A DNA stretch of 64,000 nt from an uncultured Bacteroides sp. (GTDB taxonomy: Bacteria; Bacteroidota; Bacteroidia; Bacteroidales; Bacteroidaceae). Shown here one piece after another: positions 1-64,000 of the stretch (positions are counted from its first letter, which is position 1; the number at the start of each line of letters is the position of its first letter). A program made the translations under genes and the position numbers. The stretch is taken from assembly GCA_945607605.1 (NCBI GenBank), contig CALYZE010000002.1:59215-123214 (forward strand), in the 5' to 3' direction. The notes beneath the pieces were generated by a model. The model saw only the letters and a program-made list of their open reading frames with translations, did not search any database and was not told the DNA's origin.

Positions 1-84
1 ATTCAAAAAAAAAACTTCTCTTTGCAACTTTATAGAGAGCCCCCTCGTCTAACTGACAAAGAAACAATAAAAAAAACATAGATT

Positions 85-705
85 ATGAAACGTATCATTT
101 TTGGATTGATGATTGCCATGATGTATTGCACACTTGCGCATGGAGTGAACAGAACCGTTACAGAAAATGACGAGCTCGGAAATAAAAAACGGGTAATCGA
201 ACTTCAAGATACGGTTATTGACGGTAAAACAGTGACAGATACGCTTAGTATCATGACTTATGAAAACAGCACGACTCGTAGCGAGGATTCTGAAAATTGG
301 AAACATCACAACAGCCATGGTTGGAGCGGTTTGACTCTTGACGGAAACACATCCGAAACTATCATTGCCATCACAGCCATCGTCTTTGTATTTGGGTTTC
401 CAATCCTCATTGTACTTATCGTATTTATCTTCCGCTACAAAAACCGAAAAGCCAAATATCGCTTGGCAGAACAGGCATTAGCCAACGGACAACAACTGCC
501 GGAGAATTTATTTAAAAATTCTGAAGCAGAGAATACTCGAACCAAAGGCATCCAAAATATCTTCACCGGCATCGGATTGTTTATCTTTCTTTGGGCAATC
601 ACCGGACAATTCGGAATTGCCTGCATCGGTCTGCTAGTTATGTTTACCGGCTTTGGGCACTTAGTGATTCATTATAGTCAACAGAAGAAGAACGACGAAA
701 AATGA
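85..705 (+). CDS. Membrane protein, DUF6249-like, first gene of an ECF sigma operon
   Basis: A 206-residue protein with an N-terminal signal-like segment (residues 1-20), a polar region of about 70 residues facing outside, a long hydrophobic helix at about 91-116 followed by a basic stretch (RYKNRKAKYR), and two more hydrophobic helices at about 157-196. This resembles the DUF6249 family of Bacteroidota. Its stop overlaps the start of the sigma factor gene by four bases (ATGA), so the two are probably translationally coupled. I infer a membrane partner or target of the sigma factor; no catalytic motif is visible. Family recalled from pattern only. Confidence 0.75.
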   Translation: MKRIIFGLMIAMMYCTLAHGVNRTVTENDELGNKKRVIELQDTVIDGKTVTDTLSIMTYENSTTRSEDSENWKHHNSHGWSGLTLDGNTSETIIAITAIVFVFGFPILIVLIVFIFRYKNRKAKYRLAEQALANGQQLPENLFKNSEAENTRTKGIQNIFTGIGLFIFLWAITGQFGIACIGLLVMFTGFGHLVIHYSQQKKNDEK

Positions 706-1247
706 GTCAACTCAACGACATATCGTTAGTCGCACAGGTCGTGGTGTTTCACAACACCAAGGCCTTCGACCTTTTGGTAAAGAAGTATCAGTCGCCCGTG
801 CGTCGATTCTTTTTGCATCAAACCTGCGGCAACAGCGAATTGAGTGACGACTTGGCACAAGATACTTTTATCAAAGCTTACAGCAACATTGCTTCGTTCA
901 AAAATTTATCCAGTTTCTCCACTTGGCTTTATCGAATTGCCTATAATGTATTTTATGATTATATTCGTAGCCGGAAAGAGACGGATGAATTAGATTCACG
1001 CCAAGTGGATGCTCAATACAGCACGCTGCAAAAAGACGTGGGTCAACACATGGACATTTATCGTGCATTGGCTACCCTGAAAGAAATGGAACGCACCTGC
1101 ATCACTCTCTTCTATATGGAAGACCAAAGCATTGAAAAGATTGCAGGAATTACCCAATCTCCGGCGGGAACTGTAAAAAGCCATCTCTCGCGGGCAAAAG
1201 AAAAAATGGCTACCTATTTAAAACAAAATGGTTATGATGGAAAATGA
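702..1247 (+). CDS. ECF-family RNA polymerase sigma factor
   Basis: The 181-residue length is normal for an ECF sigma factor. Region 2 lies at about residues 20-95, with the core-binding and -10 recognition stretch including DDLAQDTFIKAY and FSTWLYRIAYN. Region 4 is at about 120-175, with the helix-turn-helix SIEKIAGITQSPAGTVKSHL. It overlaps the membrane protein gene upstream by four bases and the small membrane protein gene downstream by twenty bases, so the three form one tight unit. It probably redirects RNA polymerase in response to an envelope signal; its regulon is not visible here. Confidence 0.93.
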   Translation: MSQLNDISLVAQVVVFHNTKAFDLLVKKYQSPVRRFFLHQTCGNSELSDDLAQDTFIKAYSNIASFKNLSSFSTWLYRIAYNVFYDYIRSRKETDELDSRQVDAQYSTLQKDVGQHMDIYRALATLKEMERTCITLFYMEDQSIEKIAGITQSPAGTVKSHLSRAKEKMATYLKQNGYDGK

Positions 1248-1560
1248 GGATAAACTTTTAGAACAATTCTTTACCAACAATCGGAAGAAAATAGCTGACG
1301 ATGGATTTAGCCGTCGCGTGATGCACCGCCTACCCGATCACAGCCGCCGTCTATCACAGCTATGGACTGCTTTTTCTGTCACTCTTGCATTGGTATTGTT
1401 TGTCACTTTAGACGGATTACAATTAGTGTTAGATGCCTTACGCGAAACATTTAACAGTACTTTCCAAAATGGAGTGACAGACCTTGATCCGAAATCATTA
1501 TTAATAGCTGTCGTAGTATTACTTTATTTGGCGTATCGTAAAATTTCGACCTTGGCATAA
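1228..1560 (+). CDS. Small membrane protein, DUF5056-like, possible anti-sigma partner
   Basis: A 110-residue protein whose gene starts inside the end of the sigma factor gene. A second ATG two codons on (1234) or the one after (1237) could equally be used. The N-terminal half is charged and soluble (about residues 1-45), followed by a hydrophobic helix at about 47-66 and another at about 87-104. A cytosolic head plus membrane anchor, co-translated with an ECF sigma, is the usual layout of an anti-sigma factor, but no ZAS-type zinc motif is present. The anti-sigma role is therefore an inference from position and topology. Confidence 0.7.
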   Translation: MVMMENEDKLLEQFFTNNRKKIADDGFSRRVMHRLPDHSRRLSQLWTAFSVTLALVLFVTLDGLQLVLDALRETFNSTFQNGVTDLDPKSLLIAVVVLLYLAYRKISTLA

Positions 1561-1604
1561 AATACATAGATCCTTACGATGAATACTTGCCTTTGTACCT
1601 ATGC

Positions 1605-1725
1605 TTCCTTAAGACAAAGGTTTTATTCTTAGAAACAAAGCTTATATGCTAAATTTTACTTGCATAGCAGGCAACTTTGCCATGCAGTGCAAACAACGAA
1701 AAGTAGTCTAAACTAAAAAGACTCA
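1605..1725 (+). repeat. Dispersed intergenic element, copy A
   Basis: This stretch shares a conserved core with the segment at 37807-37955. Both carry TGCATAGCAGGCAACTTTGC followed by one variable base and ATGCAG. The core can fold, since TGCATaGCA faces TTGCnATGCA. Upstream of it both have units ending in CAAAGG or CAAAGC, and downstream both have an A-rich run with AAACTAAAA. No protein is encoded. The region between the sigma operon and the next gene is otherwise gene-free. Confidence 0.7.
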
Positions 1726-1766
1726 CACACCCTTCTAATTTTTCACTAAAGACCTGTTTTACAAGG

Positions 1767-1791
1767 AAGTTTTGACGCAAAACTTTTTTTT
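1767..1791 (+). terminator. Intrinsic terminator, plus strand
   Basis: AAGTTTTG, three-base loop ACG, CAAAACTT, then a run of seven T. The stem is perfect over eight pairs. It lies just after dispersed element copy A and before the cardiolipin synthase promoter, so it could end the sigma operon transcript or a short RNA covering the element. Confidence 0.7.
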
Positions 1792-1825
1792 ATAGAACGA
1801 ACCAGCTTATTTCAATGATATATTG

Positions 1826-1833
1826 TATCTTTG
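1826..1833 (+). promoter_or_regulatory. Bacteroides -7 element before cls
   Basis: TATCTTTG matches TAnnTTTG and lies 33 bases before the TTG start of the cardiolipin synthase gene. No clear TTTG is seen at -33. Confidence 0.6.
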
Positions 1834-1866
1834 CTCACTTGTAAAACTAAATAACAAGAGAAAGTT

Positions 1867-3096
1867 TTGAAATCTTTTTTATTTATCATAGCATTCATTT
1901 TTTCTGTTGGAAAAATTTGTGGACAAGTATCAAGTGACACTCTATTCATAAAATACCTGCAACAGAAGGGGGCTTCGGTCACTTACAACAATGAGGTTAA
2001 GTTGTTGACAACCGGTCGTGAAAAATTTATTGACCTTTTTCATACCATTCGTCAAGCCAAGCATCACATCCATCTAGAATATTTCAATTTTCGTAACGAC
2101 TCCATTGCTAACGCCCTATTCGACCTCTTGGCTGAAAAAGTAAAAGAAGGTGTGGAAGTCCGTGCCCTGTTTGATGCTTTTGGTAATTGGTCCAATAACA
2201 AACCCTTGAAAAAACGTCATTTAAAAGCAATCCGTGACCGTGGTGTTGAAATTGTAAAATTCGACCCTATCAATTTTCCTTGGGTAAACCATGCCATACA
2301 CCGAGACCATCGGAAAATCGTTGTAATCGATGGGAAAGTAGGTTATACCGGAGGTATGAATATAGCTGACTATTACATCAACGGATTGCCTAAAATTGGG
2401 AAATGGCATGATATGCACATACACGTTGAGGGGGATGCTGTACGCTATCTTCAAGGTATTTTTCTGACCATGTGGAATCGCGAAACCGGACAGCATATTG
2501 GAGGACCCGCCTATTTCACAGACTTTCCGCAATTTCCTGACAGCATTGCAGAAGAGGTAGCCATCATTGATCGTACCCCACGTGAAACTCCTCGTTCCAT
2601 CAGTCATGCTTATGCTGCATCCATACAAGCTGCACAGAAAAACATCCGGATTGTTAATCCTTATTTTGTACCGACAAAATCGATTCGTAAATCTATTAAA
2701 AGTGCATTACAAAAAGGAACAGAAGTAGAAATTATGATTCCTGCTGTATCGGATATCCATTTTACTCCGGAAGTTTCATTCTACGTTGCACACAAACTGA
2801 TGAAGAAAGGTGCTAAAATTTATCTTTTCAACGGCGGTTTTCACCATTCTAAAATCATGATGGTAGACAGCACCTTCTGCACGGTAGGTACTGCCAACCT
2901 CAACAGCCGCAGTCTGCGATATGATTATGAAACGAATGCTTTCATTTTTGATCCTACTACCACGTACCAATTGAACCAAATGTTTGAGCAAGACAAGAAA
3001 AACAGTACTTTATTAACCCCAAAAGTTTGGAAAGAGCGTTCTCCTTGGAAAAAATTCGTGGGATGGTTTGGCAACTTGTTGACACCCTTCCTTTAA
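1867..3096 (+). CDS. cls: Cardiolipin synthase / phospholipase D family protein
   Basis: A 409-residue protein with two HKD motifs, the paired half-sites of the phospholipase D family: H148-K150-D155 (DHRKIVVID) and H327-K329-D334 (HHSKIMMVD), each followed by the usual GG or GTxN segment. It most likely joins two phosphatidylglycerol molecules into cardiolipin at the inner membrane. Unlike typical synthases with two N-terminal transmembrane helices, it has one signal-like segment (residues 1-19). The start appears to be TTG: no ATG lies nearby in frame and the hydrophobic N-terminus begins there. Other phospholipase D activities are possible. Confidence 0.88.
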   Translation: MKSFLFIIAFIFSVGKICGQVSSDTLFIKYLQQKGASVTYNNEVKLLTTGREKFIDLFHTIRQAKHHIHLEYFNFRNDSIANALFDLLAEKVKEGVEVRALFDAFGNWSNNKPLKKRHLKAIRDRGVEIVKFDPINFPWVNHAIHRDHRKIVVIDGKVGYTGGMNIADYYINGLPKIGKWHDMHIHVEGDAVRYLQGIFLTMWNRETGQHIGGPAYFTDFPQFPDSIAEEVAIIDRTPRETPRSISHAYAASIQAAQKNIRIVNPYFVPTKSIRKSIKSALQKGTEVEIMIPAVSDIHFTPEVSFYVAHKLMKKGAKIYLFNGGFHHSKIMMVDSTFCTVGTANLNSRSLRYDYETNAFIFDPTTTYQLNQMFEQDKKNSTLLTPKVWKERSPWKKFVGWFGNLLTPFL

Positions 3097-3113
3097 TTAT
3101 TAATGAATTTTTC

Positions 3114-3121
3114 TACCTTTG
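3114..3121 (+). promoter_or_regulatory. -7 element before thyA
   Basis: TACCTTTG fits TAnnTTTG and sits 26 bases before the thyA ATG. thyA and folA therefore probably have their own promoter. Confidence 0.6.
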
Positions 3122-3147
3122 TAGCTACATAAAAAAAGCACACTGTC

Positions 3148-3942
3148 ATGAAACAATATTTAGACTTGCTTAACCGAGTGCTCACTGAAGGCATAGAGAA
3201 GAGCGATCGCACCGGAACAGGCACTATCAGCGTATTTGGACATCAAATGCGCTTTAATATGGAGGAGGGATTCCCTTGCACGACCACTAAGAAACTCCAT
3301 TTAAAATCTATCATACACGAACTTCTATGGTTTCTTAACGGCGATACCAACATTAAATATCTACAAGATAATGGTGTACGGATTTGGAATGAATGGGCTG
3401 ATGAGAACGGAGATTTGGGCCATATTTACGGCTATCAATGGCGTTCATGGCCCAATTACAAAGGCGGTTCCATTGATCAAATAAGCGAAGCTGTTGAAAC
3501 CATCAAGCAGCATCCTGACTCCCGTCGTATTATGGTTAGTGCTTGGAATGTAGGTGATCTGGATACTATGAATCTGCCTCCTTGTCATGCTTTTTTCCAA
3601 TTTTATGTGGCAGATGGGAAATTAAGTCTCCAACTATACCAACGTAGTGCGGACATCTTCTTAGGAGTACCCTTTAATATAGCCTCTTACGCCTTGCTTT
3701 TACAAATGATGGCACAAGTAACCGGATTGAAAGCCGGAGATTTTATCCATACTTTGGGAGATGCCCACATCTACCTGAATCATTTAGAGCAAGTGAAATT
3801 ACAACTCACCCGTGAACCTCGTATTTTACCCCAAATGAAAATCAACCCGGACATCAAAAGTATTTTTGACTTTAAATTTGAGGATTTCGAGTTAGTAAAT
3901 TATAATCCATATCCCCACATTGCAGGAAAAGTATCCGTATAA
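3148..3942 (+). CDS. thyA: Thymidylate synthase
   Basis: A 264-residue ThyA that methylates dUMP to dTMP with methylenetetrahydrofolate, which becomes dihydrofolate. The catalytic cysteine lies in [11 protein letters not shown], the phosphate and cofactor region reads [20 protein letters not shown], and the protein ends in the family-typical IAGKVSV. The length equals that of the E. coli enzyme. The next gene, 35 bases downstream, is dihydrofolate reductase, which regenerates the oxidised folate, so the pair forms a functional operon. Confidence 0.98.
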
Positions 3943-3977
3943 TCAATAGCTCTCCATATAAAATAACCCGCACAAGT

Positions 3978-4466
3978 ATGATTAATATTATCGCTGCAAT
4001 AGATAGGAAGAATGGTATCGGTTATCAAAACAAGCTATTGTTCTGGTTGCCTAATGATTTGAAACGCTTCAAAGCCTTGACCATAGGAAACACCATCGTC
4101 ATGGGACGAAAAACATTCGAGTCTCTGCCCAAAGGTGCTCTCCCCAATAGACGCAACATCGTCCTCTCCTCCCAAAAAGGCTTATCTTACCCGGATACAG
4201 AAATTTTCTCTTCTTTGAAAGAAGCACTGGACAGTTGTCATTCGGACGAGCAGATTTATATCATAGGAGGAGCCAGTGTATATCAACAGGCACTTCCATT
4301 GGCCGACGTTCTTTGCCTGACAGAAGTGGATGCAGAAGCTGCTCAGGTAGATACTTATTTTCCAAAAGTAGATTCCACCATATGGCAAGAAAAAAGCAGA
4401 GAATCTCATTCTATTGATGAGAAACATCCCTGCTCTTATGATTTTGTTGACTATGTTCGTCGGTAA
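3978..4466 (+). CDS. folA: Dihydrofolate reductase
   Basis: A 162-residue enzyme that reduces dihydrofolate to tetrahydrofolate with NADPH. Visible motifs are the N-terminal IAAIDRKNGIGYQNKLLFWLPNDL (the acidic D in the PNDL region is catalytic), VMGRKTFESLP for NADPH binding and IIGGASVY. The length is standard for bacterial FolA. It follows thyA closely on the same strand and converges with the Lrp gene, whose stop is only seven bases away, with no obvious terminator between them. Confidence 0.97.
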   Translation: MINIIAAIDRKNGIGYQNKLLFWLPNDLKRFKALTIGNTIVMGRKTFESLPKGALPNRRNIVLSSQKGLSYPDTEIFSSLKEALDSCHSDEQIYIIGGASVYQQALPLADVLCLTEVDAEAAQVDTYFPKVDSTIWQEKSRESHSIDEKHPCSYDFVDYVRR

Positions 4467-4473
4467 ATTTGCC

Positions 4474-4944
4474 TTATTCTCCTTCCACTATTATCGGCAT
4501 TTGGCGTTTGATCGCTTCATTGAAGGAAATCAGCGTTTCTGTACGAGCCAATCCTAATGGTTGCAGTTTATCATGGATAATGCTTAGCAGATGATGATTG
4601 TTGCGGGCATATAGTTTTATGAACATATCATATTTCCCGGTTGTAAAATGACACTCTACAATTTCCGGGATCGCTTCCAAGGCTCTTGTTACAGCATCGA
4701 AGGAAGCCGGATCTTTTAGAAAAATGCCGATATAGGCACAGGTTTCGTATCCTATTTTTTCTGGGTCGATGACATATTCAGAACCTTTCAAAATACCTAA
4801 ATTTGTCAATTTTTGAATGCGTTGATGAATGGCCGCTCCTGATACATTACAAGCTCTGGCCACTTCAAGGAAAGGAATACGTGCATTATCGGCAATAAGC
4901 TTCAATATCTGCTCGTCTAAAGTATCCAATTGATGATGTCCCAT
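4474..4944 (-). CDS. Lrp/AsnC-family transcriptional regulator
   Basis: A 156-residue protein with an N-terminal winged helix-turn-helix (about residues 6-55, including SGAAIHQRIQKLTNLGIL) and a C-terminal RAM ligand-binding domain (about 70-145, including AYIGIFLKD, FTTGKYDMFIKLYAR). Such proteins form octamers that bind amino acids and control amino-acid metabolism. The ligand cannot be told from the sequence. It is transcribed alone, convergent with folA. Confidence 0.92.
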   Translation of the reverse strand: MGHHQLDTLDEQILKLIADNARIPFLEVARACNVSGAAIHQRIQKLTNLGILKGSEYVIDPEKIGYETCAYIGIFLKDPASFDAVTRALEAIPEIVECHFTTGKYDMFIKLYARNNHHLLSIIHDKLQPLGLARTETLISFNEAIKRQMPIIVEGE

Positions 4945-4999
4945 TTCAATTATTAATGATTAATAAATACTACATTCCGCATTATCTTACGGCAACATG

Positions 5000-5007
5000 C
5001 AAAGTTA
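5000..5007 (-). promoter_or_regulatory. -7 element before the Lrp gene
   Basis: Read on the minus strand, TAACTTTG matches TAnnTTTG, about 56 bases before the Lrp gene start. Confidence 0.5.
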
Positions 5008-5125
5008 GCTATTTTTTTACCAATTAAAATACGGTTTATAACTTTTATTGCTAAAAAAAGAATAAAACCTCATCAAAATCTTTACATTCGCATTTGTAAA
5101 ACGAATTTAGATGCTCTAAAAAAAA

Positions 5126-5156
5126 TTGGAGATGAATTCTAAAGAGCGTATCTTTG
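5126..5156 (+). promoter_or_regulatory. Promoter of the M64 peptidase gene
   Basis: TTGG at 5126-5129 and TATCTTTG at 5149-5156 are separated by 19 bases, the Bacteroides arrangement. The start codon follows 25 bases later. Confidence 0.65.
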
Positions 5157-5181
5157 CAAAATGATTAAATAATAGAGGGTT

Positions 5182-6459
5182 ATGAAAAAGTATTTGCTAT
5201 TTTTAATGGGCTTATTTGTCACACTATTTCTACAAGCTCAGATATTCAGTGATTATTTGGCGGACAAAACTTTGCGCATTGATTATCTTTTTACGGGAAA
5301 TGCTTCCAAACAAGAAATCTGTTTGGATGGACTTTCTTCGTTACCCTCGTGGGCAGGGAGAAAACATCATTTATCTGAACTGCCTTTACAAGGAAACGGT
5401 CAAATTGTGATGCGTGATATAACAAGTGGCACCATTATTTATAGGACTTCCTTTTCTTCACTTTTTCAAGAATGGCTCGAAACAGACGAGGCAAAAACAG
5501 TTACAAAAGGATTCGAAAATAGTTTCTTAGTCCCCTACCCGCTTCTGCCGGCAGAGATTGAAATAACGTTATTGGACCCGCGCAGAAATATCCGTGCAAG
5601 TATGAAGCACGTAGTAGATCCCAGTGATATCTTGATACATCAAAAAGGAAACGCCCACATCACGCCTCATACCTACTTGTTGCAAAACGGAAGTACTGAC
5701 CAGTGTATCGACGTAGCTATCCTTGCCGAAGGCTATACGCAAAAGGAGATGGATACATTCTATAAAGATGCGAACATTGCATGTGAAAGTCTCTTTTCTC
5801 ATGAACCATTTAAGTCAATGAAAAAATGCTTTAATATCGTGGCGGTAGCAAGTCCGTCTGAAGACCGTGGAGTAAGTGTTCCTCGCTTAGGCGTCTGGAA
5901 ACGGACTGCATTCAATTCACATTTCAGCACCTTCTATTCAGATCGATACTTGACCACCCCTCGTGTAAAATCAATCCATGATGCATTGGCAGGAATTCCC
6001 TACGAGCATATCATTATTTTAGCCAATACAGAGGAGTATGGTGGAGGTGGCATATACAACTCATATACGCTTACCACAGCTCATCATCCTAAATTCTGTC
6101 CAGTAGTAGTACATGAATTCGGACACAGCTTTGGAGGGCTTGGAGACGAATATTTCTATGACGATGATGTCATGACAGATACTTATCCTAAGGACATAGA
6201 ACCGTGGGAGCAAAATATTAGCACACGAGTTAATTTCGCCTCTAAATGGGAAGATATGCTGATGAAAGATACGCCCATCCCTACTCCACCCTCTGAAAGT
6301 ACAAAATATCCTGTAGGGGTATATGAAGGAGGGGGATACTCTGCTAAGGGAATATTCCGTCCGGCAGATGATTGTCGTATGCGAACGAATGAATATCCTG
6401 TTTTTTGTCAGGTTTGCCAACGTGCCATCCAACGAATAATAAACTTTTATACAGAATAA
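5182..6459 (+). CDS. Secreted M64-family (IgA-peptidase-like) metallopeptidase
   Basis: A 425-residue protein with a signal peptide (residues 1-19, ending FLQA). At about residues 310-323 it carries HEFGHSFGGLGDEY, the zinc-binding and catalytic motif of peptidase family M64, whose founding member cleaves human IgA. The N-terminal 150 residues are a beta-rich domain common in Bacteroidota M64 proteins. The name of the family does not prove IgA cleavage: most Bacteroides members have no known substrate. It is followed 13 bases later by a GNAT gene on the same transcript. It is likely exported to the periplasm or beyond. Confidence 0.9.
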   Translation: MKKYLLFLMGLFVTLFLQAQIFSDYLADKTLRIDYLFTGNASKQEICLDGLSSLPSWAGRKHHLSELPLQGNGQIVMRDITSGTIIYRTSFSSLFQEWLETDEAKTVTKGFENSFLVPYPLLPAEIEITLLDPRRNIRASMKHVVDPSDILIHQKGNAHITPHTYLLQNGSTDQCIDVAILAEGYTQKEMDTFYKDANIACESLFSHEPFKSMKKCFNIVAVASPSEDRGVSVPRLGVWKRTAFNSHFSTFYSDRYLTTPRVKSIHDALAGIPYEHIIILANTEEYGGGGIYNSYTLTTAHHPKFCPVVVHEFGHSFGGLGDEYFYDDDVMTDTYPKDIEPWEQNISTRVNFASKWEDMLMKDTPIPTPPSESTKYPVGVYEGGGYSAKGIFRPADDCRMRTNEYPVFCQVCQRAIQRIINFYTE

Positions 6460-6472
6460 TAGATTTTATTTT

Positions 6473-7006
6473 ATGATTAATCTTCAACGCATTACAACGG
6501 CTGATAAAGCATTGTATCATTACGTAGAAAAACTGATGACTAGTTCATTCCCTTCAGAGGAATACCGAACATTAGAAGAACAACGCACTTACACGGATAC
6601 TAAAACCTATTTTCACACGAATATCATCGCACAAGATAATACTCCTGTGGGGTTCATTACTTATTGGGATTTCAAACATTTCTTTTATGTAGAACATTTC
6701 GCCATAGACTCGACACAACGAAATGGCGGGTATGGAAAGAGTGTATTGAATCATTTGTGCCAATATTTGAAACATCCCATCATATTAGAAGTAGAACAAC
6801 CTGTCGAAGAAATGGCACAGCGCCGTATCAACTTCTACCAACGGCATGGATTCTCGCTCTGGAAGAAACCCTACCAGCAACCACCGTACAAACCCGGAGA
6901 TCACTTCATTCCCATGATGCTCATGGCCTACGGTAATTTACAATGCGAGAAAGATTTTGAGAATGTAAAAGAGCATATATACAAGGAAGTATATAATGTA
7001 AGATAA
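6473..7006 (+). CDS. GNAT-family N-acetyltransferase
   Basis: A 177-residue protein with the GNAT fold: a beta strand IAQDNTPVGFITYW, then FYVEHFAIDSTQRNGGYGKSVLNHL, whose R/Q-x-x-G-x-G/A segment binds the acetyl-CoA pyrophosphate, and a C-terminal INFYQRHGF strand-helix. The substrate is unknown. It starts 13 bases after the M64 peptidase stop and ends at a strong hairpin, so the two genes form a two-gene operon. Confidence 0.85.
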   Translation: MINLQRITTADKALYHYVEKLMTSSFPSEEYRTLEEQRTYTDTKTYFHTNIIAQDNTPVGFITYWDFKHFFYVEHFAIDSTQRNGGYGKSVLNHLCQYLKHPIILEVEQPVEEMAQRRINFYQRHGFSLWKKPYQQPPYKPGDHFIPMMLMAYGNLQCEKDFENVKEHIYKEVYNVR

Positions 7007-7011
7007 AAAAC

Positions 7012-7040
7012 AAAGGCTGCCTATCTGATAAGCAGCCTTT
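7012..7040. terminator. Bidirectional terminator between GNAT and exbD genes
   Basis: AAAGGCTGC, an 11-base loop, then GCAGCCTTT, with A-rich sequence on one side and T-rich on the other. It serves both converging transcripts. Confidence 0.85.
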
Positions 7041-7062
7041 ATTTATATAGTTTACTAACTTC

Positions 7063-7527
7063 TTACTGGCGCGGTTGCGCAGAATAGTTAATTTTCAATG
7101 CATAAGCTTTACGAAGAGCTTCTTTGATATCAGTTACGATACCCATTTTTGTATCTTGGTCAACTTTCAAAGATACAGTCATCATCGGTTGGTCCTCTTC
7201 TTTCATACTGGCACGTTCACCAATAATGTAATCTTGGATTTCAGCAACTTCAGCATAACTATCGTTTAATTGGATACGGCTTTCATTACCTAATTTCTTA
7301 CGAAACTCAGCAGTAGGTTTTCCTACATAGATAAACGTAACCAAAGATTTCTTTTCAAGCTTTTCCAATTCTGTAGCCTGCGGAACCTTAAACTCAACCT
7401 TCAATGTTACCTCACGCATAGTTGTTACAATCATGAAGAAGAACAACAAGGTGAAGATAAGGTCAGGTAGAGAAGAAGTGTTCAACGCCGGCATTTCACG
7501 TTTGCCAGTCTTATTAAATTTTCCCAT
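7063..7527 (-). CDS. exbD: ExbD/TolR-family energy-transducing protein, second copy
   Basis: A 154-residue protein with the ExbD layout: a short basic cytoplasmic N-terminus, one transmembrane helix at about residues 18-40 containing the essential acidic residue (SLPDLIFTLLFFFMI), and a periplasmic domain. It takes part in the proton-driven ExbB-ExbD motor that powers TonB-dependent outer-membrane transport. Its ATG shares one base with the stop of the first exbD (TAATG), implying coupled translation. It is the last gene of the exbB operon. Confidence 0.9.
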   Translation of the reverse strand: MGKFNKTGKREMPALNTSSLPDLIFTLLFFFMIVTTMREVTLKVEFKVPQATELEKLEKKSLVTFIYVGKPTAEFRKKLGNESRIQLNDSYAEVAEIQDYIIGERASMKEEDQPMMTVSLKVDQDTKMGIVTDIKEALRKAYALKINYSAQPRQ

Positions 7528-8117
7528 TACTTCTTTTCTCCGTACTTTTTAGGTTCTGCCTCAGAAATCTTCTGAGGATAAATTTCACGAATTGATTTCT
7601 GCTGCTCTTCGTCTAAACTAGCATAATTCTTCTGCCATTTTTCCTGAGCCAATTCGTCACGTAACTCATTGTACGCAGCTACCAGCTCATTCTGTACAGA
7701 AAGATATGCCTTGTATGAAGAACCACGGTCGCAACGCAAAGAAACAACATGATTTTTAGTAATCATCATGTTACCGAAAAACTCAACATTCATTGAAAAT
7801 TTTTCCGGCTTGCTTTCATCGTTATATGGATTAGCAATGAATTCCTTTGCTTTCGCACGCAACTGATCTATCGTAATATAATCATTCCCACACATCAACT
7901 GGTCCTGCATGTTCAGGAAGACAGGCAATACGTTACGCTCTTTCAACTTAATATCATCCAACTTCTGATCCTTTTCCGGTGGAGGAGGCAATTGTCTTGC
8001 CAAACCACGGTCAGTATCCATAGATGTTGTAATCAAGAAGAAAATGAGCAACAAGAATGCGATGTCCGCTGTAGAACTCGAGTTAATATCAGGAACTTTT
8101 CTTTTTCCTTTTGCCAT
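7527..8117 (-). CDS. exbD: ExbD/TolR-family energy-transducing protein, first copy
   Basis: A 196-residue ExbD paralogue. Its transmembrane helix at about residues 15-35 reads STADIAFLLLIFFLITTSM with the proton-carrying Asp. The periplasmic domain has a longer C-terminal tail, rich in Lys and Glu, than the second copy. Paired unequal ExbD proteins are usual in Bacteroidota Ton systems and may form a heteromeric plug in the ExbB ring. It lies 35 bases after the four-helix membrane protein gene. Confidence 0.92.
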   Translation of the reverse strand: MAKGKRKVPDINSSSTADIAFLLLIFFLITTSMDTDRGLARQLPPPPEKDQKLDDIKLKERNVLPVFLNMQDQLMCGNDYITIDQLRAKAKEFIANPYNDESKPEKFSMNVEFFGNMMITKNHVVSLRCDRGSSYKAYLSVQNELVAAYNELRDELAQEKWQKNYASLDEEQQKSIREIYPQKISEAEPKKYGEKK

Positions 8118-8152
8118 TGTAATTACTCTTTAAATTGAGTTACCTCAATTGA

Positions 8153-8638
8153 TTATGATAATTTCTTCTTAATACTACTAAAGATGATAGCAAGCACTGT
8201 TGCACCAAACAATATGTAGATAGAATAGAGGAACATATCGGTAATCTTCAACCAGAAAGGAACATTATCAGAGCCATCGTAACCTGGGATATCAAGGGGC
8301 TTATCGCTACCCATCATCCATGCAACTACAACAACTGCAGCTAATATTATAACACCAATTAAAGATTTCAGTGCTCCACCAGGATTGTCTTTCAAAGCTG
8401 CTCCAAATTGAAACAAGAAAGCAGCTACAGTAGCAATAACAGCCACAACAAACAAAGCATACATCAAGTAGATTAAGGCATCAGTTTGTGCAGGTTGCCA
8501 CATTTCTGAGTCAACGCTCATCAGTACCGCATCGCCTTGAGCATTTCCACCTAAGTAGAATAAACCCAACACTGCCAATATGACAGCGAAGATTACGTAC
8601 AGTACGTAGTATGATACTTTATATGATAACTTAGTCAT
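8153..8638 (-). CDS. Four-helix membrane protein of the exbB-exbD operon, unknown function
   Basis: A 161-residue protein with hydrophobic helices at about 10-30, 53-77, 87-106 and 130-152. I recognise no motif or named family. It starts five bases after the exbB stop and precedes two exbD genes, so it is very likely co-expressed with the Ton motor and may be an accessory subunit; this is inference from position. The loop between helices 3 and 4 carries several Asp residues and could be periplasmic. Confidence 0.8.
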   Translation of the reverse strand: MTKLSYKVSYYVLYVIFAVILAVLGLFYLGGNAQGDAVLMSVDSEMWQPAQTDALIYLMYALFVVAVIATVAAFLFQFGAALKDNPGGALKSLIGVIILAAVVVVAWMMGSDKPLDIPGYDGSDNVPFWLKITDMFLYSIYILFGATVLAIIFSSIKKKLS

Positions 8639-8643
8639 TTTAA

Positions 8644-9444
8644 TTATTTTTTGTATTTCAAGTCATATTTGATAACCATGTCCAACAGTGAGATAGAAGA
8701 ATCTTCCATTTCGCTTGTCAAAGATTCAATCTTTGAAAGGATGTAGTTATAGAATACCTGCAGAATCAAAGCAACGATCAAACCGAAGATAGTTGTAATC
8801 AAGGCAACCTTCATACCACCTGCTACAACTGTCGGAGAGATATCACCTACCTGCTGGATCTTATCAAATGCCTGAACCATACCGATAACCGTACCCAAGA
8901 ATCCTAAAGACGGAGCCATAGCGATAAACAATGTAATCCAAGAGCAGCCTTTTTCCAGGTAACCAGCTTGTACACCACCGTAAGATACTACTGATTTTTC
9001 TACTACGTCGATACCTTGATCAATTCTCATCAAACCCTGATAGTAGATAGAAGCGATAGGACCTCTGGTGTTACGTGCGATGTCTTTAGCAGCTTCCACG
9101 TCACCTTTTTCCAAGGCAGCTTCAACAGCAGCCATAAATTTCTTTGTATTGATTTCAGCCAAACTCAAATAGATGATACGTTCGATACAGAATGCAAGAC
9201 CAATAACCAATGCGATAGCTACCAAACTCATGAAAGAGGCAGTACCTTCAATGAACTTTGTCTTAATCTCTTTGTGTATACCACCATCAGCAGCTTCTAC
9301 GCTAGCAGGAGCAGAAGCATCATCGACTACAGCTGCAGCCTGTTCAGTTTGTTCAGCTTCAGGAGCATCTTGGGCCTGAGCAAGTTGAGTTGAGCCAAAT
9401 GTTAAGACTCCCATCACAGCAACAATTGCAAATAACTTTTTCAT
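8644..9444 (-). CDS. exbB: ExbB/TolQ/MotA-family proton channel
   Basis: A 266-residue protein. After a signal-like N-terminus (residues 1-24, ending AQA) and an Ala/Glu-rich linker it has three transmembrane helices (about 72-92, 168-190, 208-230). The family signature is APSLGFLGTVIGMVQAF in helix 2 and GMKVALITTIFGLIVAL in helix 3. It forms the pentameric stator of the Ton motor. It is the first gene of the operon with the four-helix protein and two exbD genes; TonB itself is 3 kb away on the same strand. Confidence 0.95.
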   Translation of the reverse strand: MKKLFAIVAVMGVLTFGSTQLAQAQDAPEAEQTEQAAAVVDDASAPASVEAADGGIHKEIKTKFIEGTASFMSLVAIALVIGLAFCIERIIYLSLAEINTKKFMAAVEAALEKGDVEAAKDIARNTRGPIASIYYQGLMRIDQGIDVVEKSVVSYGGVQAGYLEKGCSWITLFIAMAPSLGFLGTVIGMVQAFDKIQQVGDISPTVVAGGMKVALITTIFGLIVALILQVFYNYILSKIESLTSEMEDSSISLLDMVIKYDLKYKK

Positions 9445-9518
9445 TGTGTGTCTAATTTTTAAGATTAATTAATTAATTTATTTATTATATTTATTTGTTG
9501 TTTTTTTAATTCATTCTG

Positions 9519-9606
9519 CGGAGAGACGGGGATTCGAACCCCGGATGCCCTTTAGGAGCATACACGCTTTCCAGGCGTGCCTCTTCAACCACTCGAGCAC
9601 CTCTCC
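9519..9606 (-). tRNA. tRNA-Ser(GGA)
   Basis: The minus strand folds as an 88-base class II tRNA. Acceptor arms are GGAGAGG and TCTCTCC with discriminator G, and CA follows in the genome. The anticodon arm is CACGC-CTGGAAA-GCGTG with anticodon GGA, which reads UCC/UCU serine codons. A long variable arm (TGCTCC...GGGCA) and the T arm GGGGTTCGAATCCCC complete it. Confidence 0.97.
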
Positions 9607-9633
9607 AATAAACGCTTTCTCTGAAATCGGGCG

Positions 9634-9660
9634 CAAATTACAAAAAAAATGCGAATCAAA
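9634..9660 (-). promoter_or_regulatory. Possible promoter of the tRNA-Ser gene
   Basis: On the minus strand TTTG (9660-9657) is followed 16 bases later by TAATTTG (9640-9634), a shortened -7-like element 27 bases before the tRNA 5' end. The fit to the consensus is imperfect. Confidence 0.35.
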
Positions 9661-9768
9661 AGCGTTTTCAGCTACAAATGTATTCTTTTTTTTGTTCATC
9701 CGCCGTATTCTCCCTATTTTATCTTTAATAATATCTCAAAATTAATAAACTTTAAAATCTTTAAGTCG

Positions 9769-10548
9769 CTATTTGAGCATTCCAAACATTTTCAATGCGT
9801 TTTCAGATGTCATCTGCGCAACCTTTTCAAGAGACTCATCATAGACTCCAGCTACTTTAATCAAGGTATCCTTCACAAATGCACTTTCATTTCTCTTTCC
9901 TCGATTGGGCATCGGAGTCAGGTAAGGCGAGTCTGTTTCTAAGACAATTCGTTCCAAAGGTATATGTGTCAAAACGTCCGGTAAAGTAGACTTTTTAAAG
10001 GTAATTACCCCATTGATTCCAATAAGGAAGTCAGGAAATTCCATGATACGTTCAGCCTCTTCTTGAGTTCCCGTAAAGCTATGAAAAACACCCTTTAAGG
10101 GCGCTTTTCTATAAGGTTGTAACACCTTATATATAGCATCAAAAGCCTCTCGACAATGGATGACAATAGGCAAGTTATAATCTAAGGCCCATCGGATTTG
10201 TTGATCCAGCGCCCACTCTTGTTCTTCCTGAAAAGTTGTATCCCAATATAAATCCATTCCAATCTCGCCAATGGCTACGTACTCAGTAGGGGAAGCCAAT
10301 TCTTTGGCCACAATCGCCAACTCTTTTTCATACTCCGCATTCACAGAAGTTGGATGTAGTCCTATCATCGGGAAACAGTAACCTTTATATTCAGCACACA
10401 CTTGCAGCATGGGTTCAATGGTCGTACTGTCAATATTGGGCATGAAGATATGAGTGACGCCAGCCTCTCGTGCACGCTCCATCACTTGTGGCAAATCTTC
10501 AGCAAATTCTTCTAAAAAAAGATGGGAATGTGAATCGATCAATCTCAT
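9769..10548 (-). CDS. tatD: TatD-family metal-dependent hydrolase / DNase
   Basis: A 259-residue TIM-barrel protein with the family metal ligands: DSHSHLF near the N-terminus, the glutamate in IGEIGMDLYWD, IVIHCREAF, GVFHSFTGT and the terminal LETDSPYLTP. TatD enzymes act as 3'-5' DNases and in DNA repair. Its ATG overlaps the stop of the upstream unknown gene by four bases, so the two are coupled. Confidence 0.95.
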   Translation of the reverse strand: MRLIDSHSHLFLEEFAEDLPQVMERAREAGVTHIFMPNIDSTTIEPMLQVCAEYKGYCFPMIGLHPTSVNAEYEKELAIVAKELASPTEYVAIGEIGMDLYWDTTFQEEQEWALDQQIRWALDYNLPIVIHCREAFDAIYKVLQPYRKAPLKGVFHSFTGTQEEAERIMEFPDFLIGINGVITFKKSTLPDVLTHIPLERIVLETDSPYLTPMPNRGKRNESAFVKDTLIKVAGVYDESLEKVAQMTSENALKMFGMLK

Positions 10549-11258
10549 TTTTCAATTTCGTCATTATATTTTTCGCCGGCACGATAATAGTAAACAATAC
10601 CGTAATCACGACATAAATCCAATCGCTTCTCACTAGGAACAACCTCTCCGTACTTTCCTTCCACCTGATTCCAAATATCCAATATCAGTTCATCCGCATT
10701 AGCTCGCATAGAAGCGAGTATTTCCAGGCTACGAGCTGTTAGCGACTGAAAGTCTTTTTGCTTCTCATAACTTTCTTTAAAGATATCATAATGAACTTTG
10801 ACCTTCGCAATACTGGGATTATAAATAGGAATGCGCCCTTGAGAAATACGTCTATTTTCTCCATCAATAATTTTATTTCCCCATTCTATTAACGCAGTTT
10901 CTGACATCAAGTCCGGTACATTATTATTATTGATATCTAAACCGTAATACTCCTTATGCGACACTCGCACTTCAGAGCGAATCACAGCCAAATTCAGCAC
11001 CTGGATAAAATGAGATAGATAAAGCCGGGCCGTTTTCACATTCGTTTGATGCTTGCGTCCTGCTTTTGCCTGTCTGTCAAAGCATTCGGCATAATAAGAT
11101 TGCGCTGCTTCAAATTTCATCAAGAAATTGCGAGCTTTCGCAAGAGTTTTTAACGAAATTGCCAAATCATATACATTATATATATTCTCTTTAGCGACCA
11201 CAGCTTTTAATGCTCGTATTCTCGCTTGATCAGTATTTGGTAATCTTCTATAAGGCAT
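10545..11258 (-). CDS. Conserved hypothetical protein upstream of tatD
   Basis: A 237-residue, charged, mostly helical protein without signal peptide or membrane segment. I do not recognise a family. A basic N-terminal half, rich in Lys and Arg, contains SYYAECFDRQAKAGRKHQTN. It lies 22 bases after the polyprenyl synthetase gene and overlaps tatD by four bases, so it is translated from the same mRNA. A cytoplasmic role is likely; no function is proposed. Confidence 0.75.
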   Translation of the reverse strand: MPYRRLPNTDQARIRALKAVVAKENIYNVYDLAISLKTLAKARNFLMKFEAAQSYYAECFDRQAKAGRKHQTNVKTARLYLSHFIQVLNLAVIRSEVRVSHKEYYGLDINNNNVPDLMSETALIEWGNKIIDGENRRISQGRIPIYNPSIAKVKVHYDIFKESYEKQKDFQSLTARSLEILASMRANADELILDIWNQVEGKYGEVVPSEKRLDLCRDYGIVYYYRAGEKYNDEIEK

Positions 11259-11280
11259 TCTCTATCAGATATTTTAAGAA

Positions 11281-12255
11281 TTACACTTCTCTATGCATCA
11301 GGTTTTTCATTAGAGCTTCCAATTCTTTTTTCTTTTCGTCGAAAACCTGCACCGCACAGAGATTTTCCATTGCGCGTGCACTATATGCAGCTATTTTCCG
11401 TTCACAAATTTCTTTAATCCCAATCTGATTATACAAATTGGTAACCGCCTTTATTTTCTCTGCCGGATCAAAGGATTGAGCATCTACCCACGCATTCAGT
11501 TGCCCTAATTGCCCTTCATCAGCATGTTCAAAAGCTTTTATCAACAAATATGTTTTCTTATTACAAAGAATATCACCGCCAATATTTTTCCCGAACACAG
11601 CTGTATCTCCATACACATCCAATAAATCATCCTTCAATTGGAACGCCACTCCTAAATTCATACCAAAATCGTACAAGCGTTCGGCATCTTCAACAGAAGA
11701 TCCTCCCAAGCGTGCACCGATTTTCAAGCTCGTAGCTAGTAGAACTGCCGTTTTCAGACGAATCATTTCTAGATATTCCTCTTCTTTCACATCTTTTCGA
11801 AGTTCAAAATCCATATCCATCTGCTGCCCTTCACATATCTCCAAAGCAGTCAAACTAAACAAATCCATCACCTCCTTCAAATAGTCAGCAGGACATTGAG
11901 CCATAAATTGATAAGCCAGTACCAGCATGGCATCTCCAGACAAAATAGCAGTATTATCATTCCAAACTTTATGCACTGTTTCTTTTCCGCGGCGACGGTC
12001 GGCGCGGTCCATCAAGTCATCATGTAAAAGTGTATAATTGTGATACACTTCAATACCTGTTGCCGGACCATAAAGTCGTGTCACCTCCTCTTGATAAAGA
12101 TTATAAGACATCAGCATTAACACCGGGCGTATTCTTTTACCTCCCATGGATAATGTATAACTTACCGGATCATATAATCCTTGAGGAGTACGAGTAAATT
12201 TCAACTCTAAAATGTAAGTATTTATTTTTTCTAAAAGTTCAGAAGCTGTAAACAT
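11281..12255 (-). CDS. Trans-type polyprenyl diphosphate synthase
   Basis: A 324-residue isoprenyl diphosphate synthase. The first aspartate-rich motif is LLHDDLMDRADRRRG and the second is LKDDLLDVYGD; both bind magnesium and the diphosphate of the allylic substrate. It condenses isopentenyl diphosphate into a longer prenyl chain, for quinone or lipid-carrier synthesis. Chain length cannot be read safely from the sequence, so neither ispA nor ispB is assigned. The ispH gene of the same pathway lies 1.7 kb away on the other strand. Confidence 0.93.
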   Translation of the reverse strand: MFTASELLEKINTYILELKFTRTPQGLYDPVSYTLSMGGKRIRPVLMLMSYNLYQEEVTRLYGPATGIEVYHNYTLLHDDLMDRADRRRGKETVHKVWNDNTAILSGDAMLVLAYQFMAQCPADYLKEVMDLFSLTALEICEGQQMDMDFELRKDVKEEEYLEMIRLKTAVLLATSLKIGARLGGSSVEDAERLYDFGMNLGVAFQLKDDLLDVYGDTAVFGKNIGGDILCNKKTYLLIKAFEHADEGQLGQLNAWVDAQSFDPAEKIKAVTNLYNQIGIKEICERKIAAYSARAMENLCAVQVFDEKKKELEALMKNLMHREV

Positions 12256-12283
12256 ACTATTGAATTTTGGAATAGGTAGGAAT

Positions 12284-12316
12284 AAAAAGAGGCTGCTTTT
12301 CCGGCAGCCTCTTTTT
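12284..12316 (-). terminator. Terminator after tonB
   Basis: AAAAAGAGGCTGC, a seven-base loop, then GCAGCCTCTTTTT: a perfect 13-pair stem with A and T runs, usable in either direction. It separates tonB from the polyprenyl synthase gene. Confidence 0.9.
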
Positions 12317-12332
12317 CATTATTTAAATCTTA

Positions 12333-13019
12333 TTACTGCAATCTAAACATTACAGGCACTGTATATTTAACGCGTACAGGCTTACCGCGTTGCATACCCG
12401 GTTTCCACTTCGGCATGGTATTAATCACGCGGATAGCTTCTTTATCCAAGTAGGGGTCAACACCTCTCAAAACCTTAGCATCAACGATACTACCGTCTTT
12501 GTTAACCACAAACTGTACAGTTACACGACCTTGTGTACCATTTTCCTGTGCGATAGTCGGATATTTGATGTTCTTACTTAAGAACTGCATCAATCCAGCC
12601 ATACCGCCATTAGGGAATTCCGGCATTTGTTCTACTACCTCAAAGATAGTTTGTTCTTCCGGTTCTTCTTCTTCAACAGCAACAGGTACGTATTTAATTT
12701 CAACTTTTTGTCCTACATCTTCAGTAGAGGCAATCGTTGTTTCTTCCACATTAGAATCATCTTCCACAATTGTCAACGTTTCAGCAATTGAGGGTGCTTC
12801 AGGTGGTGGAGGAGTAACTTGCTCCGGCTGTTCAGTGATAGGAATAATTTCCTCTTCAAAAATTACATCGGCGATAGCTTGGCTCGTATCAATCTTGATA
12901 TCACGCTTAGTCCATTCAAACGCAACGAACATGAAAGCGAGCACAATTACGTAACCGATGAGCATCCATGTAGATTTCTTGTTCTCCAAGTCTGCTTTAG
13001 GTGATTTTTTAACTTCCAT
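12333..13019 (-). CDS. tonB: Energy transducer TonB
   Basis: A 228-residue protein with one N-terminal membrane helix (about residues 17-36), a Pro/Glu-rich spacer that crosses the periplasm (PPPPEAP at about 70), and a C-terminal TonB domain (about 140-228) with YPTIAQENGTQGRVTVQFVV and a final VPVMFRLQ. It passes the motion of the ExbB-ExbD motor to outer-membrane TonB-dependent receptors. It has its own promoter and terminator and lies 3 kb upstream of the exbB operon on the same strand. Confidence 0.95.
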   Translation of the reverse strand: MEVKKSPKADLENKKSTWMLIGYVIVLAFMFVAFEWTKRDIKIDTSQAIADVIFEEEIIPITEQPEQVTPPPPEAPSIAETLTIVEDDSNVEETTIASTEDVGQKVEIKYVPVAVEEEEPEEQTIFEVVEQMPEFPNGGMAGLMQFLSKNIKYPTIAQENGTQGRVTVQFVVNKDGSIVDAKVLRGVDPYLDKEAIRVINTMPKWKPGMQRGKPVRVKYTVPVMFRLQ

Positions 13020-13059
13020 AAAATTTATAAAATTGATTATAAGTGTTTCCCTCTTTCTG

Positions 13060-13067
13060 CAAATATA
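13060..13067 (-). promoter_or_regulatory. -7 element before tonB
   Basis: TATATTTG on the minus strand, 40 bases before the tonB start. No clear -33 TTTG is present. Confidence 0.55.
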
Positions 13068-13304
13068 ATACTTTTCCGTTGATTGTTCATGCCTACTCTT
13101 CTTTTTTCACACAATAAGCACTGCATTTTCGTTTTTTTAATCCTTCAGAAATACCTCATTTGCTTTTATGCCACAAATGTAACGAGATATTTTAAAAACA
13201 CAGTATCTTTGGCAAAAAATTTAAATGAAATCTTGAAAATAGCTTTCCTTCTTTCTTTTTAAATTGTTATATACCTTATAATACATAGTATAAATAGTAT
13301 TCTA

Positions 13305-13994
13305 ATGAAAAAGATAATAATAGCAATCGATGGTTTTTCCTCTTGTGGAAAAAGTACAATGGCAAAAGACCTTGCGCGCGAAATTGGGTATATTTATATA
13401 GATAGCGGCGCCATGTATCGCGCTGTGACGCTATATAGCATTGAAAACGGTATTTTTCAGGGAGACCGGATAGATACCGAAAAATTAAAAAAACAGATTG
13501 AATATATTCATATTGCATTCCGTTTAAATCAGGTATCCGGACGTCCGGATACTTATTTAAATGGGGTGAACGTAGAAAATAAAATCCGAACAATGGAAGT
13601 TTCTTCTCGTGTCAGCCCTATCGCCACCTTGGATTTTGTTCGCGAAGCCATGGTAGCACAACAGCAAGAGATGGGTAAATCCAAAGGCATTGTGATGGAC
13701 GGACGAGACATAGGTACTACTGTTTTTCCGGATGCCGAATTAAAAATCTTTGTAACTGCCACTCCTGAAATTCGTGCACAGCGTCGTTACGATGAATTGA
13801 AGGCCAAAGGACAAGAAGCTAGCTTTGACGAAATATTGGAGAATGTGAAACAACGAGATCACATTGACCAAAGCCGTGAAGTAAGTCCGCTACGTAAAGC
13901 CGACGACGCTCTCTTGTTAGACAATAGTCATTTAACCATCGCCCAACAGAAAGAATGGTTGGCAGAGCAATTCAATATCGTCATTAAAGGATAA
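13305..13994 (+). CDS. cmk: Cytidylate kinase
   Basis: A 229-residue nucleoside monophosphate kinase that phosphorylates CMP and dCMP. It shows the P-loop [11 protein letters not shown], the substrate segment [14 protein letters not shown], the Cmk-specific NMP insert with [12 protein letters not shown], and [17 protein letters not shown]. It ends four bases before ispH, so the two are co-transcribed. A second, more distant cytidylate-kinase-like gene lies at 51000-51629. Confidence 0.97.
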
Positions 13995-13998
13995 AACT

Positions 13999-14862
13999 AT
14001 GGCAAAAGTTGAAATAGATGTAGGATCCGGGTTCTGCTTCGGAGTGGTTACCGCTATCAATAAAGCAGAAGAAGAACTGACCAACGGTGGTACCCTGTAT
14101 TGTCTTGGAGATATCGTACACAACAGTCGTGAAGTAGAACGTCTGAAAAGTATGGGACTGATTACCATCAACCATGAAGAGTTCAATCATTTGCACAATG
14201 CGAAAGTTTTACTGCGTGCTCACGGAGAGCCGCCTGAAACTTATGCGATTGCTCGCCAAAACAATATCGAAATAATCGATGCCACCTGTCCGGTTGTACT
14301 TCGTTTACAAAAAAAAATTAAACAGGAAGATGTTCAGGAAGAGGAAGGGGACAAACAAATCGTCATTTATGGCAAAAACGGACATGCCGAGGTATTAGGA
14401 TTGGTTGGACAAACCATAGGCAAAGCCATTGTCATCGAGAAGTTGGAAGAAGCCAAGAAATTGGATTTCAGTAAAAGTATCCGCCTTTATTCTCAAACCA
14501 CAAAATCTTTGGATGAATTTCAAGACATTGTGGAATACATCAAAGAACATATATCACCGGAAGTGACTTTTGAATATTACGATACCATCTGCCGACAAGT
14601 GGCCAATCGCATTCCTAATATCCGAAAATTTGCCGCCTCACACGATTTGGTGTTTTTTGTCAGTGGCAAAAAAAGTTCCAATGGAAAAATGCTGTTCAGT
14701 GAATGCAAGAAGATCAATTCGAACTCACATTTGATAGACAGCGCTGAAGAGATAGACAACTCTCTGTTAATCGGTGCCAACTCCATTGGGATATGTGGAG
14801 CTACTTCTACTCCAAAGTGGCTGATGGAGGAAATTTCCGAAACTATCAAATCAAGAATTTGA
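13999..14862 (+). CDS. ispH: 4-hydroxy-3-methylbut-2-enyl diphosphate reductase
   Basis: A 287-residue iron-sulfur enzyme that makes isopentenyl and dimethylallyl diphosphate in the last step of the MEP pathway. The three cluster cysteines are in GSGFCFGV (residue 13), DATCPVV (about 96) and SIGICGATSTPKWL (about 265). The H-x-x-G substrate motifs LRAHGEP and KNGHAEV are present. It follows cmk after four bases. Confidence 0.97.
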   Translation: MAKVEIDVGSGFCFGVVTAINKAEEELTNGGTLYCLGDIVHNSREVERLKSMGLITINHEEFNHLHNAKVLLRAHGEPPETYAIARQNNIEIIDATCPVVLRLQKKIKQEDVQEEEGDKQIVIYGKNGHAEVLGLVGQTIGKAIVIEKLEEAKKLDFSKSIRLYSQTTKSLDEFQDIVEYIKEHISPEVTFEYYDTICRQVANRIPNIRKFAASHDLVFFVSGKKSSNGKMLFSECKKINSNSHLIDSAEEIDNSLLIGANSIGICGATSTPKWLMEEISETIKSRI

Positions 14863-14930
14863 AGACAAAATGTAATACTTACGGAACATCTAATTAACGT
14901 AATTTATTAGTCACACCCTCAGCTTTTTAC

Positions 14931-14938
14931 TATCTTTG
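14931..14938 (+). promoter_or_regulatory. -7 element before pfkA
   Basis: TATCTTTG, 34 bases before the pfkA start. A weak TTAG at 14907-14910 stands 20 bases upstream as a possible -33. Confidence 0.6.
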
Positions 14939-14972
14939 CCCTCGATTATTAACACTAAACAAAAAGATTGTT

Positions 14973-15953
14973 ATGGGAACAGTTAAGTGTATTGGTATCC
15001 TGACCTCCGGAGGCGATGCTCCAGGGATGAATGCTGCCATTCGTGCGGTAACACGAGCAGCCATCTACAATGGTCTCGCAGTAAAAGGTGTATATAGAGG
15101 TTACAAAGGTTTGGTTACCGGTGAAATCAAAGAATTCAAAAGCCAAAACGTAAGTAATATCATCCAGTTGGGAGGTACAATCCTAAAAACAGCACGTTGC
15201 AAAGAGTTTACAACTCCCGAGGGTCGTCAAACAGCATACGATAATATGAAGAAAGAAGGTATCGATGCCTTGGTTATTATTGGTGGAGATGGTTCATTGA
15301 CCGGTGCCCGCATATTTGCACAGGAGTTTGATATACCTTGCATCGGATTACCGGGAACCATTGACAATGACCTTTATGGAACAGATACTACGATTGGTTA
15401 TGACACAGCTTTGAATACTATTTTGGGCGCAGTAGATAAAATCCGTGATACGGCTACTTCTCATGAACGTTTATTCTTTGTAGAAGTCATGGGGCGTGAT
15501 GCAGGATTCCTTGCTCTTAACGGTGCTATCGCTTCCGGAGCAGAAGCTGCTATTATCCCGGAATTCAGTACTGAAGTAGACCAGTTGGAGGAGTTCATCA
15601 AGAATGGCTTCCGCAAATCAAAGAACAGTAGTATCGTGCTGGTAGCAGAAAGTGAATTGACCGGTGGAGCTATGCATTACGCAGAACGCGTAAAAAATGA
15701 ATACCCCGAATATGACGTACGTGTCACCATTCTCGGTCACTTGCAGCGTGGAGGAAGTCCTACCGCACACGATCGTATCCTTGCCAGCCGCTTAGGTGCA
15801 GCAGCCATCGATGCCATTATGGATGGACAGCGTAATGTCATGATTGGTATCAACAATGATGAAGTAGTTTACGTTCCTTTCACTAAAGCGATTAAAAACG
15901 ATAAACCTATCAAGAAAGATTTGGTAAATATACTGAAAGAATTGTCTATCTAA
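14973..15953 (+). CDS. pfkA: ATP-dependent 6-phosphofructokinase
   Basis: A 326-residue enzyme phosphorylating fructose 6-phosphate, the committed step of glycolysis. ATP binding: [14 protein letters not shown] and GGDGSLTGA. The Gly in the second motif is typical of ATP-using rather than pyrophosphate-using enzymes. Catalysis: GTIDNDL. Substrate binding: [12 protein letters not shown] and [14 protein letters not shown]. The length is standard for the bacterial PfkA group. It has its own promoter and ends at a strong bidirectional terminator. Confidence 0.97.
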
Positions 15954-15975
15954 AGATAATCAACATAGATCTTAT

Positions 15976-16020
15976 AAACAAGAAAGGTGTGGATTTTTAT
16001 CATCCGCACCTTTCTTGTTT
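15976..16020. terminator. Bidirectional terminator between pfkA and the SDR gene
   Basis: AACAAGAAAGGTGTGGAT pairs with ATCCGCACCTTTCTTGTT around a short loop, with one G-T pair. The last two bases of the arm are the first two of the SDR stop codon read in reverse, so the minus-strand gene ends inside the hairpin. Confidence 0.9.
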
Positions 16021-16858
16021 ATAACCAGTTCTTCACTAACTCCTCTGTCTGATTCCACAGACAAGTCATTTGTTTATGTTTAGTATATTTTTCAGAGAGT
16101 GATTTGGGACGACCGTTTACGTTCAAGGTCCCTGTCCGTTGCCCCGCATCTTCATTCAACAGCAAGTCGATAGCCGTTGCAGCTCCTTGGAGAGGTGTTC
16201 GGATAAAAGGGCGAAAAAAAATATCCGTCAATGGATCGAACCACATGTGCATGGTAATGATGTTGGTAGATACAACTCCCGGATCTGCCGCATTGACCAA
16301 AATACCTTTCTCTCTTAAACGATTAGCTAAATCAATGGTAAAGAGCATCAAAGCCAACTTTGTATTGCTGTAGATAGAAATCCGTCTAAAGGAACCCTTC
16401 CTTCCTCGAAGAAAGAAATCAGGGAAATCAAGGCGACCTATGGCATAAGTACAAGAGACCATATTGACAACGCGACTCCCCCGTCCCATCAACGGAAGCA
16501 GTTTGCGAGTAAGCAAATAAGGGGCTACATAATTTACGCAGACCGTACGCTCCAAATCATCTTCTGTCATACACCGTTCAGCACCCATGGTACCCGCATT
16601 ATTCATCAGCAAGTCTATCCTTTCTCCACGTTTCAAAACCATCTCAGCAAATGAGGCTACAGATGCCAAAGAAGATAAATCAAGCTTTCGGACTTCCACA
16701 TGTGGATTACCCGTTTCATGCATTATTCTTTTACGTACCTCTTCAGCCTTTGCCGGACGATAACAGGCCATGATAATCTGATATCCCTCCGCTGCAACTG
16801 CACGCGTTATTTCTGATCCCATCCCCCCATCGGCACCGGTTATAATAGCAAGTTTCAT
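16019..16858 (-). CDS. SDR-family oxidoreductase, candidate 3-beta-hydroxysteroid dehydrogenase
   Basis: A 279-residue short-chain dehydrogenase: cofactor motif TGADGGMGSEI at the N-terminus, NNAG at about residue 90, the catalytic Ser in NMVSCTY and Tyr-Lys in IYSNTK. The sequence after it (DPGVVSTNI) and a hydrophobic insert resemble retinol/steroid-type SDRs. The ATG overlaps the stop of the flavin reductase gene by four bases. Together with the upstream 5-alpha-reductase homologue this suggests reduction of a 3-oxo group on a sterol or bile acid. The family is certain; the substrate and stereochemistry are inference. Confidence 0.88.
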   Translation of the reverse strand: MKLAIITGADGGMGSEITRAVAAEGYQIIMACYRPAKAEEVRKRIMHETGNPHVEVRKLDLSSLASVASFAEMVLKRGERIDLLMNNAGTMGAERCMTEDDLERTVCVNYVAPYLLTRKLLPLMGRGSRVVNMVSCTYAIGRLDFPDFFLRGRKGSFRRISIYSNTKLALMLFTIDLANRLREKGILVNAADPGVVSTNIITMHMWFDPLTDIFFRPFIRTPLQGAATAIDLLLNEDAGQRTGTLNVNGRPKSLSEKYTKHKQMTCLWNQTEELVKNWL

Positions 16859-18072
16859 CTTTCAATCCTCTCAATTTCTTTTTTCAAACAAGCAGGGAGT
16901 TCCTCCTGCAAGTGTTGGTGACAAGCCATCTCTATGGAATACATCCGAGCGATACAATAATTACTGTGTGTACAGTTGCAGCGGGCATTTTCGTCTGCCC
17001 GCATACGGTTTACAAATTCTGGTTCATTCAATAAAGCGCGTGCCAACTGCACCGCTTCGAAACCGTCGTTTAGCACTTCATCAATCTTAGCACGCGAAAC
17101 GAGTCCTCCTACATAAACCAACGGCATCTTCAACGCTTCACGAAACTTCAACGCGTCTTCCAAAAAGTATGCTTCCTGAAACGGTACAGAAGGAATCATC
17201 CATTTGCCCACCATGCGTACTCCATACTTCAACCACCAACAAGTCATATAATGAGTCATAGAACGAATCGGCATTTTTCCACGCATCACATACATTGGAG
17301 CTTTACTTACAAAACCTCCACTCAACACCAATGCATGGGCACCCAGCTGCTCCAGACGACGTGCTACCTGCATCGTTTCATCCATCTCCATGCCTCCACG
17401 AAATCCATCACGCATATTCATCTTCACCAGAACCGCCATGTCGTTACCGGCAGCTTTCATGACCTCTGTCATCACCATCTCCATAAATCGCATCCGATTG
17501 TCCAAAGAGCCGCCGAATTCATCTTTACGATGATTGGTGGCCAGAGAAAGAAACTGACTGATCAAATAGCCATGTCCTGCATGAATTTCCACCGAATCAA
17601 ATCCTGCCTCACGAGCCATATGGACGGACTGCGCATAAGCACGCGCCAAATCCGGAAGTTCATTTGCACGAAGTCCGCGAACAAACGTGGGAGAATAAAG
17701 ATTGAACCCTCCGCTGGCTCCCACTGGAGTACAGCCACAAATACTCTTGTGAGACATATTACCGCAATGTCCTAACTGAATGCCTGCAGCAGCTCCTTCA
17801 GCATGTACAGCATCTGTTATTCGTCGTAAACCGGGAATAGTCTCCGGACGCATCCAAAGTTGACGATCAAAAGATAATCCGCTTTGTGTGACGGCGGCAT
17901 AGGCAACAGTGGTCATACCTACTCCACCTGCTGCTACGGAACGATGATAGTCAAGCAGCATTTCAGAAGGTACATTACCGGGGCACATACTCTCAAAAGC
18001 GGCCGAACGAATCGTGCGGTTGCGCAATGTCAATGGGCCCAAAGTAACAGGTGTAAATAAATTCGATTTCAT
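16855..18072 (-). CDS. Old-Yellow-Enzyme family NADH:flavin oxidoreductase, candidate steroid 5-beta-reductase
   Basis: A 405-residue TIM-barrel flavoenzyme. FMN and active-site motifs include GIQLGHCGNMSH, EIHAGHGYLISQFLS and NHRKDEFGGSLDNR; the FMN phosphate site is VYVGGLVSRAKIDE with LARALL. The C-terminus has a Cys-rich run, CNCTHSNYC then C ten residues on, reminiscent of the iron-sulfur site of 2,4-dienoyl-CoA reductase and BaiCD-type enzymes. The second half of those proteins (FAD/NAD domain) is absent. It is the middle gene of the operon with a 5-alpha-reductase homologue and an SDR. A double-bond reductase is well supported; a steroid substrate is inference. Confidence 0.87.
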   Translation of the reverse strand: MKSNLFTPVTLGPLTLRNRTIRSAAFESMCPGNVPSEMLLDYHRSVAAGGVGMTTVAYAAVTQSGLSFDRQLWMRPETIPGLRRITDAVHAEGAAAGIQLGHCGNMSHKSICGCTPVGASGGFNLYSPTFVRGLRANELPDLARAYAQSVHMAREAGFDSVEIHAGHGYLISQFLSLATNHRKDEFGGSLDNRMRFMEMVMTEVMKAAGNDMAVLVKMNMRDGFRGGMEMDETMQVARRLEQLGAHALVLSGGFVSKAPMYVMRGKMPIRSMTHYMTCWWLKYGVRMVGKWMIPSVPFQEAYFLEDALKFREALKMPLVYVGGLVSRAKIDEVLNDGFEAVQLARALLNEPEFVNRMRADENARCNCTHSNYCIARMYSIEMACHQHLQEELPACLKKEIERIER

Positions 18073-18123
18073 GTAATGACTACAGATTTATGATTGCAAA
18101 AAATAATTTTTTTTCTTGTTTAT

Positions 18124-18894
18124 TCAATAAATATAAGGCAGGATACGCTTTCGCTTTCCTACAGCCTCATCACCAAACTCTTCCCGATAATGACGGTGAA
18201 TAGCATCAGCACGAGGAACCAAATTGGCAAAGGTCCACCAGACAAACACCCACGCAGCAGGTGAAGCGGTCAGAATAGCAAAACCAGTCCATTCCAGCAA
18301 TTCACCCAAATAATTAGCGGAAGTGACATAGCGGTACAATCCATCCTTAGGCAAGTAATGCTTTGTATCACCCGGTTTACGCAAACGACGTATGACACGG
18401 TCGGAATGAAGATTGATGCTCATACCCAAAAAAAACAAAAAGATACCAATGATTGCATGAGGTTTCAACAAATAGATCCAACCATCGGCATAAAGCTCAT
18501 CAGGTGCAAAATAAAACAATCCTCCACCTTGCATCATTCCATTTAGCACATTGAACACAATCCCCATTGCTATGATAGCCAAGGGCATGCGCCCTTTTCC
18601 TTTCAATAAAAAAGGGAAAATGAAAGCACGGTGAAGATAGTGTAGTTGAAACAAAATGAAGAACACATATTGAGGCAGAGAAAAGCCAACTCCACTCTTT
18701 CCCCATAGTAGAAACATGATCACAAAAACCGGCAATTCCATAAGTACCCAGGCCCATTTATTATTGATGGAGATTCCCCATGAGGCAGTCCGGAACATAC
18801 CATAACCGGCCTTGATGAAATAGAGTGCAATAAAAACGATGAATGCTACAGCACTCATCATCCACAGAAAGATCTGAAAATATTCCTGATTCAT
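18124..18894 (-). CDS. Steroid 5-alpha-reductase homologue (SRD5A family)
   Basis: A 256-residue membrane protein of about seven helices that follows the SRD5A family end to end. Visible are WAWVLMELPVF, QLHYLHRAFIF, LGMSINLHSDRVIRRLRKPG, YVTSANYLGELLEWTGFA and RKRILPYIY. E53 and Y86 stand where human SRD5A2 has the active-site E57 and Y91 that hold the 3-keto-4-ene. The C-terminal NADPH-binding residues around NYLGE are kept. It would reduce a delta-4 double bond of a 3-oxo steroid to the 5-alpha (allo) form. It is the first gene of a three-gene operon. Confidence 0.9.
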   Translation of the reverse strand: MNQEYFQIFLWMMSAVAFIVFIALYFIKAGYGMFRTASWGISINNKWAWVLMELPVFVIMFLLWGKSGVGFSLPQYVFFILFQLHYLHRAFIFPFLLKGKGRMPLAIIAMGIVFNVLNGMMQGGGLFYFAPDELYADGWIYLLKPHAIIGIFLFFLGMSINLHSDRVIRRLRKPGDTKHYLPKDGLYRYVTSANYLGELLEWTGFAILTASPAAWVFVWWTFANLVPRADAIHRHYREEFGDEAVGKRKRILPYIY

Positions 18895-18914
18895 AGTCTT
18901 TTTATTTAGGGAAG

Positions 18915-18944
18915 CAAAGATAAAGAAAACTCATTATAATCAAA
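18915..18944 (-). promoter_or_regulatory. Promoter of the steroid-reductase operon
   Basis: On the minus strand TTTG (18944-18941), 18 bases, then TATCTTTG (18922-18915), 21 bases before the first start codon. A good Bacteroides promoter. Confidence 0.7.
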
Positions 18945-19025
18945 TCGTTTACTGGAGATAATTGGTTTTTCCTTTATTGAGTAAAGGTTTTGCTTGGGAA
19001 AGTAAGCTGGAAAGGTATGAATAAT

Positions 19026-19070
19026 TAGTCTTTCCACCATGGAGAAAGCTCCTCCGTGGTGGAAAGACTA
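19026..19070 (-). terminator. Hairpin after citrate synthase
   Basis: TAGTCTTTCCACCATGGAG and CTCCGTGGTGGAAAGACTA pair over 19 positions with one mismatch around a seven-base loop. It lies after the citrate synthase gene and isolates the steroid operon. The following T run is weak. Confidence 0.75.
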
Positions 19071-19140
19071 AAAAGATAGTTGCTGATTACATAATTACGG
19101 CAACAAAAGACTTTAGGATGGACTGTCTCTTGTTAAGCTC

Positions 19141-20484
19141 TTACCGTTTTTTGATAGGAACATAAGGCAGTTCCTCCAATACATTCTTGTAGGCAGGACG
19201 AATGATACGCTTACCTTCAAAATTCAACTCTTCATTGCGATGGGCACACCACCCCACAATACGAGCCATGGCAAACAAGGGTGTGAAAATTTCTTGCGGC
19301 AGACCAATCATCTCATAAACGAAACCTGAATAGAAATCAACATTACTTGAAACGGTTTTTCCGTTGTTCTTTACACGGCCGAAAACGTCAATGGCGCGTT
19401 CTTCCAGCAATTCAAGAAATGCGAATTCTCGTTCTTTTCCTTTTTCACGAGCCAGATCACGAGCCAGTTCTTTTAAGAGAATGGCGCGCGGATCAGAAAT
19501 CGTATAAACGGCATGACCGATACCATAAATCAAACCTGACTTATTATACACCTCTTTATTCAACATGCGAGTGAAATAGTTATCAATTTCCTCCACACTC
19601 GTCCAATCCTGAATATTTTCCTCCAAATGATGGAACATATCAGCTACTTGAATATTGGCTCCACCATGAAGCGGTCCTTTCAGCGAACCTATGCCCGCTG
19701 CAATCGTAGAATAAGTATCAGTGCCTGTAGAGGAAGTTACGCGCACGGTAAAAGTAGAGTTATTACCACCACCATGTTCAGCCTGAAGCACCAATAAAAG
19801 ATCCAGTGTACGGGCATCCAACTCTGTATAATCTTTTTTCAGCATATAGAGGAAATTCTCTGCTATGGAAAGATTGTCTTGCGGATGGCGTATATGCAAA
19901 GAGCGACCATGAGTGGCGTGGCGAAGCATGTTATAAGCATAGGCAATAATGGTGGGGAACTTAGAAATGAGTTCGATACTCTGTCTCATGAGATTATCAC
20001 GAGAGGTATCATCAGCAGCAGGATCAAAGCGATACATTTCAAGTACACTGCGTGCCAAAATGTTCATAATGTTATTTCCTTCGAGCTCGATGATGTTCAT
20101 CTTTGTCTTCTGCTCTAACGGCATGTTGTCATTAATCAGTTGGAGGAAAGACTTGAGTTCTTCCTTATCGGGCAAACGACCTGAAAGTAACAGATAAGCT
20201 ACTTCTTCAAATCCAAAACGCTTTTCCTTGATGATGGCATGCGCCAAATCTTCCACATCATAACTGCGATAGAACAACTTACCGGGGATAGGCTTCAATC
20301 CACCACCAGGAATACGTTCATACCCTACTACGTTACCAATTTTAGTCAATCCGACCAATACACCAGTTCCGTCTTCATTACGCAGTCCGCGCTTTACATC
20401 AAACTTCTTAAATAGTTCGTTTTCAATCCGGGTGGCTTCCTTCAAATCTTCAGAAAGCTTGTAAATTAAATATTCCTTTTTCAT
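19141..20484 (-). CDS. gltA: Citrate synthase
   Basis: A 447-residue enzyme condensing oxaloacetate and acetyl-CoA. Active-site segments are LQAEHGGGNNSTFTVRVTSSTGTD, GSLKGPLHGGANIQV and YGIGHAVYTISDPRA. The catalytic histidines fall in the LHGGAN and GIGHAVY motifs; the catalytic Asp is probably in the VDFYSGF segment. It begins 12 bases after isocitrate dehydrogenase and is the last gene of the acnA-icd-gltA operon, which feeds 2-oxoglutarate for glutamate synthesis. Confidence 0.96.
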   Translation of the reverse strand: MKKEYLIYKLSEDLKEATRIENELFKKFDVKRGLRNEDGTGVLVGLTKIGNVVGYERIPGGGLKPIPGKLFYRSYDVEDLAHAIIKEKRFGFEEVAYLLLSGRLPDKEELKSFLQLINDNMPLEQKTKMNIIELEGNNIMNILARSVLEMYRFDPAADDTSRDNLMRQSIELISKFPTIIAYAYNMLRHATHGRSLHIRHPQDNLSIAENFLYMLKKDYTELDARTLDLLLVLQAEHGGGNNSTFTVRVTSSTGTDTYSTIAAGIGSLKGPLHGGANIQVADMFHHLEENIQDWTSVEEIDNYFTRMLNKEVYNKSGLIYGIGHAVYTISDPRAILLKELARDLAREKGKEREFAFLELLEERAIDVFGRVKNNGKTVSSNVDFYSGFVYEMIGLPQEIFTPLFAMARIVGWCAHRNEELNFEGKRIIRPAYKNVLEELPYVPIKKR

Positions 20485-20496
20485 GAACCTCTTGAT

Positions 20497-21657
20497 TTAA
20501 TCGTTATTTTTATTTTCAATTCTTGCTACAATCTCTTTAGTAAAGTCAGAAGTGGACAAAGAGACGCCACCCGGCATGAAACGAGCCAAATCAGCAGTTG
20601 CACGTCCTTCTGTAAAACTTTGTTCCAATGCTTTTTCTATAGAAGATGCAGCTTCCTGCCAACCAAAGTGTTGGAGCATCATGACGGCAGACAAGATGAT
20701 AGAGCAGGGATTCACCTTGTTTTTACCGGCAATATTAGGTGCTGTGCCATGAGTTGCTTCAAAGATAGCATGTCCTGTTTTGTAATTGATGTTTGCACCG
20801 GGAGCAATGCCAATACCACCAACCATGGCCGCCAATTGATCGGAGACGTAATCGCCATTCAGATTTAAGGTGGCAATGACGGAATATTCTTCAGGAATGA
20901 GCAAAGTATTTTGCAGGAAAGCATCAGCTATACAGTCTTTAATGACCAAACGTCCCTCCGCAATTTCTTTACCAAACTCACGCTCTGCTAATTCATAACC
21001 CCATTTTTTAAAACCTCCTTCGGTGAACTTCATAATATTTCCTTTATGTACCAATGTCACTGAAGGTAAATTGTGTTCAAGTGCATATTCACAAGCCGAA
21101 CGAACGAGTCGTTCTGTTCCTTCTTTGGACACAGGCTTTACACCAAAAGAGGAGGTTTCTGGAAAACGCACTTTCGTTACTCCCATTTCATCATGCAGAA
21201 AACGATAAAATTTATCCGCCTCGGGTGTACCTGCTTCCCATTCAATGCCTGCATAGATATCTTCCGTATTCTCACGGAACACACACATATTGACTTTTTG
21301 TGGTTCTTTCACCGGAGAAACCACTCCTTGATACCAACGCACAGGACGCAGACAAACATATAAATCGAGCGTCTGTCTCAATGCTACATTCAGAGAACGA
21401 ATTCCTCCACCGATAGGTGTGGTCAACGGACCTTTAATACCCACTTTGTAAGTACGAAAAGCTTCCATAGTCTCTTCCGGCAACCAAGAGCCGGTCTCAT
21501 TAAAAGCACGTTCGCCAGCCAATACTTCTTTCCATTCGATCCTCCGTTTGTCACCATAGTTTTTTTTGACAGCTGCATTAACAACAGCTTGCATGGATGG
21601 AGTCACCTCGACTCCTACTCCATCCCCCGTAATAAAAGGTACAATCATTTTTTCCAT
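20497..21657 (-). CDS. icd: Isocitrate dehydrogenase, probably NADP-dependent
   Basis: A 386-residue enzyme of the isocitrate/isopropylmalate dehydrogenase family. Isocitrate-binding motifs are [20 protein letters not shown] and [22 protein letters not shown] and [13 protein letters not shown] follow; [19 protein letters not shown] holds the nucleotide adenine. It oxidises isocitrate to 2-oxoglutarate. NADP rather than NAD use is inferred from resemblance to the Icd group. The start lies three bases after the aconitase stop. Confidence 0.95.
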
Positions 21658-21660
21658 ATC

Positions 21661-23904
21661 TTATCGTGCATTAAGTGCAGACCCGGCACGGAACCAGTTT
21701 ATCTGCTGTTCATTGTAAGTGTGTTGTGCTTCAAAACTCTCTTTTGTCCCGTCTTCGTGATGCAGAACGATCTGCAGATTTCGTCCGGGAGCAAAATCTT
21801 TCAATCCGGTAACAGAGAGTAAATCATGTTCCTGTATTTTATCATAATCAGCCTTATCCACAAAAGTCAATGCCAGCATACCTTGCTTTTTTAAATTGGT
21901 TTCATGGATACGGGCGAAACTCTTAGCAAGAATGACACGTACATTCAAGAATCTCGGTTCCATTGCAGCGTGCTCACGGCTGGAGCCTTCACCGTAGTTT
22001 TCTTCGGCAACAACGATAGACGCAATTCCCTCTGATTTATACTGTTTAGCCGTGCCAGAAACGGTTCCATAACTTTTAGTAGAGCCACTCCATACACTAT
22101 TGGTGTCTCCATTAAAAGCATTGACAGCTCCCATCAACATATTATCTGAGATATTTTCCAGATGTCCACGAAAACGAAGCCATGGACCTGCCATTGAGAT
22201 ATGATCTGTAGTGCATTTGCCTTGAGCTTTAAGCAACAAAGGCATATTCAGTAAATCTGTCCCATCCCAGGCAGGGAAAGGCTGCAATAGTTGCAAGCGT
22301 TTGGAGTCGGGAGCAATCGTAATAGCACTCTTATTATTGGAAGGTGCAATATAGCCTTGATTTCCTGATTCAAAACCTCGTGACGGTAGCTCTTCGCCCA
22401 CAGGTTCAGAAAGTTTCACTTTCTCTCCTTTGTTGTTCACTAAAGTATCCTTCAAGGGATTGAAACAGAGATCACCGGCAATAGTCAACGCCATTGTCAA
22501 TTCGGGTGAAGCGACATAAGCATATGTATTCGGATTACCGTCGGCACGTTTGGCAAAGTTGCGGTTGAAAGAGGTTACAATCGAATTTTTACGTTCTGAG
22601 TCATCGGTACAACGTTTCCACTGTCCGATACATGGTCCACAAGCATTTGCCATGATGGTAGCTCCAATTTCTTCAAAAGTGCTGATCATACCATCACGAT
22701 CGGCCGTTGCACGAATTTGCTCCGAACCGGGATTAACAATTAGAGCTCCTGCAACAGTTAAGCCTTTTTCTTTTACTTGGCGCGCCAAAGAAGCGGCACG
22801 GCTCAAATCTTGGTAAGAGGAGTTGGTACAGGAACCAATCAATCCGACTTCCATCTTACGGGGATAATCGTTGACTACAACCTTTTCGGCAAATTTAGAA
22901 ATCGGTGTGGCAGCATCGGGTGTGAACGGCCCATTGATGTATGGTTCCAACAATGAGAGATCTATTTCAATAATCCGATCGTAATATTTTTCAGGATTTG
23001 CTAAGACATCGTCGTCCGCACGAAGATCAGCAGCAACGGCATTGGCCATGGTCACCACTTCTTCTCTACCGGTAGCTTTCAAATAAGTCACCATACGTTC
23101 ATCATAGGGGAACAAAGAAGTAGTTGCTCCTACTTCGGCACCCATATTACAAATCGTTGACTTACCCGTAGCCGACAAGCATTCTGTTCCCGGACCAAAA
23201 TATTCTATAATAGCATTTGTGCCCCCTTTAACCGTCAAAATACCTGCTAACTTTAAAATCACATCTTTTGGAGCAGCCCAGCCACTCAGTTTGCCAGTCA
23301 AATGAACACCAATCAAGCGGGGCATTTTCAATTCCCATTCCATCCCGGTCATAACATCTACTGCATCGGCCCCTCCTACTCCAATAGCTACCATGCCGAG
23401 TCCTCCGGCATTAGGAGTGTGAGAGTCGGTACCCACCATCATTCCTCCCGGAAAAGCATAATTTTCCAAAACAACTTGGTGAATAATACCCGCGCCTGGT
23501 TGCCAAAAACCGATACCATAACGAGAAGACACATCACGTAAAAAATCATAAACTTCTTCATTAGTTTTCGTAGCTGTAGCAATGTCTTCTTTGGCACCTT
23601 TATATGCTTGTATCAAATGGTCACAATGTACCGTTGAAGGTACTGCGACCTGCTCGCGTCCTGCATTCATAAATTGCAGCAAGGCCATCTGGGCAGTTGC
23701 ATCTTGCATTGCCACACGATCCGGACGGAAATTCACATAGTCTTCTCCCCGCTTGTAGTTTTTTTCTCCTTGCTCATCATACAAATGAGCATACAAAATC
23801 TTTTCTGCTAAAGTCAGTGGACGTTGTAAAACGGTCCGAACGCGTTCAATTTTCTCCGAATAATTTGCATAAAATGCTTTGAGTATCGTTAAATCATAAA
23901 CCAT
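21661..23904 (-). CDS. acnA: Aconitate hydratase, mitochondrial-like type
   Basis: A 747-residue [4Fe-4S] enzyme interconverting citrate and isocitrate. Cluster cysteines are in [12 protein letters not shown] and [11 protein letters not shown]. Other active-site segments are [28 protein letters not shown] and the swivel domain at about residues 560-700. The length and motifs agree with the mitochondrial-type aconitase described in Bacteroides fragilis rather than the 890-residue bacterial AcnA. It heads the acnA-icd-gltA operon, the oxidative branch of the incomplete TCA cycle. No convincing promoter could be located in its A/T-rich upstream. Confidence 0.96.
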
Positions 23905-24036
23905 AACTACTTGTTTTTTAGTTTTTCATTATTGTAAAGATTATAAATTAATATTATTAACAAATTAGAAAGATAAATTGTTTAACAAAAAAAAGCATTT
24001 CTTCCATAAAACTCGCCACAAAAAGCAGAGAATGAT

Positions 24037-24044
24037 TACCTTTG
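24037..24044 (+). promoter_or_regulatory. -7 element just before the helicase start
   Basis: TACCTTTG matches TAnnTTTG and ends six bases before ATG 24050. If active, the mRNA would begin at or next to that ATG, which argues against the in-frame upstream starts at 23978 and 24032. Confidence 0.5.
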
Positions 24045-24049
24045 TCAAC

Positions 24050-25936
24050 ATGAAAGAGCAAGAATCAAACAGCCCTATTATACACCTCCAGCGACAGCAA
24101 CTCTTACTGCGTATGGAATATGAATTCGAAAAGGAAGAATTTAAGCGACAAACCGAAAATATGGGTGTTGCTCGTAAAGTCAAACGGGGCTTATGTTGGT
24201 ATCCTGTCGCTACGGGACGAAGTTACTATAATTCTCTGAATCAATTAGTAATAGAAATTACACATACAGAAGATACTGATATAGAACATAATTTTGAGTT
24301 CGGTCGTCCCGTCTGCTTTTTCCGTCAGTCTGCCGATGGAAAAATAACCTATATGAATTTTACAGCTACCATAAGTTACGCCGACGAAACACGAATGGTA
24401 GTGGTAATGCCCGGGGCAAGTGCCATCACAGAAATACAAGCTACCGACAATCTCGGTGTACAGCTTTATTTTGATGAAACATCCTATCGAACAATGTTCG
24501 AAGCATTGGAAGATGTACTTCGTTCAAAAGAGAACAGATTGTCTGAGCTACGTGATATTTTGCTGGGCACAGTAAAAACCGACTTCCGGAAGCTTTATCC
24601 AACTCGTTTTCCTTGGTTGAATCCTACTCAAGAAACGGCTGTAAATAAGGTATTATGTGCCAAAGACGTAGCCATAGTACACGGCCCTCCGGGAACCGGA
24701 AAAACAACGACACTCGTAGAAGCAATCTATGAAACCTTGCATCGTGAGCCTCAAGTATTAGTTTGTGCACAAAGTAATACCGCCGTTGACTGGATTTCGG
24801 AAAAATTAATAGACAGAGGTGTAAATGTACTGCGTATCGGCAATCCAACACGCGTCAACGATAAAATGTTAGCTTTCACTTACGAACGACGTTTTGAGAA
24901 TCACCCTCTTTATACTGAGCTGTGGGGTATTCGAAGAACCCTCCGTGATCTCGCCACTCACTCTCGCCGAGGAAGCTATACGGAAAGAGAAAGTATTCGC
25001 AACCGTATGAGTCGTTTTCGTGACCGTGCTACGGCATTAGAAATACAAATAAATGCTGACTTATTTGACAGTGCTCATGTCATCGCTTCAACACTCGTCA
25101 GCAGTAACCATCGGATTTTAAATGGTCATCACTTCGGCACACTTTTTATAGATGAAGCCGCCCAAGCTCTGGAAGCTGCTTGTTGGATAGCGATTCGAAA
25201 AGCAGACCGGGTTGTGCTAGCGGGTGATCACTGCCAGCTTCCCCCTACAATTAAATGTTACGAGGCTGCGCGTGGAGGATTGGAACGCACATTGATGGAG
25301 AAAGTAGCGAGTAATAAACCAACTGCAGTCTCTTTACTCAAAGTACAATATCGTATGCATGAAGAGATCATGAAATTTCCCTCCCAATGGTTCTATAACG
25401 GCGAGTTGGAAGCTGCTCCCGAAGTGCGTTACCGAGGTATCCTTGATTGGGATACTCCTCTTAGTTGGATAGACACCTCTGAGATGGACTTTAAAGAAGA
25501 ATTTGTTGGCGAAACCTTTGGACGCATCAACAAAGCAGAAGCCAACCTGCTCCTTCAAGAGTTGATGGCTTACATTACCCGCATTGGAGGTAATCGTATT
25601 TTGGAAGAGCAGATTGATTTCGGCATTATATCTCCTTACAAAGCACAAGTACAATATCTCCGCAATAAGATAAAAACCAATACTTCACTCAAACCTTATC
25701 GTAGCCTACTGACAGTAAACACGATCGATGGTTTTCAAGGGCAAGAGCGAGATGTTATTTTTATCAGCCTCGTACGTGCCAATGAAGATGGACAGATAGG
25801 ATTTTTGAATGATTTGAGAAGAATGAACGTAGCAATTACACGTGCCCGCATGAAATTGGTCATTTTGGGAGAGGCGGCAACACTTAGTCATCACGACTTT
25901 TATCGAAAATTAATAGAATATATCTCCAAAGAGTAA
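24050..25936 (+). CDS. UPF1-like superfamily 1 DNA/RNA helicase
   Basis: From ATG 24050 this is a 628-residue SF1B-type helicase. Motif I is VHGPPGTGKTTTLVEAI, motif II LFIDEAAQALEAA, motif III AGDHCQLPPT, motif IV region LLKVQYRMHEEI, motif V NTIDGFQGQERDVIFISLVR and motif VI MNVAITRARMKL. The N-terminal 200 residues form the beta-barrel region found in IGHMBP2/UPF1 relatives. The reading frame is open 72 bases further upstream, but those starts (TTG 23978, ATG 24032) lie before or within a -7 element. Its role is unknown, probably nucleic-acid repair or RNA handling. Confidence 0.9.
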   Translation: MKEQESNSPIIHLQRQQLLLRMEYEFEKEEFKRQTENMGVARKVKRGLCWYPVATGRSYYNSLNQLVIEITHTEDTDIEHNFEFGRPVCFFRQSADGKITYMNFTATISYADETRMVVVMPGASAITEIQATDNLGVQLYFDETSYRTMFEALEDVLRSKENRLSELRDILLGTVKTDFRKLYPTRFPWLNPTQETAVNKVLCAKDVAIVHGPPGTGKTTTLVEAIYETLHREPQVLVCAQSNTAVDWISEKLIDRGVNVLRIGNPTRVNDKMLAFTYERRFENHPLYTELWGIRRTLRDLATHSRRGSYTERESIRNRMSRFRDRATALEIQINADLFDSAHVIASTLVSSNHRILNGHHFGTLFIDEAAQALEAACWIAIRKADRVVLAGDHCQLPPTIKCYEAARGGLERTLMEKVASNKPTAVSLLKVQYRMHEEIMKFPSQWFYNGELEAAPEVRYRGILDWDTPLSWIDTSEMDFKEEFVGETFGRINKAEANLLLQELMAYITRIGGNRILEEQIDFGIISPYKAQVQYLRNKIKTNTSLKPYRSLLTVNTIDGFQGQERDVIFISLVRANEDGQIGFLNDLRRMNVAITRARMKLVILGEAATLSHHDFYRKLIEYISKE

Positions 25937-25945
25937 ATGACAAGA

Positions 25946-25977
25946 ATGCCTCCCTTCATTTTGCTGAAAGGAGGCAT
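25946..25977. terminator. Bidirectional terminator between the helicase gene and ilvC
   Basis: ATGCCTCC and GGAGGCAT form the lower stem, with TTCA and TGAA above it, across one mismatch. It lies between two converging genes. Confidence 0.75.
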
Positions 25978-26001
25978 ATTATGTATGATTAATCCAACTG
26001 A

Positions 26002-27045
26002 TTAGCTATTTTCCGGACGAAGTTTACGAACCGTCACCGCTGTTTGCCACATTTCGCTTTCACGTAATGCTTTTAATTCAATATTCAATTTCTCACGATA
26101 ATCAGGTTTAGAATTACTATCAATAGAGATCTGAGCTTCATTTCCTGATTTTACACTAGCATACAATTTCTCAACAACCGGTTTAACAGCATCATGGAAT
26201 GGAGTCATCCAGTCTAAGGCACCACGCTGAGCCGTAGTAGAACAGTTAGCATACATCCAATCCATACCGTTCTTGGCAAAAAGAGGCATCAATGACTGAG
26301 TCAGTTCTTCTACGGTTTCATTAAATGCCTCAGAAGGAGTATGCCCGTTTTCACGCAGCACTTCATACTGAGCTAACAGCAATCCCTGAATAGCACCCAT
26401 CAACGAACCACGTTCTCCAGTCAAGTCTGAAGTAGCTTCACGCTGGAAAGTCGTCTCGAATAGATAACCTGAGCCAATACCGATACCTAACGCAATTGTT
26501 TTATCCATTGCTTTACCGGTAGCATCTTGATAAATAGCATAAGATGAGTTCAAGCCACGTCCTTCGAGAAACATGGTACGAAGTGAAGTACCTGAGCCCT
26601 TAGGAGCAACCATGAAAACATCAATATCTTTTGGAGGTACTACACCGGTGCGATCATGCCAAGTAATGGCAAAGCCATGAGAGAAATAAAGCGATTTTCC
26701 CGGAGTCAAATAAGGTTTGATAGTGGGCCACACAGACATTACAGCCGCATCAGACAACAGACACATGATAATAGTACCTTTTGCGCAAGCTTCTTCAATA
26801 CCGAACAACGTTTCGCCTTCTACCCATCCATCCGCAATTGCTTTCTCAAATGTTTTTCCAGGACGCTGTCCTACAATTACATTAAAGCCATTATCACGCA
26901 AATTACACGCCTGACCAGGTCCTTGTACCCCATAACCAATCACTGCAATCGTTTCATCTTTCAAAATTTCACGCGCTTTTTCCAAAGGATATTCTTCGCG
27001 GGTCATTACATTTTCGACCACACCGCCAAAATTCAATTGTGCCAT
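26002..27045 (-). CDS. ilvC: Ketol-acid reductoisomerase
   Basis: A 347-residue class I enzyme that isomerises and reduces acetolactate for valine and leucine, or acetohydroxybutyrate for isoleucine. The N-terminal Rossmann motif is VIGYGVQGPGQACNLRDNG; the QGPGQA form resembles plant-type enzymes rather than the usual GHAQA. The following VGQRPGKT loop contains an Arg and Lys suited to NADPH. The C-terminal domain has the metal-binding Asp/Glu helices (LTGERGSLMGAIQ, FNETVEELTQ). It is the last gene of the ilv operon, 51 bases after the thioesterase gene. Confidence 0.97.
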   Translation of the reverse strand: MAQLNFGGVVENVMTREEYPLEKAREILKDETIAVIGYGVQGPGQACNLRDNGFNVIVGQRPGKTFEKAIADGWVEGETLFGIEEACAKGTIIMCLLSDAAVMSVWPTIKPYLTPGKSLYFSHGFAITWHDRTGVVPPKDIDVFMVAPKGSGTSLRTMFLEGRGLNSSYAIYQDATGKAMDKTIALGIGIGSGYLFETTFQREATSDLTGERGSLMGAIQGLLLAQYEVLRENGHTPSEAFNETVEELTQSLMPLFAKNGMDWMYANCSTTAQRGALDWMTPFHDAVKPVVEKLYASVKSGNEAQISIDSNSKPDYREKLNIELKALRESEMWQTAVTVRKLRPENS

Positions 27046-27096
27046 TTTTCGTTTTAGTTTTTATTTGTGGCTTACGCCAACGTTGATTAATATATT

Positions 27097-27846
27097 TTAT
27101 TTCTCTGTAAATATCACTTTAGAACGGCAGACCACTTCAGTACCATTCTTTTTCACCTCAATATTATAAATACCGTCGCCAATATCATCTATGTAAAAAG
27201 TCAGTACATCTCCATAGTAACTTTCTGCTACATAAGCCATCTCAAAACGACGAATACGTTGTTCTTTATACAGTTTAATAGGGAAGAGATCTAGTATATG
27301 CTCAATATAACGGATACTGTTTACATGCCCATTAATATCAATGTCACTATACTTGGCTTCCAAGCTAGCCTTCACTTTCTCAGAGGCAACTTTGATGCGT
27401 GAAGGTTTTTCTATAGGACAAGGCTCCTCACAAACATAGTCAAGAATACTACCATGATGAAGAGCCAGTAAGTCAGCCGGTTTACGAGTATTCACACTAA
27501 TCATAGCCCATACAGAACGGGCATAACCTATTTTGTGCCCCTCCTTATTGATAAGAGCAAAATTACGATCGGTGAAAAGGCGATAGACATTTTCCACCCA
27601 AGTCTGAATAGAAAAGTCTTCATATTGATAAGGCATTTCATCCAACTCAATAGCCAAGCGAGACAATACCCATGTGTAATTATCCTCATTCAGTGTGGCT
27701 ATACCGAAACCACGGTCAGTAGAGTGAAATCCCGCACAGTTCAGCAAATGATTTCCAAGAACGCCCATGGTAAGATGTCCTGTAAAATCAACATGGAAAG
27801 GCTCAGCAATAAACTTATAAGTACCTATATTACTATTTTCACTCAT
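27097..27846 (-). CDS. Acyl-ACP thioesterase in the ilv operon
   Basis: A 249-residue double-hotdog protein of the FatA/FatB-like acyl-ACP thioesterase family. The first hotdog covers about residues 1-130. The second holds the catalytic motif DINGHVNSIRYIEHI (Asn and His about residues 170-180) with the acidic residue downstream in RRFEMAYVAESYYGD. It releases fatty acids from acyl carrier protein. It overlaps the ilvN gene by four bases, so it is tied to branched-chain amino-acid synthesis. Branched-chain acyl substrates are a reasonable guess from this, but not shown. Confidence 0.9.
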   Translation of the reverse strand: MSENSNIGTYKFIAEPFHVDFTGHLTMGVLGNHLLNCAGFHSTDRGFGIATLNEDNYTWVLSRLAIELDEMPYQYEDFSIQTWVENVYRLFTDRNFALINKEGHKIGYARSVWAMISVNTRKPADLLALHHGSILDYVCEEPCPIEKPSRIKVASEKVKASLEAKYSDIDINGHVNSIRYIEHILDLFPIKLYKEQRIRRFEMAYVAESYYGDVLTFYIDDIGDGIYNIEVKKNGTEVVCRSKVIFTEK

Positions 27847-28400
27847 TCTTCTTGTTTGCTTTGCCGGTATTTCGCTTCGCGATCAGCCAGATATTCATTC
27901 ACTCGCTCAAAACAACTAGTTGTAATGGCTATTCGCCCAGACCGGACAAATTGAAGTACACAATCCAATGCTCGCAATTCTTCATAAAGGTTAGTAATTT
28001 CATCACTCATACCATTCTTCTCAACAATAGAAAAGACAGCATTCACCTCTACAATGCGTGCATTGTATTTACGGATTACTTTAGAGACATTCGGATTTTC
28101 TTCCAAAACAGGAGTCGTTATTTTATAGAGAGCAATCTCATGTTGAAAGATTTCATCATCGGTAAAATAATGAGCCTGCAACACATCTATTTTTTTAGTT
28201 ATCTGTTTAGTAACCTTCTCGATAGTATCCTTATCAGCCCATGTTGTAATCGTGTATTTATGCACTCCCTTAATAGAAGAGGCTGATACATTCAAACTCT
28301 CGATATTTATTTGCCGACGGGTAAATACTGCCGTTACCTGATTCAGCAAACCAGCAAAGTTTTCTGAATGAACGATTATTGTATAGAGTTTTTTATCCAT
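27843..28400 (-). CDS. ilvN: Acetolactate synthase, small regulatory subunit
   Basis: A 185-residue protein with an N-terminal ACT domain (about residues 5-80: YTIIVHSENFAGLLNQVTAVFTRRQINIESLNVSAS) that binds valine for feedback inhibition, and a C-terminal domain (about 85-165) with SKVIRKYNARIVEV. It activates and controls the IlvB catalytic subunit encoded 35 bases upstream. The stop overlaps the thioesterase start. Confidence 0.95.
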   Translation of the reverse strand: MDKKLYTIIVHSENFAGLLNQVTAVFTRRQINIESLNVSASSIKGVHKYTITTWADKDTIEKVTKQITKKIDVLQAHYFTDDEIFQHEIALYKITTPVLEENPNVSKVIRKYNARIVEVNAVFSIVEKNGMSDEITNLYEELRALDCVLQFVRSGRIAITTSCFERVNEYLADREAKYRQSKQEE

Positions 28401-28435
28401 AGATAAACAAATTTAAATTCTTTTATTTCGCACGA

Positions 28436-30184
28436 TTAGCACTCTAAAAGCATCTGATTAACAGAACCGCCCGGAGGTGTCATTGGTAGCACATTACTTT
28501 CTTCATCGACACATGCTTCCAATAAAAACGGACCATCAGTGGTCACCATATCCTCAATCGCTTTTTTCAAATCCTCACGGGTAACCGCTCTACGTGCCGG
28601 GATATCATAAGCAGATGCAATCTTCATATAATCAGGGTTCATCATCGGTGTGAATGAATAGCGATGATCAAAGAACATAGCTTGCCACTGACGAACATTA
28701 CCCAAGAAGTTATTGTTCAAAATAATCATCTTTACGGGCGATTTTTGTTCCATGATCGTACCTAATTCTTGCAAACTCATCTGAAAGCCACCATCACCCA
28801 TGAATACACATACCATGCGATCGGGACATCCAAAAGTAGCTCCTATGGCTGCCGGAAGGGCGAAACCCATTGTACCCAATCCGCCGGAAGTAACAATACT
28901 GCGTTTCTTGCTATATTTGAAATAACGAGCAGACATCATTTGATTTTGTCCAACATCATTAACCAAAATGGCTTCATGGTTGGTTGCTTCGCTCACGGCC
29001 CGTACCACCTCACCCATACTCAATACACTACTAGTAGGATGCAATTCAGGACGAATCACTTTTTCTTCTTCTTCTTGTTCGTAAGGAAGAAAACTCTCCA
29101 ACCACTCCTCATGCTTGGCTGCTTTCAACAATTTTGTTATGGCAGCTAAAGTTTCCTTGCAATCTCCTAAAACAGCAATATCCACCTTTACATTCTTATC
29201 TATTTCAGCAGGGTCAATATCAAAATGAATAATCTTTGCTTGTTTGGCATAAGTAGCTAGTTTGCCGGTTACGCGGTCATCAAAACGCATTCCCACCGCA
29301 ATAAGAACATCACAATTGTTCGTATTTACATTTGGACCGAGGTTTCCGTGCATTCCCAACATACCTTTATTCAAAGGATGCTCGGTAGGCAAGGCAGAAA
29401 GTCCTAATAAAGTACATCCCACAGGCATCTCTGCTTTTTCAATAAACGTACAAAGTTCTTGTTGCGCATTCCCTAGTTCAACACCCTGTCCAACCAAAAC
29501 TAACGGACGTTCCGCATTATTTATTAGGTCAGCTGCTTGCTGGATGGCTTCTGGATTCATTTCCGGAGCAGGAAGATAGCTACGTACATAATCTACTTTC
29601 GTAGGAATGTATTCAGTCTTTTCTAATTGAGCATTCTTGGCAAAATCTAATACGACCGGACCCGGACGTCCACTCTTTGCAATATAAAAAGCACGAGCCA
29701 CCGCCCAAGCTACATCCTCTGCTCGGCGAATTTGATAGCTCCATTTGGTAATTGGCTGTGTAATACCCACTAAATCGACCTCCTGAAAGGCATCAGTACC
29801 TAAGAAATTAGTTCCTACTTGACCGGCAATAATTACTATCGGGGTGCTGTCTATCATGGCATCAGCGATACCAGTAACAGTATTTGTAGCACCAGGTCCG
29901 CTGGTAACCAAACATACCCCCACTTGACCTGATACACGCGCAAAACCTTGCGCAGCATGAGCCGCTCCTTGTTCATGACGAACCAAAATATGGTTCAAAC
30001 TCTTCCGGTAATCGTATAAGACATCGAATACCGGCATGATGCTACCCCCCGGATAACCAAAAATTGTACTTACCCCCTGATGTTGCAAGGAGCGCATCAA
30101 AACTTCTGCACCTGTTATTACAGTCCCACTCCGATCCTCTCCCTGAGAGAGAGGGGAGTTATTTTTTTTATGGTCATGTGTCAT
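28436..30184 (-). CDS. ilvB: Acetolactate synthase, large catalytic subunit
   Basis: From the ATG at 30184 this is a 582-residue thiamine-diphosphate enzyme. The activating Glu is in HEQGAAHAAQGFAR, the FAD-binding middle domain spans about residues 200-340, and the ThDP motif is MGDGGFQMSLQELGT through NNNFLGNVRQWQ. It joins two pyruvates, or pyruvate and 2-oxobutyrate. An in-frame TTG at 30232 would add 16 residues, but AGGAA stands before ATG 30184, which is preferred. Residues 9-20 (NSPLSQGEDRSG) are encoded by a palindromic repeat-like element, so this N-terminal tail is probably dispensable. Confidence 0.95.
   Translation of the reverse strand: MTHDHKKNNSPLSQGEDRSGTVITGAEVLMRSLQHQGVSTIFGYPGGSIMPVFDVLYDYRKSLNHILVRHEQGAAHAAQGFARVSGQVGVCLVTSGPGATNTVTGIADAMIDSTPIVIIAGQVGTNFLGTDAFQEVDLVGITQPITKWSYQIRRAEDVAWAVARAFYIAKSGRPGPVVLDFAKNAQLEKTEYIPTKVDYVRSYLPAPEMNPEAIQQAADLINNAERPLVLVGQGVELGNAQQELCTFIEKAEMPVGCTLLGLSALPTEHPLNKGMLGMHGNLGPNVNTNNCDVLIAVGMRFDDRVTGKLATYAKQAKIIHFDIDPAEIDKNVKVDIAVLGDCKETLAAITKLLKAAKHEEWLESFLPYEQEEEEKVIRPELHPTSSVLSMGEVVRAVSEATNHEAILVNDVGQNQMMSARYFKYSKKRSIVTSGGLGTMGFALPAAIGATFGCPDRMVCVFMGDGGFQMSLQELGTIMEQKSPVKMIILNNNFLGNVRQWQAMFFDHRYSFTPMMNPDYMKIASAYDIPARRAVTREDLKKAIEDMVTTDGPFLLEACVDEESNVLPMTPPGGSVNQMLLEC
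30123..30160 (-). repeat. REP-like palindromic element inside the ilvB 5' end
   Basis: On the minus strand CTCCCCTCTCTCTCAGGGAGAGG, split by a small loop, forms a hairpin and continues into ATCGGAGTGGGA. The arrangement CTCCCCTCT, loop, GGGAG, GG is repeated in the neighbouring element at 30212-30253. Confidence 0.6.
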
Positions 30185-30211
30185 AACTAATCTATTCCTT
30201 TTTGTAAATAA

Positions 30212-30253
30212 TTTCACCGCTCCCTCTTTCAAAAAGAACCAGAGGGGAGATTT
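30212..30253 (-). repeat. REP-like palindromic element between ilvD and ilvB
   Basis: On the minus strand CTCCCCTCT, a 13-base loop, AGAGGGAG, then CGGTGAAAT. It matches the layout of the element inside ilvB. It may act as an RNA stem between the two genes. Confidence 0.55.
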
Positions 30254-30255
30254 AT

Positions 30256-32058
30256 TTAGTCAATCAATCTCACGGCACCTTTATCGGCCGAACTTACCAT
30301 TTTAGCGTAAGCTTTCAGAGCTTTTGACACTTCACGCTTACGAGTGACCGGAGTCATGGGGCGTGCCGCAAGTTCCTCATCCGTCAGTTGGACATTGATG
30401 GAACGTTCCGGAATATTAATTTCAATAATATCACCTTCCTTAATCTTACCGATATTACCTCCTGCAGCAGCTTCCGGTGATACATGTCCAATGCTCAATC
30501 CGGAAGTACCACCACTGAAACGCCCATCCGTAATCAGTGCACACTCTTTTCCCAAATGACGAGACTTTATATAAGAGGTAGGATACAGCATTTCTTGCAT
30601 TCCCGGGCCTCCTTTCGGTCCCTCATGGGTAATGACGACAACATCGCCACTGACGACTCTTCCTCTCAATATTCCATCGCAGGCAGCATCTTGTGAATCG
30701 AACACTTTGGCAGGGCCGGTAAATTTCCAAATACTCTCGTCTACGCCGGCTGTTTTGACCACACAACCATCTTGGGCTATATTTCCTTTCAAAACAGCCA
30801 AACCACCGTCTTTACTATAGGCATGCTCCAAGTCACGAATACAGCCTTCAGCACGATCGGTATCCAACTCTTTGTAATAAACACCTTGTGAACCCAATAC
30901 AAGATTGAATTTTCCGGCAGCCGCACTAGAGAATTTTTTAAGAGCCTCTTCAGTGACATTAGGGTTGGTAATATCATATTTATTTATCGCTTCTGCCAGT
31001 GTCATGCCATCTACACGCCGAATGCTTGTATCCACTAATCCGCCTTTTGCCAATTCGCTCATAATGGAAATGATTCCTCCGGCACGATTTACATCTTGTA
31101 TATGATATTTTTGAGTATTCGGGGCTACTTTACACAAACAGGGAATTTTACGAGACAATCGATCAATGTCATCCATGCTGAAATCAGTCTCTGCCTCGTG
31201 GGCAATAGCCAATAAATGAAGTACTGTGTTGGTAGAACCTCCCATTGCAATATCCAGTGCCATTGCATTCAGAAAAGCTTGACGAGTGGCAATGCTACGT
31301 GGAAGCACACTTTCATCCCCTTCTTCATAATATTTACAAGCGTTCTCTACAATTAGTTTAGCCGCATCTTTAAATAGTAGCTTACGATTTTCATGGGTAG
31401 CTACAATTGTCCCATTTCCAGGCAGTGCTAGCCCTAATGCTTCATTTAAGCAATTCATAGAGTTGGCAGTAAACATCCCCGAACAACTACCACATGTAGG
31501 ACAGGCGTGCTGTTCTATCTTGGCAACTTCCTTATCGCTAACGCTTTCATCAGCCGATTTAATCATAGCATCAATCAAATCCAGGTGTTGACCATTCCAT
31601 TCACCGGCTTCCATGGGACCACCGGAAACAAAGACAGTAGGAATATTCAATCGCATCGCAGCCATCATCATTCCCGGAGTGATTTTATCACAGTTGCTGA
31701 TGCAAACCATAGCATCAGCTTTATGGGCATTTATCATATATTCTACGCTATCTGCAATAATATCTCGCGAAGGCAATGAATAAAGCATACCGTCATGCCC
31801 CATAGCAATACCATCATCAATAGCAATCGTATTGAATTCCGCAGCAAAGCATCCCTGTTTTTCAATTTCCTCTTTGACAAATTGTCCTATCTCATGCAAG
31901 TGTACATGTCCTGGAACAAACTGGGTAAAAGAATTAACTATAGCGATTATGGGTTTACCCATCTGTTCTTTTTTCATGCCATTGGCTGTCCATAATGCAC
32001 GGGCTCCTGCCATACGGCGACCTTGTGTGCTGAGTGAACTACGTAACTGATGTTTCAT
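30256..32058 (-). CDS. ilvD: Dihydroxy-acid dehydratase
   Basis: From ATG 32058 this is a 600-residue iron-sulfur enzyme that dehydrates dihydroxy acids to the oxo acids of valine, leucine and isoleucine. Cluster cysteines are in [12 protein letters not shown] and [13 protein letters not shown]; the C-terminal part carries [11 protein letters not shown] and [22 protein letters not shown]. The start is chosen because AAAAGGAGA stands just before it; a GTG 12 codons earlier lies inside the attenuator stem. It is the first structural gene of the operon. Confidence 0.97.
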
Positions 32059-32065
32059 ATTACAA

Positions 32066-32074
32066 TCTCCTTTT
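32066..32074 (-). promoter_or_regulatory. ilvD: Ribosome-binding site deciding the ilvD start
   Basis: AAAAGGAGA on the minus strand, seven bases before ATG 32058. Such a clear purine-rich site is uncommon in this window and sets the start after the attenuator. Confidence 0.75.
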
Positions 32075-32081
32075 AATGAAA

Positions 32082-32111
32082 AAGCCTTTCCCACTATTGT
32101 GAGAAAGGCTT
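32082..32111 (-). terminator. Attenuator (regulated terminator) of the ilv operon
   Basis: On the minus strand AAGCCTTTCTCAC, loop AATA, GTGGGAAAGGCTT, followed by TTT: a 13-pair stem with one G-U pair. Its left arm can instead pair with GTGAGAAAGG (32157-32148) at the end of the leader peptide, giving an alternative 10-pair stem that would prevent termination. Confidence 0.88.
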
Positions 32112-32145
32112 CATAAACTATTAGCTAACGTACGAATACATACAT

Positions 32146-32159
32146 AACCTTTCTCACAC
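32146..32159 (-). promoter_or_regulatory. Antiterminator arm of the ilv attenuator
   Basis: GTGTGAGAAAGGTT on the minus strand. It contains the last codon and stop of the leader peptide and is complementary over ten bases to the left arm of the terminator at 32111-32099. A ribosome that finishes the leader and covers this arm frees the terminator; one stalled earlier leaves it able to pair. Confidence 0.8.
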
Positions 32160-32228
32160 TCTTGATGCCACCACCACGACGCGAATAATATGCAGGACTG
32201 CCAGGTTAATAGATGTATGTAAATTCAT
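32154..32228 (-). CDS. ilv operon leader peptide
   Basis: A 24-codon reading frame, ATG to TGA, too short for usual gene calls. It encodes six Val (four in a row after Ile-Ile-Arg), three Leu and three Ile, that is half its residues, and ends Arg-Val-stop on the antiterminator arm. It lies between the ilv promoter and the attenuator stem. Such a peptide senses charged tRNA-Val, -Leu and -Ile: stalling at the Val run would favour the antiterminator and expression of ilvD-ilvB-ilvN-thioesterase-ilvC. The codon content and the RNA pairing are seen directly; the mechanism is inferred from enteric ilv leaders. Confidence 0.88.
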   Translation of the reverse strand: MNLHTSINLAVLHIIRVVVVASRV

Positions 32229-32259
32229 AACTAATTATTCTTTTATTTTAATCATGTTG

Positions 32260-32290
32260 CAAAGGTAAAGGCTTTTTTATAAACTCCAAA
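32260..32290 (-). promoter_or_regulatory. Promoter of the ilv operon
   Basis: On the minus strand TTTG (32290-32287), 19 bases, then TACCTTTG (32267-32260). This is an exact Bacteroides promoter; transcription would begin about 25 bases before the leader peptide ATG. Confidence 0.85.
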
Positions 32291-32394
32291 CAAATCGAAG
32301 AAAAAAATGAGATAAATACGAATAATTGTAAGATAATCCAGCCACAAACTCTTATTTTATTACTTTTCACTATTCGTTTTAGGCTAAAAATAGT

Positions 32395-32655
32395 TTATCT
32401 ACCACTCCTAAGAGTATACCGTGTAATGCATATCCGCAGCAATCCGTCGGATTCAAGTCGATTCATTGAGATATCTCATTGATTAGGTAATACTGAGAAT
32501 CGGCTATACCGCTAAATCGAGTTGTAAATCCACTAGGAAATTCTATCCGGATCTCTCCTGCCCCCAGAGTTATTGTATCGTAATTCGTGTTCGAACCGGA
32601 AGAACAGGATCAATGGACAGGGGCGAACTCCTCTTTACTCATTGTTTGCCTAATC
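32395..32655 (-). pseudogene. Decayed IS66-type accessory ORF fragment
   Basis: On the minus strand an ATG opens MSKEEFAPVH and stops at once. In the same frame a run then reads YDTITLGAGEIRIEFPS and on to GIADSQYYLINEISQ and a stop. The start and the beta-rich tail (EIRIEFPSG) resemble the TnpA-type accessory protein of IS66 elements with its middle deleted; more broken coding-like sequence follows to about 32395. The similarity is from memory of the family and is moderate. Confidence 0.4.
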
Positions 32656-32827
32656 AGTTTTTATGTAAAAATCGGGCTAAAAGGAAAGCAACACAACACA
32701 ACGGGTCGTTTATCGGGAGCTTACCTATATTCAGTGGGAACCTATGATATTCCACAAGGCAAAAAACATCCTTTTATACAAAAAAAAGAGGACAAATAGA
32801 TTTATCTCCAAACTTCTCTTGTGAACT

Positions 32828-32905
32828 GTTTACTAAAACTCCCCCGGCGTTTTAGTAAAACATCGGCAACGATTTAGTAAAACGTCTGCCTCAATTTAGT
32901 AAAAC
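32828..32905. repeat. Three direct repeats with 22-bp period plus an inverted copy
   Basis: TTTAGTAAAAC occurs at 32851, 32873 and 32895, exactly 22 bases apart, with different spacer bases. An inverted form, GTTTACTAAAAC, precedes them at 32828-32839 and can pair with the first. No gene covers the region from the ilv promoter to 33043 except the IS fragment. Confidence 0.85.
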
Positions 32906-33043
32906 GATCTTAGCTCCATAGAATCTACAAGGAACGGATATTGATTACTGTTTAAATAAACTTAGAAAATTTCGTACATAACGAACTCCATAAAATAGCT
33001 TAGAATGAACAGTAAACGACTGTAGTCAACTAACAATAAAATA

Positions 33044-34588
33044 CTAATCAGTTGTGCTCCAATCTTTAGCACCTTGCGTTTTCAGTTTGGCAGTGAAAGC
33101 TTTTGCCTTCTCCTCCACTATTTTTTCATCTTCGGGACTGGCATAAGCATGCTTATATCCCTTCACAACATTCCATTCGCCACGAGTAAAGTCAGGGAAG
33201 GCGACCGCAGCACAGTTATTGTCCATAGAAAGTGTACCCAGCTCGGCCAGGCTACACCACTCTGCCAAATCATATACATCCATATCCAACGGCAAACCAT
33301 TTTGAAGACAATACACCAAACGGCAATCCATAATGAAATCCATTCCACCATGACCACCTACTTCTTTGGCCATCTCACCGTATTTCTTCAAAATAGGATG
33401 TTGGTACTTTTCAATAAGAGCTTCTTTTTCAGTTTTAGGCAAGAAGCCATGTGAGTTCAAGTCGTCTACTTTAGGCTGAACACCGGAAGCTGTTAACTGG
33501 TCAGCATCCAAAGCATATCCACTGACCGGATATTTATTGGCAAATCCTTTGGTACCGGTTAATTGATAAAGACGGTTGTAAGGCTGTGGAGTCATTACAT
33601 TATGCTGAATCTCTATGACCTTTCCGTTCTCTGTGCGAATCATGGTGGTTGTGTGATCGCCGTTGCGGAAGTTATTGCAAACAGAGTCTGTTTGTTCTTC
33701 TACCAATGCTTTACCTATAACTGACTTAGTATCCATAGCTACCAACGTCTTCATGCGATCACCACGATGAATATCAAGTGTCTGCGCCACAGGACCAAGA
33801 CCATGAGTAGCATATACATCACCACGGTGCCGCATATTATAGTCCAGACGCCACCCCAGTTTATCATTCTCACCATTCTTCCAATAATGCTTCCAAAATG
33901 GAGCCAAGTTGTGGATATAAGCACCCTGCGCGCGAATTACTTCCCCAAACACACCCTGTTGTGCCATATTCAGTGTATTCATTTCAAACCAGTCGTAACA
34001 GCAATTTTCCAGAATCATGCAGTGCTTACGAGTTTTTTCACTCATATTAATCAAATCCCAGCATTGTTGGAGACTCATAACAGAAGGAACTTCAATAGCC
34101 ACATGCTTGCCATTTTCTAGGGCACACATGGCTACAGGGAAATGGTGTAGCCAATCAGCTGCAATATAAACAAGGTCTATATCATTGCGCTTGCAAAGCT
34201 CTTCATAACCTTTTTCTCCCGAATAAACGGCAGCTTTGGGCAAAGACGCATTCTTCAAATACTTCTGGCACCTTTCAGCACGTGATTCTTCATAATCACA
34301 GAGTGCCACAACCTGTGTGCCCGGTATATGTGTAAAACGCTCTACGGCACCAGGACCACGCATACCTAATCCTACAAATCCCACACGTACTCCCTCCATC
34401 TTCGGAGTAGTCAGTCCCAACACGCTCTTTTGTTCGGCTGGGCGTTCGGGAGTGTCCACAACAATGGTTCCGTTATCCCACTGCCAATTTGTGCCATACT
34501 CATTGGTTTGAGTAGTCGTCCTAGTTTGCGTAGAGCATGCACACAGCATTACACAAAGTCCTAACAATAATAATTTAAAGTTTTTCAT
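33044..34588 (-). CDS. GH109-type lipoprotein, Gfo/Idh/MocA fold (candidate alpha-N-acetylgalactosaminidase)
   Basis: A 514-residue protein with a lipoprotein signal (lipobox LCAC, Cys18), so it is exported and lipid-anchored. A Rossmann motif VGFVGLGMRGPGAVERF at about residue 70 binds NAD, which stays bound in GH109 enzymes. The family-typical DVYATHGLGPVAQTLDIHRGDRM and HGGMDFIMDCRL follow. GH109 members remove alpha-linked N-acetylgalactosamine, as on mucin or blood-group A. Other Gfo/Idh/MocA glycoside enzymes look alike, so the substrate is likely rather than certain. A truncated transposase lies 58 bases upstream, where its promoter should be. Confidence 0.85.
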   Translation of the reverse strand: MKNFKLLLLGLCVMLCACSTQTRTTTQTNEYGTNWQWDNGTIVVDTPERPAEQKSVLGLTTPKMEGVRVGFVGLGMRGPGAVERFTHIPGTQVVALCDYEESRAERCQKYLKNASLPKAAVYSGEKGYEELCKRNDIDLVYIAADWLHHFPVAMCALENGKHVAIEVPSVMSLQQCWDLINMSEKTRKHCMILENCCYDWFEMNTLNMAQQGVFGEVIRAQGAYIHNLAPFWKHYWKNGENDKLGWRLDYNMRHRGDVYATHGLGPVAQTLDIHRGDRMKTLVAMDTKSVIGKALVEEQTDSVCNNFRNGDHTTTMIRTENGKVIEIQHNVMTPQPYNRLYQLTGTKGFANKYPVSGYALDADQLTASGVQPKVDDLNSHGFLPKTEKEALIEKYQHPILKKYGEMAKEVGGHGGMDFIMDCRLVYCLQNGLPLDMDVYDLAEWCSLAELGTLSMDNNCAAVAFPDFTRGEWNVVKGYKHAYASPEDEKIVEEKAKAFTAKLKTQGAKDWSTTD

Positions 34589-34644
34589 ATTCTAATTTTT
34601 AATAAGACGCTGTTTTGAATTATAAAATAGATTTATAATATATT

Positions 34645-34662
34645 GTTTGTCAGCTGACAAAC
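34645..34662. repeat. Perfect 18-bp palindrome at the IS5 fragment edge
   Basis: GTTTGTCAG joined directly to CTGACAAAC. The right half is transposase coding sequence and the left half is not expected to be, so the palindrome may mark the junction. Confidence 0.6.
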
Positions 34663-35330
34663 AGTGGCAAGTTATAAAAAATAAAGTAGAACCCAAAGAT
34701 CGGAAACAAAAACATTCTTTACGAGAGATGGTAAACGCAATGATGTACCTCACTAAGACCGGGCGTCAGTGGCGAATGCTTCCAAAAGAGTTCGGCCCTT
34801 GGCAAACCGTTTACTTCTATTTCTGCAAATGGAAGTTAGAAGGACTCTTCGAGGAATTGATGCACCCTCTTCGAGAATCAGTTCGCAAACTCTTTGGTAA
34901 AGCTACCGGCCCCAGTGTTGGACTTATAGATTCCAGGAGCGTAAAGAAATCCCATCACATAAATAGCCGTGAATATGGTATCGATGGTGGCAAGAAGATT
35001 AAAGGCAGAAAGGAGCATATGATTGTGGATACACTGGAATTACCAATGGCCGTTAAAATTCATGCTGCCAATATCCATGATAGCGTAGGGGCTATTGAGC
35101 CTATAAAGCAGCTTCAATATACATTTCCTAGATGGAAGAAGATTATAGCAGATGGCGGATATAGAGGGAAATTGGCTGATAAAGTGAAAGAGCTTGGCTG
35201 GGAACTCTCTGTCGTACTTCGTCCAAAGGAATCATCAAAAAAGTTTCAAGTTCTACCACTAAGATGGATGGTTGAGCGAACGTTTTCATGGATAGAGAAC
35301 CATAGAAGAATGACAATAGATTATGAATAG
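34647..35330 (+). pseudogene. IS5-family transposase truncated at both ends
   Basis: A 227-codon frame with DDE transposase sequence: KHSLREMVNAMMYLTKTGRQWRMLP, GLIDSRSVKK (first Asp), IIADGGYRGKL (second Asp) and LRWMVERTFSWIENHRRMTIDYE (Glu). The usual start is missing; the frame opens at a TTG in a palindrome, just before the ADKQWQ segment that normally lies a few residues in. It stops right after TIDYE, where related enzymes go on for about 20-30 residues. No terminal inverted repeats are seen. The element is probably dead. Confidence 0.8.
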
Positions 35331-35332
35331 GT

Positions 35333-35485
35333 ATGCACATTGCAGATCCAGAACAGGCGGAAACTGACATACAGGTCAGCCTCACACTGCCTGCTAAATC
35401 TCCCAAAATCCAACCCATCTTATGTAGCTTTAAGGACCGCAACATTTATGCCGGAGCCACCCAAGCCTATAACATCCAATTTTAA
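35333..35485 (+). pseudogene. Tail of an unidentified gene beside the IS5 fragment
   Basis: Immediately after the transposase stop a 50-codon frame reads MHIADPEQAETDIQVSLTLP, continuing to a natural-looking C-terminus AYNIQF and TAA. It has no promoter or ribosome site of its own. It looks like the last part of a protein cut by the insertion and deletion; I do not recognise the family. Confidence 0.4.
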
Positions 35486-35543
35486 AAACATTGAAAGATA
35501 GTAAAGTTCAAGAGCTCTGCAACAGTTACCCCAAAATTATTTG

Positions 35544-35551
35544 TATCTTTG
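35544..35551 (+). promoter_or_regulatory. -7 element before the SlyD-like gene
   Basis: TATCTTTG, 27 bases before the start codon. Confidence 0.6.
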
Positions 35552-35578
35552 TCCCCAAAACAAAATTAATAGAGATCA

Positions 35579-36184
35579 ATGGAAACAGTAGAAAACAAGT
35601 ACATTACCGTAGCATACAAGCTGTACACAATAGAAAACGGAGAAAAAGATTTCATAGAAGAAGCTAATGCAGAACACCCCTTTCAGTTTATTTCCGGTTT
35701 GGGGATGACTTTAGAAACCTTCGAAGCACAGATTAAAGATTTAAATATCGGGGAGAAATTCGACTTTACTGTCCCTACTTCTGAAGCATACGGTGAGTAT
35801 GATGACGACCATGTTATTGACCTTCCTAAAGAGGTTTTCATCATCGAAGGCAAATTTGACGACGAACGCGTGGTGGAAGGTGCAATTATCCCTTTGATGA
35901 CTGCTGAAGGACAACGTGTCAATGGAAGCGTGGTGGAAGTAAAAGAAGATGTGGTTGTAATGGATATGAATCATCCATTGGCAGGCTGCGATCTGAACTT
36001 CGTAGGTGAAATAGTAATGTCACGTCCAGCTACTAACGAAGAGCTTGCAGAAGTTGCTAGCATGATGAGTGGTGGTGGCGGTGGTTGCGGCTGCGATAAC
36101 TGTGGAGGCGATTGTGGCGACGGAAATTGCGGTGATGGTAACTGCGGTGATGGCCACGAATGTGGTTGCGGCAGTTGTCACTAA
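35579..36184 (+). CDS. slyD: SlyD-like FKBP-type peptidyl-prolyl isomerase with Cys-rich tail
   Basis: A 201-residue cytoplasmic isomerase and chaperone. The FKBP domain is split by an insert-in-flap (about residues 75-125), with VEGAIIPLMTAEGQRVNGSVVEV and NHPLAGCDLNFVGEI as in SlyD. The last 35 residues are Gly, Cys, Asp and His, with three NCGDG-like repeats and a final CGCGSCH, a probable nickel or zinc store as in E. coli SlyD. An antisense frame over this tail is only low-complexity. It stands alone with its own promoter and terminator. Confidence 0.92.
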   Translation: METVENKYITVAYKLYTIENGEKDFIEEANAEHPFQFISGLGMTLETFEAQIKDLNIGEKFDFTVPTSEAYGEYDDDHVIDLPKEVFIIEGKFDDERVVEGAIIPLMTAEGQRVNGSVVEVKEDVVVMDMNHPLAGCDLNFVGEIVMSRPATNEELAEVASMMSGGGGGCGCDNCGGDCGDGNCGDGNCGDGHECGCGSCH

Positions 36185-36197
36185 TACACAGAGAGTT

Positions 36198-36261
36198 AAA
36201 AATGGAAAGTTGAAAATAATCATGTAAGATACTACCTAGAAAATTTCAACTTTCCATTTTT
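36198..36261. terminator. Bidirectional terminator between slyD and the desulfidase-like gene
   Basis: AAAATGGAAAGTTGAAAAT and ATTTCAACTTTCCATTTTT pair over about 18 bases around a 26-base loop, with a T run on both strands. Confidence 0.8.
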
Positions 36262-36263
36262 TT

Positions 36264-37547
36264 TCAACTTTTACTCGTCATAATTTCAAGTACCAATTTA
36301 TCCGTCTCATTCATTCCTTTAGAACCTATCTTTGTCAAGTTACGGATACTTTGGTCAACATCTTCGTCGATAATGCCTTCTACCGAAGTGACATAACGAT
36401 TTTCCATCGCCATAATAGCGGAAAGGACGGCGGTAGAAACACCGGTAGTTACTTTTAATGCACAACTTGGCTTAGCACCGTCACAAATCATACCTGTAAG
36501 ATTCGCAATCATATTCTGAACAGCATAAGCTACTTGTTCATAAGTACCTCCCATCAACCAAGTGATGCCACAACTGGAGCCAGTAGCAGCAACGACACAA
36601 CCGCATAAAGCAGAAAGGCGTCCTAAACTTTGCTTGATATAGATCACAGTCAGGTGGCTTAACATTAAAGCTCGAACCAGCTCTTCTTCCGAATTACCAT
36701 TCTCCTCTGCATAAACTAATACAGGTAAAGTAGCTGAAATGCCCTGATTACCACTGCCGGAATTACTCATTACCGGAATCATAGCACCAGCCATACGAGC
36801 ATCGCAAGCACCGGAAGTATAAGAGAGAATATGTGAAAAAGTGCTATCACCCATGATCTTATGTTCGTGGGATCCACGCAATATTTTGCCTAAACCGTGT
36901 CCATAATTACCTTCAAAAGAACGTTCTGCAGCTGCTTTATTCAAACGGGCTGTTTCCAGAATAAAACGAATATCATCCAAAGGAGTAGACAAAGCGAAGT
37001 CAAATACTTTACGCAAAGATAATTCCAATGTATGCTCCTTTGCTTCATCACAAGATGCCACCTGCTTGTTGAATAGTACTTCCTGATTGCGCGCTGCATA
37101 AACAAAACACGTATGCCCTCCGGAAATAATAGCAGTTGCTTGGTTTTCACCTGCCTCACAACAAACTTCAATATAGAGTTTTTCTGCTATATTTTCTTTC
37201 AAAGATATATGAATACGTTTTTTTTCTATAAAACGCTTCCCTTCTTCGACTGCTTCCGGTGTGCTATCTTTCAAGACCTCTAACTGATACTCAGACTTAC
37301 CTATTAACGCTCCTAATGCCACGGCAATAGGGAGTCCAATCATACCTGTGCCAGGAATTCCAACTCCCATTGCATTTTTCAGTATATTGGCACTCAAAAG
37401 AACTGTTATCTTCTCGGGGGTCTTATCCAATATTTCCGCAGCTTTTGCTACACACAATGCTACGGCAATAGGTTCCGTACAACCAATAGCAGGAATTACC
37501 TCACTCTTAACTAGTGAGATGATCTGCTGTCGTTCTGTATCTGTCAT
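36264..37547 (-). CDS. UPF0597 / L-cysteine desulfidase-like iron-sulfur enzyme
   Basis: A 427-residue protein of the serine-dehydratase-alpha-like family that includes archaeal L-cysteine desulfidase and E. coli CyuA/YhaM. Candidate [4Fe-4S] cysteines are in AIGCTEPIAVAL near the N-terminus, GCVVAATGSSCG and MICDGAKPSCALK near the C-terminus; GNQGISATLPV is the family Gly-rich core. The likely reaction is cysteine to pyruvate, ammonia and sulfide. A serine substrate is possible. It is a single-gene unit. Confidence 0.88.
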   Translation of the reverse strand: MTDTERQQIISLVKSEVIPAIGCTEPIAVALCVAKAAEILDKTPEKITVLLSANILKNAMGVGIPGTGMIGLPIAVALGALIGKSEYQLEVLKDSTPEAVEEGKRFIEKKRIHISLKENIAEKLYIEVCCEAGENQATAIISGGHTCFVYAARNQEVLFNKQVASCDEAKEHTLELSLRKVFDFALSTPLDDIRFILETARLNKAAAERSFEGNYGHGLGKILRGSHEHKIMGDSTFSHILSYTSGACDARMAGAMIPVMSNSGSGNQGISATLPVLVYAEENGNSEEELVRALMLSHLTVIYIKQSLGRLSALCGCVVAATGSSCGITWLMGGTYEQVAYAVQNMIANLTGMICDGAKPSCALKVTTGVSTAVLSAIMAMENRYVTSVEGIIDEDVDQSIRNLTKIGSKGMNETDKLVLEIMTSKS

Positions 37548-37577
37548 TTCGTTTTTACAATTTGATTATCTAATGTG

Positions 37578-37585
37578 CAAATGTA
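37578..37585 (-). promoter_or_regulatory. -7 element before the desulfidase-like gene
   Basis: TACATTTG on the minus strand, about 30 bases before the start. No -33 TTTG. Confidence 0.45.
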
Positions 37586-37806
37586 GGAAAAAAACTAAAA
37601 TAAGCCTTTTGTTTCAGGCTTAAATAGCAAATGATAGATTACAATACGCTACTTTAACAGTAACAAATAAAAAAACAGCTTCCAAGAGATAAATAGTATT
37701 ATTGCTATCCGATAAAAGACGTTATCCGTCATTTTGTGTAAATATCTTGCGAAAATTCTGTTCCTGACTATCCTTATTTATCTACCGTCTCTTTTTTTTA
37801 AAATAA

Positions 37807-37955
37807 AGACTTTATTCTTACAATCAAAGGTTTTGCTTCTACAAATCAAAGCTTCATTCCTAAGAACAAAGGTATATTCTAAATCTTTCTTGCATAGCAG
37901 GCAACTTTGCGATGCAGAGAAAACAAGAAAAGATCACATAAACTAAAAGAACGAT
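37807..37955 (+). repeat. Dispersed intergenic element, copy B
   Basis: Same element as at 1605-1725. It holds three imperfect units of 20-22 bases each ending CAAAGG or CAAAGC (37810-37873), then the core TGCATAGCAGGCAACTTTGC with GATGCAG (37891-37917) and an A-rich tail with AAACTAAAA. The 514-base interval from 37548 to 38061 holds no supported gene; a 70-codon frame across it is built from the repeats. Confidence 0.7.
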
Positions 37956-37981
37956 TTAGCCAAGTGAAAAGTCAAACACAT

Positions 37982-38029
37982 AAAAAAAGAAGAGACCAAA
38001 CTCTAATTTGCACAGAGTTCAGCCTCTTC
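37982..38029 (-). terminator. Terminator after the DUF4925-type lipoprotein gene
   Basis: On the minus strand GAAGAGGCTGAACTCT pairs with AGAGTTTGGTCTCTTC (13 of 16) and is followed by seven T. Confidence 0.75.
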
Positions 38030-38061
38030 AAAGAGTACTGATATATATGTAGAATAATCTC

Positions 38062-39267
38062 TTATTTTACAAATTTTACAAAGTTCAATCCAAGTTCCAT
38101 TTTGGTTGTTTTACCAAGCACTTCTGGAGCTTGTTCCAATATAGCTTCCACAATTCCTGAAAAAGCAGCAAACTCAGGATTACTTGTAGCGGCTTCTTTA
38201 ATAGCAGCTACAATTTCTTCATTCTTAAGCAAAGGCAACAGAATATCTACAATTTTCAATCCTAATTCATTGTCGATATAAACTCTCAGAATATCTTCTT
38301 CAATTGCATATCCCAAGGGAATGCCGTTAGAAAGCATCGGAACTAGTTCCAGCAATTTAGGCAACACGATCGGAAGAATAGTCTCTACATCAAGTGCCTT
38401 GGTAGCCGTTTTTTGTATAGTGCCTATAATAGCATCTACATTTAAATATAAATACAGCTTTTGGTTCTTCAATGCATACTGTACCATATTCAACGGAGAA
38501 TTCTGAAATTTCGGTGAAGCCATATTAGCAGCGTCAGAATAAGAAGCCACAATGTTACCATCTTCCATAAAAGAGATATTCTTCAATAAATAAGACAATA
38601 CCTCATTTAAGTTCGCCGTTTCATTTCCTACCGGTATCAAACCAACAGCAGAAATCAAAGAAATGAATACACCAGGTTGAAACTCAATAGGTTCAGCACC
38701 AGGGGATGGAAATAACACTACTGAAAACGGCTTTTCTGATTCCCAAACAGCACGAAGAGGATTTTCCGCTCCAAAAGGATCATAAGGATCATAAGGCATA
38801 AGATTCCACGTGTTCCCTGCCAACGCATTAGCGCCAAGCAACTTCACGTTCAATCCAAGACTCAACTTTCCTTTTTCTACCGCACCCTTATATTTCATGG
38901 TGTATTTGTCTGTAACATGTTCGCCTTCAAAAGTGTATCCATTTTCTACTAATTTCAAAATAGCCGAAAATGTAACAGTAGATTCTCCCGGTATCACACC
39001 CGGATTAACCAATCCAGATGGCATATCATTTCTAGTCAAAGAGATATCCGCTCCTTCCAATGTGATGTCAGCATTTTTTCCGTTTGTTGTATTAAAAGTG
39101 ACTTTCTTCCCCAAGACCACCTCACCACTATAAGTAAGTTCCAATTCTGATGATGCATAAGAAGCGTTCAAATCTTTGATATTCTTATCATCGTCGTCAT
39201 CACTACAAGCAGTGAACAAGCTCATTGAACAGATCAATGCGAATAAATAAAATAAATTCTTTTTCAT
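38062..39267 (-). CDS. Surface lipoprotein, DUF4925-like
   Basis: A 401-residue protein with a lipoprotein signal (FTAC lipobox, Cys21) followed by SDDDDDK, an acidic stretch seen in Bacteroides lipoproteins that may direct surface export. The rest alternates beta-strand-like sequence (residues 40-200) and helical segments (about 280-400). It resembles the DUF4925 family. No enzyme motif is seen and no partner gene is near. Its own promoter candidate (TTACTTTG at 39347-39354, minus) has one mismatch. Confidence 0.8.
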   Translation of the reverse strand: MKKNLFYLFALICSMSLFTACSDDDDDKNIKDLNASYASSELELTYSGEVVLGKKVTFNTTNGKNADITLEGADISLTRNDMPSGLVNPGVIPGESTVTFSAILKLVENGYTFEGEHVTDKYTMKYKGAVEKGKLSLGLNVKLLGANALAGNTWNLMPYDPYDPFGAENPLRAVWESEKPFSVVLFPSPGAEPIEFQPGVFISLISAVGLIPVGNETANLNEVLSYLLKNISFMEDGNIVASYSDAANMASPKFQNSPLNMVQYALKNQKLYLYLNVDAIIGTIQKTATKALDVETILPIVLPKLLELVPMLSNGIPLGYAIEEDILRVYIDNELGLKIVDILLPLLKNEEIVAAIKEAATSNPEFAAFSGIVEAILEQAPEVLGKTTKMELGLNFVKFVK

Positions 39268-39720
39268 ACTTTTATGAGTACTTGTTTAGTTAATAAAAAG
39301 TTCTTTTTTAAAAGAGCTATCAATTTTCCATTTTATATCAAGGATGCAAAGTAATACTTTTTAAGATTGCTGTGCAAGGTCTTTTATAAAAAAAGGATGT
39401 TCTTTTTTTCATATCAAGTCATAACAAGATAACCAACGTTTATCATATAAAATGTCCTATTTCTCCACACAAACGTTCAAAACACCGATCTCATACAAAT
39501 TAGCCATCCATACTATTATAAATCCCATTTATTTCAATAAAGATGCCAAAACTTTGATAAAGGCTTTCAGAATGGACAAGAAAGAATCGACAAAAGCACA
39601 TTTATTTTATAGGATAAAACGTTTTTAAAAAGAATTTGTTATCTTTATAGTGCAAAAAGTTTCTATTATCAATTAATAGATGTGCATTCGATTCATATAT
39701 AAACCTTTAAAGCATTTGTT
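39268..39720. other. Intergenic region before aroC
   Basis: Between the divergent lipoprotein and aroC genes. Beyond a -7-like TTACTTTG (minus, 39347-39354) and TATCTTTA (plus, 39640-39647), each with one mismatch, I see no gene, repeat or leader peptide. Confidence 0.5.
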
Positions 39721-40797
39721 ATGTTCAATTCATTCGGAAACATTCTTCGCCTTACTAGTTTTGGGGAATCACACGGTAAGGGTATCGGGGGAGTAATTGA
39801 TGGATTTCCTTCTGGAATAACCATCGATCTAGATTTTGTACAAAAAGAGTTAGACCGTCGTCGTCCCGGGCAATCGCGAATTACTACCTCACGAAAAGAG
39901 GGTGATAAAGTGGAATTCCTTTCTGGTATTTTCGAAGGCAAATCCACAGGCTGTCCAATCGGTTTTATCGTATGGAACGAGAATCAACATTCCAACGATT
40001 ACAACAATCTAAAGGAAGTTTATCGTCCTTCGCACGCCGACTACACCTATAATGTAAAATATGGTGTCCGCGACTACCGAGGGGGAGGACGTTCCTCTGC
40101 ACGTGAAACAATCGCACGCGTTGTAGCCGGTTCATTGGCAAAATTGGCATTGAATCAGTTAGGAATCCATATTACAGCATATACCTCACAAGTAGGACCT
40201 ATACGTCTGGAAGAAAACTACACCGCTTATGATCTTGACCTCATCGAGACGAATCCGGTTCGTTGTCCCGATCTTGAAAAAGCCAAAGAAATGGAAGATC
40301 TCATCTTCAAAATCAAAGGAGAAGGAGATACCATAGGAGGAGTGGTAACTTGTGTGGTAAAAGGATGTCCCATAGGATTGGGTCAACCTATTTACGGTAA
40401 ATTGCATTCAGCACTCGGCGCAGCCATGCTTAGTATCAATGCAGCTAAAGCGTTCGAATACGGAGATGGGTTCAAGGGGTTAAAACAAAAAGGATCGGAA
40501 CAGAATGACGTGTTTTACAACAACAAAGGTCGTATTGAAACACGCACTAATCATTCCGGAGGCATTCAAGGCGGCATCAGCAACGGACAGGATATTTTCT
40601 TCCGTGTAGCATTCAAACCTGTAGCTACCGTTCTGATGGAACAACATACAGTAAACATCGACGGTATAGACACTACTCTAAAAGCCCGTGGTCGTCACGA
40701 TCCTTGTGTGCTACCACGTGCCGTACCTATTGTTGAGGCAATGACTGCTATGACACTGTTAGATTACTATTTGGTAGATCGTACCACACAATTATAA
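39721..40797 (+). CDS. aroC: Chorismate synthase
   Basis: A 358-residue enzyme forming chorismate from EPSP, using reduced FMN without net redox. Family signatures are [16 protein letters not shown] (residues 15-30), [33 protein letters not shown] and [24 protein letters not shown]. It gives the branch point for aromatic amino acids and folate. An M20 peptidase gene follows after 11 bases on the same strand. Confidence 0.98.
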
Positions 40798-40808
40798 ATA
40801 CAATATTT

Positions 40809-42161
40809 ATGGGAATAAAAAAATATATTGCAGAAAACGAATCTCATATACTGGAAGAATTATTCAGCCTCATTCGCATCCCCAGCATCAGTGCAAAACC
40901 GGAACATCATGGTGACATGTTGGCTTGCGCAGAACGTTGGACAGAATTACTTCTGAAAGCGGGTGTAGATGAGGCTTTGGTGATGCCTTCTGCCGGAAAC
41001 CCGATCGTTTTTGCTCAAAAGATTGTAAACCCCGAAGCCAAAACCGTATTGGTATACGCACATTACGACGTAATGCCAGCCGAACCACTAGAGCTTTGGG
41101 AGAGTCACCCTTTTGAACCTGAAGTACGGGACGAGCATATCTGGGCACGGGGTGCCGACGATGACAAGGGACAGTCTTTCATACAAGTAAAGGCATTTGA
41201 ATATTTAGTAAAGAACGATTTACTCAAAACCAATGTAAAATTCATTTTTGAAGGTGAAGAAGAAATTGGGTCGCCAAGTTTAAAAGGCTTTTGTGAACAA
41301 CACAAAGAACTATTAAAAGCAGACATTATCTTGGTATCCGATACAAGCATGCTGAGTGCGGACCTGCCTTCACTGACAACCGGACTTCGCGGATTGGCAT
41401 ATTGGGAAATAGAAGTAACAGGACCAAACCGCGACTTACATTCCGGACATTTTGGTGGCGCCGTTGCTAACCCTATTAACGTGCTCTGTCAGATACTTAG
41501 CAAAGTAACGGACTCGGACGGACGCATAACCATACCTGGATTTTATGACGATGTAGAAGAGGTTCCGCAAGCAGAACGTGACATGATAGCCCACATCCCA
41601 TTCGATGAGGAGAAATACAAAAAAGCCATTGATGTGAAAGCGCTCTTCGGTGAAAAGGGATACAGCACATTGGAACGTAACAGTTGCCGTCCGTCATTTG
41701 ATGTATGCGGCATCTGGGGTGGCTATACAGGAGAGGGTTCCAAAACCGTGTTACCCTCCAAAGCATATGCAAAAGTATCTTGTCGTTTAGTCCCTCATCA
41801 AGATCATCACAAGATTTCACAACTGTTTGCCGATTACATTGTAAGTATTGCACCTGATACGGTACGAGTAAAAGTCACTCCAATGCACGGAGGACAAGGA
41901 TATGTATGTCCCATTACGTTGCCTGCCTATCAGGCTGCCGAGAAAGGTTTTGAAAAAGCATTCGGTAAGAAACCGTTGGCCGTACGCCGTGGTGGAAGTA
42001 TTCCTATCATTTCTACTTTCGAACAAGTGTTAGGAGTTAAGACGGTATTAATGGGATTCGGCCTTGAATCGAATGCCATCCATTCACCTAACGAAAACAT
42101 TCCTTTGGATATTTTCCGAAAAGGAATTGAAGCCGTAACAGAGTTCTATCTGAACTATTAG
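40809..42161 (+). CDS. M20-family dipeptidase
   Basis: A 450-residue zinc peptidase. Metal ligands and catalytic acids: VLVYAHYDVMPAEP (His, Asp), ARGADDDKGQ (bridging Asp), FEGEEEIGSPSL (catalytic Glu, Glu ligand), VSDTSML (Asp) and the C-terminal NAIHSPNE (His). The dimerisation domain with RDLHSGHFGGAVANP is typical of the carnosinase-like group. It probably splits dipeptides in the cytoplasm, since there is no signal peptide. It is co-transcribed with aroC without an evident link in function. Confidence 0.93.
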   Translation: MGIKKYIAENESHILEELFSLIRIPSISAKPEHHGDMLACAERWTELLLKAGVDEALVMPSAGNPIVFAQKIVNPEAKTVLVYAHYDVMPAEPLELWESHPFEPEVRDEHIWARGADDDKGQSFIQVKAFEYLVKNDLLKTNVKFIFEGEEEIGSPSLKGFCEQHKELLKADIILVSDTSMLSADLPSLTTGLRGLAYWEIEVTGPNRDLHSGHFGGAVANPINVLCQILSKVTDSDGRITIPGFYDDVEEVPQAERDMIAHIPFDEEKYKKAIDVKALFGEKGYSTLERNSCRPSFDVCGIWGGYTGEGSKTVLPSKAYAKVSCRLVPHQDHHKISQLFADYIVSIAPDTVRVKVTPMHGGQGYVCPITLPAYQAAEKGFEKAFGKKPLAVRRGGSIPIISTFEQVLGVKTVLMGFGLESNAIHSPNENIPLDIFRKGIEAVTEFYLNY

Positions 42162-42281
42162 AAACTGTTTTAGTTCTCTCTGGGGAAGTCTTTGTTAGTA
42201 GCTTTATTCATAATAACTTGACAGCAATCTTTAAAGATTAACTTATGAGTACTTAAAGAATACTCTTTATTTGGATCCAAT

Positions 42282-42340
42282 AAACGGCTCACGGAAAATA
42301 AATTCCTTGCATTGCTTGGAAACCATCCGTGAGCCGTTTT
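42282..42340 (+). terminator. Terminator after the M20 peptidase gene
   Basis: AAACGGCTCACGGA and TCCGTGAGCCGTTTT, 14 pairs around a 30-base loop, ending in T. It lies between the converging M20 and topB genes, whose 288-base gap holds nothing else recognised. Confidence 0.8.
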
Positions 42341-42449
42341 CAGTTATAATAAATGTCCAGATATTACCATTTCATCCCTCAATCATTCGAAGAAGATTGT
42401 ATGACTCGCAACTTCTCATTACATTTGCAAGCACAAACCTTTATCAAAA

Positions 42450-44651
42450 TTACTCAAATAGTTTGCGGAACGTACAACCACTCTTCCATTCGGAACAACC
42501 GTAAGCTGTTTTACCTTTAATAATCGTTCCTTTTCCACAGAGAGGACAAGGTTGACCAACCAAAGTATCGGCTTGAGGTGTCGATGCAGAAGTGATATTC
42601 GTTGTTGCAGGTGCTGGTGTTGCAACACTCTTCTCTACCACAGATTTTCTCGGAGCTCTTTTCTTAGGCTCTTTTTTCGGTTTATCACCTGCTGCTTCTT
42701 TTGACGAAGCTGAAGTTGCTTTGCCGGTTTTTTCCTGTACAGCTTCCTGTATGGTAATATGTCGATTGCTATTATCCATAGATACACTCCTCACAACTTC
42801 AGTGACCATCTGCTTCAACTCTTCCAGAAATTGTGCTGCAGTAAAGGTTTTTTTCTCTATTTTACGCAATTTATTCTCCCACTGTCCAGTCAGTTCCGCA
42901 GATTTTAATAGCTCCTCATGAATAATCTGAATTAGCTCCACTCCAGTAGGGGTGGCAATCAGGTTCTTCTTTTCCTTACGGATATAGTTCCGTTTGAAAA
43001 GCGTTTCAATGATGGCAGCACGAGTAGAAGGACGTCCAATACCATTTTCTTTCAAAGCATCCCGAAGTTCGTCATTGTCCACCAGTTTACCCGCTGTCTC
43101 CATTGCACGTAGCAAAGTTGCCTCCGTATAAGGACGGGGAGGTTGCGTCCACTTTTCATATAAATCCGGAGCATGAGGGCCACTCTCCTTTTTCACAAAC
43201 GTCGGAAGTACACTTTCATCCTCGCCTTCTTTGTCTTCGTTCTCCTCTTGAGCGGTACTAGCAGTAGGAGTACCAAAAATAACTCGCCAACCTGGATCCA
43301 GTATTTGTTTGCCTGAAGTCTTGAATTCAATCTGTTCAACCTCACCTACTACAGTTGTTGTGGCAAACTTACAATCGGGATAAAATACAGCTATAAACCG
43401 ACGGGCTATCAAGTCAAACACCCGACGTTCCATATCCGTCAGACTTTGCGGATGCTGGCCGGTAGGAATAATGGCATGGTGATCGGTTACTTTCGAGTCA
43501 TCAAATACTTTTTTAGATTTCAATAAAGTCGTATCAGCTAATGGAGTCGTAAAAGCCTCGTAATCCCGCAAACCTTTTAAAATTCCGGGACACTTCGGAT
43601 AAATATCATCACTCAGGAAAGTTGTATCTACACGTGGATAAGTGGCGACTTTCTTTTCATATAACGACTGGATAATTTTCAGCGTTTCATCGGCAGAATA
43701 AGCAAACTTTTTATTACATTCCACCTGTAAGGAAGTCAAGTCGAATAAACGAAGCGGAGCTTCCTTCCCTTCCTTCTTGGTGACATTCGTAATTGTAAAA
43801 GGAGAATTTTTGATTTGTTCTAACAAAGCCATACCTTGTTCCTGACTAGTAATAGGGTCTATTCCTCGGTTCTCTTCTTCCTTTTTGGGCTTCTTTCCGG
43901 CAGCGATCGCTTCTTTATTCTTCTCTGCTTCCAAAATAAGATCTTCTTCATTCTTCCTAATTATAGCAGCAAAAGTGGTATTTCTGTATACCGTCTTCAG
44001 TTCCCAATATTGCTTGGGAACAAAGTTCTGTATTTCCAACTGACGATTTACAATGAGTGCCAACGTCGGCGTCTGTACTCGACCAATCGAAAGTACTTGT
44101 TTGTTTTGCCCGTACTTCATGGTATAAAGACGAGTGGCGTTCATTCCGAGCAACCAGTCACCAATGGCACGAGACAATCCGGCTTCATACAAAGGTTGAA
44201 AATCGTCAGCATCTTTTAGTTTGGCAAATCCTTCGCGGATAGCCTCTTCCGTCAACGAAGAAATCCACAAACGTTTCACCGGACAATGTGCCCCTGCTTT
44301 CTGCATCACCCAACGCTGTATCAATTCTCCCTCCTGCCCAGCATCTCCGCAATTTATAATCATGTCGGCATGCTGCATGAGTTTCTCAATCGTGCGAAAC
44401 TGACGTTCATAAGTAGGGTTACTGATTAATTTGATGCCAAAGCGTGGCGGTATCATAGGTAAACTTCTCAAACTCCATGACTTCCAGCTAGGGGTGTATT
44501 CATGAGGTTCCTTCAGCGTACAAAGATGACCGAATGTCCAAGTCACCTGGTATCCGTTTCCTTCGATGTATCCGTCTCTTTTATCTCTCGCTCCTAATAC
44601 ATCAGCTATGTCACGTGCCACAGAGGGCTTTTCGGCAATACAAACTATCAT
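42450..44651 (-). CDS. topB: DNA topoisomerase III
   Basis: A 733-residue type IA topoisomerase. The TOPRIM domain begins MIVCIAEKPSVARDIADVLGA and holds INCGDAGQEGELIQRW. The active-site region is SIGRVQTPTLALIV followed by ATYPRVDTTFLSDD with the catalytic Tyr. A Lys-rich linker (about residues 640-690) leads to a C-terminal zinc-ribbon-like CPLCGKG-CSEWKSGC. It removes negative supercoils and unlinks DNA. A chromosomal housekeeping copy is more likely than a mobile-element copy, given its neighbours. Confidence 0.95.
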   Translation of the reverse strand: MIVCIAEKPSVARDIADVLGARDKRDGYIEGNGYQVTWTFGHLCTLKEPHEYTPSWKSWSLRSLPMIPPRFGIKLISNPTYERQFRTIEKLMQHADMIINCGDAGQEGELIQRWVMQKAGAHCPVKRLWISSLTEEAIREGFAKLKDADDFQPLYEAGLSRAIGDWLLGMNATRLYTMKYGQNKQVLSIGRVQTPTLALIVNRQLEIQNFVPKQYWELKTVYRNTTFAAIIRKNEEDLILEAEKNKEAIAAGKKPKKEEENRGIDPITSQEQGMALLEQIKNSPFTITNVTKKEGKEAPLRLFDLTSLQVECNKKFAYSADETLKIIQSLYEKKVATYPRVDTTFLSDDIYPKCPGILKGLRDYEAFTTPLADTTLLKSKKVFDDSKVTDHHAIIPTGQHPQSLTDMERRVFDLIARRFIAVFYPDCKFATTTVVGEVEQIEFKTSGKQILDPGWRVIFGTPTASTAQEENEDKEGEDESVLPTFVKKESGPHAPDLYEKWTQPPRPYTEATLLRAMETAGKLVDNDELRDALKENGIGRPSTRAAIIETLFKRNYIRKEKKNLIATPTGVELIQIIHEELLKSAELTGQWENKLRKIEKKTFTAAQFLEELKQMVTEVVRSVSMDNSNRHITIQEAVQEKTGKATSASSKEAAGDKPKKEPKKRAPRKSVVEKSVATPAPATTNITSASTPQADTLVGQPCPLCGKGTIIKGKTAYGCSEWKSGCTFRKLFE

Positions 44652-44671
44652 TCATTCTTTTTTTAACGAAG

Positions 44672-44679
44672 CAAAGGTA
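44672..44679 (-). promoter_or_regulatory. -7 element before topB
   Basis: TACCTTTG on the minus strand, 20 bases before the topB start. Confidence 0.6.
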
Positions 44680-44803
44680 CGAAAAAGAGAGGAATGATAA
44701 AAAAAACATTGATACTATCCTCAACCTATAAAAAGAAATAATTTAGAGTCTGTTTAAAGATGACCTCATTATAATGACTGTACTTAACAACGGCTATCAA
44801 AGC

Positions 44804-44842
44804 AAAAAGCGGACTGTAAGTAAAGAAATACCCGCAGTCCGC
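44804..44842 (-). terminator. Terminator of the methylmalonyl-CoA mutase operon
   Basis: On the minus strand GCGGACTG, an 18-base loop, CAGTCCGC, then TTTTT. Confidence 0.8.
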
Positions 44843-44882
44843 CTATTACTTTAACACCTCAGTGCCTTATTACTTCTTCAAT

Positions 44883-47033
44883 TTATTCCTCATCCAACAG
44901 TATTTCCAATATCTGGCAAGCAGCCTTGGCTACCGGACTACCTGGACCAAAGATGGCAGCTACGCCAGCTTTATAAAGGAAATCATAATCTTGTGCCGGA
45001 ATTACACCACCAGCAATCACAATGATATCTTCGCGTCCCAACTTCTTGAGTTCTTCAAGAATCTGAGGAATCAAAGTTTTATGTCCAGCAGCCAGTGAAG
45101 AAACACCCACTACATGAACATCATTCTCTACAGCTTCGCGAGCAGCCTCAGCAGGAGTCTGGAACAACGGTCCCATATCCACATCGAAGCCACAGTCAGC
45201 GTATCCGGTAGCTACCACTTTAGCGCCACGATCGTGACCGTCCTGCCCCATTTTGGCAACCATGATACGAGGCTGACGCCCCTCTTTCTTTGCAAACTTC
45301 TCTGCCAGTTCACAGGCACGGTGGAAGTCGCCGTCATTTTTACTTTCTGATGAATACACGCCTGATATAGTTCTGATTACTGCTTTATAACGTCCCACAA
45401 TTCTCTCGCAAGCATAAGAAATTTCACCCAAAGTAGCGCGAACACGAGCTGCTTCTACAGCCAATTCTAACAAGTTCCCTTCCTTCGTTTCCACGCACTT
45501 GGTAATAGCCTCTAATGCCTTCTGTACGGCTGCCTCGTCGCGTCCTTCTTTCAAAGTCTTCAAGTTGGCAATCTGTTCCTGGCGAACAGCCGTATTATCA
45601 ATTTCAAGAATGTCAATCGGAGCTTCTTTTGCCAAGCGATACTTGTTCACACCGACAATCGTTTGAGAACCAGAGTCAATACGGGCCTGTGTACGAGCGG
45701 CCGCTTCCTCAATACGCATTTTGGGAATACCGGTTTCAATGGCTTTAGCCATACCACCCAGTTTCTGAACTTCTTCAATCAACTCCCAAGCTTTATGAGC
45801 CAGTTCGTTCGTTAGAGATTCTACATAGTAAGAGCCACCCCATGGGTCAACGTTCTTGCAAATGTAAGTCTCTTCTTGAATATAAATTTGAGTGTTACGT
45901 GCAATACGTGCAGAAAAATCTGTCGGTAAGGCGATGGCCTCATCCAATGCATTGGTGTGCAATGACTGCGTATGTCCTAAAGCAGCTGCCATTGCTTCGA
46001 TGCAAGTACGACCTACATTATTAAATGGATCTTGCTCTGTCAGCGACCAGCCGGAAGTTTGAGAGTGAGTACGTAATGCAAGTGATTTAGGATTCTTCGG
46101 ATTGAATTCCTTCACAATCTTTGCCCACAACATACGAGCTGCACGCATCTTAGCTATTTCCATGAAGTGATTGGTTCCGATAGCCCAGAAGAAAGACAGA
46201 CGTGGTGCAAATGCATCAATATCAATACCTGCAGCCACACCGGCACGAAGATACTCTAAACCATCTGCAAGAGTATAAGCTAACTCAATGTCTGCTGTAG
46301 CACCTGCTTCCTGCATGTGATAACCAGAAATAGAAATCGAATTAAACTTCGGCATCTTTTGAGAAGTATACTCAAAGATGTCAGAGATAATCTTCATAGA
46401 GAATGCAGGCGGATAAATATACGTATTACGCACCATAAACTCCTTCAGAATGTCATTCTGGATAGTTCCTGCCATTTCTTCCAGCTTTGCTCCTTGTTCC
46501 AAACCAGCATTGATATAGAACGCCATAATAGGAAGAACAGCACCGTTCATGGTCATAGATACAGACATCTTATTCAAAGGAATACCATCGAAGAGAACCT
46601 TCATGTTCTCCAATGAACAGATAGACACACCCGCTTTACCAACATCACCAACCACACGTTCGTGATCAGGGTCGTAACCACGGTGAGTAGCTAAGTCGAA
46701 GGCTACGGACAAACCTTTCTGTCCGGAAGCTAAGTTACGACGATAGAATGCATTGGATTCTTCAGCAGTGGAGAAACCAGCATATTGGCGGATTGTCCAA
46801 GGACGCAACGTATACATTACTGAATACGGACCGCGCAAATAAGGGGGAAGACCGGCTGCATAGCCGAGATGTTCCATACCCTCAAGATCTTCTTTTGTAT
46901 AAACAGGCTTCACTTCAATGTGTTCCGGCGTTTTCCAGTCAGCATGAATGTCATTAGCCTTTTGCCACTCAGCACCATTAACGGGCTGGAATGCAGCATA
47001 TATATCTAGGTTTTTAAAATCTTTTCTCATCAT
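44883..47033 (-). CDS. mutB: Methylmalonyl-CoA mutase, large (B12-binding) subunit
   Basis: A 716-residue subunit. The N-terminal TIM barrel (about residues 40-560) carries [34 protein letters not shown] for the acyl-CoA. The C-terminal B12 domain has [23 protein letters not shown] with the DxHxxG lower-axial His at about residue 605. It interconverts succinyl-CoA and methylmalonyl-CoA, the route by which Bacteroides makes propionate. It begins 39 bases after the small-subunit gene. No epimerase or decarboxylase gene is nearby. Confidence 0.97.
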
Positions 47034-47072
47034 GTTATTTACGATTTGACGATTTACGATTCACAATTGAAG

Positions 47073-48974
47073 TTATTTCTTCAAAAGTTTGGCGTTAAAC
47101 TCTTTTAATGTCTCCAATACGTTTACCCTTACATGGATAAAGTTTTCGATACCGGCAGCCTTCAACTCGTCCATACAAGCAGGAGCACCGGCTACAATAA
47201 ACATGGCACGACCATTCAATGCTTTGAAGGCAGGAACGGCATATTCTGCATACTCATCATCACTTGAGCACAATACCACCATATCAGCCTTAGCAGCCAT
47301 AGCAGCTTCAACTCCCTCTTCTACAGTAGAGAAGCCGAGATTATCCACCACTTCATATCCGGCACAAGCAAGGAAGTTACAAGAATACTGCGCACGCGCC
47401 TGACGCATCGCCAAATTACCAATAGTCAGCATAAATGCCTTTGGACGTTTACCAAATGCTTCAGTGGCCAGACGTAAGGTTTCAAATTCGCTGGAAGCAC
47501 GGTCAAAATTCAAGGTCAGAATCCCTTTTTCACATTGGCTGTGGTCACCACAACAACAAGTTTCTTCTATCAGCTTCTTATCACCTGTTTGTTCGTTAAA
47601 GTTAGGGAATTGGTTAGTACCTAACAATACTTCTTTGCGTTTGGCAACAGCAGCATGGCGATTCTTATTACTTTCATTTACAGCAGTCTGTACTTTACCA
47701 GACTTCACAGAAACATAGAATCCACCCTCTTCTTCAATACCAAGGAACAATTCCCAAGCTTGTTTTGCAATGGCTACAGTCAGGCTTTCAATATAATATG
47801 AACCTGCAGCCGGATCAATAACCTTTTCAAAATGAGATTCTTCTTTCAATAATAATTGCTGGTTACGAGCCAAACGTTCAGAGAATTCATCGGGAGCAGC
47901 ATACGTCTTGTCAAACGGAACAACCGTCATAGAGTCAACCCCTGCAAGAGCCGCACTCATAGCCTCAGTCTGTGTACGCAGCAAGTTTACGTGCGCATCA
48001 AAGAAAGTCAAATTGAATGTTGAAGTTTCAGCATGAACCTTCATTTTAGCAGCACAACGGCATTCATTCTTCTCACCTTTGTTTTTGCAATCACGCAAAC
48101 ACTCAGGAGCATATGAAGCCACGATATTTGCCCACAACATGCGAGCAGCACGGAACTTTGCAATTTCAAGGAAATAGTTAGAACTGATACCAAAATTAAA
48201 TTTAATCTTCTTAGCTACTATGGCAGCGGGCAAACCGGCATCGGTCAACTGGTTCATATACTCATTACCCCAAGCCAAGGCATAACCCAATTCTTGGAAA
48301 ATATAAGCACCGGCATTGTTCAATGCCAGAGCATTGACATTCAGCACGCGATATTTTGGAAGATCAGCAGTAGCTTCAATCAAGGCTTTGGCAGTTGCTA
48401 CCATATCACCTTTCTCCTTGCCTTTGGTCAACATCTTGTTGAAGTAGTCATAATTGATAGAGCCTTGCAGCTTTGTCAAATCATAATCTTTCTTCTGGAA
48501 GTAAGCAACAAGAAGTTCAGCAAGCTCCACTACATGTCCTTGACAAGTAGAGAAATTGAGCTCAACGCACTCAGCACAGATGTCTTTCAACAACGTTTCC
48601 ATAAACTCTGCACTCAAGTCGTCTGCTTTTAGGTTGAAAGAAAGTGAATCAACCCCTTTGTTCAAAATATCCAGTGCCTTGGCATTAGCTTCTTTAGGGC
48701 ATTCAACTTTTATGTTCTGACGAACCAGCCACTCATTGTTGTCTTTCTTAGTACCCCTGAGATAAGGGAACTCACCAGGAAGTGCATCGATAGTCTTTAA
48801 TCCTTCTAGATCCTCCATACGGTAGAAAGGTTTTACTTTAAATCCTTCGTCTGTTTTCCAAACGAGTTTCTTCTCAAAGTCCGCACCTTTCAGGTCAGCG
48901 GTTACTTTCTCCATCCACTTTTCAGTGGAAACAGGGGAAAAGTCTGAGAAGAGTCTTTCTTTACTGTCTGCCAT
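47073..48974 (-). CDS. mutA: Methylmalonyl-CoA mutase, small subunit
   Basis: A 633-residue non-catalytic partner of MutB. It keeps the barrel (FPYLRGTKKDNNEWLVRQ in place of the catalytic PYLRGPY) and a degenerate C-terminal B12-like domain in which the DxHxxG motif is lost. A Cys-rich insert (CLRDCKNKGEKNECRC, about residues 290-310) and CCCGDHSQCEKG at about 470 stand out. The gene is first in the operon. A candidate operator pair flanks its promoter. Confidence 0.95.
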   Translation of the reverse strand: MADSKERLFSDFSPVSTEKWMEKVTADLKGADFEKKLVWKTDEGFKVKPFYRMEDLEGLKTIDALPGEFPYLRGTKKDNNEWLVRQNIKVECPKEANAKALDILNKGVDSLSFNLKADDLSAEFMETLLKDICAECVELNFSTCQGHVVELAELLVAYFQKKDYDLTKLQGSINYDYFNKMLTKGKEKGDMVATAKALIEATADLPKYRVLNVNALALNNAGAYIFQELGYALAWGNEYMNQLTDAGLPAAIVAKKIKFNFGISSNYFLEIAKFRAARMLWANIVASYAPECLRDCKNKGEKNECRCAAKMKVHAETSTFNLTFFDAHVNLLRTQTEAMSAALAGVDSMTVVPFDKTYAAPDEFSERLARNQQLLLKEESHFEKVIDPAAGSYYIESLTVAIAKQAWELFLGIEEEGGFYVSVKSGKVQTAVNESNKNRHAAVAKRKEVLLGTNQFPNFNEQTGDKKLIEETCCCGDHSQCEKGILTLNFDRASSEFETLRLATEAFGKRPKAFMLTIGNLAMRQARAQYSCNFLACAGYEVVDNLGFSTVEEGVEAAMAAKADMVVLCSSDDEYAEYAVPAFKALNGRAMFIVAGAPACMDELKAAGIENFIHVRVNVLETLKEFNAKLLKK

Positions 48975-49011
48975 AGTTTATTTATTTAAAATAAATGAAT
49001 AAGATTTATAG

Positions 49012-49091
49012 TGTCATCAAGAGACTTACAAATATACAGAAATACTTAAAACAAAAAGGGTTTTTAGGGAAAATTGCATGTCTTGATGACA
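49012..49091. promoter_or_regulatory. 11-bp inverted pair bracketing the mutA promoter
   Basis: TGTCATCAAGA at 49012-49022 and its exact reverse complement TCTTGATGACA at 49081-49091. Between them on the minus strand lies the -7 element TATATTTG (49036-49029). One arm would cover the transcription start and the other lie about 60 bases upstream. Confidence 0.6.
49029..49036 (-). promoter_or_regulatory. -7 element of the mutA-mutB operon
   Basis: TATATTTG on the minus strand, 54 bases before the mutA start. Confidence 0.55.
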
Positions 49092-49174
49092 TAGTGCCAT
49101 CTTTATTAAGAACAGACCTCTAGCAGTTATCTTGCTTTTGCAAAGTCAGTATTACAAAAAAGAACTACAAAGCC

Positions 49175-49205
49175 TTTGCCACCTCCTCTTTATTAAGTAC
49201 TTTTG
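49175..49205 (+). promoter_or_regulatory. Promoter of the AspT-like transporter gene
   Basis: TTTG at 49175-49178, 19 bases, TACTTTTG at 49198-49205: an exact Bacteroides promoter, 35 bases before ATG 49241. Confidence 0.8.
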
Positions 49206-49240
49206 CATGAAATTTAAAAACGACATATATTTAAGGTATT

Positions 49241-50902
49241 ATGGATTGGCTAGAAAGTTTGCTATGGGACCCTTCATCTGTCGCTCACATCGTCTGCTTA
49301 TATGCATTCGTCATTTCGGTGGGTGTATTGTTGGGTAAGATTAAGATTTTTGGGGTATCGCTGGGAGTAACATTTGTTCTCTTTGCCGGTATTTTGATGG
49401 GGCATTTTGGTTTCACGGGAGAAACGCACATTTTGCACTTCATTCGCGAGTTTGGTTTAATTTTATTTGTATTCTGTATCGGTCTGCAAGTAGGTCCTTC
49501 ATTTTTCTCCTCCTTCAAGAAAGGCGGTATGAGGTTGAATATGCTTGCTGTAGGTATCGTAGTTCTAAACATCGTGGTTGCACTAAGCATTTATTACATT
49601 GATGGAACGATCGAACTTCCGATGGTTGTAGGTATCCTTTACGGTGCCGTAACCAATACTCCTGGGTTAGGTGCTGCACAAGAGGCATTGAATCAAGTAC
49701 AGTATACAGGAAGTCCTATCGCATTGGGATATGCTTGTGCTTATCCACTCGGAGTAGTAGGAATCATTGGTTCTATTATTGCCCTACGCTACATCTGCCG
49801 AGTAAACCTCAAGAAAGAGCAAGAAGAACTCAATACACAAGAGGTAGACGCAAAGAATCATCCACACGTGCTTCATCTTGAAGTACGCAACGAAGCCCTC
49901 GCTGGAAAGAATTTTCTTCAAGTAAAAGAAGTGATGGGCCGCTCCTTTGTCTGCTCACGCATTCGTCATGAAGGACGTGTAAACATTCCTAACCACGAAA
50001 CAATCTTCCATGTAGGTGATCAGCTCTTCATTGTATGCGCCGAAGAAGATGCTGAAGCGGTGACTGCCTTTATCGGTAAAGCAACGCACGTCGACTGGGA
50101 ACAACAAGATACGCCCATGATTTCTCGTCGTATCTTAGTAACTAAATCAGAGATTAACGGCAAGAAGTTGGGAAGCCTACACTTTCGCAGCATGTATGGC
50201 GTTAACGTGACGCGTGTCAACCGCTCGGGTATGGACTTATTTGCTGATCCTAACCTAGTACTTCAGGTAGGTGACCGAGTGATGGTGGTAGGTGAGCAAG
50301 ATGCGGTAGAGCGTGTAGCAGGTGTATTGGGTAACCAATTGAAGCGTCTCGACACTCCGAATATTGTCACTATATTCGTAGGTATCTTTTTAGGTATTTT
50401 ATTGGGAAGCCTTCCTATCGCGTTCCCGGGCATGCCAACTCCCGTAAAATTGGGTCTGGCAGGTGGTCCGCTGGTGGTAGCGATTCTTATTGGACGTTTC
50501 GGTCACAAGATGCACCTTGTAACCTATACCACCATGAGTGCTAACTTAATGCTACGTGAAATAGGTATCGTACTTTTCCTGGCTAGTGTGGGTATCGAAG
50601 CTGGCGAACATTTTGTGCAAACAGTAGTGGAAGGAGATGGATTGCTGTACGTAGGGTATGGTCTTCTGATAACCGTTATTCCATTGTTGATTATCGGCAT
50701 GATAGCCCGCTTCTATTTTAAAGTAAACTACTTCACCCTGATGGGTTTGATTGCAGGTAGTAACACGGACCCTCCTGCATTAGCATATGCTAACCAAACA
50801 TCAGGCAATGATGCTCCGGCAGTAGGTTACTCCACAGTGTATCCGTTGACCATGTTCCTGCGCATCCTAGTCGGACAGATGATACTGCTCACTCTGATGT
50901 AG
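49241..50902 (+). CDS. AspT/YidE-family transporter with two RCK_C domains
   Basis: A 553-residue membrane protein of the aspartate-alanine exchanger superfamily. Two blocks of hydrophobic helices (about 15-190 and 370-553) are related repeats, each with a family motif near its end: [16 protein letters not shown] and [15 protein letters not shown]. Between them lie two TrkA-C (RCK_C) domains (about 205-285 and 290-370), which bind small ligands and probably gate transport. The substrate is unknown; the family name does not prove aspartate-alanine exchange. Confidence 0.9.
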
Positions 50903-50928
50903 AAATAAATAAGTGAATTATGAATAGT

Positions 50929-50975
50929 GAAAGGCTGCACAGTTGGATGTCAATTCCAATATTGTGCAGCCTTTC
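50929..50975. terminator. Bidirectional terminator after the AspT-like gene
   Basis: GAAAGGCTGCACA and TGTGCAGCCTTTC pair perfectly over 13 bases; the loop can also pair (TTGG with CCAA). Genes converge here. Confidence 0.85.
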
Positions 50976-50999
50976 ATTATGCATTGTTGTTTCTCAAAA

Positions 51000-51629
51000 C
51001 TACAAATTCAGTTTCTTTCTCACAAATTCAGCTACGAAACTAACCGTACCATCAATATCCAGAACAGAGGAATCAATACACAGATGATAGGTCGCGGCAG
51101 CTCCCCAAGCCTTGTAACTATAATAGTTATAGTATTCAGAGCGACTTTTATCCGACTTATGCATCATCTCCTCCGCAGTCTGTTCAGAGATAGGATGCAT
51201 CTGGCAGAGACGCTTTATACGTTCCTCTTTGGGACAGGTAATGAAAATATTGACGCAACGAGGGTTTTCACGCAAGATATAATCGGCACAACGACCTACA
51301 AATAAGCATGACTTCATTTCTGCCAACTTGCGTATCACGTCACTTTGCACCTTAAACAAAGCATCGTTACTCAAACAGTTCGTTGCCGGTATCGCTCCGT
51401 CACTGATAAAAGGAAAGCGCATACCAAACAAGCCTCCAATAATTCCTTGAGAAGCTTTCTCATCGGCCTTTTCAAAGAATTCACGGCAAAGCCCGCTCTC
51501 TTCCGAAGCCAATTGGATTAATTCTTTATCATAAAAATCAATCCTTAAACGAGCAGCTAATTTCTCACCAATCTCCCGGCCGCCACTTCCTAGCTGGCGT
51601 CCTATATTTACAACAAATTTATGATCCAT
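51000..51629 (-). CDS. Cytidylate-kinase-like protein
   Basis: A 209-residue P-loop protein of the cytidylate-kinase-like family. The P-loop is GRQLGSGGREIGEKLA, followed by FYDKELIQLASEESG and a LID-like NPRCVNIFITCPKEERIKRL. It is distinct from the true cmk at 13305. Its helical insert (about residues 50-95) differs from Cmk, so the substrate may not be CMP. Single gene with its own promoter. Confidence 0.85.
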   Translation of the reverse strand: MDHKFVVNIGRQLGSGGREIGEKLAARLRIDFYDKELIQLASEESGLCREFFEKADEKASQGIIGGLFGMRFPFISDGAIPATNCLSNDALFKVQSDVIRKLAEMKSCLFVGRCADYILRENPRCVNIFITCPKEERIKRLCQMHPISEQTAEEMMHKSDKSRSEYYNYYSYKAWGAAATYHLCIDSSVLDIDGTVSFVAEFVRKKLNL

Positions 51630-51660
51630 ACGCTCCTATTTCTATCTGTTTGTAGATAGC

Positions 51661-51668
51661 AAATATAA
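51661..51668 (-). promoter_or_regulatory. -7 element before the cytidylate-kinase-like gene
   Basis: TATATTTG on the minus strand, 31 bases before the start codon. Confidence 0.55.
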
Positions 51669-51712
51669 ATATTCTTATGGAATAACTACTAAAAAAGAAG
51701 GCTTTTTTTTAT

Positions 51713-53065
51713 TTAATGGGCCGCAGCTTTGAACTTGCGAAACTGCATTACCAGCATTACTAGCGCTATCAGACTGGCAAGTATGTCGGATATCGGCATA
51801 CTATACCACACCCCTGCCACGCCAAAAAAATGAGGCAAAATGAGCAAGCATGGAAGTAAAATCAACATTTGGCGGGTAAGAGAAAGGAAAATTGCCTTAC
51901 CTGCCATTCCTATACTCTGAAAGAAGTTGGAAGTCACCATCTGGAAACCAATAATCGGGAAGAACATCACTACAATGCGCAAACCTTTTGCCGAAAGTTC
52001 GACCAGCTCTGCATCTGAGGTAAAGACGCTCACCACCAAATCCGGCACCAGCACTCCCACCAGAAATCCGAAAGTTGTCACTATCGTCGCATACAGAATA
52101 GTCAGTTTCAACACCTTATTGACACGCCCATATTGCTGCGCCCCGAAGTTATATCCGGCAATGGGCTGCATGCCTTGATTCAGCCCCATCACAATCATCA
52201 CAATAATAAATACCAGACGATTCACGATACCGAAAGCACCGATAGCTAAATCACCCCCATGTTTTTTCAACCCTTGGTTGATAAGGATAACAATGAAGCA
52301 GGCGGCCAGATTCATTAAAAAAGGAGACAGGCCGATAGCCAGTGAATCAAATACTATTTTACGCCTCAGTTTGAAGATTCCCCGGTGGAAATGAAGCAGT
52401 TCTTCTCGGTTAGTGAACAACTTAAACAGCCATATCAACGATAGAAGTTGCGCCACAATCGTAGCAATAGCCGCTCCGCGAATACCCCAACCGAAACCAT
52501 AAATAAACACAGGATCAAGGATGGTGTTTATAACCACCGTGGCGATGGTGGCATACATCGCTTTCTGTGGGTGTCCGGAAGAACGCAACACCGCATTCAG
52601 TCCCAAATAAAGATGGGTGATGACATTTCCCAACAGAATAATCTGCATATAATCTCTTGCATAACCTATGGTCTGTTCGCTCCCTCCGAAAAAATAGAGA
52701 ATAGGATCGAGAAAAATCATCACGACTACTGTAAAAACGACCCCCAACAGGATATTTAAGACAAAGACATTGCCCAACACCCGTTGTGCCGTATCATAAT
52801 CCTTTTGCCCCAGTTTGACCGAAATCAGCGTGGAAGCTCCCACCCCTACCAATGATCCGAAAGCTGCCGCAAGATTCATCAACGGAAAAGTCAATGCTAA
52901 TCCTGAAATGGCCATTGTGCCCACTCCATGACCGATGAAAATGCTATCCACCATATTATATAAAGAAGCGGCCGTCATGGCAATGATTGCCGGAACGGCA
53001 TACTGCATCAGTAGTTTCCCTATACTTTCCGTACCCAGCGCTGTGGGATTCTTTTGTCCTGCCAT
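51713..53065 (-). CDS. MATE-family efflux transporter
   Basis: From ATG 53065 this is a 450-residue, 12-helix protein of the multidrug and toxic compound extrusion family. Paired halves show LLMQYAVPAIIAMTAASLYNMVDSIFIGH, and GLNQGMQPIAGYNFGA at the start of the second half. It exports drugs or metabolites by a sodium or proton gradient; the substrate is unknown. A TTG ten codons earlier is in frame but falls on the -7 promoter element, so the ATG is preferred. Confidence 0.92.
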   Translation of the reverse strand: MAGQKNPTALGTESIGKLLMQYAVPAIIAMTAASLYNMVDSIFIGHGVGTMAISGLALTFPLMNLAAAFGSLVGVGASTLISVKLGQKDYDTAQRVLGNVFVLNILLGVVFTVVVMIFLDPILYFFGGSEQTIGYARDYMQIILLGNVITHLYLGLNAVLRSSGHPQKAMYATIATVVINTILDPVFIYGFGWGIRGAAIATIVAQLLSLIWLFKLFTNREELLHFHRGIFKLRRKIVFDSLAIGLSPFLMNLAACFIVILINQGLKKHGGDLAIGAFGIVNRLVFIIVMIVMGLNQGMQPIAGYNFGAQQYGRVNKVLKLTILYATIVTTFGFLVGVLVPDLVVSVFTSDAELVELSAKGLRIVVMFFPIIGFQMVTSNFFQSIGMAGKAIFLSLTRQMLILLPCLLILPHFFGVAGVWYSMPISDILASLIALVMLVMQFRKFKAAAH

Positions 53066-53092
53066 ACTATACCTATTACTTGATTGCAGGGA

Positions 53093-53100
53093 CAAAGGTA
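53093..53100 (-). promoter_or_regulatory. -7 element before the MATE gene
   Basis: TACCTTTG on the minus strand, 27 bases before ATG 53065. It rules out the TTG start at 53095. Confidence 0.6.
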
Positions 53101-53194
53101 CTCAAGTTTCATAAAGAAACAGGTTCCATCGCTAAATATTACAGTCGTGAACAAAAAAGGGTTCAGCCCGGCACAGAGTATGGGTAATTTATCT

Positions 53195-53202
53195 TACCTT
53201 TG
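53195..53202 (+). promoter_or_regulatory. -7 element before the HU-like gene
   Basis: TACCTTTG on the plus strand. The mRNA would start near 53209 and have an untranslated leader of about 118 bases containing the 22-bp repeats. Confidence 0.6.
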
Positions 53203-53219
53203 TTCTTGAGATAGAAACC

Positions 53220-53285
53220 ATACCCTATGATAGACCCAATTATACCGTATGATTCCCACATTCATACCGTATGATTCCCACCTCA
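53220..53285 (+). repeat. Three 22-bp tandem repeats in the HU-like gene leader
   Basis: Units start at 53220, 53242 and 53264. Units 2 and 3 share ATACCGTATGATTCCCAC exactly; unit 1 is ATACCCTATGATAGACCCA. They lie between the -7 element and the start codon. Confidence 0.85.
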
Positions 53286-53326
53286 CCCAGCAGATTATCT
53301 AAACAGAATAATAACCAGAAAACCTC

Positions 53327-53746
53327 ATGGCATTTTATAGAAAAGTGAAGCAGAAAGGTGACAATAAATGGCACCCAAGGGCTATTACAATAGGACGCCC
53401 CTATACCACTGATGAAGTAGCTCGCAAGTTATCGGAAATGTCCACCGTTAGTCCGGGAGACACCTACGCAGTATTGGTCAATTTAGGCCAAGTATTGGGC
53501 AGCCTGATGAGCTCGGGGCGATCTGTCAAACTCAAAGGCATTGGAACCTTCTACTATACCTGTCGTTCAGAAGGTACCGGAGTAGAAACTCCCGAAGAAG
53601 TGCATCCCACACAAATCACCGGTGTGCAGATACGATTCATCCCCGAATATGCTCGTGGACAACGTGGACAAGTGACGGAACGCACTCTGATTGATGCCTA
53701 TACAGAATGGGTGGACATAGACAAGAATCAGGAGGAAACTCTTTGA
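53327..53746 (+). CDS. HU/IHF-like DNA-binding protein (HU-HIG type)
   Basis: A 139-residue protein of the HU-related family found in Bacteroidota. The N-terminus MAFYRKVKQKGDNKWHPRAI replaces the normal HU start. The HU core follows at about 30-110: TDEVARKLSEMSTVSPGDTYAVLVNLGQVL then GRSVKLKGIGTFYY. The acidic C-terminal tail is longer than in HU. It probably shapes or binds DNA. Its leader holds three direct repeats that might be its own binding sites, which is inference. Confidence 0.88.
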   Translation: MAFYRKVKQKGDNKWHPRAITIGRPYTTDEVARKLSEMSTVSPGDTYAVLVNLGQVLGSLMSSGRSVKLKGIGTFYYTCRSEGTGVETPEEVHPTQITGVQIRFIPEYARGQRGQVTERTLIDAYTEWVDIDKNQEETL

Positions 53747-53831
53747 TGAATTCTTTTCCCACCTGATGCAATGTCTGTCTCCATTTCACCATATTTCAAA
53801 GAAAAAGGTTCGCTATCTAAAAAATGTTTCG

Positions 53832-53839
53832 TACTTTTG
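53832..53839 (+). promoter_or_regulatory. -7 element before lysS
   Basis: TACTTTTG; transcription would begin near 53847, which places GTG 53852 only a few bases in and favours ATG 53867 as the start. Confidence 0.6.
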
Positions 53840-53866
53840 TACCCAAATTGAGTGAAATATAGCGAA

Positions 53867-55597
53867 ATGAACGTATTAGAACTAAGTGAACAAGAAATCA
53901 TTCGTCGCAACAGTATGAATGAACTTCGCGCGATGGGCATTGAGCCTTATCCCGCAGCAGAGTATGTAACCAATGCTTTCTCTACCGATATAAAAACTGA
54001 ATTCAAAGATGATGCTGAACCTCGTCAAGTATCCGTAGCCGGACGCATCATGGGCCGCCGTGTCATGGGTAAGGCATCCTTCATTGAATTACAGGATTCC
54101 AAAGGACGCATCCAAGTTTATATCACCCGCGATGACATTTGCCAGGGAGAAGACAAGGAAATGTACAACACCGTGTTCAAACGTTTGCTCGATTTGGGCG
54201 ACTTTGTGGGTATTGAAGGTTTTGTATTCCGCACCCAAATGGGCGAAATCAGTATCCATGCCAAGAAGCTGACCGTACTTTCCAAGAGCCTCAAACCACT
54301 GCCTATCGTTAAGCAGAAAGATGGTGTAGTCTACGATTCTTTTGAAGATCCGGAACTTCGTTACCGTCAGCGTTACCTCGACTTGATTGTCAACGATGGT
54401 GTGAAAGAGACTTTTTTGAAACGTGCTACCATCATCAAAACCATGCGTACCGTATTGGATGAGGCCGGATACACTGAAGTGGAAACTCCAATTTTACAAT
54501 CCATTCCCGGTGGAGCGAGCGCACGCCCCTTCACCACTCACCACAACTCACTCGACATGAATCTCTACTTGCGTATCGCCACCGAGCTTTACCTCAAGCG
54601 ACTCATTGTAGGTGGATTTGAAGGTGTGTACGAAATCGGAAAGAACTTCCGCAACGAGGGCATGGATAAAAATCATAATCCCGAGTTTACCTGCATAGAA
54701 CTCTATGTACAGTACAAGGACTACAACTGGATGATGAGCTTCACCGAACAGTTGTTGGAACGTATCTGTATGGCTGTTAACGGTTGTACAGAAACCGAAA
54801 TTGACGGTAAGACAATTAGCTTCAAGGCTCCTTATCGCCGTTTGCCCATTCTGGATGCCATCAAAGAAAAGACCGGTCACGATCTTGAAGGCAAGAACGA
54901 GGATGAAATTCGCCAAGTATGTAAGGAGCTGAAGATGGAAATTGACGATACCATGGGTAAGGGTAAGTTGATTGATGAAATCTTCGGTGAGTTTTGCGAA
55001 GGTACTTTTATACAACCCACTTTCATCACTGATTATCCTGTAGAGATGAGCCCGCTGACTAAAACACATCGCAGCAAGCCGGGACTTACCGAGCGCTTCG
55101 AGTTAATGGTGAACGGCAAAGAGTTAGCCAATGCCTACAGTGAATTGAATGACCCCATAGACCAAGAAGAGCGTTTCAAAGACCAACTGCAGCTTAGCGA
55201 AAAGGGAGATGACGAAGCAATGTTCATCGACAAGGATTTCTTGAAAGCGTTGCAATATGGTATGCCTCCTACATCGGGTATCGGGATTGGTATAGACCGC
55301 TTAACTATGCTAATGACAGGTAAAGCCTTTATCCAAGAGGTGCTGTTCTTCCCGCAAATGCGTCCTGAGAAAGTAAATCCGAAAGATGCTCCTTCCAAAT
55401 TTATGGAATTGGGTATTCCTGAAGATTGGGTAGCCGTTATTCAAAAGGCTGGCTACAATTTGATAAGCGATATGAAAGATGTGAACCCGCAGAAACTACA
55501 TATGGATATCTGTGGCATTAACAAGAAATATAAATTGGAACTGGCAGCCCCGACCGTTAACGAAGTAGCTGACTGGGTCGGTAAAATTAAGAATTAA
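53867..55597 (+). CDS. lysS: Lysine--tRNA ligase, class II
   Basis: From ATG 53867 this is a 576-residue enzyme charging tRNA-Lys. The anticodon-binding OB fold is at about 50-145 ([26 protein letters not shown]). Class II motif 1 is [25 protein letters not shown], motif 2 [17 protein letters not shown] and motif 3 [17 protein letters not shown]-terminal extension of about 75 residues after motif 3 exceeds the E. coli enzyme (505 residues) and seems usual in Bacteroidota. gpsA and pgi follow on the same strand. Confidence 0.97.
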
Positions 55598-55697
55598 AGA
55601 ATTAAAAATTAAATAAGCAAGATTAAAGATAAGAGGAGGGAAAAAGGGTTCTCCTTTCCCCTCCTTTAATTTTTAATTTTTAATTATTAATTTCAAT

Positions 55698-56693
55698 ATG
55701 AAACTACCCGGTAAGATAGCCATCATAGGCGGAGGAAGTTGGGCAACAGCCATTGCTAAAATGGCGTTGGCACAGGCAGATTCGTTAAATTGGTATATGC
55801 GACGTGACGATCGTATTACTGATTTCAAGCGACTGGGACACAACCCCGCTTATTTGACGGGAGTCAAGTTTGACACAAAGCGCATCAACTTCAGTTCCAA
55901 CATCAACGATGTAGTGAAGGAATCAGACACACTGATCTTCGTGACTCCCTCTCCTTACTTAAAAGCTCACTTAAAAAAGCTCAAAACTAAGATCAAGGAC
56001 AAATTTATCATCACGGCCATCAAAGGTATTGTACCGGATGATAATATCATTGTTTCTGAATATTTCACCAAAGAATATGGCGTACCAGCCGAGAATATAG
56101 CTGTATTGGCAGGTCCCTGTCATGCAGAAGAAGTCGCCTTGGAACGCCTTTCTTATTTAACCATTGCTTGTCCTGACACCGACAAAGCATGTACCATTGC
56201 CCGTCATTTAGCAAGTTCCTTCATCAAAACGTCTGTAAGCAACGATGTAGTGGGCATTGAATATAGTTCTGTATTAAAGAATGTGTATGCCATCGCAGCC
56301 GGCATTTGCAGTGGTTTGAAGTATGGTGACAACTTTCAAGCCGTACTGATGTCCAATGCCATACAAGAGATGAACCGTTTCTTGCAAACCGTTCATCCAT
56401 TGAACCGAAACGTCAGTGATTCTGTTTATTTAGGAGACTTGTTGGTAACAGGATATTCAAACTTTAGCCGTAACCGTACGTTTGGTACAATGATTGGCAA
56501 AGGTTATTCCGTAAAGAGCGCGCAGATTGAGATGGAGATGATTGCCGAAGGCTACTATGGTACCAAGTGTATCAAGGAAATCAACAAGCACCATCACGTC
56601 AATATGCCGATTGTAGATGCCGTCTATAATATTTTATACGAACGCATCTCACCGACCATCGAGATCAAGCTGCTGACAGACTCTTTCAGATAA
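55698..56693 (+). CDS. gpsA: Glycerol-3-phosphate dehydrogenase, NAD(P)+
   Basis: A 331-residue enzyme reducing dihydroxyacetone phosphate to sn-glycerol 3-phosphate for phospholipids. The Rossmann motif is IIGGGSWATAIAKM at the N-terminus; AIKGIVPDDN, AGPCHAEEV and the catalytic Lys in SSVLKNVYAIAAGI follow, with GYSNFSRNRTFG in the C-terminal helical domain. It is followed 25 bases later by pgi. A GC-rich hairpin (GGAGGG with CCCTCC) sits between lysS and gpsA. Confidence 0.96.
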   Translation: MKLPGKIAIIGGGSWATAIAKMALAQADSLNWYMRRDDRITDFKRLGHNPAYLTGVKFDTKRINFSSNINDVVKESDTLIFVTPSPYLKAHLKKLKTKIKDKFIITAIKGIVPDDNIIVSEYFTKEYGVPAENIAVLAGPCHAEEVALERLSYLTIACPDTDKACTIARHLASSFIKTSVSNDVVGIEYSSVLKNVYAIAAGICSGLKYGDNFQAVLMSNAIQEMNRFLQTVHPLNRNVSDSVYLGDLLVTGYSNFSRNRTFGTMIGKGYSVKSAQIEMEMIAEGYYGTKCIKEINKHHHVNMPIVDAVYNILYERISPTIEIKLLTDSFR

Positions 56694-56718
56694 ACACTCA
56701 ATTTAAACATAAAACATT

Positions 56719-58056
56719 ATGATTAGTTTAAACATTGAAAAGACTTTTGGATTCATCTCCAAAGAAAATGTATTTGCTTATGAAGCCCAAGTAAAGGCTG
56801 CACAGGAAGCATTAGAAAATGGCACTGGTCAAGGCAACGATTTCTTAGGCTGGTTGCATCTGCCTTCTTCTATCACCAAAGAACACCTAGCTGACCTGAA
56901 AGCTACTGCAAACGTATTGCGTGAAAACTGCGAAGTTGTAGTAGTGGCCGGTATTGGCGGTAGTTACCTTGGCGCACGTGCAGTCATCGAAGCTTTATCA
57001 AACAGTTTTACCTGGTTGCAAGATAAGAAGACTGCTCCTGTCATTCTCTATGCAGGACACAATATTGGTGAAGATTACTTATTCGAACTTACAGAGTTTT
57101 TAAAAGACAAGAAATTCGGTGTCATTAATATATCCAAATCAGGTACGACTACCGAAACAGCCTTAGCTTTTCGACTGCTGAAGAAACAATGCGAGGATCA
57201 ACGCGGCAAAGACATGGCCAAGAAAGTAATCGTTGCTATTACGGATGCTAAGAAAGGTGCTGCTCGTATAACTGCCGATAACGAAGGTTACAAATCTTTT
57301 ATTATCCCTGATAATGTAGGCGGTCGTTTCTCCGTACTGACCCCGGTGGGTTTATTGCCTATTGCTATCGCTGGCTTCGACATCGAAAAGTTGGTTGCAG
57401 GTGCAGTAGCCATGGAGAAAGCTTGTGGAAAAGAGGTTCCCTTTGCTGACAATCCTGCTGCAATCTATGCTGCTACTCGCAACGAACTTTACAAGAGCGG
57501 TAAGAAGATTGAAATCCTCGTAAACTTCAATCCTAAACTGCACTATGTAAGCGAATGGTGGAAGCAGCTTTACGGTGAATCAGAAGGTAAAGAAAATAAG
57601 GGTATCTTCCCTGCTGCTGTAGATTTTTCTACTGATTTGCATTCCATGGGACAATGGATTCAAGAAGGTGAACGCACCATTTATGAAACCGTAATCTCTG
57701 TAGAAAGCACTCAACATAAGCTGCAAGTACCTAGTGATGAAGCAAACCTTGATGGTTTGAACTTCCTTGCAGGCAAACGGGTAGATGAAGTGAATAAGAT
57801 GGCTGAACTGGGAACTCAACTCGCTCATGTTGACGGCGGTGTACCCAATATCCGTCTCGTAATTCCTGCTCTTAATGAAGAAACAATCGGGGGCTTGCTC
57901 TACTTCTTTGAAATAGGCTGCGGCATCAGTGGCTATATTCTAGGAGTAAATCCATTCGACCAACCGGGAGTAGAAGCATACAAGAAGAATATGTTTGCAC
58001 TGCTCAACAAGCCGGGCTACGAAGAGGAGTCTAAGGCTATTCAGGCTAGGCTGTAA
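56719..58056 (+). CDS. pgi: Glucose-6-phosphate isomerase
   Basis: A 445-residue enzyme interconverting glucose 6-phosphate and fructose 6-phosphate. Substrate motifs are [18 protein letters not shown] and [41 protein letters not shown] and a C-terminal [13 protein letters not shown] follow. The length matches the short Bacillus-type Pgi, not the 549-residue E. coli type. It ends at a terminator and is likely co-transcribed with gpsA. Confidence 0.97.
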
Positions 58057-58080
58057 AAAAGTAATTAACAGATATAACTA

Positions 58081-58117
58081 ATCAGGCGCAGTACATCATA
58101 CTGTGCCTGATTTTTTG
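58081..58117 (+). terminator. Terminator after pgi
   Basis: ATCAGGCGCAGTA and TACTGTGCCTGAT pair over 13 bases with one mismatch, followed by TTTTT. Confidence 0.88.
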
Positions 58118-58149
58118 TATTTTTACACTCACAAAACAATAAGTATTAT

Positions 58150-58905
58150 ATGTTCGAAGAATCTATCACCCGTTACCTGCAAAAGCACGGGCACTCCAAT
58201 ATTCAACTAAAAGCCGTACTCTTTGATATGGATGGTGTACTTTTTAACTCCATGCCTTATCATGCCGATGCATGGCATAAAGTAATGGAACGTCATGACC
58301 TACACCTCAGTCGAGAAGAGGCTTATATGCATGAAGGCCGTACGGGAGCCTCAACCATCAATATCGTTTATCAGCGACAATATGGCAAAGATGCTACTCC
58401 TGAAATGATAGAAAGCATCTATGCAGAAAAAAGTAAAGAGTTTAATACTCACCCTGAGCCCGAACGCATGATCGGCGCAAAAGAAGTGTTGGAAAAGACT
58501 AAAACAGGAGGACTTACCCCGATATTAGTCACCGGTTCAGGACAGCATTCGCTCTTAGATCGTCTTATACATAACTTTCCCGGCATGTTTCAACGACAAC
58601 GCATGGTTACCGCTTTCGATGTTAAATATGGAAAACCTCATCCAGAACCTTACCTCATGGGACTGGAAAAAGCTGGAGTCAAAGCCAATGAAGCAATGGT
58701 TGTGGAAAATGCTCCTATTGGTATACAAGCCGGAGTGGCGGCAGGCATCTTTACCGTAGCCGTCAACACCGGACCAATTGATGATAAAGTGTTATTGGAT
58801 GCAGGAGCAGATATTCTTTTCCCTTCTATGCAGGCGCTTTGTGACAATTGGGAAGCATTGCAAACAGCCTTAAAACAAAAGACTGTTCGCAATGCTATCT
58901 TCTAA
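58150..58905 (+). CDS. HAD-family phosphatase, beta-phosphoglucomutase-like
   Basis: A 251-residue haloacid-dehalogenase fold enzyme. Motif I is FDMDGVLFNSMPYHADAW with the nucleophile Asp, motif II VTGSGQHSLLDR, motif III KYGKPHPEPYLMGL and motif IV VENAPIGIQAGVAAGI. The cap (about residues 35-105) is of the beta-phosphoglucomutase or sugar-phosphatase type. The substrate is not known. Its TAA overlaps the TAG of the opposing GH2 gene by two bases, so no terminator fits between them. Confidence 0.9.
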   Translation: MFEESITRYLQKHGHSNIQLKAVLFDMDGVLFNSMPYHADAWHKVMERHDLHLSREEAYMHEGRTGASTINIVYQRQYGKDATPEMIESIYAEKSKEFNTHPEPERMIGAKEVLEKTKTGGLTPILVTGSGQHSLLDRLIHNFPGMFQRQRMVTAFDVKYGKPHPEPYLMGLEKAGVKANEAMVVENAPIGIQAGVAAGIFTVAVNTGPIDDKVLLDAGADILFPSMQALCDNWEALQTALKQKTVRNAIF

Positions 58906-61781
58906 CGGAAATCAAACATTAGATTCAGATGTAGCCCTTCATCCCCGGACTTGATACGGATATTTCCCGGTTGGCTGTTCGGTCCTTGTTGCTCTATGGG
59001 CTTAAAGGAGCAGATTGCTGGAATATCAAGTAGAAAAGAAATATCTCCTTCCGGGAATTGGGGCATCGTATCCTTTACACGTCCGGCAGGTTCTTCGGGT
59101 GTAAATATATGGTAGAAGATACCATCATTTCGCGAGTAAATAGTAAAAGGCGTAGTGTCGCTCTCCAAAGTAGCCCAATACATATTAGCATGATATCCTT
59201 TGAACTCCGGGTAAATGAGATTTTCAAAACTCTCACCGGTAATGGTGTTATTATAATCTTTGTGCCACGTACCGTAAGTAGTACCCGAAATACGATTTTT
59301 CCATACACGGTATGGGCCTCGTCCCATCCATGTCATGCCCATACAGTTTTCTTCCGGATAAGAGAATGTCAATCCAAGATTAAAGACTTGGGTGTCCATA
59401 AATGCATCATCAAAGCCACCGCCTCCTGAGGCACGGTTCAACAAGATAGCATCCATGTACAATAGTCCTTCATTTGTTAGTTTCCACACAATCGAATCGA
59501 CTGCTCCTTTATATTTGGCACAGAACACGGATTCTTCAGCAGTGGTGCGTATATAACTCAGAGAAGGTTCATAACGCATCTTGATTCCTACTGGGCACGG
59601 GCCATCCTTGAATGGAATTTCCTTGTCGCCTGACATCACTCGGCGCAGCAAACCAGTAGTTGCATCAAAGGTAACACATACGTTCTTACTTTCTAATACT
59701 ATTTCATTCGAGGTTTGTGTTGCTATAGCAGCCTCTGCATGATTCCGAGTTATTGCTGCTTGCGAAAGCTTGTGTTTAAAATAGGCTTTAGTTAAGCGAA
59801 TGGGATAAGACCATTCACAAATACTCTGTCCTTCTTTATCAAAAGCTTCTAGAACCAGAATATCACCTTCATGGAAAGAATCAGGAAGATTAAAACGGGC
59901 AGTGCCGGTTTCTCCTGGGTTAATATTTGGAAGTTGCACATCACCAGTAGCAAGAATAGCTTCGCTTTCCTTTCTTTGTAACGGAGTATGACATGCCAGC
60001 ACTTTATACTTCATCCGACAATGAGACAAGTTCGTGTAAGTATATTCATTCGTTAGCAAAAAGCTACCATCAAAATGACTAGTAATCAGCAGTGGCTTTA
60101 ACTGAATAGGTGACCACTGCGCACGGATGGCATAAAAGCTTCCTTCTTTTTCTCGCCTTGGCCCTACAATACCATCAGGGGCGTTCGATTTATCTGAATC
60201 AAGAATTCCTCCCTTATCTGTACGTTTAGGAGCCTCATCGCAATAAACCCAAATGAAGCCTCCCGCAAACATCGGATTAGTGCTCCAACGTTCCCAAAAA
60301 TCACGTAAACCTGCACCTCCTCCTTGATCATACATGGCATGCATAAATTCTGTAGGCATAAATACTTTATATCCATTGGTAAAACGAGCCACACCGGTTA
60401 GATAAGCCGGATAGTGGTGCGTGTCCAAATCATTGAAATCAGCCCATGGATGAACCATATGACGTTTCTGCAATTTATCATACTTCTCAAACAAAGGATC
60501 AAGAGCATAGTTCCATCCACCCTCATTACCGTGACTCCAAATTATAATACAAGGATGATTCACATCACGTTCAATCATTTCCTTTACCAAGCCTGGCCCT
60601 ACTTTAGAATCATAGCCATTCTGCCAACCTGCTAACTCATCCATATAAACGAGTCCCAAAGAATCACACATATCCAAAAAATGTTCATCGGGCGGATAGT
60701 GAGAACGGACTGCATTCATATTCATCTCTTTGATGAGCAGCGCATCCTGTTTGCTCATAGCCACGCTTGTAGTACGGCCTCCATCTACAGAAAAAGAATG
60801 GCGGTTTACACCTTTCACTACTAATTTGACACCATTCAAGTAAACTCCATCTTGCGGAAAAAATTCAATAGTACGGAAACCTATACGCGTATCACGAGTT
60901 TGAATAATCTGACCTGATGGATCTTTTAATTCTAATCGAGCTACATAAAGATTCGGGGCTTCAGTGGACCAAGTCTTTGCTTCTTGCCAAATTCCTTCAA
61001 GTAGTTGTTCATTATTCGAATTCGTTATTTTATGAACAAGAGTCACTTGGTTGTCGGTGGTATTAAGATTCTTTCCATCCTTTAATCCCTTTACAGAAAC
61101 AGATAATTCATATCCCTGTGCATTCCCTTCCATATCCACTGCTGCTTGAAATTTTCCATCTTGACTAGCATTCAGAGTAAAATGTCTCATATGAACCGTA
61201 GGGACTACTTCTAACCAAACTGGCCTATAAATACCTCCGTATAACCACCAATCAGCCTTACGTTCTGCTGCATTTATTGACTTGTTTGCAGATTCTTTGG
61301 TTATTTTTACTTCAAGAGTATTCTTCTTTCCGAATTCCAGTAAATCCGTAATATCATAGTTAAAACGGTAGAAGCCTCCTTGGTGTACAGGTCCAGCACT
61401 TTTTCCATTAATCAGTACTTCAGCATCCGTCATTACTCCGTCAAAGTATATTTTTACACGCTGATCTCTCCAAGATCTTGGCGCCTCAAATTTATGACGA
61501 TAAATACCTATCTCGTCACTGGGCTTTTCACCTGGAACTTTATACCAACGTCCGTAAGTATATGTGCCAAAACCCTGAAGTTCCCAATTGCAAGGTACTT
61601 CTATTTTTTTCCATTTACTACTGTTCTGTCCCTTTGAACAGAAAAAATCCCATGTTTTAGTATCATCAATACCAGTACCTGAAAGATAAATTCTTTCTGC
61701 GTGCAGAACTTGAGCACGTACTACGCTTGTCAAAGGCAATGCCACTAGTATAAGCAGCCAACCAATAAGTCTGTTCTTCAT
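58902..61781 (-). CDS. Secreted GH2 glycosidase, beta-galactosidase type
   Basis: A 959-residue protein with a signal peptide (residues 1-23, VVRAQ). Domain order: sugar-binding jelly roll (about 30-200), immunoglobulin-like (about 200-320), TIM barrel (about 320-620) and a C-terminal beta-sandwich of the beta-galactosidase small-chain type (about 700-955). The acid/base Glu is E420 in IIIWSHGNEGG and the nucleophile candidate E478 in MPTEFMHAM. It probably cuts beta-galactosides, or other beta-linked sugars, in the periplasm. It lies 91 bases downstream of a hybrid two-component regulator, which is its likely control. Confidence 0.92.
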   Translation of the reverse strand: MKNRLIGWLLILVALPLTSVVRAQVLHAERIYLSGTGIDDTKTWDFFCSKGQNSSKWKKIEVPCNWELQGFGTYTYGRWYKVPGEKPSDEIGIYRHKFEAPRSWRDQRVKIYFDGVMTDAEVLINGKSAGPVHQGGFYRFNYDITDLLEFGKKNTLEVKITKESANKSINAAERKADWWLYGGIYRPVWLEVVPTVHMRHFTLNASQDGKFQAAVDMEGNAQGYELSVSVKGLKDGKNLNTTDNQVTLVHKITNSNNEQLLEGIWQEAKTWSTEAPNLYVARLELKDPSGQIIQTRDTRIGFRTIEFFPQDGVYLNGVKLVVKGVNRHSFSVDGGRTTSVAMSKQDALLIKEMNMNAVRSHYPPDEHFLDMCDSLGLVYMDELAGWQNGYDSKVGPGLVKEMIERDVNHPCIIIWSHGNEGGWNYALDPLFEKYDKLQKRHMVHPWADFNDLDTHHYPAYLTGVARFTNGYKVFMPTEFMHAMYDQGGGAGLRDFWERWSTNPMFAGGFIWVYCDEAPKRTDKGGILDSDKSNAPDGIVGPRREKEGSFYAIRAQWSPIQLKPLLITSHFDGSFLLTNEYTYTNLSHCRMKYKVLACHTPLQRKESEAILATGDVQLPNINPGETGTARFNLPDSFHEGDILVLEAFDKEGQSICEWSYPIRLTKAYFKHKLSQAAITRNHAEAAIATQTSNEIVLESKNVCVTFDATTGLLRRVMSGDKEIPFKDGPCPVGIKMRYEPSLSYIRTTAEESVFCAKYKGAVDSIVWKLTNEGLLYMDAILLNRASGGGGFDDAFMDTQVFNLGLTFSYPEENCMGMTWMGRGPYRVWKNRISGTTYGTWHKDYNNTITGESFENLIYPEFKGYHANMYWATLESDTTPFTIYSRNDGIFYHIFTPEEPAGRVKDTMPQFPEGDISFLLDIPAICSFKPIEQQGPNSQPGNIRIKSGDEGLHLNLMFDFR

Positions 61782-61800
61782 AATCTCTTCTTTGTTTTTA

Positions 61801-61808
61801 CAAAAATA
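61801..61808 (-). promoter_or_regulatory. -7 element before the GH2 gene
   Basis: TATTTTTG on the minus strand, 19 bases before the GH2 start. It lies between the regulator's stop and the GH2 gene, so the GH2 has its own promoter. Confidence 0.5.
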
Positions 61809-61872
61809 GCGGATGATTCGATTGCTAATATGGAAAAACGTACATACTTATATATAATTATACAAACTTGAA

Positions 61873-64000
61873 TTATTCAGATTGTTCTCCCTTCTGATAA
61901 CCTGACGGTGTCACTCCAAATTGCTGTTTAAAGCATTTACTGAAGTAGAAAGGATCATTAATGCCTACCTTATATGAAATTTCAGATATGGTATCATTAC
62001 CTTCTGCTAACAATTCAGCAGCCCTCTTCATACGTATAATACGCATATATTCATTGGGAGTATAGCCAGTGACACCACGTACCTTGCGATAGAAAACTGT
62101 GCGCCCTAATTTCATCATACTGGCAAATTCATCAATGGTGAATTGTGCATTATTTATCTGTTTCTCCATAATAATTTGCAGTTTATCAGCAAACTCCTTG
62201 TCCTGCAGTGAAGCACAAATAGCAGGACGTATCATATGAAAGTCGTTAGAGAACTTCTCGCGCAGTTTATCACGCTGTTCTATCAACTTAAAGATACGAG
62301 CAAGAAGCAGTTTCGGGCTAAAAGGTTTGACAACATAAGCATCGGCTCCGCTTTCAACTCCTTCCAACTGTTTCTCTTCGGTACTTAGAGCCGTCAATAA
62401 AATAACAGGTATATGACTGGTATCAAAGTTCTTTTTCAGACGTTGAGTCACCTCAAATCCTGTGAGCCCTGGCATTAATACATCACATACCACCAAGTCA
62501 GCATCGTAAACACGGGCACGTTCCAAACCGGCAGTTCCATCCGCTTCCGTCACTACTTCAAAATACTGTCCTATCTCCTTTTCCAAGAACTCACGCACAT
62601 CGTCGTCATCCTCTATAATTAGAATTTTCCGTTTATTTAAAGGAGCGGAAGTGACTGGTCGCAAATCCTGACTATCCTTCTCCTCATCTCCCATCCTCAT
62701 CTCCTTTTGATGATGTTGAGATTCCTCAATCAACAGTTGATTAGGAATTAAAAAGTCTTTATCTCTATATACGGTTGCATCTATAGGCAGCAAAACTGTA
62801 AAGACTGACCCTCCTCCTTCATTTTCCGAATAAATGATGTCTCCTTTATGAACATGAACCAGCTCACGAGTCAAGTATAACCCTACTCCGATACTGTTTC
62901 CAGAGAAACTACTCTGCATAAAACAGTTGAAAATTTCATCTCGTTTTTCTTTCGGAATTCCCACTCCTGTATCTGCTACAGACATAATCAATTGTTTTTC
63001 TATGGCATTTACCATCACCGAAAATAAGATCTTCCCACCACTAGGAGTATATTTAAAAGCATTCGATAACAAATTATAGCTCACTTTATCCAAATTACTT
63101 CTATCAATAAACATCTGATAATTATCCACTGAAGGGATAAAGCGAAAATCCATATTCTTGGACTTAGCAGTATCCTTGAAACTCAAAAATATTTCGTTAA
63201 GAAAAGCTATAACATCTGTTTCTTCTAAAGAAAGAGTTAGCTTGTTATTCTGCATTTTGCGGAATTCAAGCAATTGATTGATTAACCGCAGCATACGTTT
63301 TGTACTTTTATTCATAATCTTCAGGGAATAAACCATATCTTTAGGATTGGTGCTTCCTTCCAGCTTTTCAAGTGCTCCCTGTATCAAAGTCAGTGGAGTG
63401 CGGAATTCATGGGATATATTAGTAAAAAAAACCAACTTATATTCTGTCAGTTGTTTTTCCACTTGGATGCGATTACGCAAAGCATTAAAATTATGTAGTA
63501 TTTTGAATAAACCATATCCAACTGCCAGAATTAAAGACACATAGACTAGATAAGACCATGTGCTACGCCAAAATGGAGGTGCAATTGTTACTTCAAGTTT
63601 CGCTTCACAATCGCTCCAAGTTCCCACTGCATTACATGCTTTGACACGTAGTACATAGTTACCTGGTGCAATGTTTTTATATACTGCAAAATTCAATGCA
63701 GATGGAGTACTCCAAGTCTTGTCATAATTATCTAACTTATACATATACTTCACAGTACCGTAGTTGGAATAATCAAAAATAGAAAAATCCACCTCAAATG
63801 AATTCTGTTCATAGCGTAAATCTATTCTATTTGTATAGGCCATTGAATATTTCAATGGAGAGTCTTTTTCGCCAGACTGTACCGACATACCGTTTATTTT
63901 CAATCCAGTTAAGGTTACTAGAGGAGAAACAATAGAACTTTTATATCTAGTCCTATTAGGATCTATCACCACCATTCCATAACCTGAACCAAACACAATC
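61873..64000 (-). CDS. Hybrid two-component system protein, C-terminal part (cut by window edge)
   Basis: At least 707 residues are visible and the frame runs to the window end, so the N-terminus is missing. Domain order: end of the periplasmic beta-propeller sensor with a Y_Y_Y domain (about 70-140), membrane helix (about 147-167), HisKA with His196 (NISHEFRTPL), HATPase (NAFKYTPSGG, ADTGVGIPKE), receiver with acceptor Asp505 (VVCDVLMPG), and AraC-type HTH (about 605-703). Such proteins sense oligosaccharides and switch on polysaccharide-use genes. The adjacent GH2 is the likely target. Confidence 0.93.
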   Translation of the reverse strand, partial: IVFGSGYGMVVIDPNRTRYKSSIVSPLVTLTGLKINGMSVQSGEKDSPLKYSMAYTNRIDLRYEQNSFEVDFSIFDYSNYGTVKYMYKLDNYDKTWSTPSALNFAVYKNIAPGNYVLRVKACNAVGTWSDCEAKLEVTIAPPFWRSTWSYLVYVSLILAVGYGLFKILHNFNALRNRIQVEKQLTEYKLVFFTNISHEFRTPLTLIQGALEKLEGSTNPKDMVYSLKIMNKSTKRMLRLINQLLEFRKMQNNKLTLSLEETDVIAFLNEIFLSFKDTAKSKNMDFRFIPSVDNYQMFIDRSNLDKVSYNLLSNAFKYTPSGGKILFSVMVNAIEKQLIMSVADTGVGIPKEKRDEIFNCFMQSSFSGNSIGVGLYLTRELVHVHKGDIIYSENEGGGSVFTVLLPIDATVYRDKDFLIPNQLLIEESQHHQKEMRMGDEEKDSQDLRPVTSAPLNKRKILIIEDDDDVREFLEKEIGQYFEVVTEADGTAGLERARVYDADLVVCDVLMPGLTGFEVTQRLKKNFDTSHIPVILLTALSTEEKQLEGVESGADAYVVKPFSPKLLLARIFKLIEQRDKLREKFSNDFHMIRPAICASLQDKEFADKLQIIMEKQINNAQFTIDEFASMMKLGRTVFYRKVRGVTGYTPNEYMRIIRMKRAAELLAEGNDTISEISYKVGINDPFYFSKCFKQQFGVTPSGYQKGEQSE

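Follow-up and report, generated by a model that had tools for sequence, protein, structure and literature searches.

The DNA in front of ilvD on the minus strand of this stretch raises the question of whether an operon for branched-chain amino-acid synthesis is controlled by a leader peptide in a phylum, the Bacteroidota, in which translation is initiated with little Shine-Dalgarno pairing and promoters differ from those of E. coli. In E. coli and Salmonella, ilvGMEDA and ilvBN are preceded by leader-peptide attenuators with the helices 1:2, 2:3 and 3:4, and an original prediction, made from the letters of the sequence, had proposed the same logic for the present locus. The window, i.e. the whole stretch of 64,000 nucleotides analysed here, belongs to a genome of 2.65 Mb in 116 contigs, and its IlvD shares 91% identity with that of Bacteroides propionicigenes (L073). 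Based on the analyses described below, we consider it highly probable (roughly 0.92) that the region is a ribosome-mediated transcription attenuator which would sense charged branched-chain tRNA, Val-tRNA foremost, and would thereby set the read-through into ilvD-ilvB-ilvN-thioesterase-ilvC. The relevant features are the following:

32260..32290, minus strand: promoter, an exact match, with TTTG (-33) at 32290-32287, a spacer of 19 nt and TACCTTTG (-7) at 32267-32260
32154..32228, minus strand: leader peptide ORF MNLHTSINLAVLHIIRVVVVASRV, 24 codons and a TGA stop, read from the sequence and like the leaders in relatives
32213..32221, minus strand: outer strand of region 1, TACATACAT, within leader codons 3-6, with its partner at 32145-32137 (from folds)
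32203..32207, minus strand: region 1 segment AACCT, with the partner AGGTT at the 3' end of arm 2 (from folds)
32181..32185, minus strand: region 1 segment TTCGC, with the partner GTGAG in the 5' part of arm 2 (from folds)
32169..32180, minus strand: regulatory run GTC GTG GTG GTG, Val17-Val20 (from the sequence)
32148..32157, minus strand: arm 2, GTGAGAAAGG, the antiterminator strand, which includes the leader TGA stop (from sequence and pairing)
32137..32145, minus strand: ATGTATGTA, 3' strand of the outer 1:2 helix, just past arm 2 (from folds and permutation)
32099..32111, minus strand: arm 3, AAGCCTTTCTCAC, 5' side of the terminator (from sequence and pairing)
32079..32094, minus strand: arm 4, GTGGGAAAGGCTT, and the T run, which extends to 32079 (from sequence and fold)
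30256..32058, minus strand: ilvD, dihydroxy-acid dehydratase, first gene of the operon (NF009103 and TIGR00110 above cut-off)
28436..30232, minus strand: ilvB, acetolactate synthase large subunit, start codon uncertain (TIGR00118 above cut-off)
27843..28400, minus strand: ilvN/H, acetolactate synthase small subunit (TIGR00119 above cut-off)
27097..27846, minus strand: acyl-ACP thioesterase gene, inside the operon (PF01643 and PF20791 above cut-off)
26002..27045, minus strand: ilvC, ketol-acid reductoisomerase (TIGR00465 above cut-off)

The original prediction had named an exact promoter, a 24-codon leader with six Val (four of them consecutive), three Leu and three Ile, an arm overlapping the leader stop together with its exact complement, and a 13-pair terminator running into T before ilvD. 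Re-reading of the sequence found all of these parts in place, and every point that was checked proved correct. Branched-chain codons make up 12 of the 24 codons of the leader, CCTTTCTCAC (32108-32099) within arm 3 is fully complementary to arm 2, and the 13 pairs of the terminator stem (32111-32082) include one G-U pair, to which RNAfold adds one further G-U pair. The TTTG-19 nt-TACCTTTG arrangement was called by the Bacteroides-type promoter consensus, and transcription is expected to start near 32253. Directly 3' of leader and terminator lies the branched-chain operon, in which ilvD, ilvB, ilvN and ilvC pass curated cut-offs. The thioesterase gene, for which no NCBIfam match was obtained, shares four bases with ilvN and is followed by ilvC; perhaps it links branched-chain synthesis to fatty-acid release. 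Elsewhere in the window, an IS5-family transposase gene (NF033580; 34647-35330, plus strand) is flanked by a GH109-like oxidoreductase gene and by an ORF at 35579 which by eye appears SlyD/FKBP-like.

A position 5' of a biosynthetic operon would also fit a T-box or another ligand-binding riboswitch, with the ORF present by chance. However, the conserved content of the region, as outlined below, consists of codons and complementary arms, and an Rfam scan of the whole window at the gathering score gave no family at the leader, the single match being a tRNA at 9519-9606. The T-box riboswitch family (RF00230) had no match at that score in the window. The T-box reading was therefore rejected, and we assign a negligible chance to a riboswitch at this position.

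To follow the putative leader through related bacteria, ilvD relatives were collected from 201 genomes of the family, 179 of which gave a match, and from named contigs (the best 80 of 585 confirmed candidates). Upstream DNA, oriented by tblastn or by the listed strand, covers 90 of the 179 genomes (30 loci and 60 fetched regions). Each region received a leader score, the number of Ile, Leu and Val among 12 codons of an ATG ORF, with dinucleotide shuffles as control; 170 of 171 regions were scored, leaving out L103 (less than 150 nt). It should be noted that near-duplicates such as L001/L002 are present in the set and that the loci are related by descent, so that no count among them is a count of independent events. 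A score of at least 9 was found in 71/170 ilvD upstream regions versus 19/5100 shuffles, demonstrating the conserved Ile/Leu/Val leader frame which the original prediction had expected in relatives. At least 8 was reached in 95/170 regions versus 115/5100 shuffles, and a few of the weaker positives with a score of 8 are thus due to chance. With respect to genus labels, at least 8 was scored by 13/13 regions in the genus of the window (g1), 12/12 in g8 and 11/12 in g13 (the remaining one, L019, scoring 7), and the named carriers comprise Bacteroides graminisolvens, B. propionicigenes, Phocaeicola faecalis, Odoribacter laneus, Marinifilum and Labilibaculum. Among the regions read, none reached a score of 8 in g22 (0/8), g5 (0/5), g24 (0/4), g10, g15 and g21 (0/3 each), g12 and g14 (0/2 each) and g26 (0/1); in family members lacking the leader (g22, g24 and g5, e.g. 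L131, L136 and L141) this control appears to have been lost or replaced. None of the scored loci labelled as Desulfobulbaceae or Spirochaete reached 7 (L103 being unscored and L089 and L107 shorter than 180 nt), and 20 distant ilvD upstream regions from across the phylum yielded a score of 9 in L292 and L294 and of 8 in L277, L282 and L283. Upstream of the leader, the promoter pattern is present in 58/81 loci, compared to 0.3% of single-base shuffles (2 of the 83 unique loci described below were left out, their upstream DNA being too short).

Among Bacteroides/Phocaeicola-type loci, conservation of the peptide extends to residues other than Ile, Leu and Val (INLAVLHIIRVVVV). This would be in line with a nascent-peptide arrest, in which the peptide sequence of the leader, and not codon starvation, would convey the presence of a small molecule. 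In the wider set, however, hardly anything of the peptide is retained apart from its Ile/Leu/Val content, whereas spacing and arms persist, and part of the conservation among the closer loci may stem from the 1:2 structure that is formed with the leader itself. Accordingly, we regard peptide arrest as very unlikely.

The spacing between codons and arms is in line with attenuation by starvation codons. Among 78 loci (83 minus 5 with a 2:3 pairing weaker than -12 kcal/mol, the set also used for 1:2 energies), the last Ile/Leu/Val run ends 11.1 ± 2.4 nt before the base at which pairing in arm 2 begins, whereas the distance from the stop codon to arm 2 is 5.9 ± 10.2 nt, with a range from -8 to +29. 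In the window, Val17-Val20 and arm 2 are separated by 11 nt. The narrow spread was not built into the search, since the search for arm 2 extended over the whole interval between the end of the run and arm 3. In most g13-type leaders (e.g. L020 and L022) a one-base difference shifts the frame, so that the ORF crosses the arm and ends past it with TAG (...GGEEGSCM*). The position of the stop thus wanders, and the constant quantity is the distance between starvation codons and arm. Given the size of the ribosome footprint, this is what would be expected of a waiting ribosome whose leading edge has just to clear arm 2: the regulatory codons are positioned such that a waiting ribosome would free arm 2 and a finishing one would cover it. 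The codons themselves are biased, GTC and GTG accounting for 86% of Val codons in leaders (n=409) versus 36.5% of those in 33 long window ORFs. This bias suits a supply sensor, and part of it may serve the 1:2 structure.

Leaders and terminators occur together. A terminator-like hairpin (dG <= -12) is present within the 115 nt immediately upstream of ilvD in 82/95 regions with a leader score of at least 8 versus 8/67 with a score below 7, the 8 regions scoring 7 having been left out of this comparison. Without L001, which duplicates L002, 94 loci have a score of at least 8, and 90 of them carry a terminator (dG <= -8) no more than 110 nt from the leader stop; L121 and L123, examples of probable chance positives, lack one. 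Removal of loci identical in arm and region reduced the 90 to 83 unique loci. In 73/83 of these, the complementarity of arms 2 and 3 is significant at p <= 0.05 against single-base shuffles, which, together with the permutations below, agrees with the original prediction that 2:3 pairing and the terminator 3:4 exclude each other. An alignment of 36 close sequences of the Bacteroides/Phocaeicola type (38 minus identical rows) places 92.5% of the 2:3 cells in pairs, compared to 42-58% when slid by 1-3 columns. Two-sided changes within this alignment were found in 0/12 pairs of 2:3, 2/14 of 3:4 and 3/21 of 1:2. As the arms are nearly invariant among these close sequences, the evidence for covariation, which the original prediction had anticipated for the stems, comes from the wider set. 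For this, partners were permuted between all unique loci in 2000 trials. The own 2:3 partners of the 83 loci have a mean of -17.8 versus -14.7 for all pairs; restricting the set to the 23 loci without CCTTTCTC in arm 3 gives -15.2 versus -10.3, and the outer 1:2 helix, compared in 78 loci, gives -12.0 versus -8.9. In each of the three cases 0/2000 permutations reached the own mean. A joint change is exemplified by L096, with AACCATTCTC as arm 3 and GAGAATGGTT as arm 2. Across lineages, the partners of both 2:3 and 1:2 change together. The sequence elements, their conservation, the covariation of partners and the spacing are established by these comparisons, and the conserved leader frame and co-varying stems support the enteric-type reading that had been proposed for the locus.

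The folds brought out an element which had been absent from the original prediction, a 1:2 protector in which the leader itself pairs with arm 2. The window leader was folded as a whole, and the 5' domain alone was folded one by one in the 36 Bacteroides/Phocaeicola-type sequences. These per-sequence folds were used in place of an RNAalifold consensus, which gave a single short hairpin, at the terminator, for a broad alignment of 51 sequences, and the terminator and a few short stems for the 36-sequence alignment. Most of the 36 single-sequence folds contain a large 1:2 structure, in which the column pairs of the outer helix TACATACAT:ATGTATGTA are present in 19-22, those of AACCT:AGGTT in 21-22 and those of TTCGC:GTGAG in 27-29 of the 36 folds; some sequences, e.g. 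L037, differ in fold except for the TTCAC/GTGAG stem. In 70/78 loci, the minimum-energy fold pairs arm 2 with upstream sequence over at least 6 of 11 bases. Thus, a protector or pause structure is built with the leader coding region, its energy excess over shuffles being moderate (mean z -1.63, with z <= -1.5 in 42/78 loci), and its recurrence in the folds strongly suggests that arm 2 would be held by the leader with no ribosome in the way. When arm 4 is removed from the window leader, the fold is 2:3. Hence, 1:2, 2:3 and 3:4 were all obtained, and the three exclusive states of a classical attenuator can be drawn for this locus.

When region 1 is omitted and arms 2, 3 and 4 are present, the minimum-energy fold in the window is the terminator 3:4 with -30.1 kcal/mol, and not 2:3. 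As the terminator has the lowest energy in all cases with arm 4 included, it may be argued that termination here is partial, fixed and unregulated and that the leader ORF and the arm are incidental to it, and L054 and L083, which possess leader and terminator and lack a convincing 2:3 pairing, would fit such a view. A fixed terminator, however, does not predict the enrichment of leaders, the preference of arms for their own partners, the narrow spacing of codons and arm or the similar his, leu and phe leaders described below, and we consider it most improbable. For the attenuator, the preference for 3:4 at equilibrium implies that 2:3 must win kinetically, before arm 4 is made.

The regulation could then proceed as follows. 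If Val (or Ile/Leu) is scarce, the ribosome would wait on the Val run and cover region 1, so that 1:2 would be blocked, while its leading edge would stop just short of arm 2. The freed arm 2 would pair with arm 3 as soon as this has been made, 3:4 would come too late, and the operon would be transcribed. At good supply, the ribosome would reach the stop inside arm 2 and cover the arm, 3:4 would form and transcription would stop. If the leader is not translated, 1:2 would hold arm 2, and termination would again be the default. We infer from the arrangement of the elements that the leader is translated, that charged tRNA affects termination and that a ribosome closely follows the polymerase. The spacing makes a coupling of polymerase and ribosome at this locus likely, and such coupling would be needed at least locally. 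In a compatible variant of the attenuator, a polymerase paused at the 1:2 hairpin would wait for a late ribosome, and close following would be dispensable. Pausing at such 1:2 hairpins is established for enteric attenuators, and the hairpin of the present leader can form before arm 3 exists. The variant, which differs in timing only, is possible at somewhat less than even odds, and both close following and a pause at 1:2 fit the sequence.

A survey of sister operons in 16 genomes of the genus of the window revealed a leader and terminator of like design in front of hisG in 9/15 loci (L172-L186), of leuA in 10/15 (L217-L231) and of pheA in 12/14 (L247-L260). The leaders of the window's own genome are MKNMVAHHHHHHPDE for hisG (L179) and MKSFTYAYYFFFYFYFSQKVEREFVCIK for pheA (L247). 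Its leuA was not found; the sole PF08502 match, L232, is a second LeuA-like gene without a leader, and the loci of this second gene (L232-L246) were kept out of the leuA count. The distance from codon run to arm 2 is 15.4 nt for his, 13.1 nt for leu and 11.2 nt for phe, and the 2:3 pairing has p <= 0.05 in 9/9 his, 12/12 phe and 1/10 leu leaders. In leu leaders such as L220 and L228, 2:3 is exact over nine bases (GGAAGTGAG with CTCACTTCC), and in L229 it is altered on both sides (GGAAGTGG with CCACTTCC). Upstream of thrA (L261-L274), a short ORF rich in Thr and Met, of the type MxxYYPHTVTSMCTMTLRG, is conserved in 10/14 loci and may serve as a sensor of Thr and Met or have another role; a terminator was not evident by eye in three sequences, and the ORF was not counted as an attenuator. 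For trpE, neither a terminator in the 330 nt upstream nor a convincing Trp leader was found in 15 loci. Finally, L091, L101 and L105 (Marinifilum, Labilibaculum and Marinifilaceae) carry two Ile/Leu/Val leaders in series before ilvD, each with a terminator. Within each locus the own arms pair better than the crossed ones, the pairing of unit 1 in L101 and L105 comprising six bases only, and the series might possibly constitute a two-gate attenuator.

The element of the window resembles the enteric ilvGMEDA and ilvBN attenuators in its Val/Leu/Ile leader, 1:2 protector, 2:3 antiterminator and 3:4 terminator in front of a branched-chain operon. It differs in its Bacteroides-type promoter, a leader with no Shine-Dalgarno sequence evident by eye, the dominance of the Val run and the order of the operon, in which ilvD comes first and a thioesterase gene is enclosed; the likeness is one of design, and no sequence kinship is claimed. 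Predicted amino-acid attenuators are said to reach the Bacteroidetes/Chlorobi in the work of Vitreschak et al. (2004, FEMS Microbiol Lett). Within the same phylum, 'strong clues' for leader-peptide attenuation before amino-acid operons have been reported for Flavobacterium psychrophilum, in which conserved structured elements occur upstream of pheA and hisG (PMC9723704), and the idea is thus not new for the phylum. That proposal is, as far as its accessible text goes, a suggestion of one sentence based on the transcriptome, with 'ilv' absent from the main text (PMC9723704), whereas the present analysis provides a worked-out Bacteroidales ilv element with covariation. Outside the enterics, Corynebacterium glutamicum ilvBNC is described with a three-hairpin attenuator of branched-chain genes, in another phylum and operon (PMC11857589). 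The tandem attenuators of Salmonella mgtCBR (PMC3641672) resemble L091, L101 and L105 in that a single leader region contains a pair of short ORFs; genes and signal are different, and in the latter loci both ORFs are rich in Ile/Leu/Val and each has its own terminator. In Bacteroides thetaiotaomicron, 5' UTRs harbour sORFs reminiscent of leader peptides, with no term for amino-acid biosynthesis in the available text (PMC7366714), and a Bacteroides ilv attenuator is not reported in the available portions of PMC4833913 and PMC8305728. Among the matches listed for the open literature, which leaves subscription journals mostly outside the scope, there was no paper on a Bacteroides ilv attenuator.

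The ilv element is strongly supported, and possibly the surprising aspect is the extent of such leaders in the order Bacteroidales. We are inclined to think that ribosome-mediated attenuation is a main and old form of amino-acid control in this order, comprising ilv, leu, his, phe/tyr and perhaps thrA, with codons about 11-15 nt before the arm and two-gate versions of the Marinifilum type. The narrow distance between codons and arm provides a simple search rule for further attenuators, and the ilv element, which in the window matches no Rfam family, hints at a leader-peptide regulon for amino-acid synthesis in the Bacteroidales. If attenuation is indeed so widespread, such leaders would require RNA polymerase and ribosome to remain synchronised in the phylum. 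The element would offer a natural reporter for the question of whether transcription and translation are coupled in Bacteroidota.
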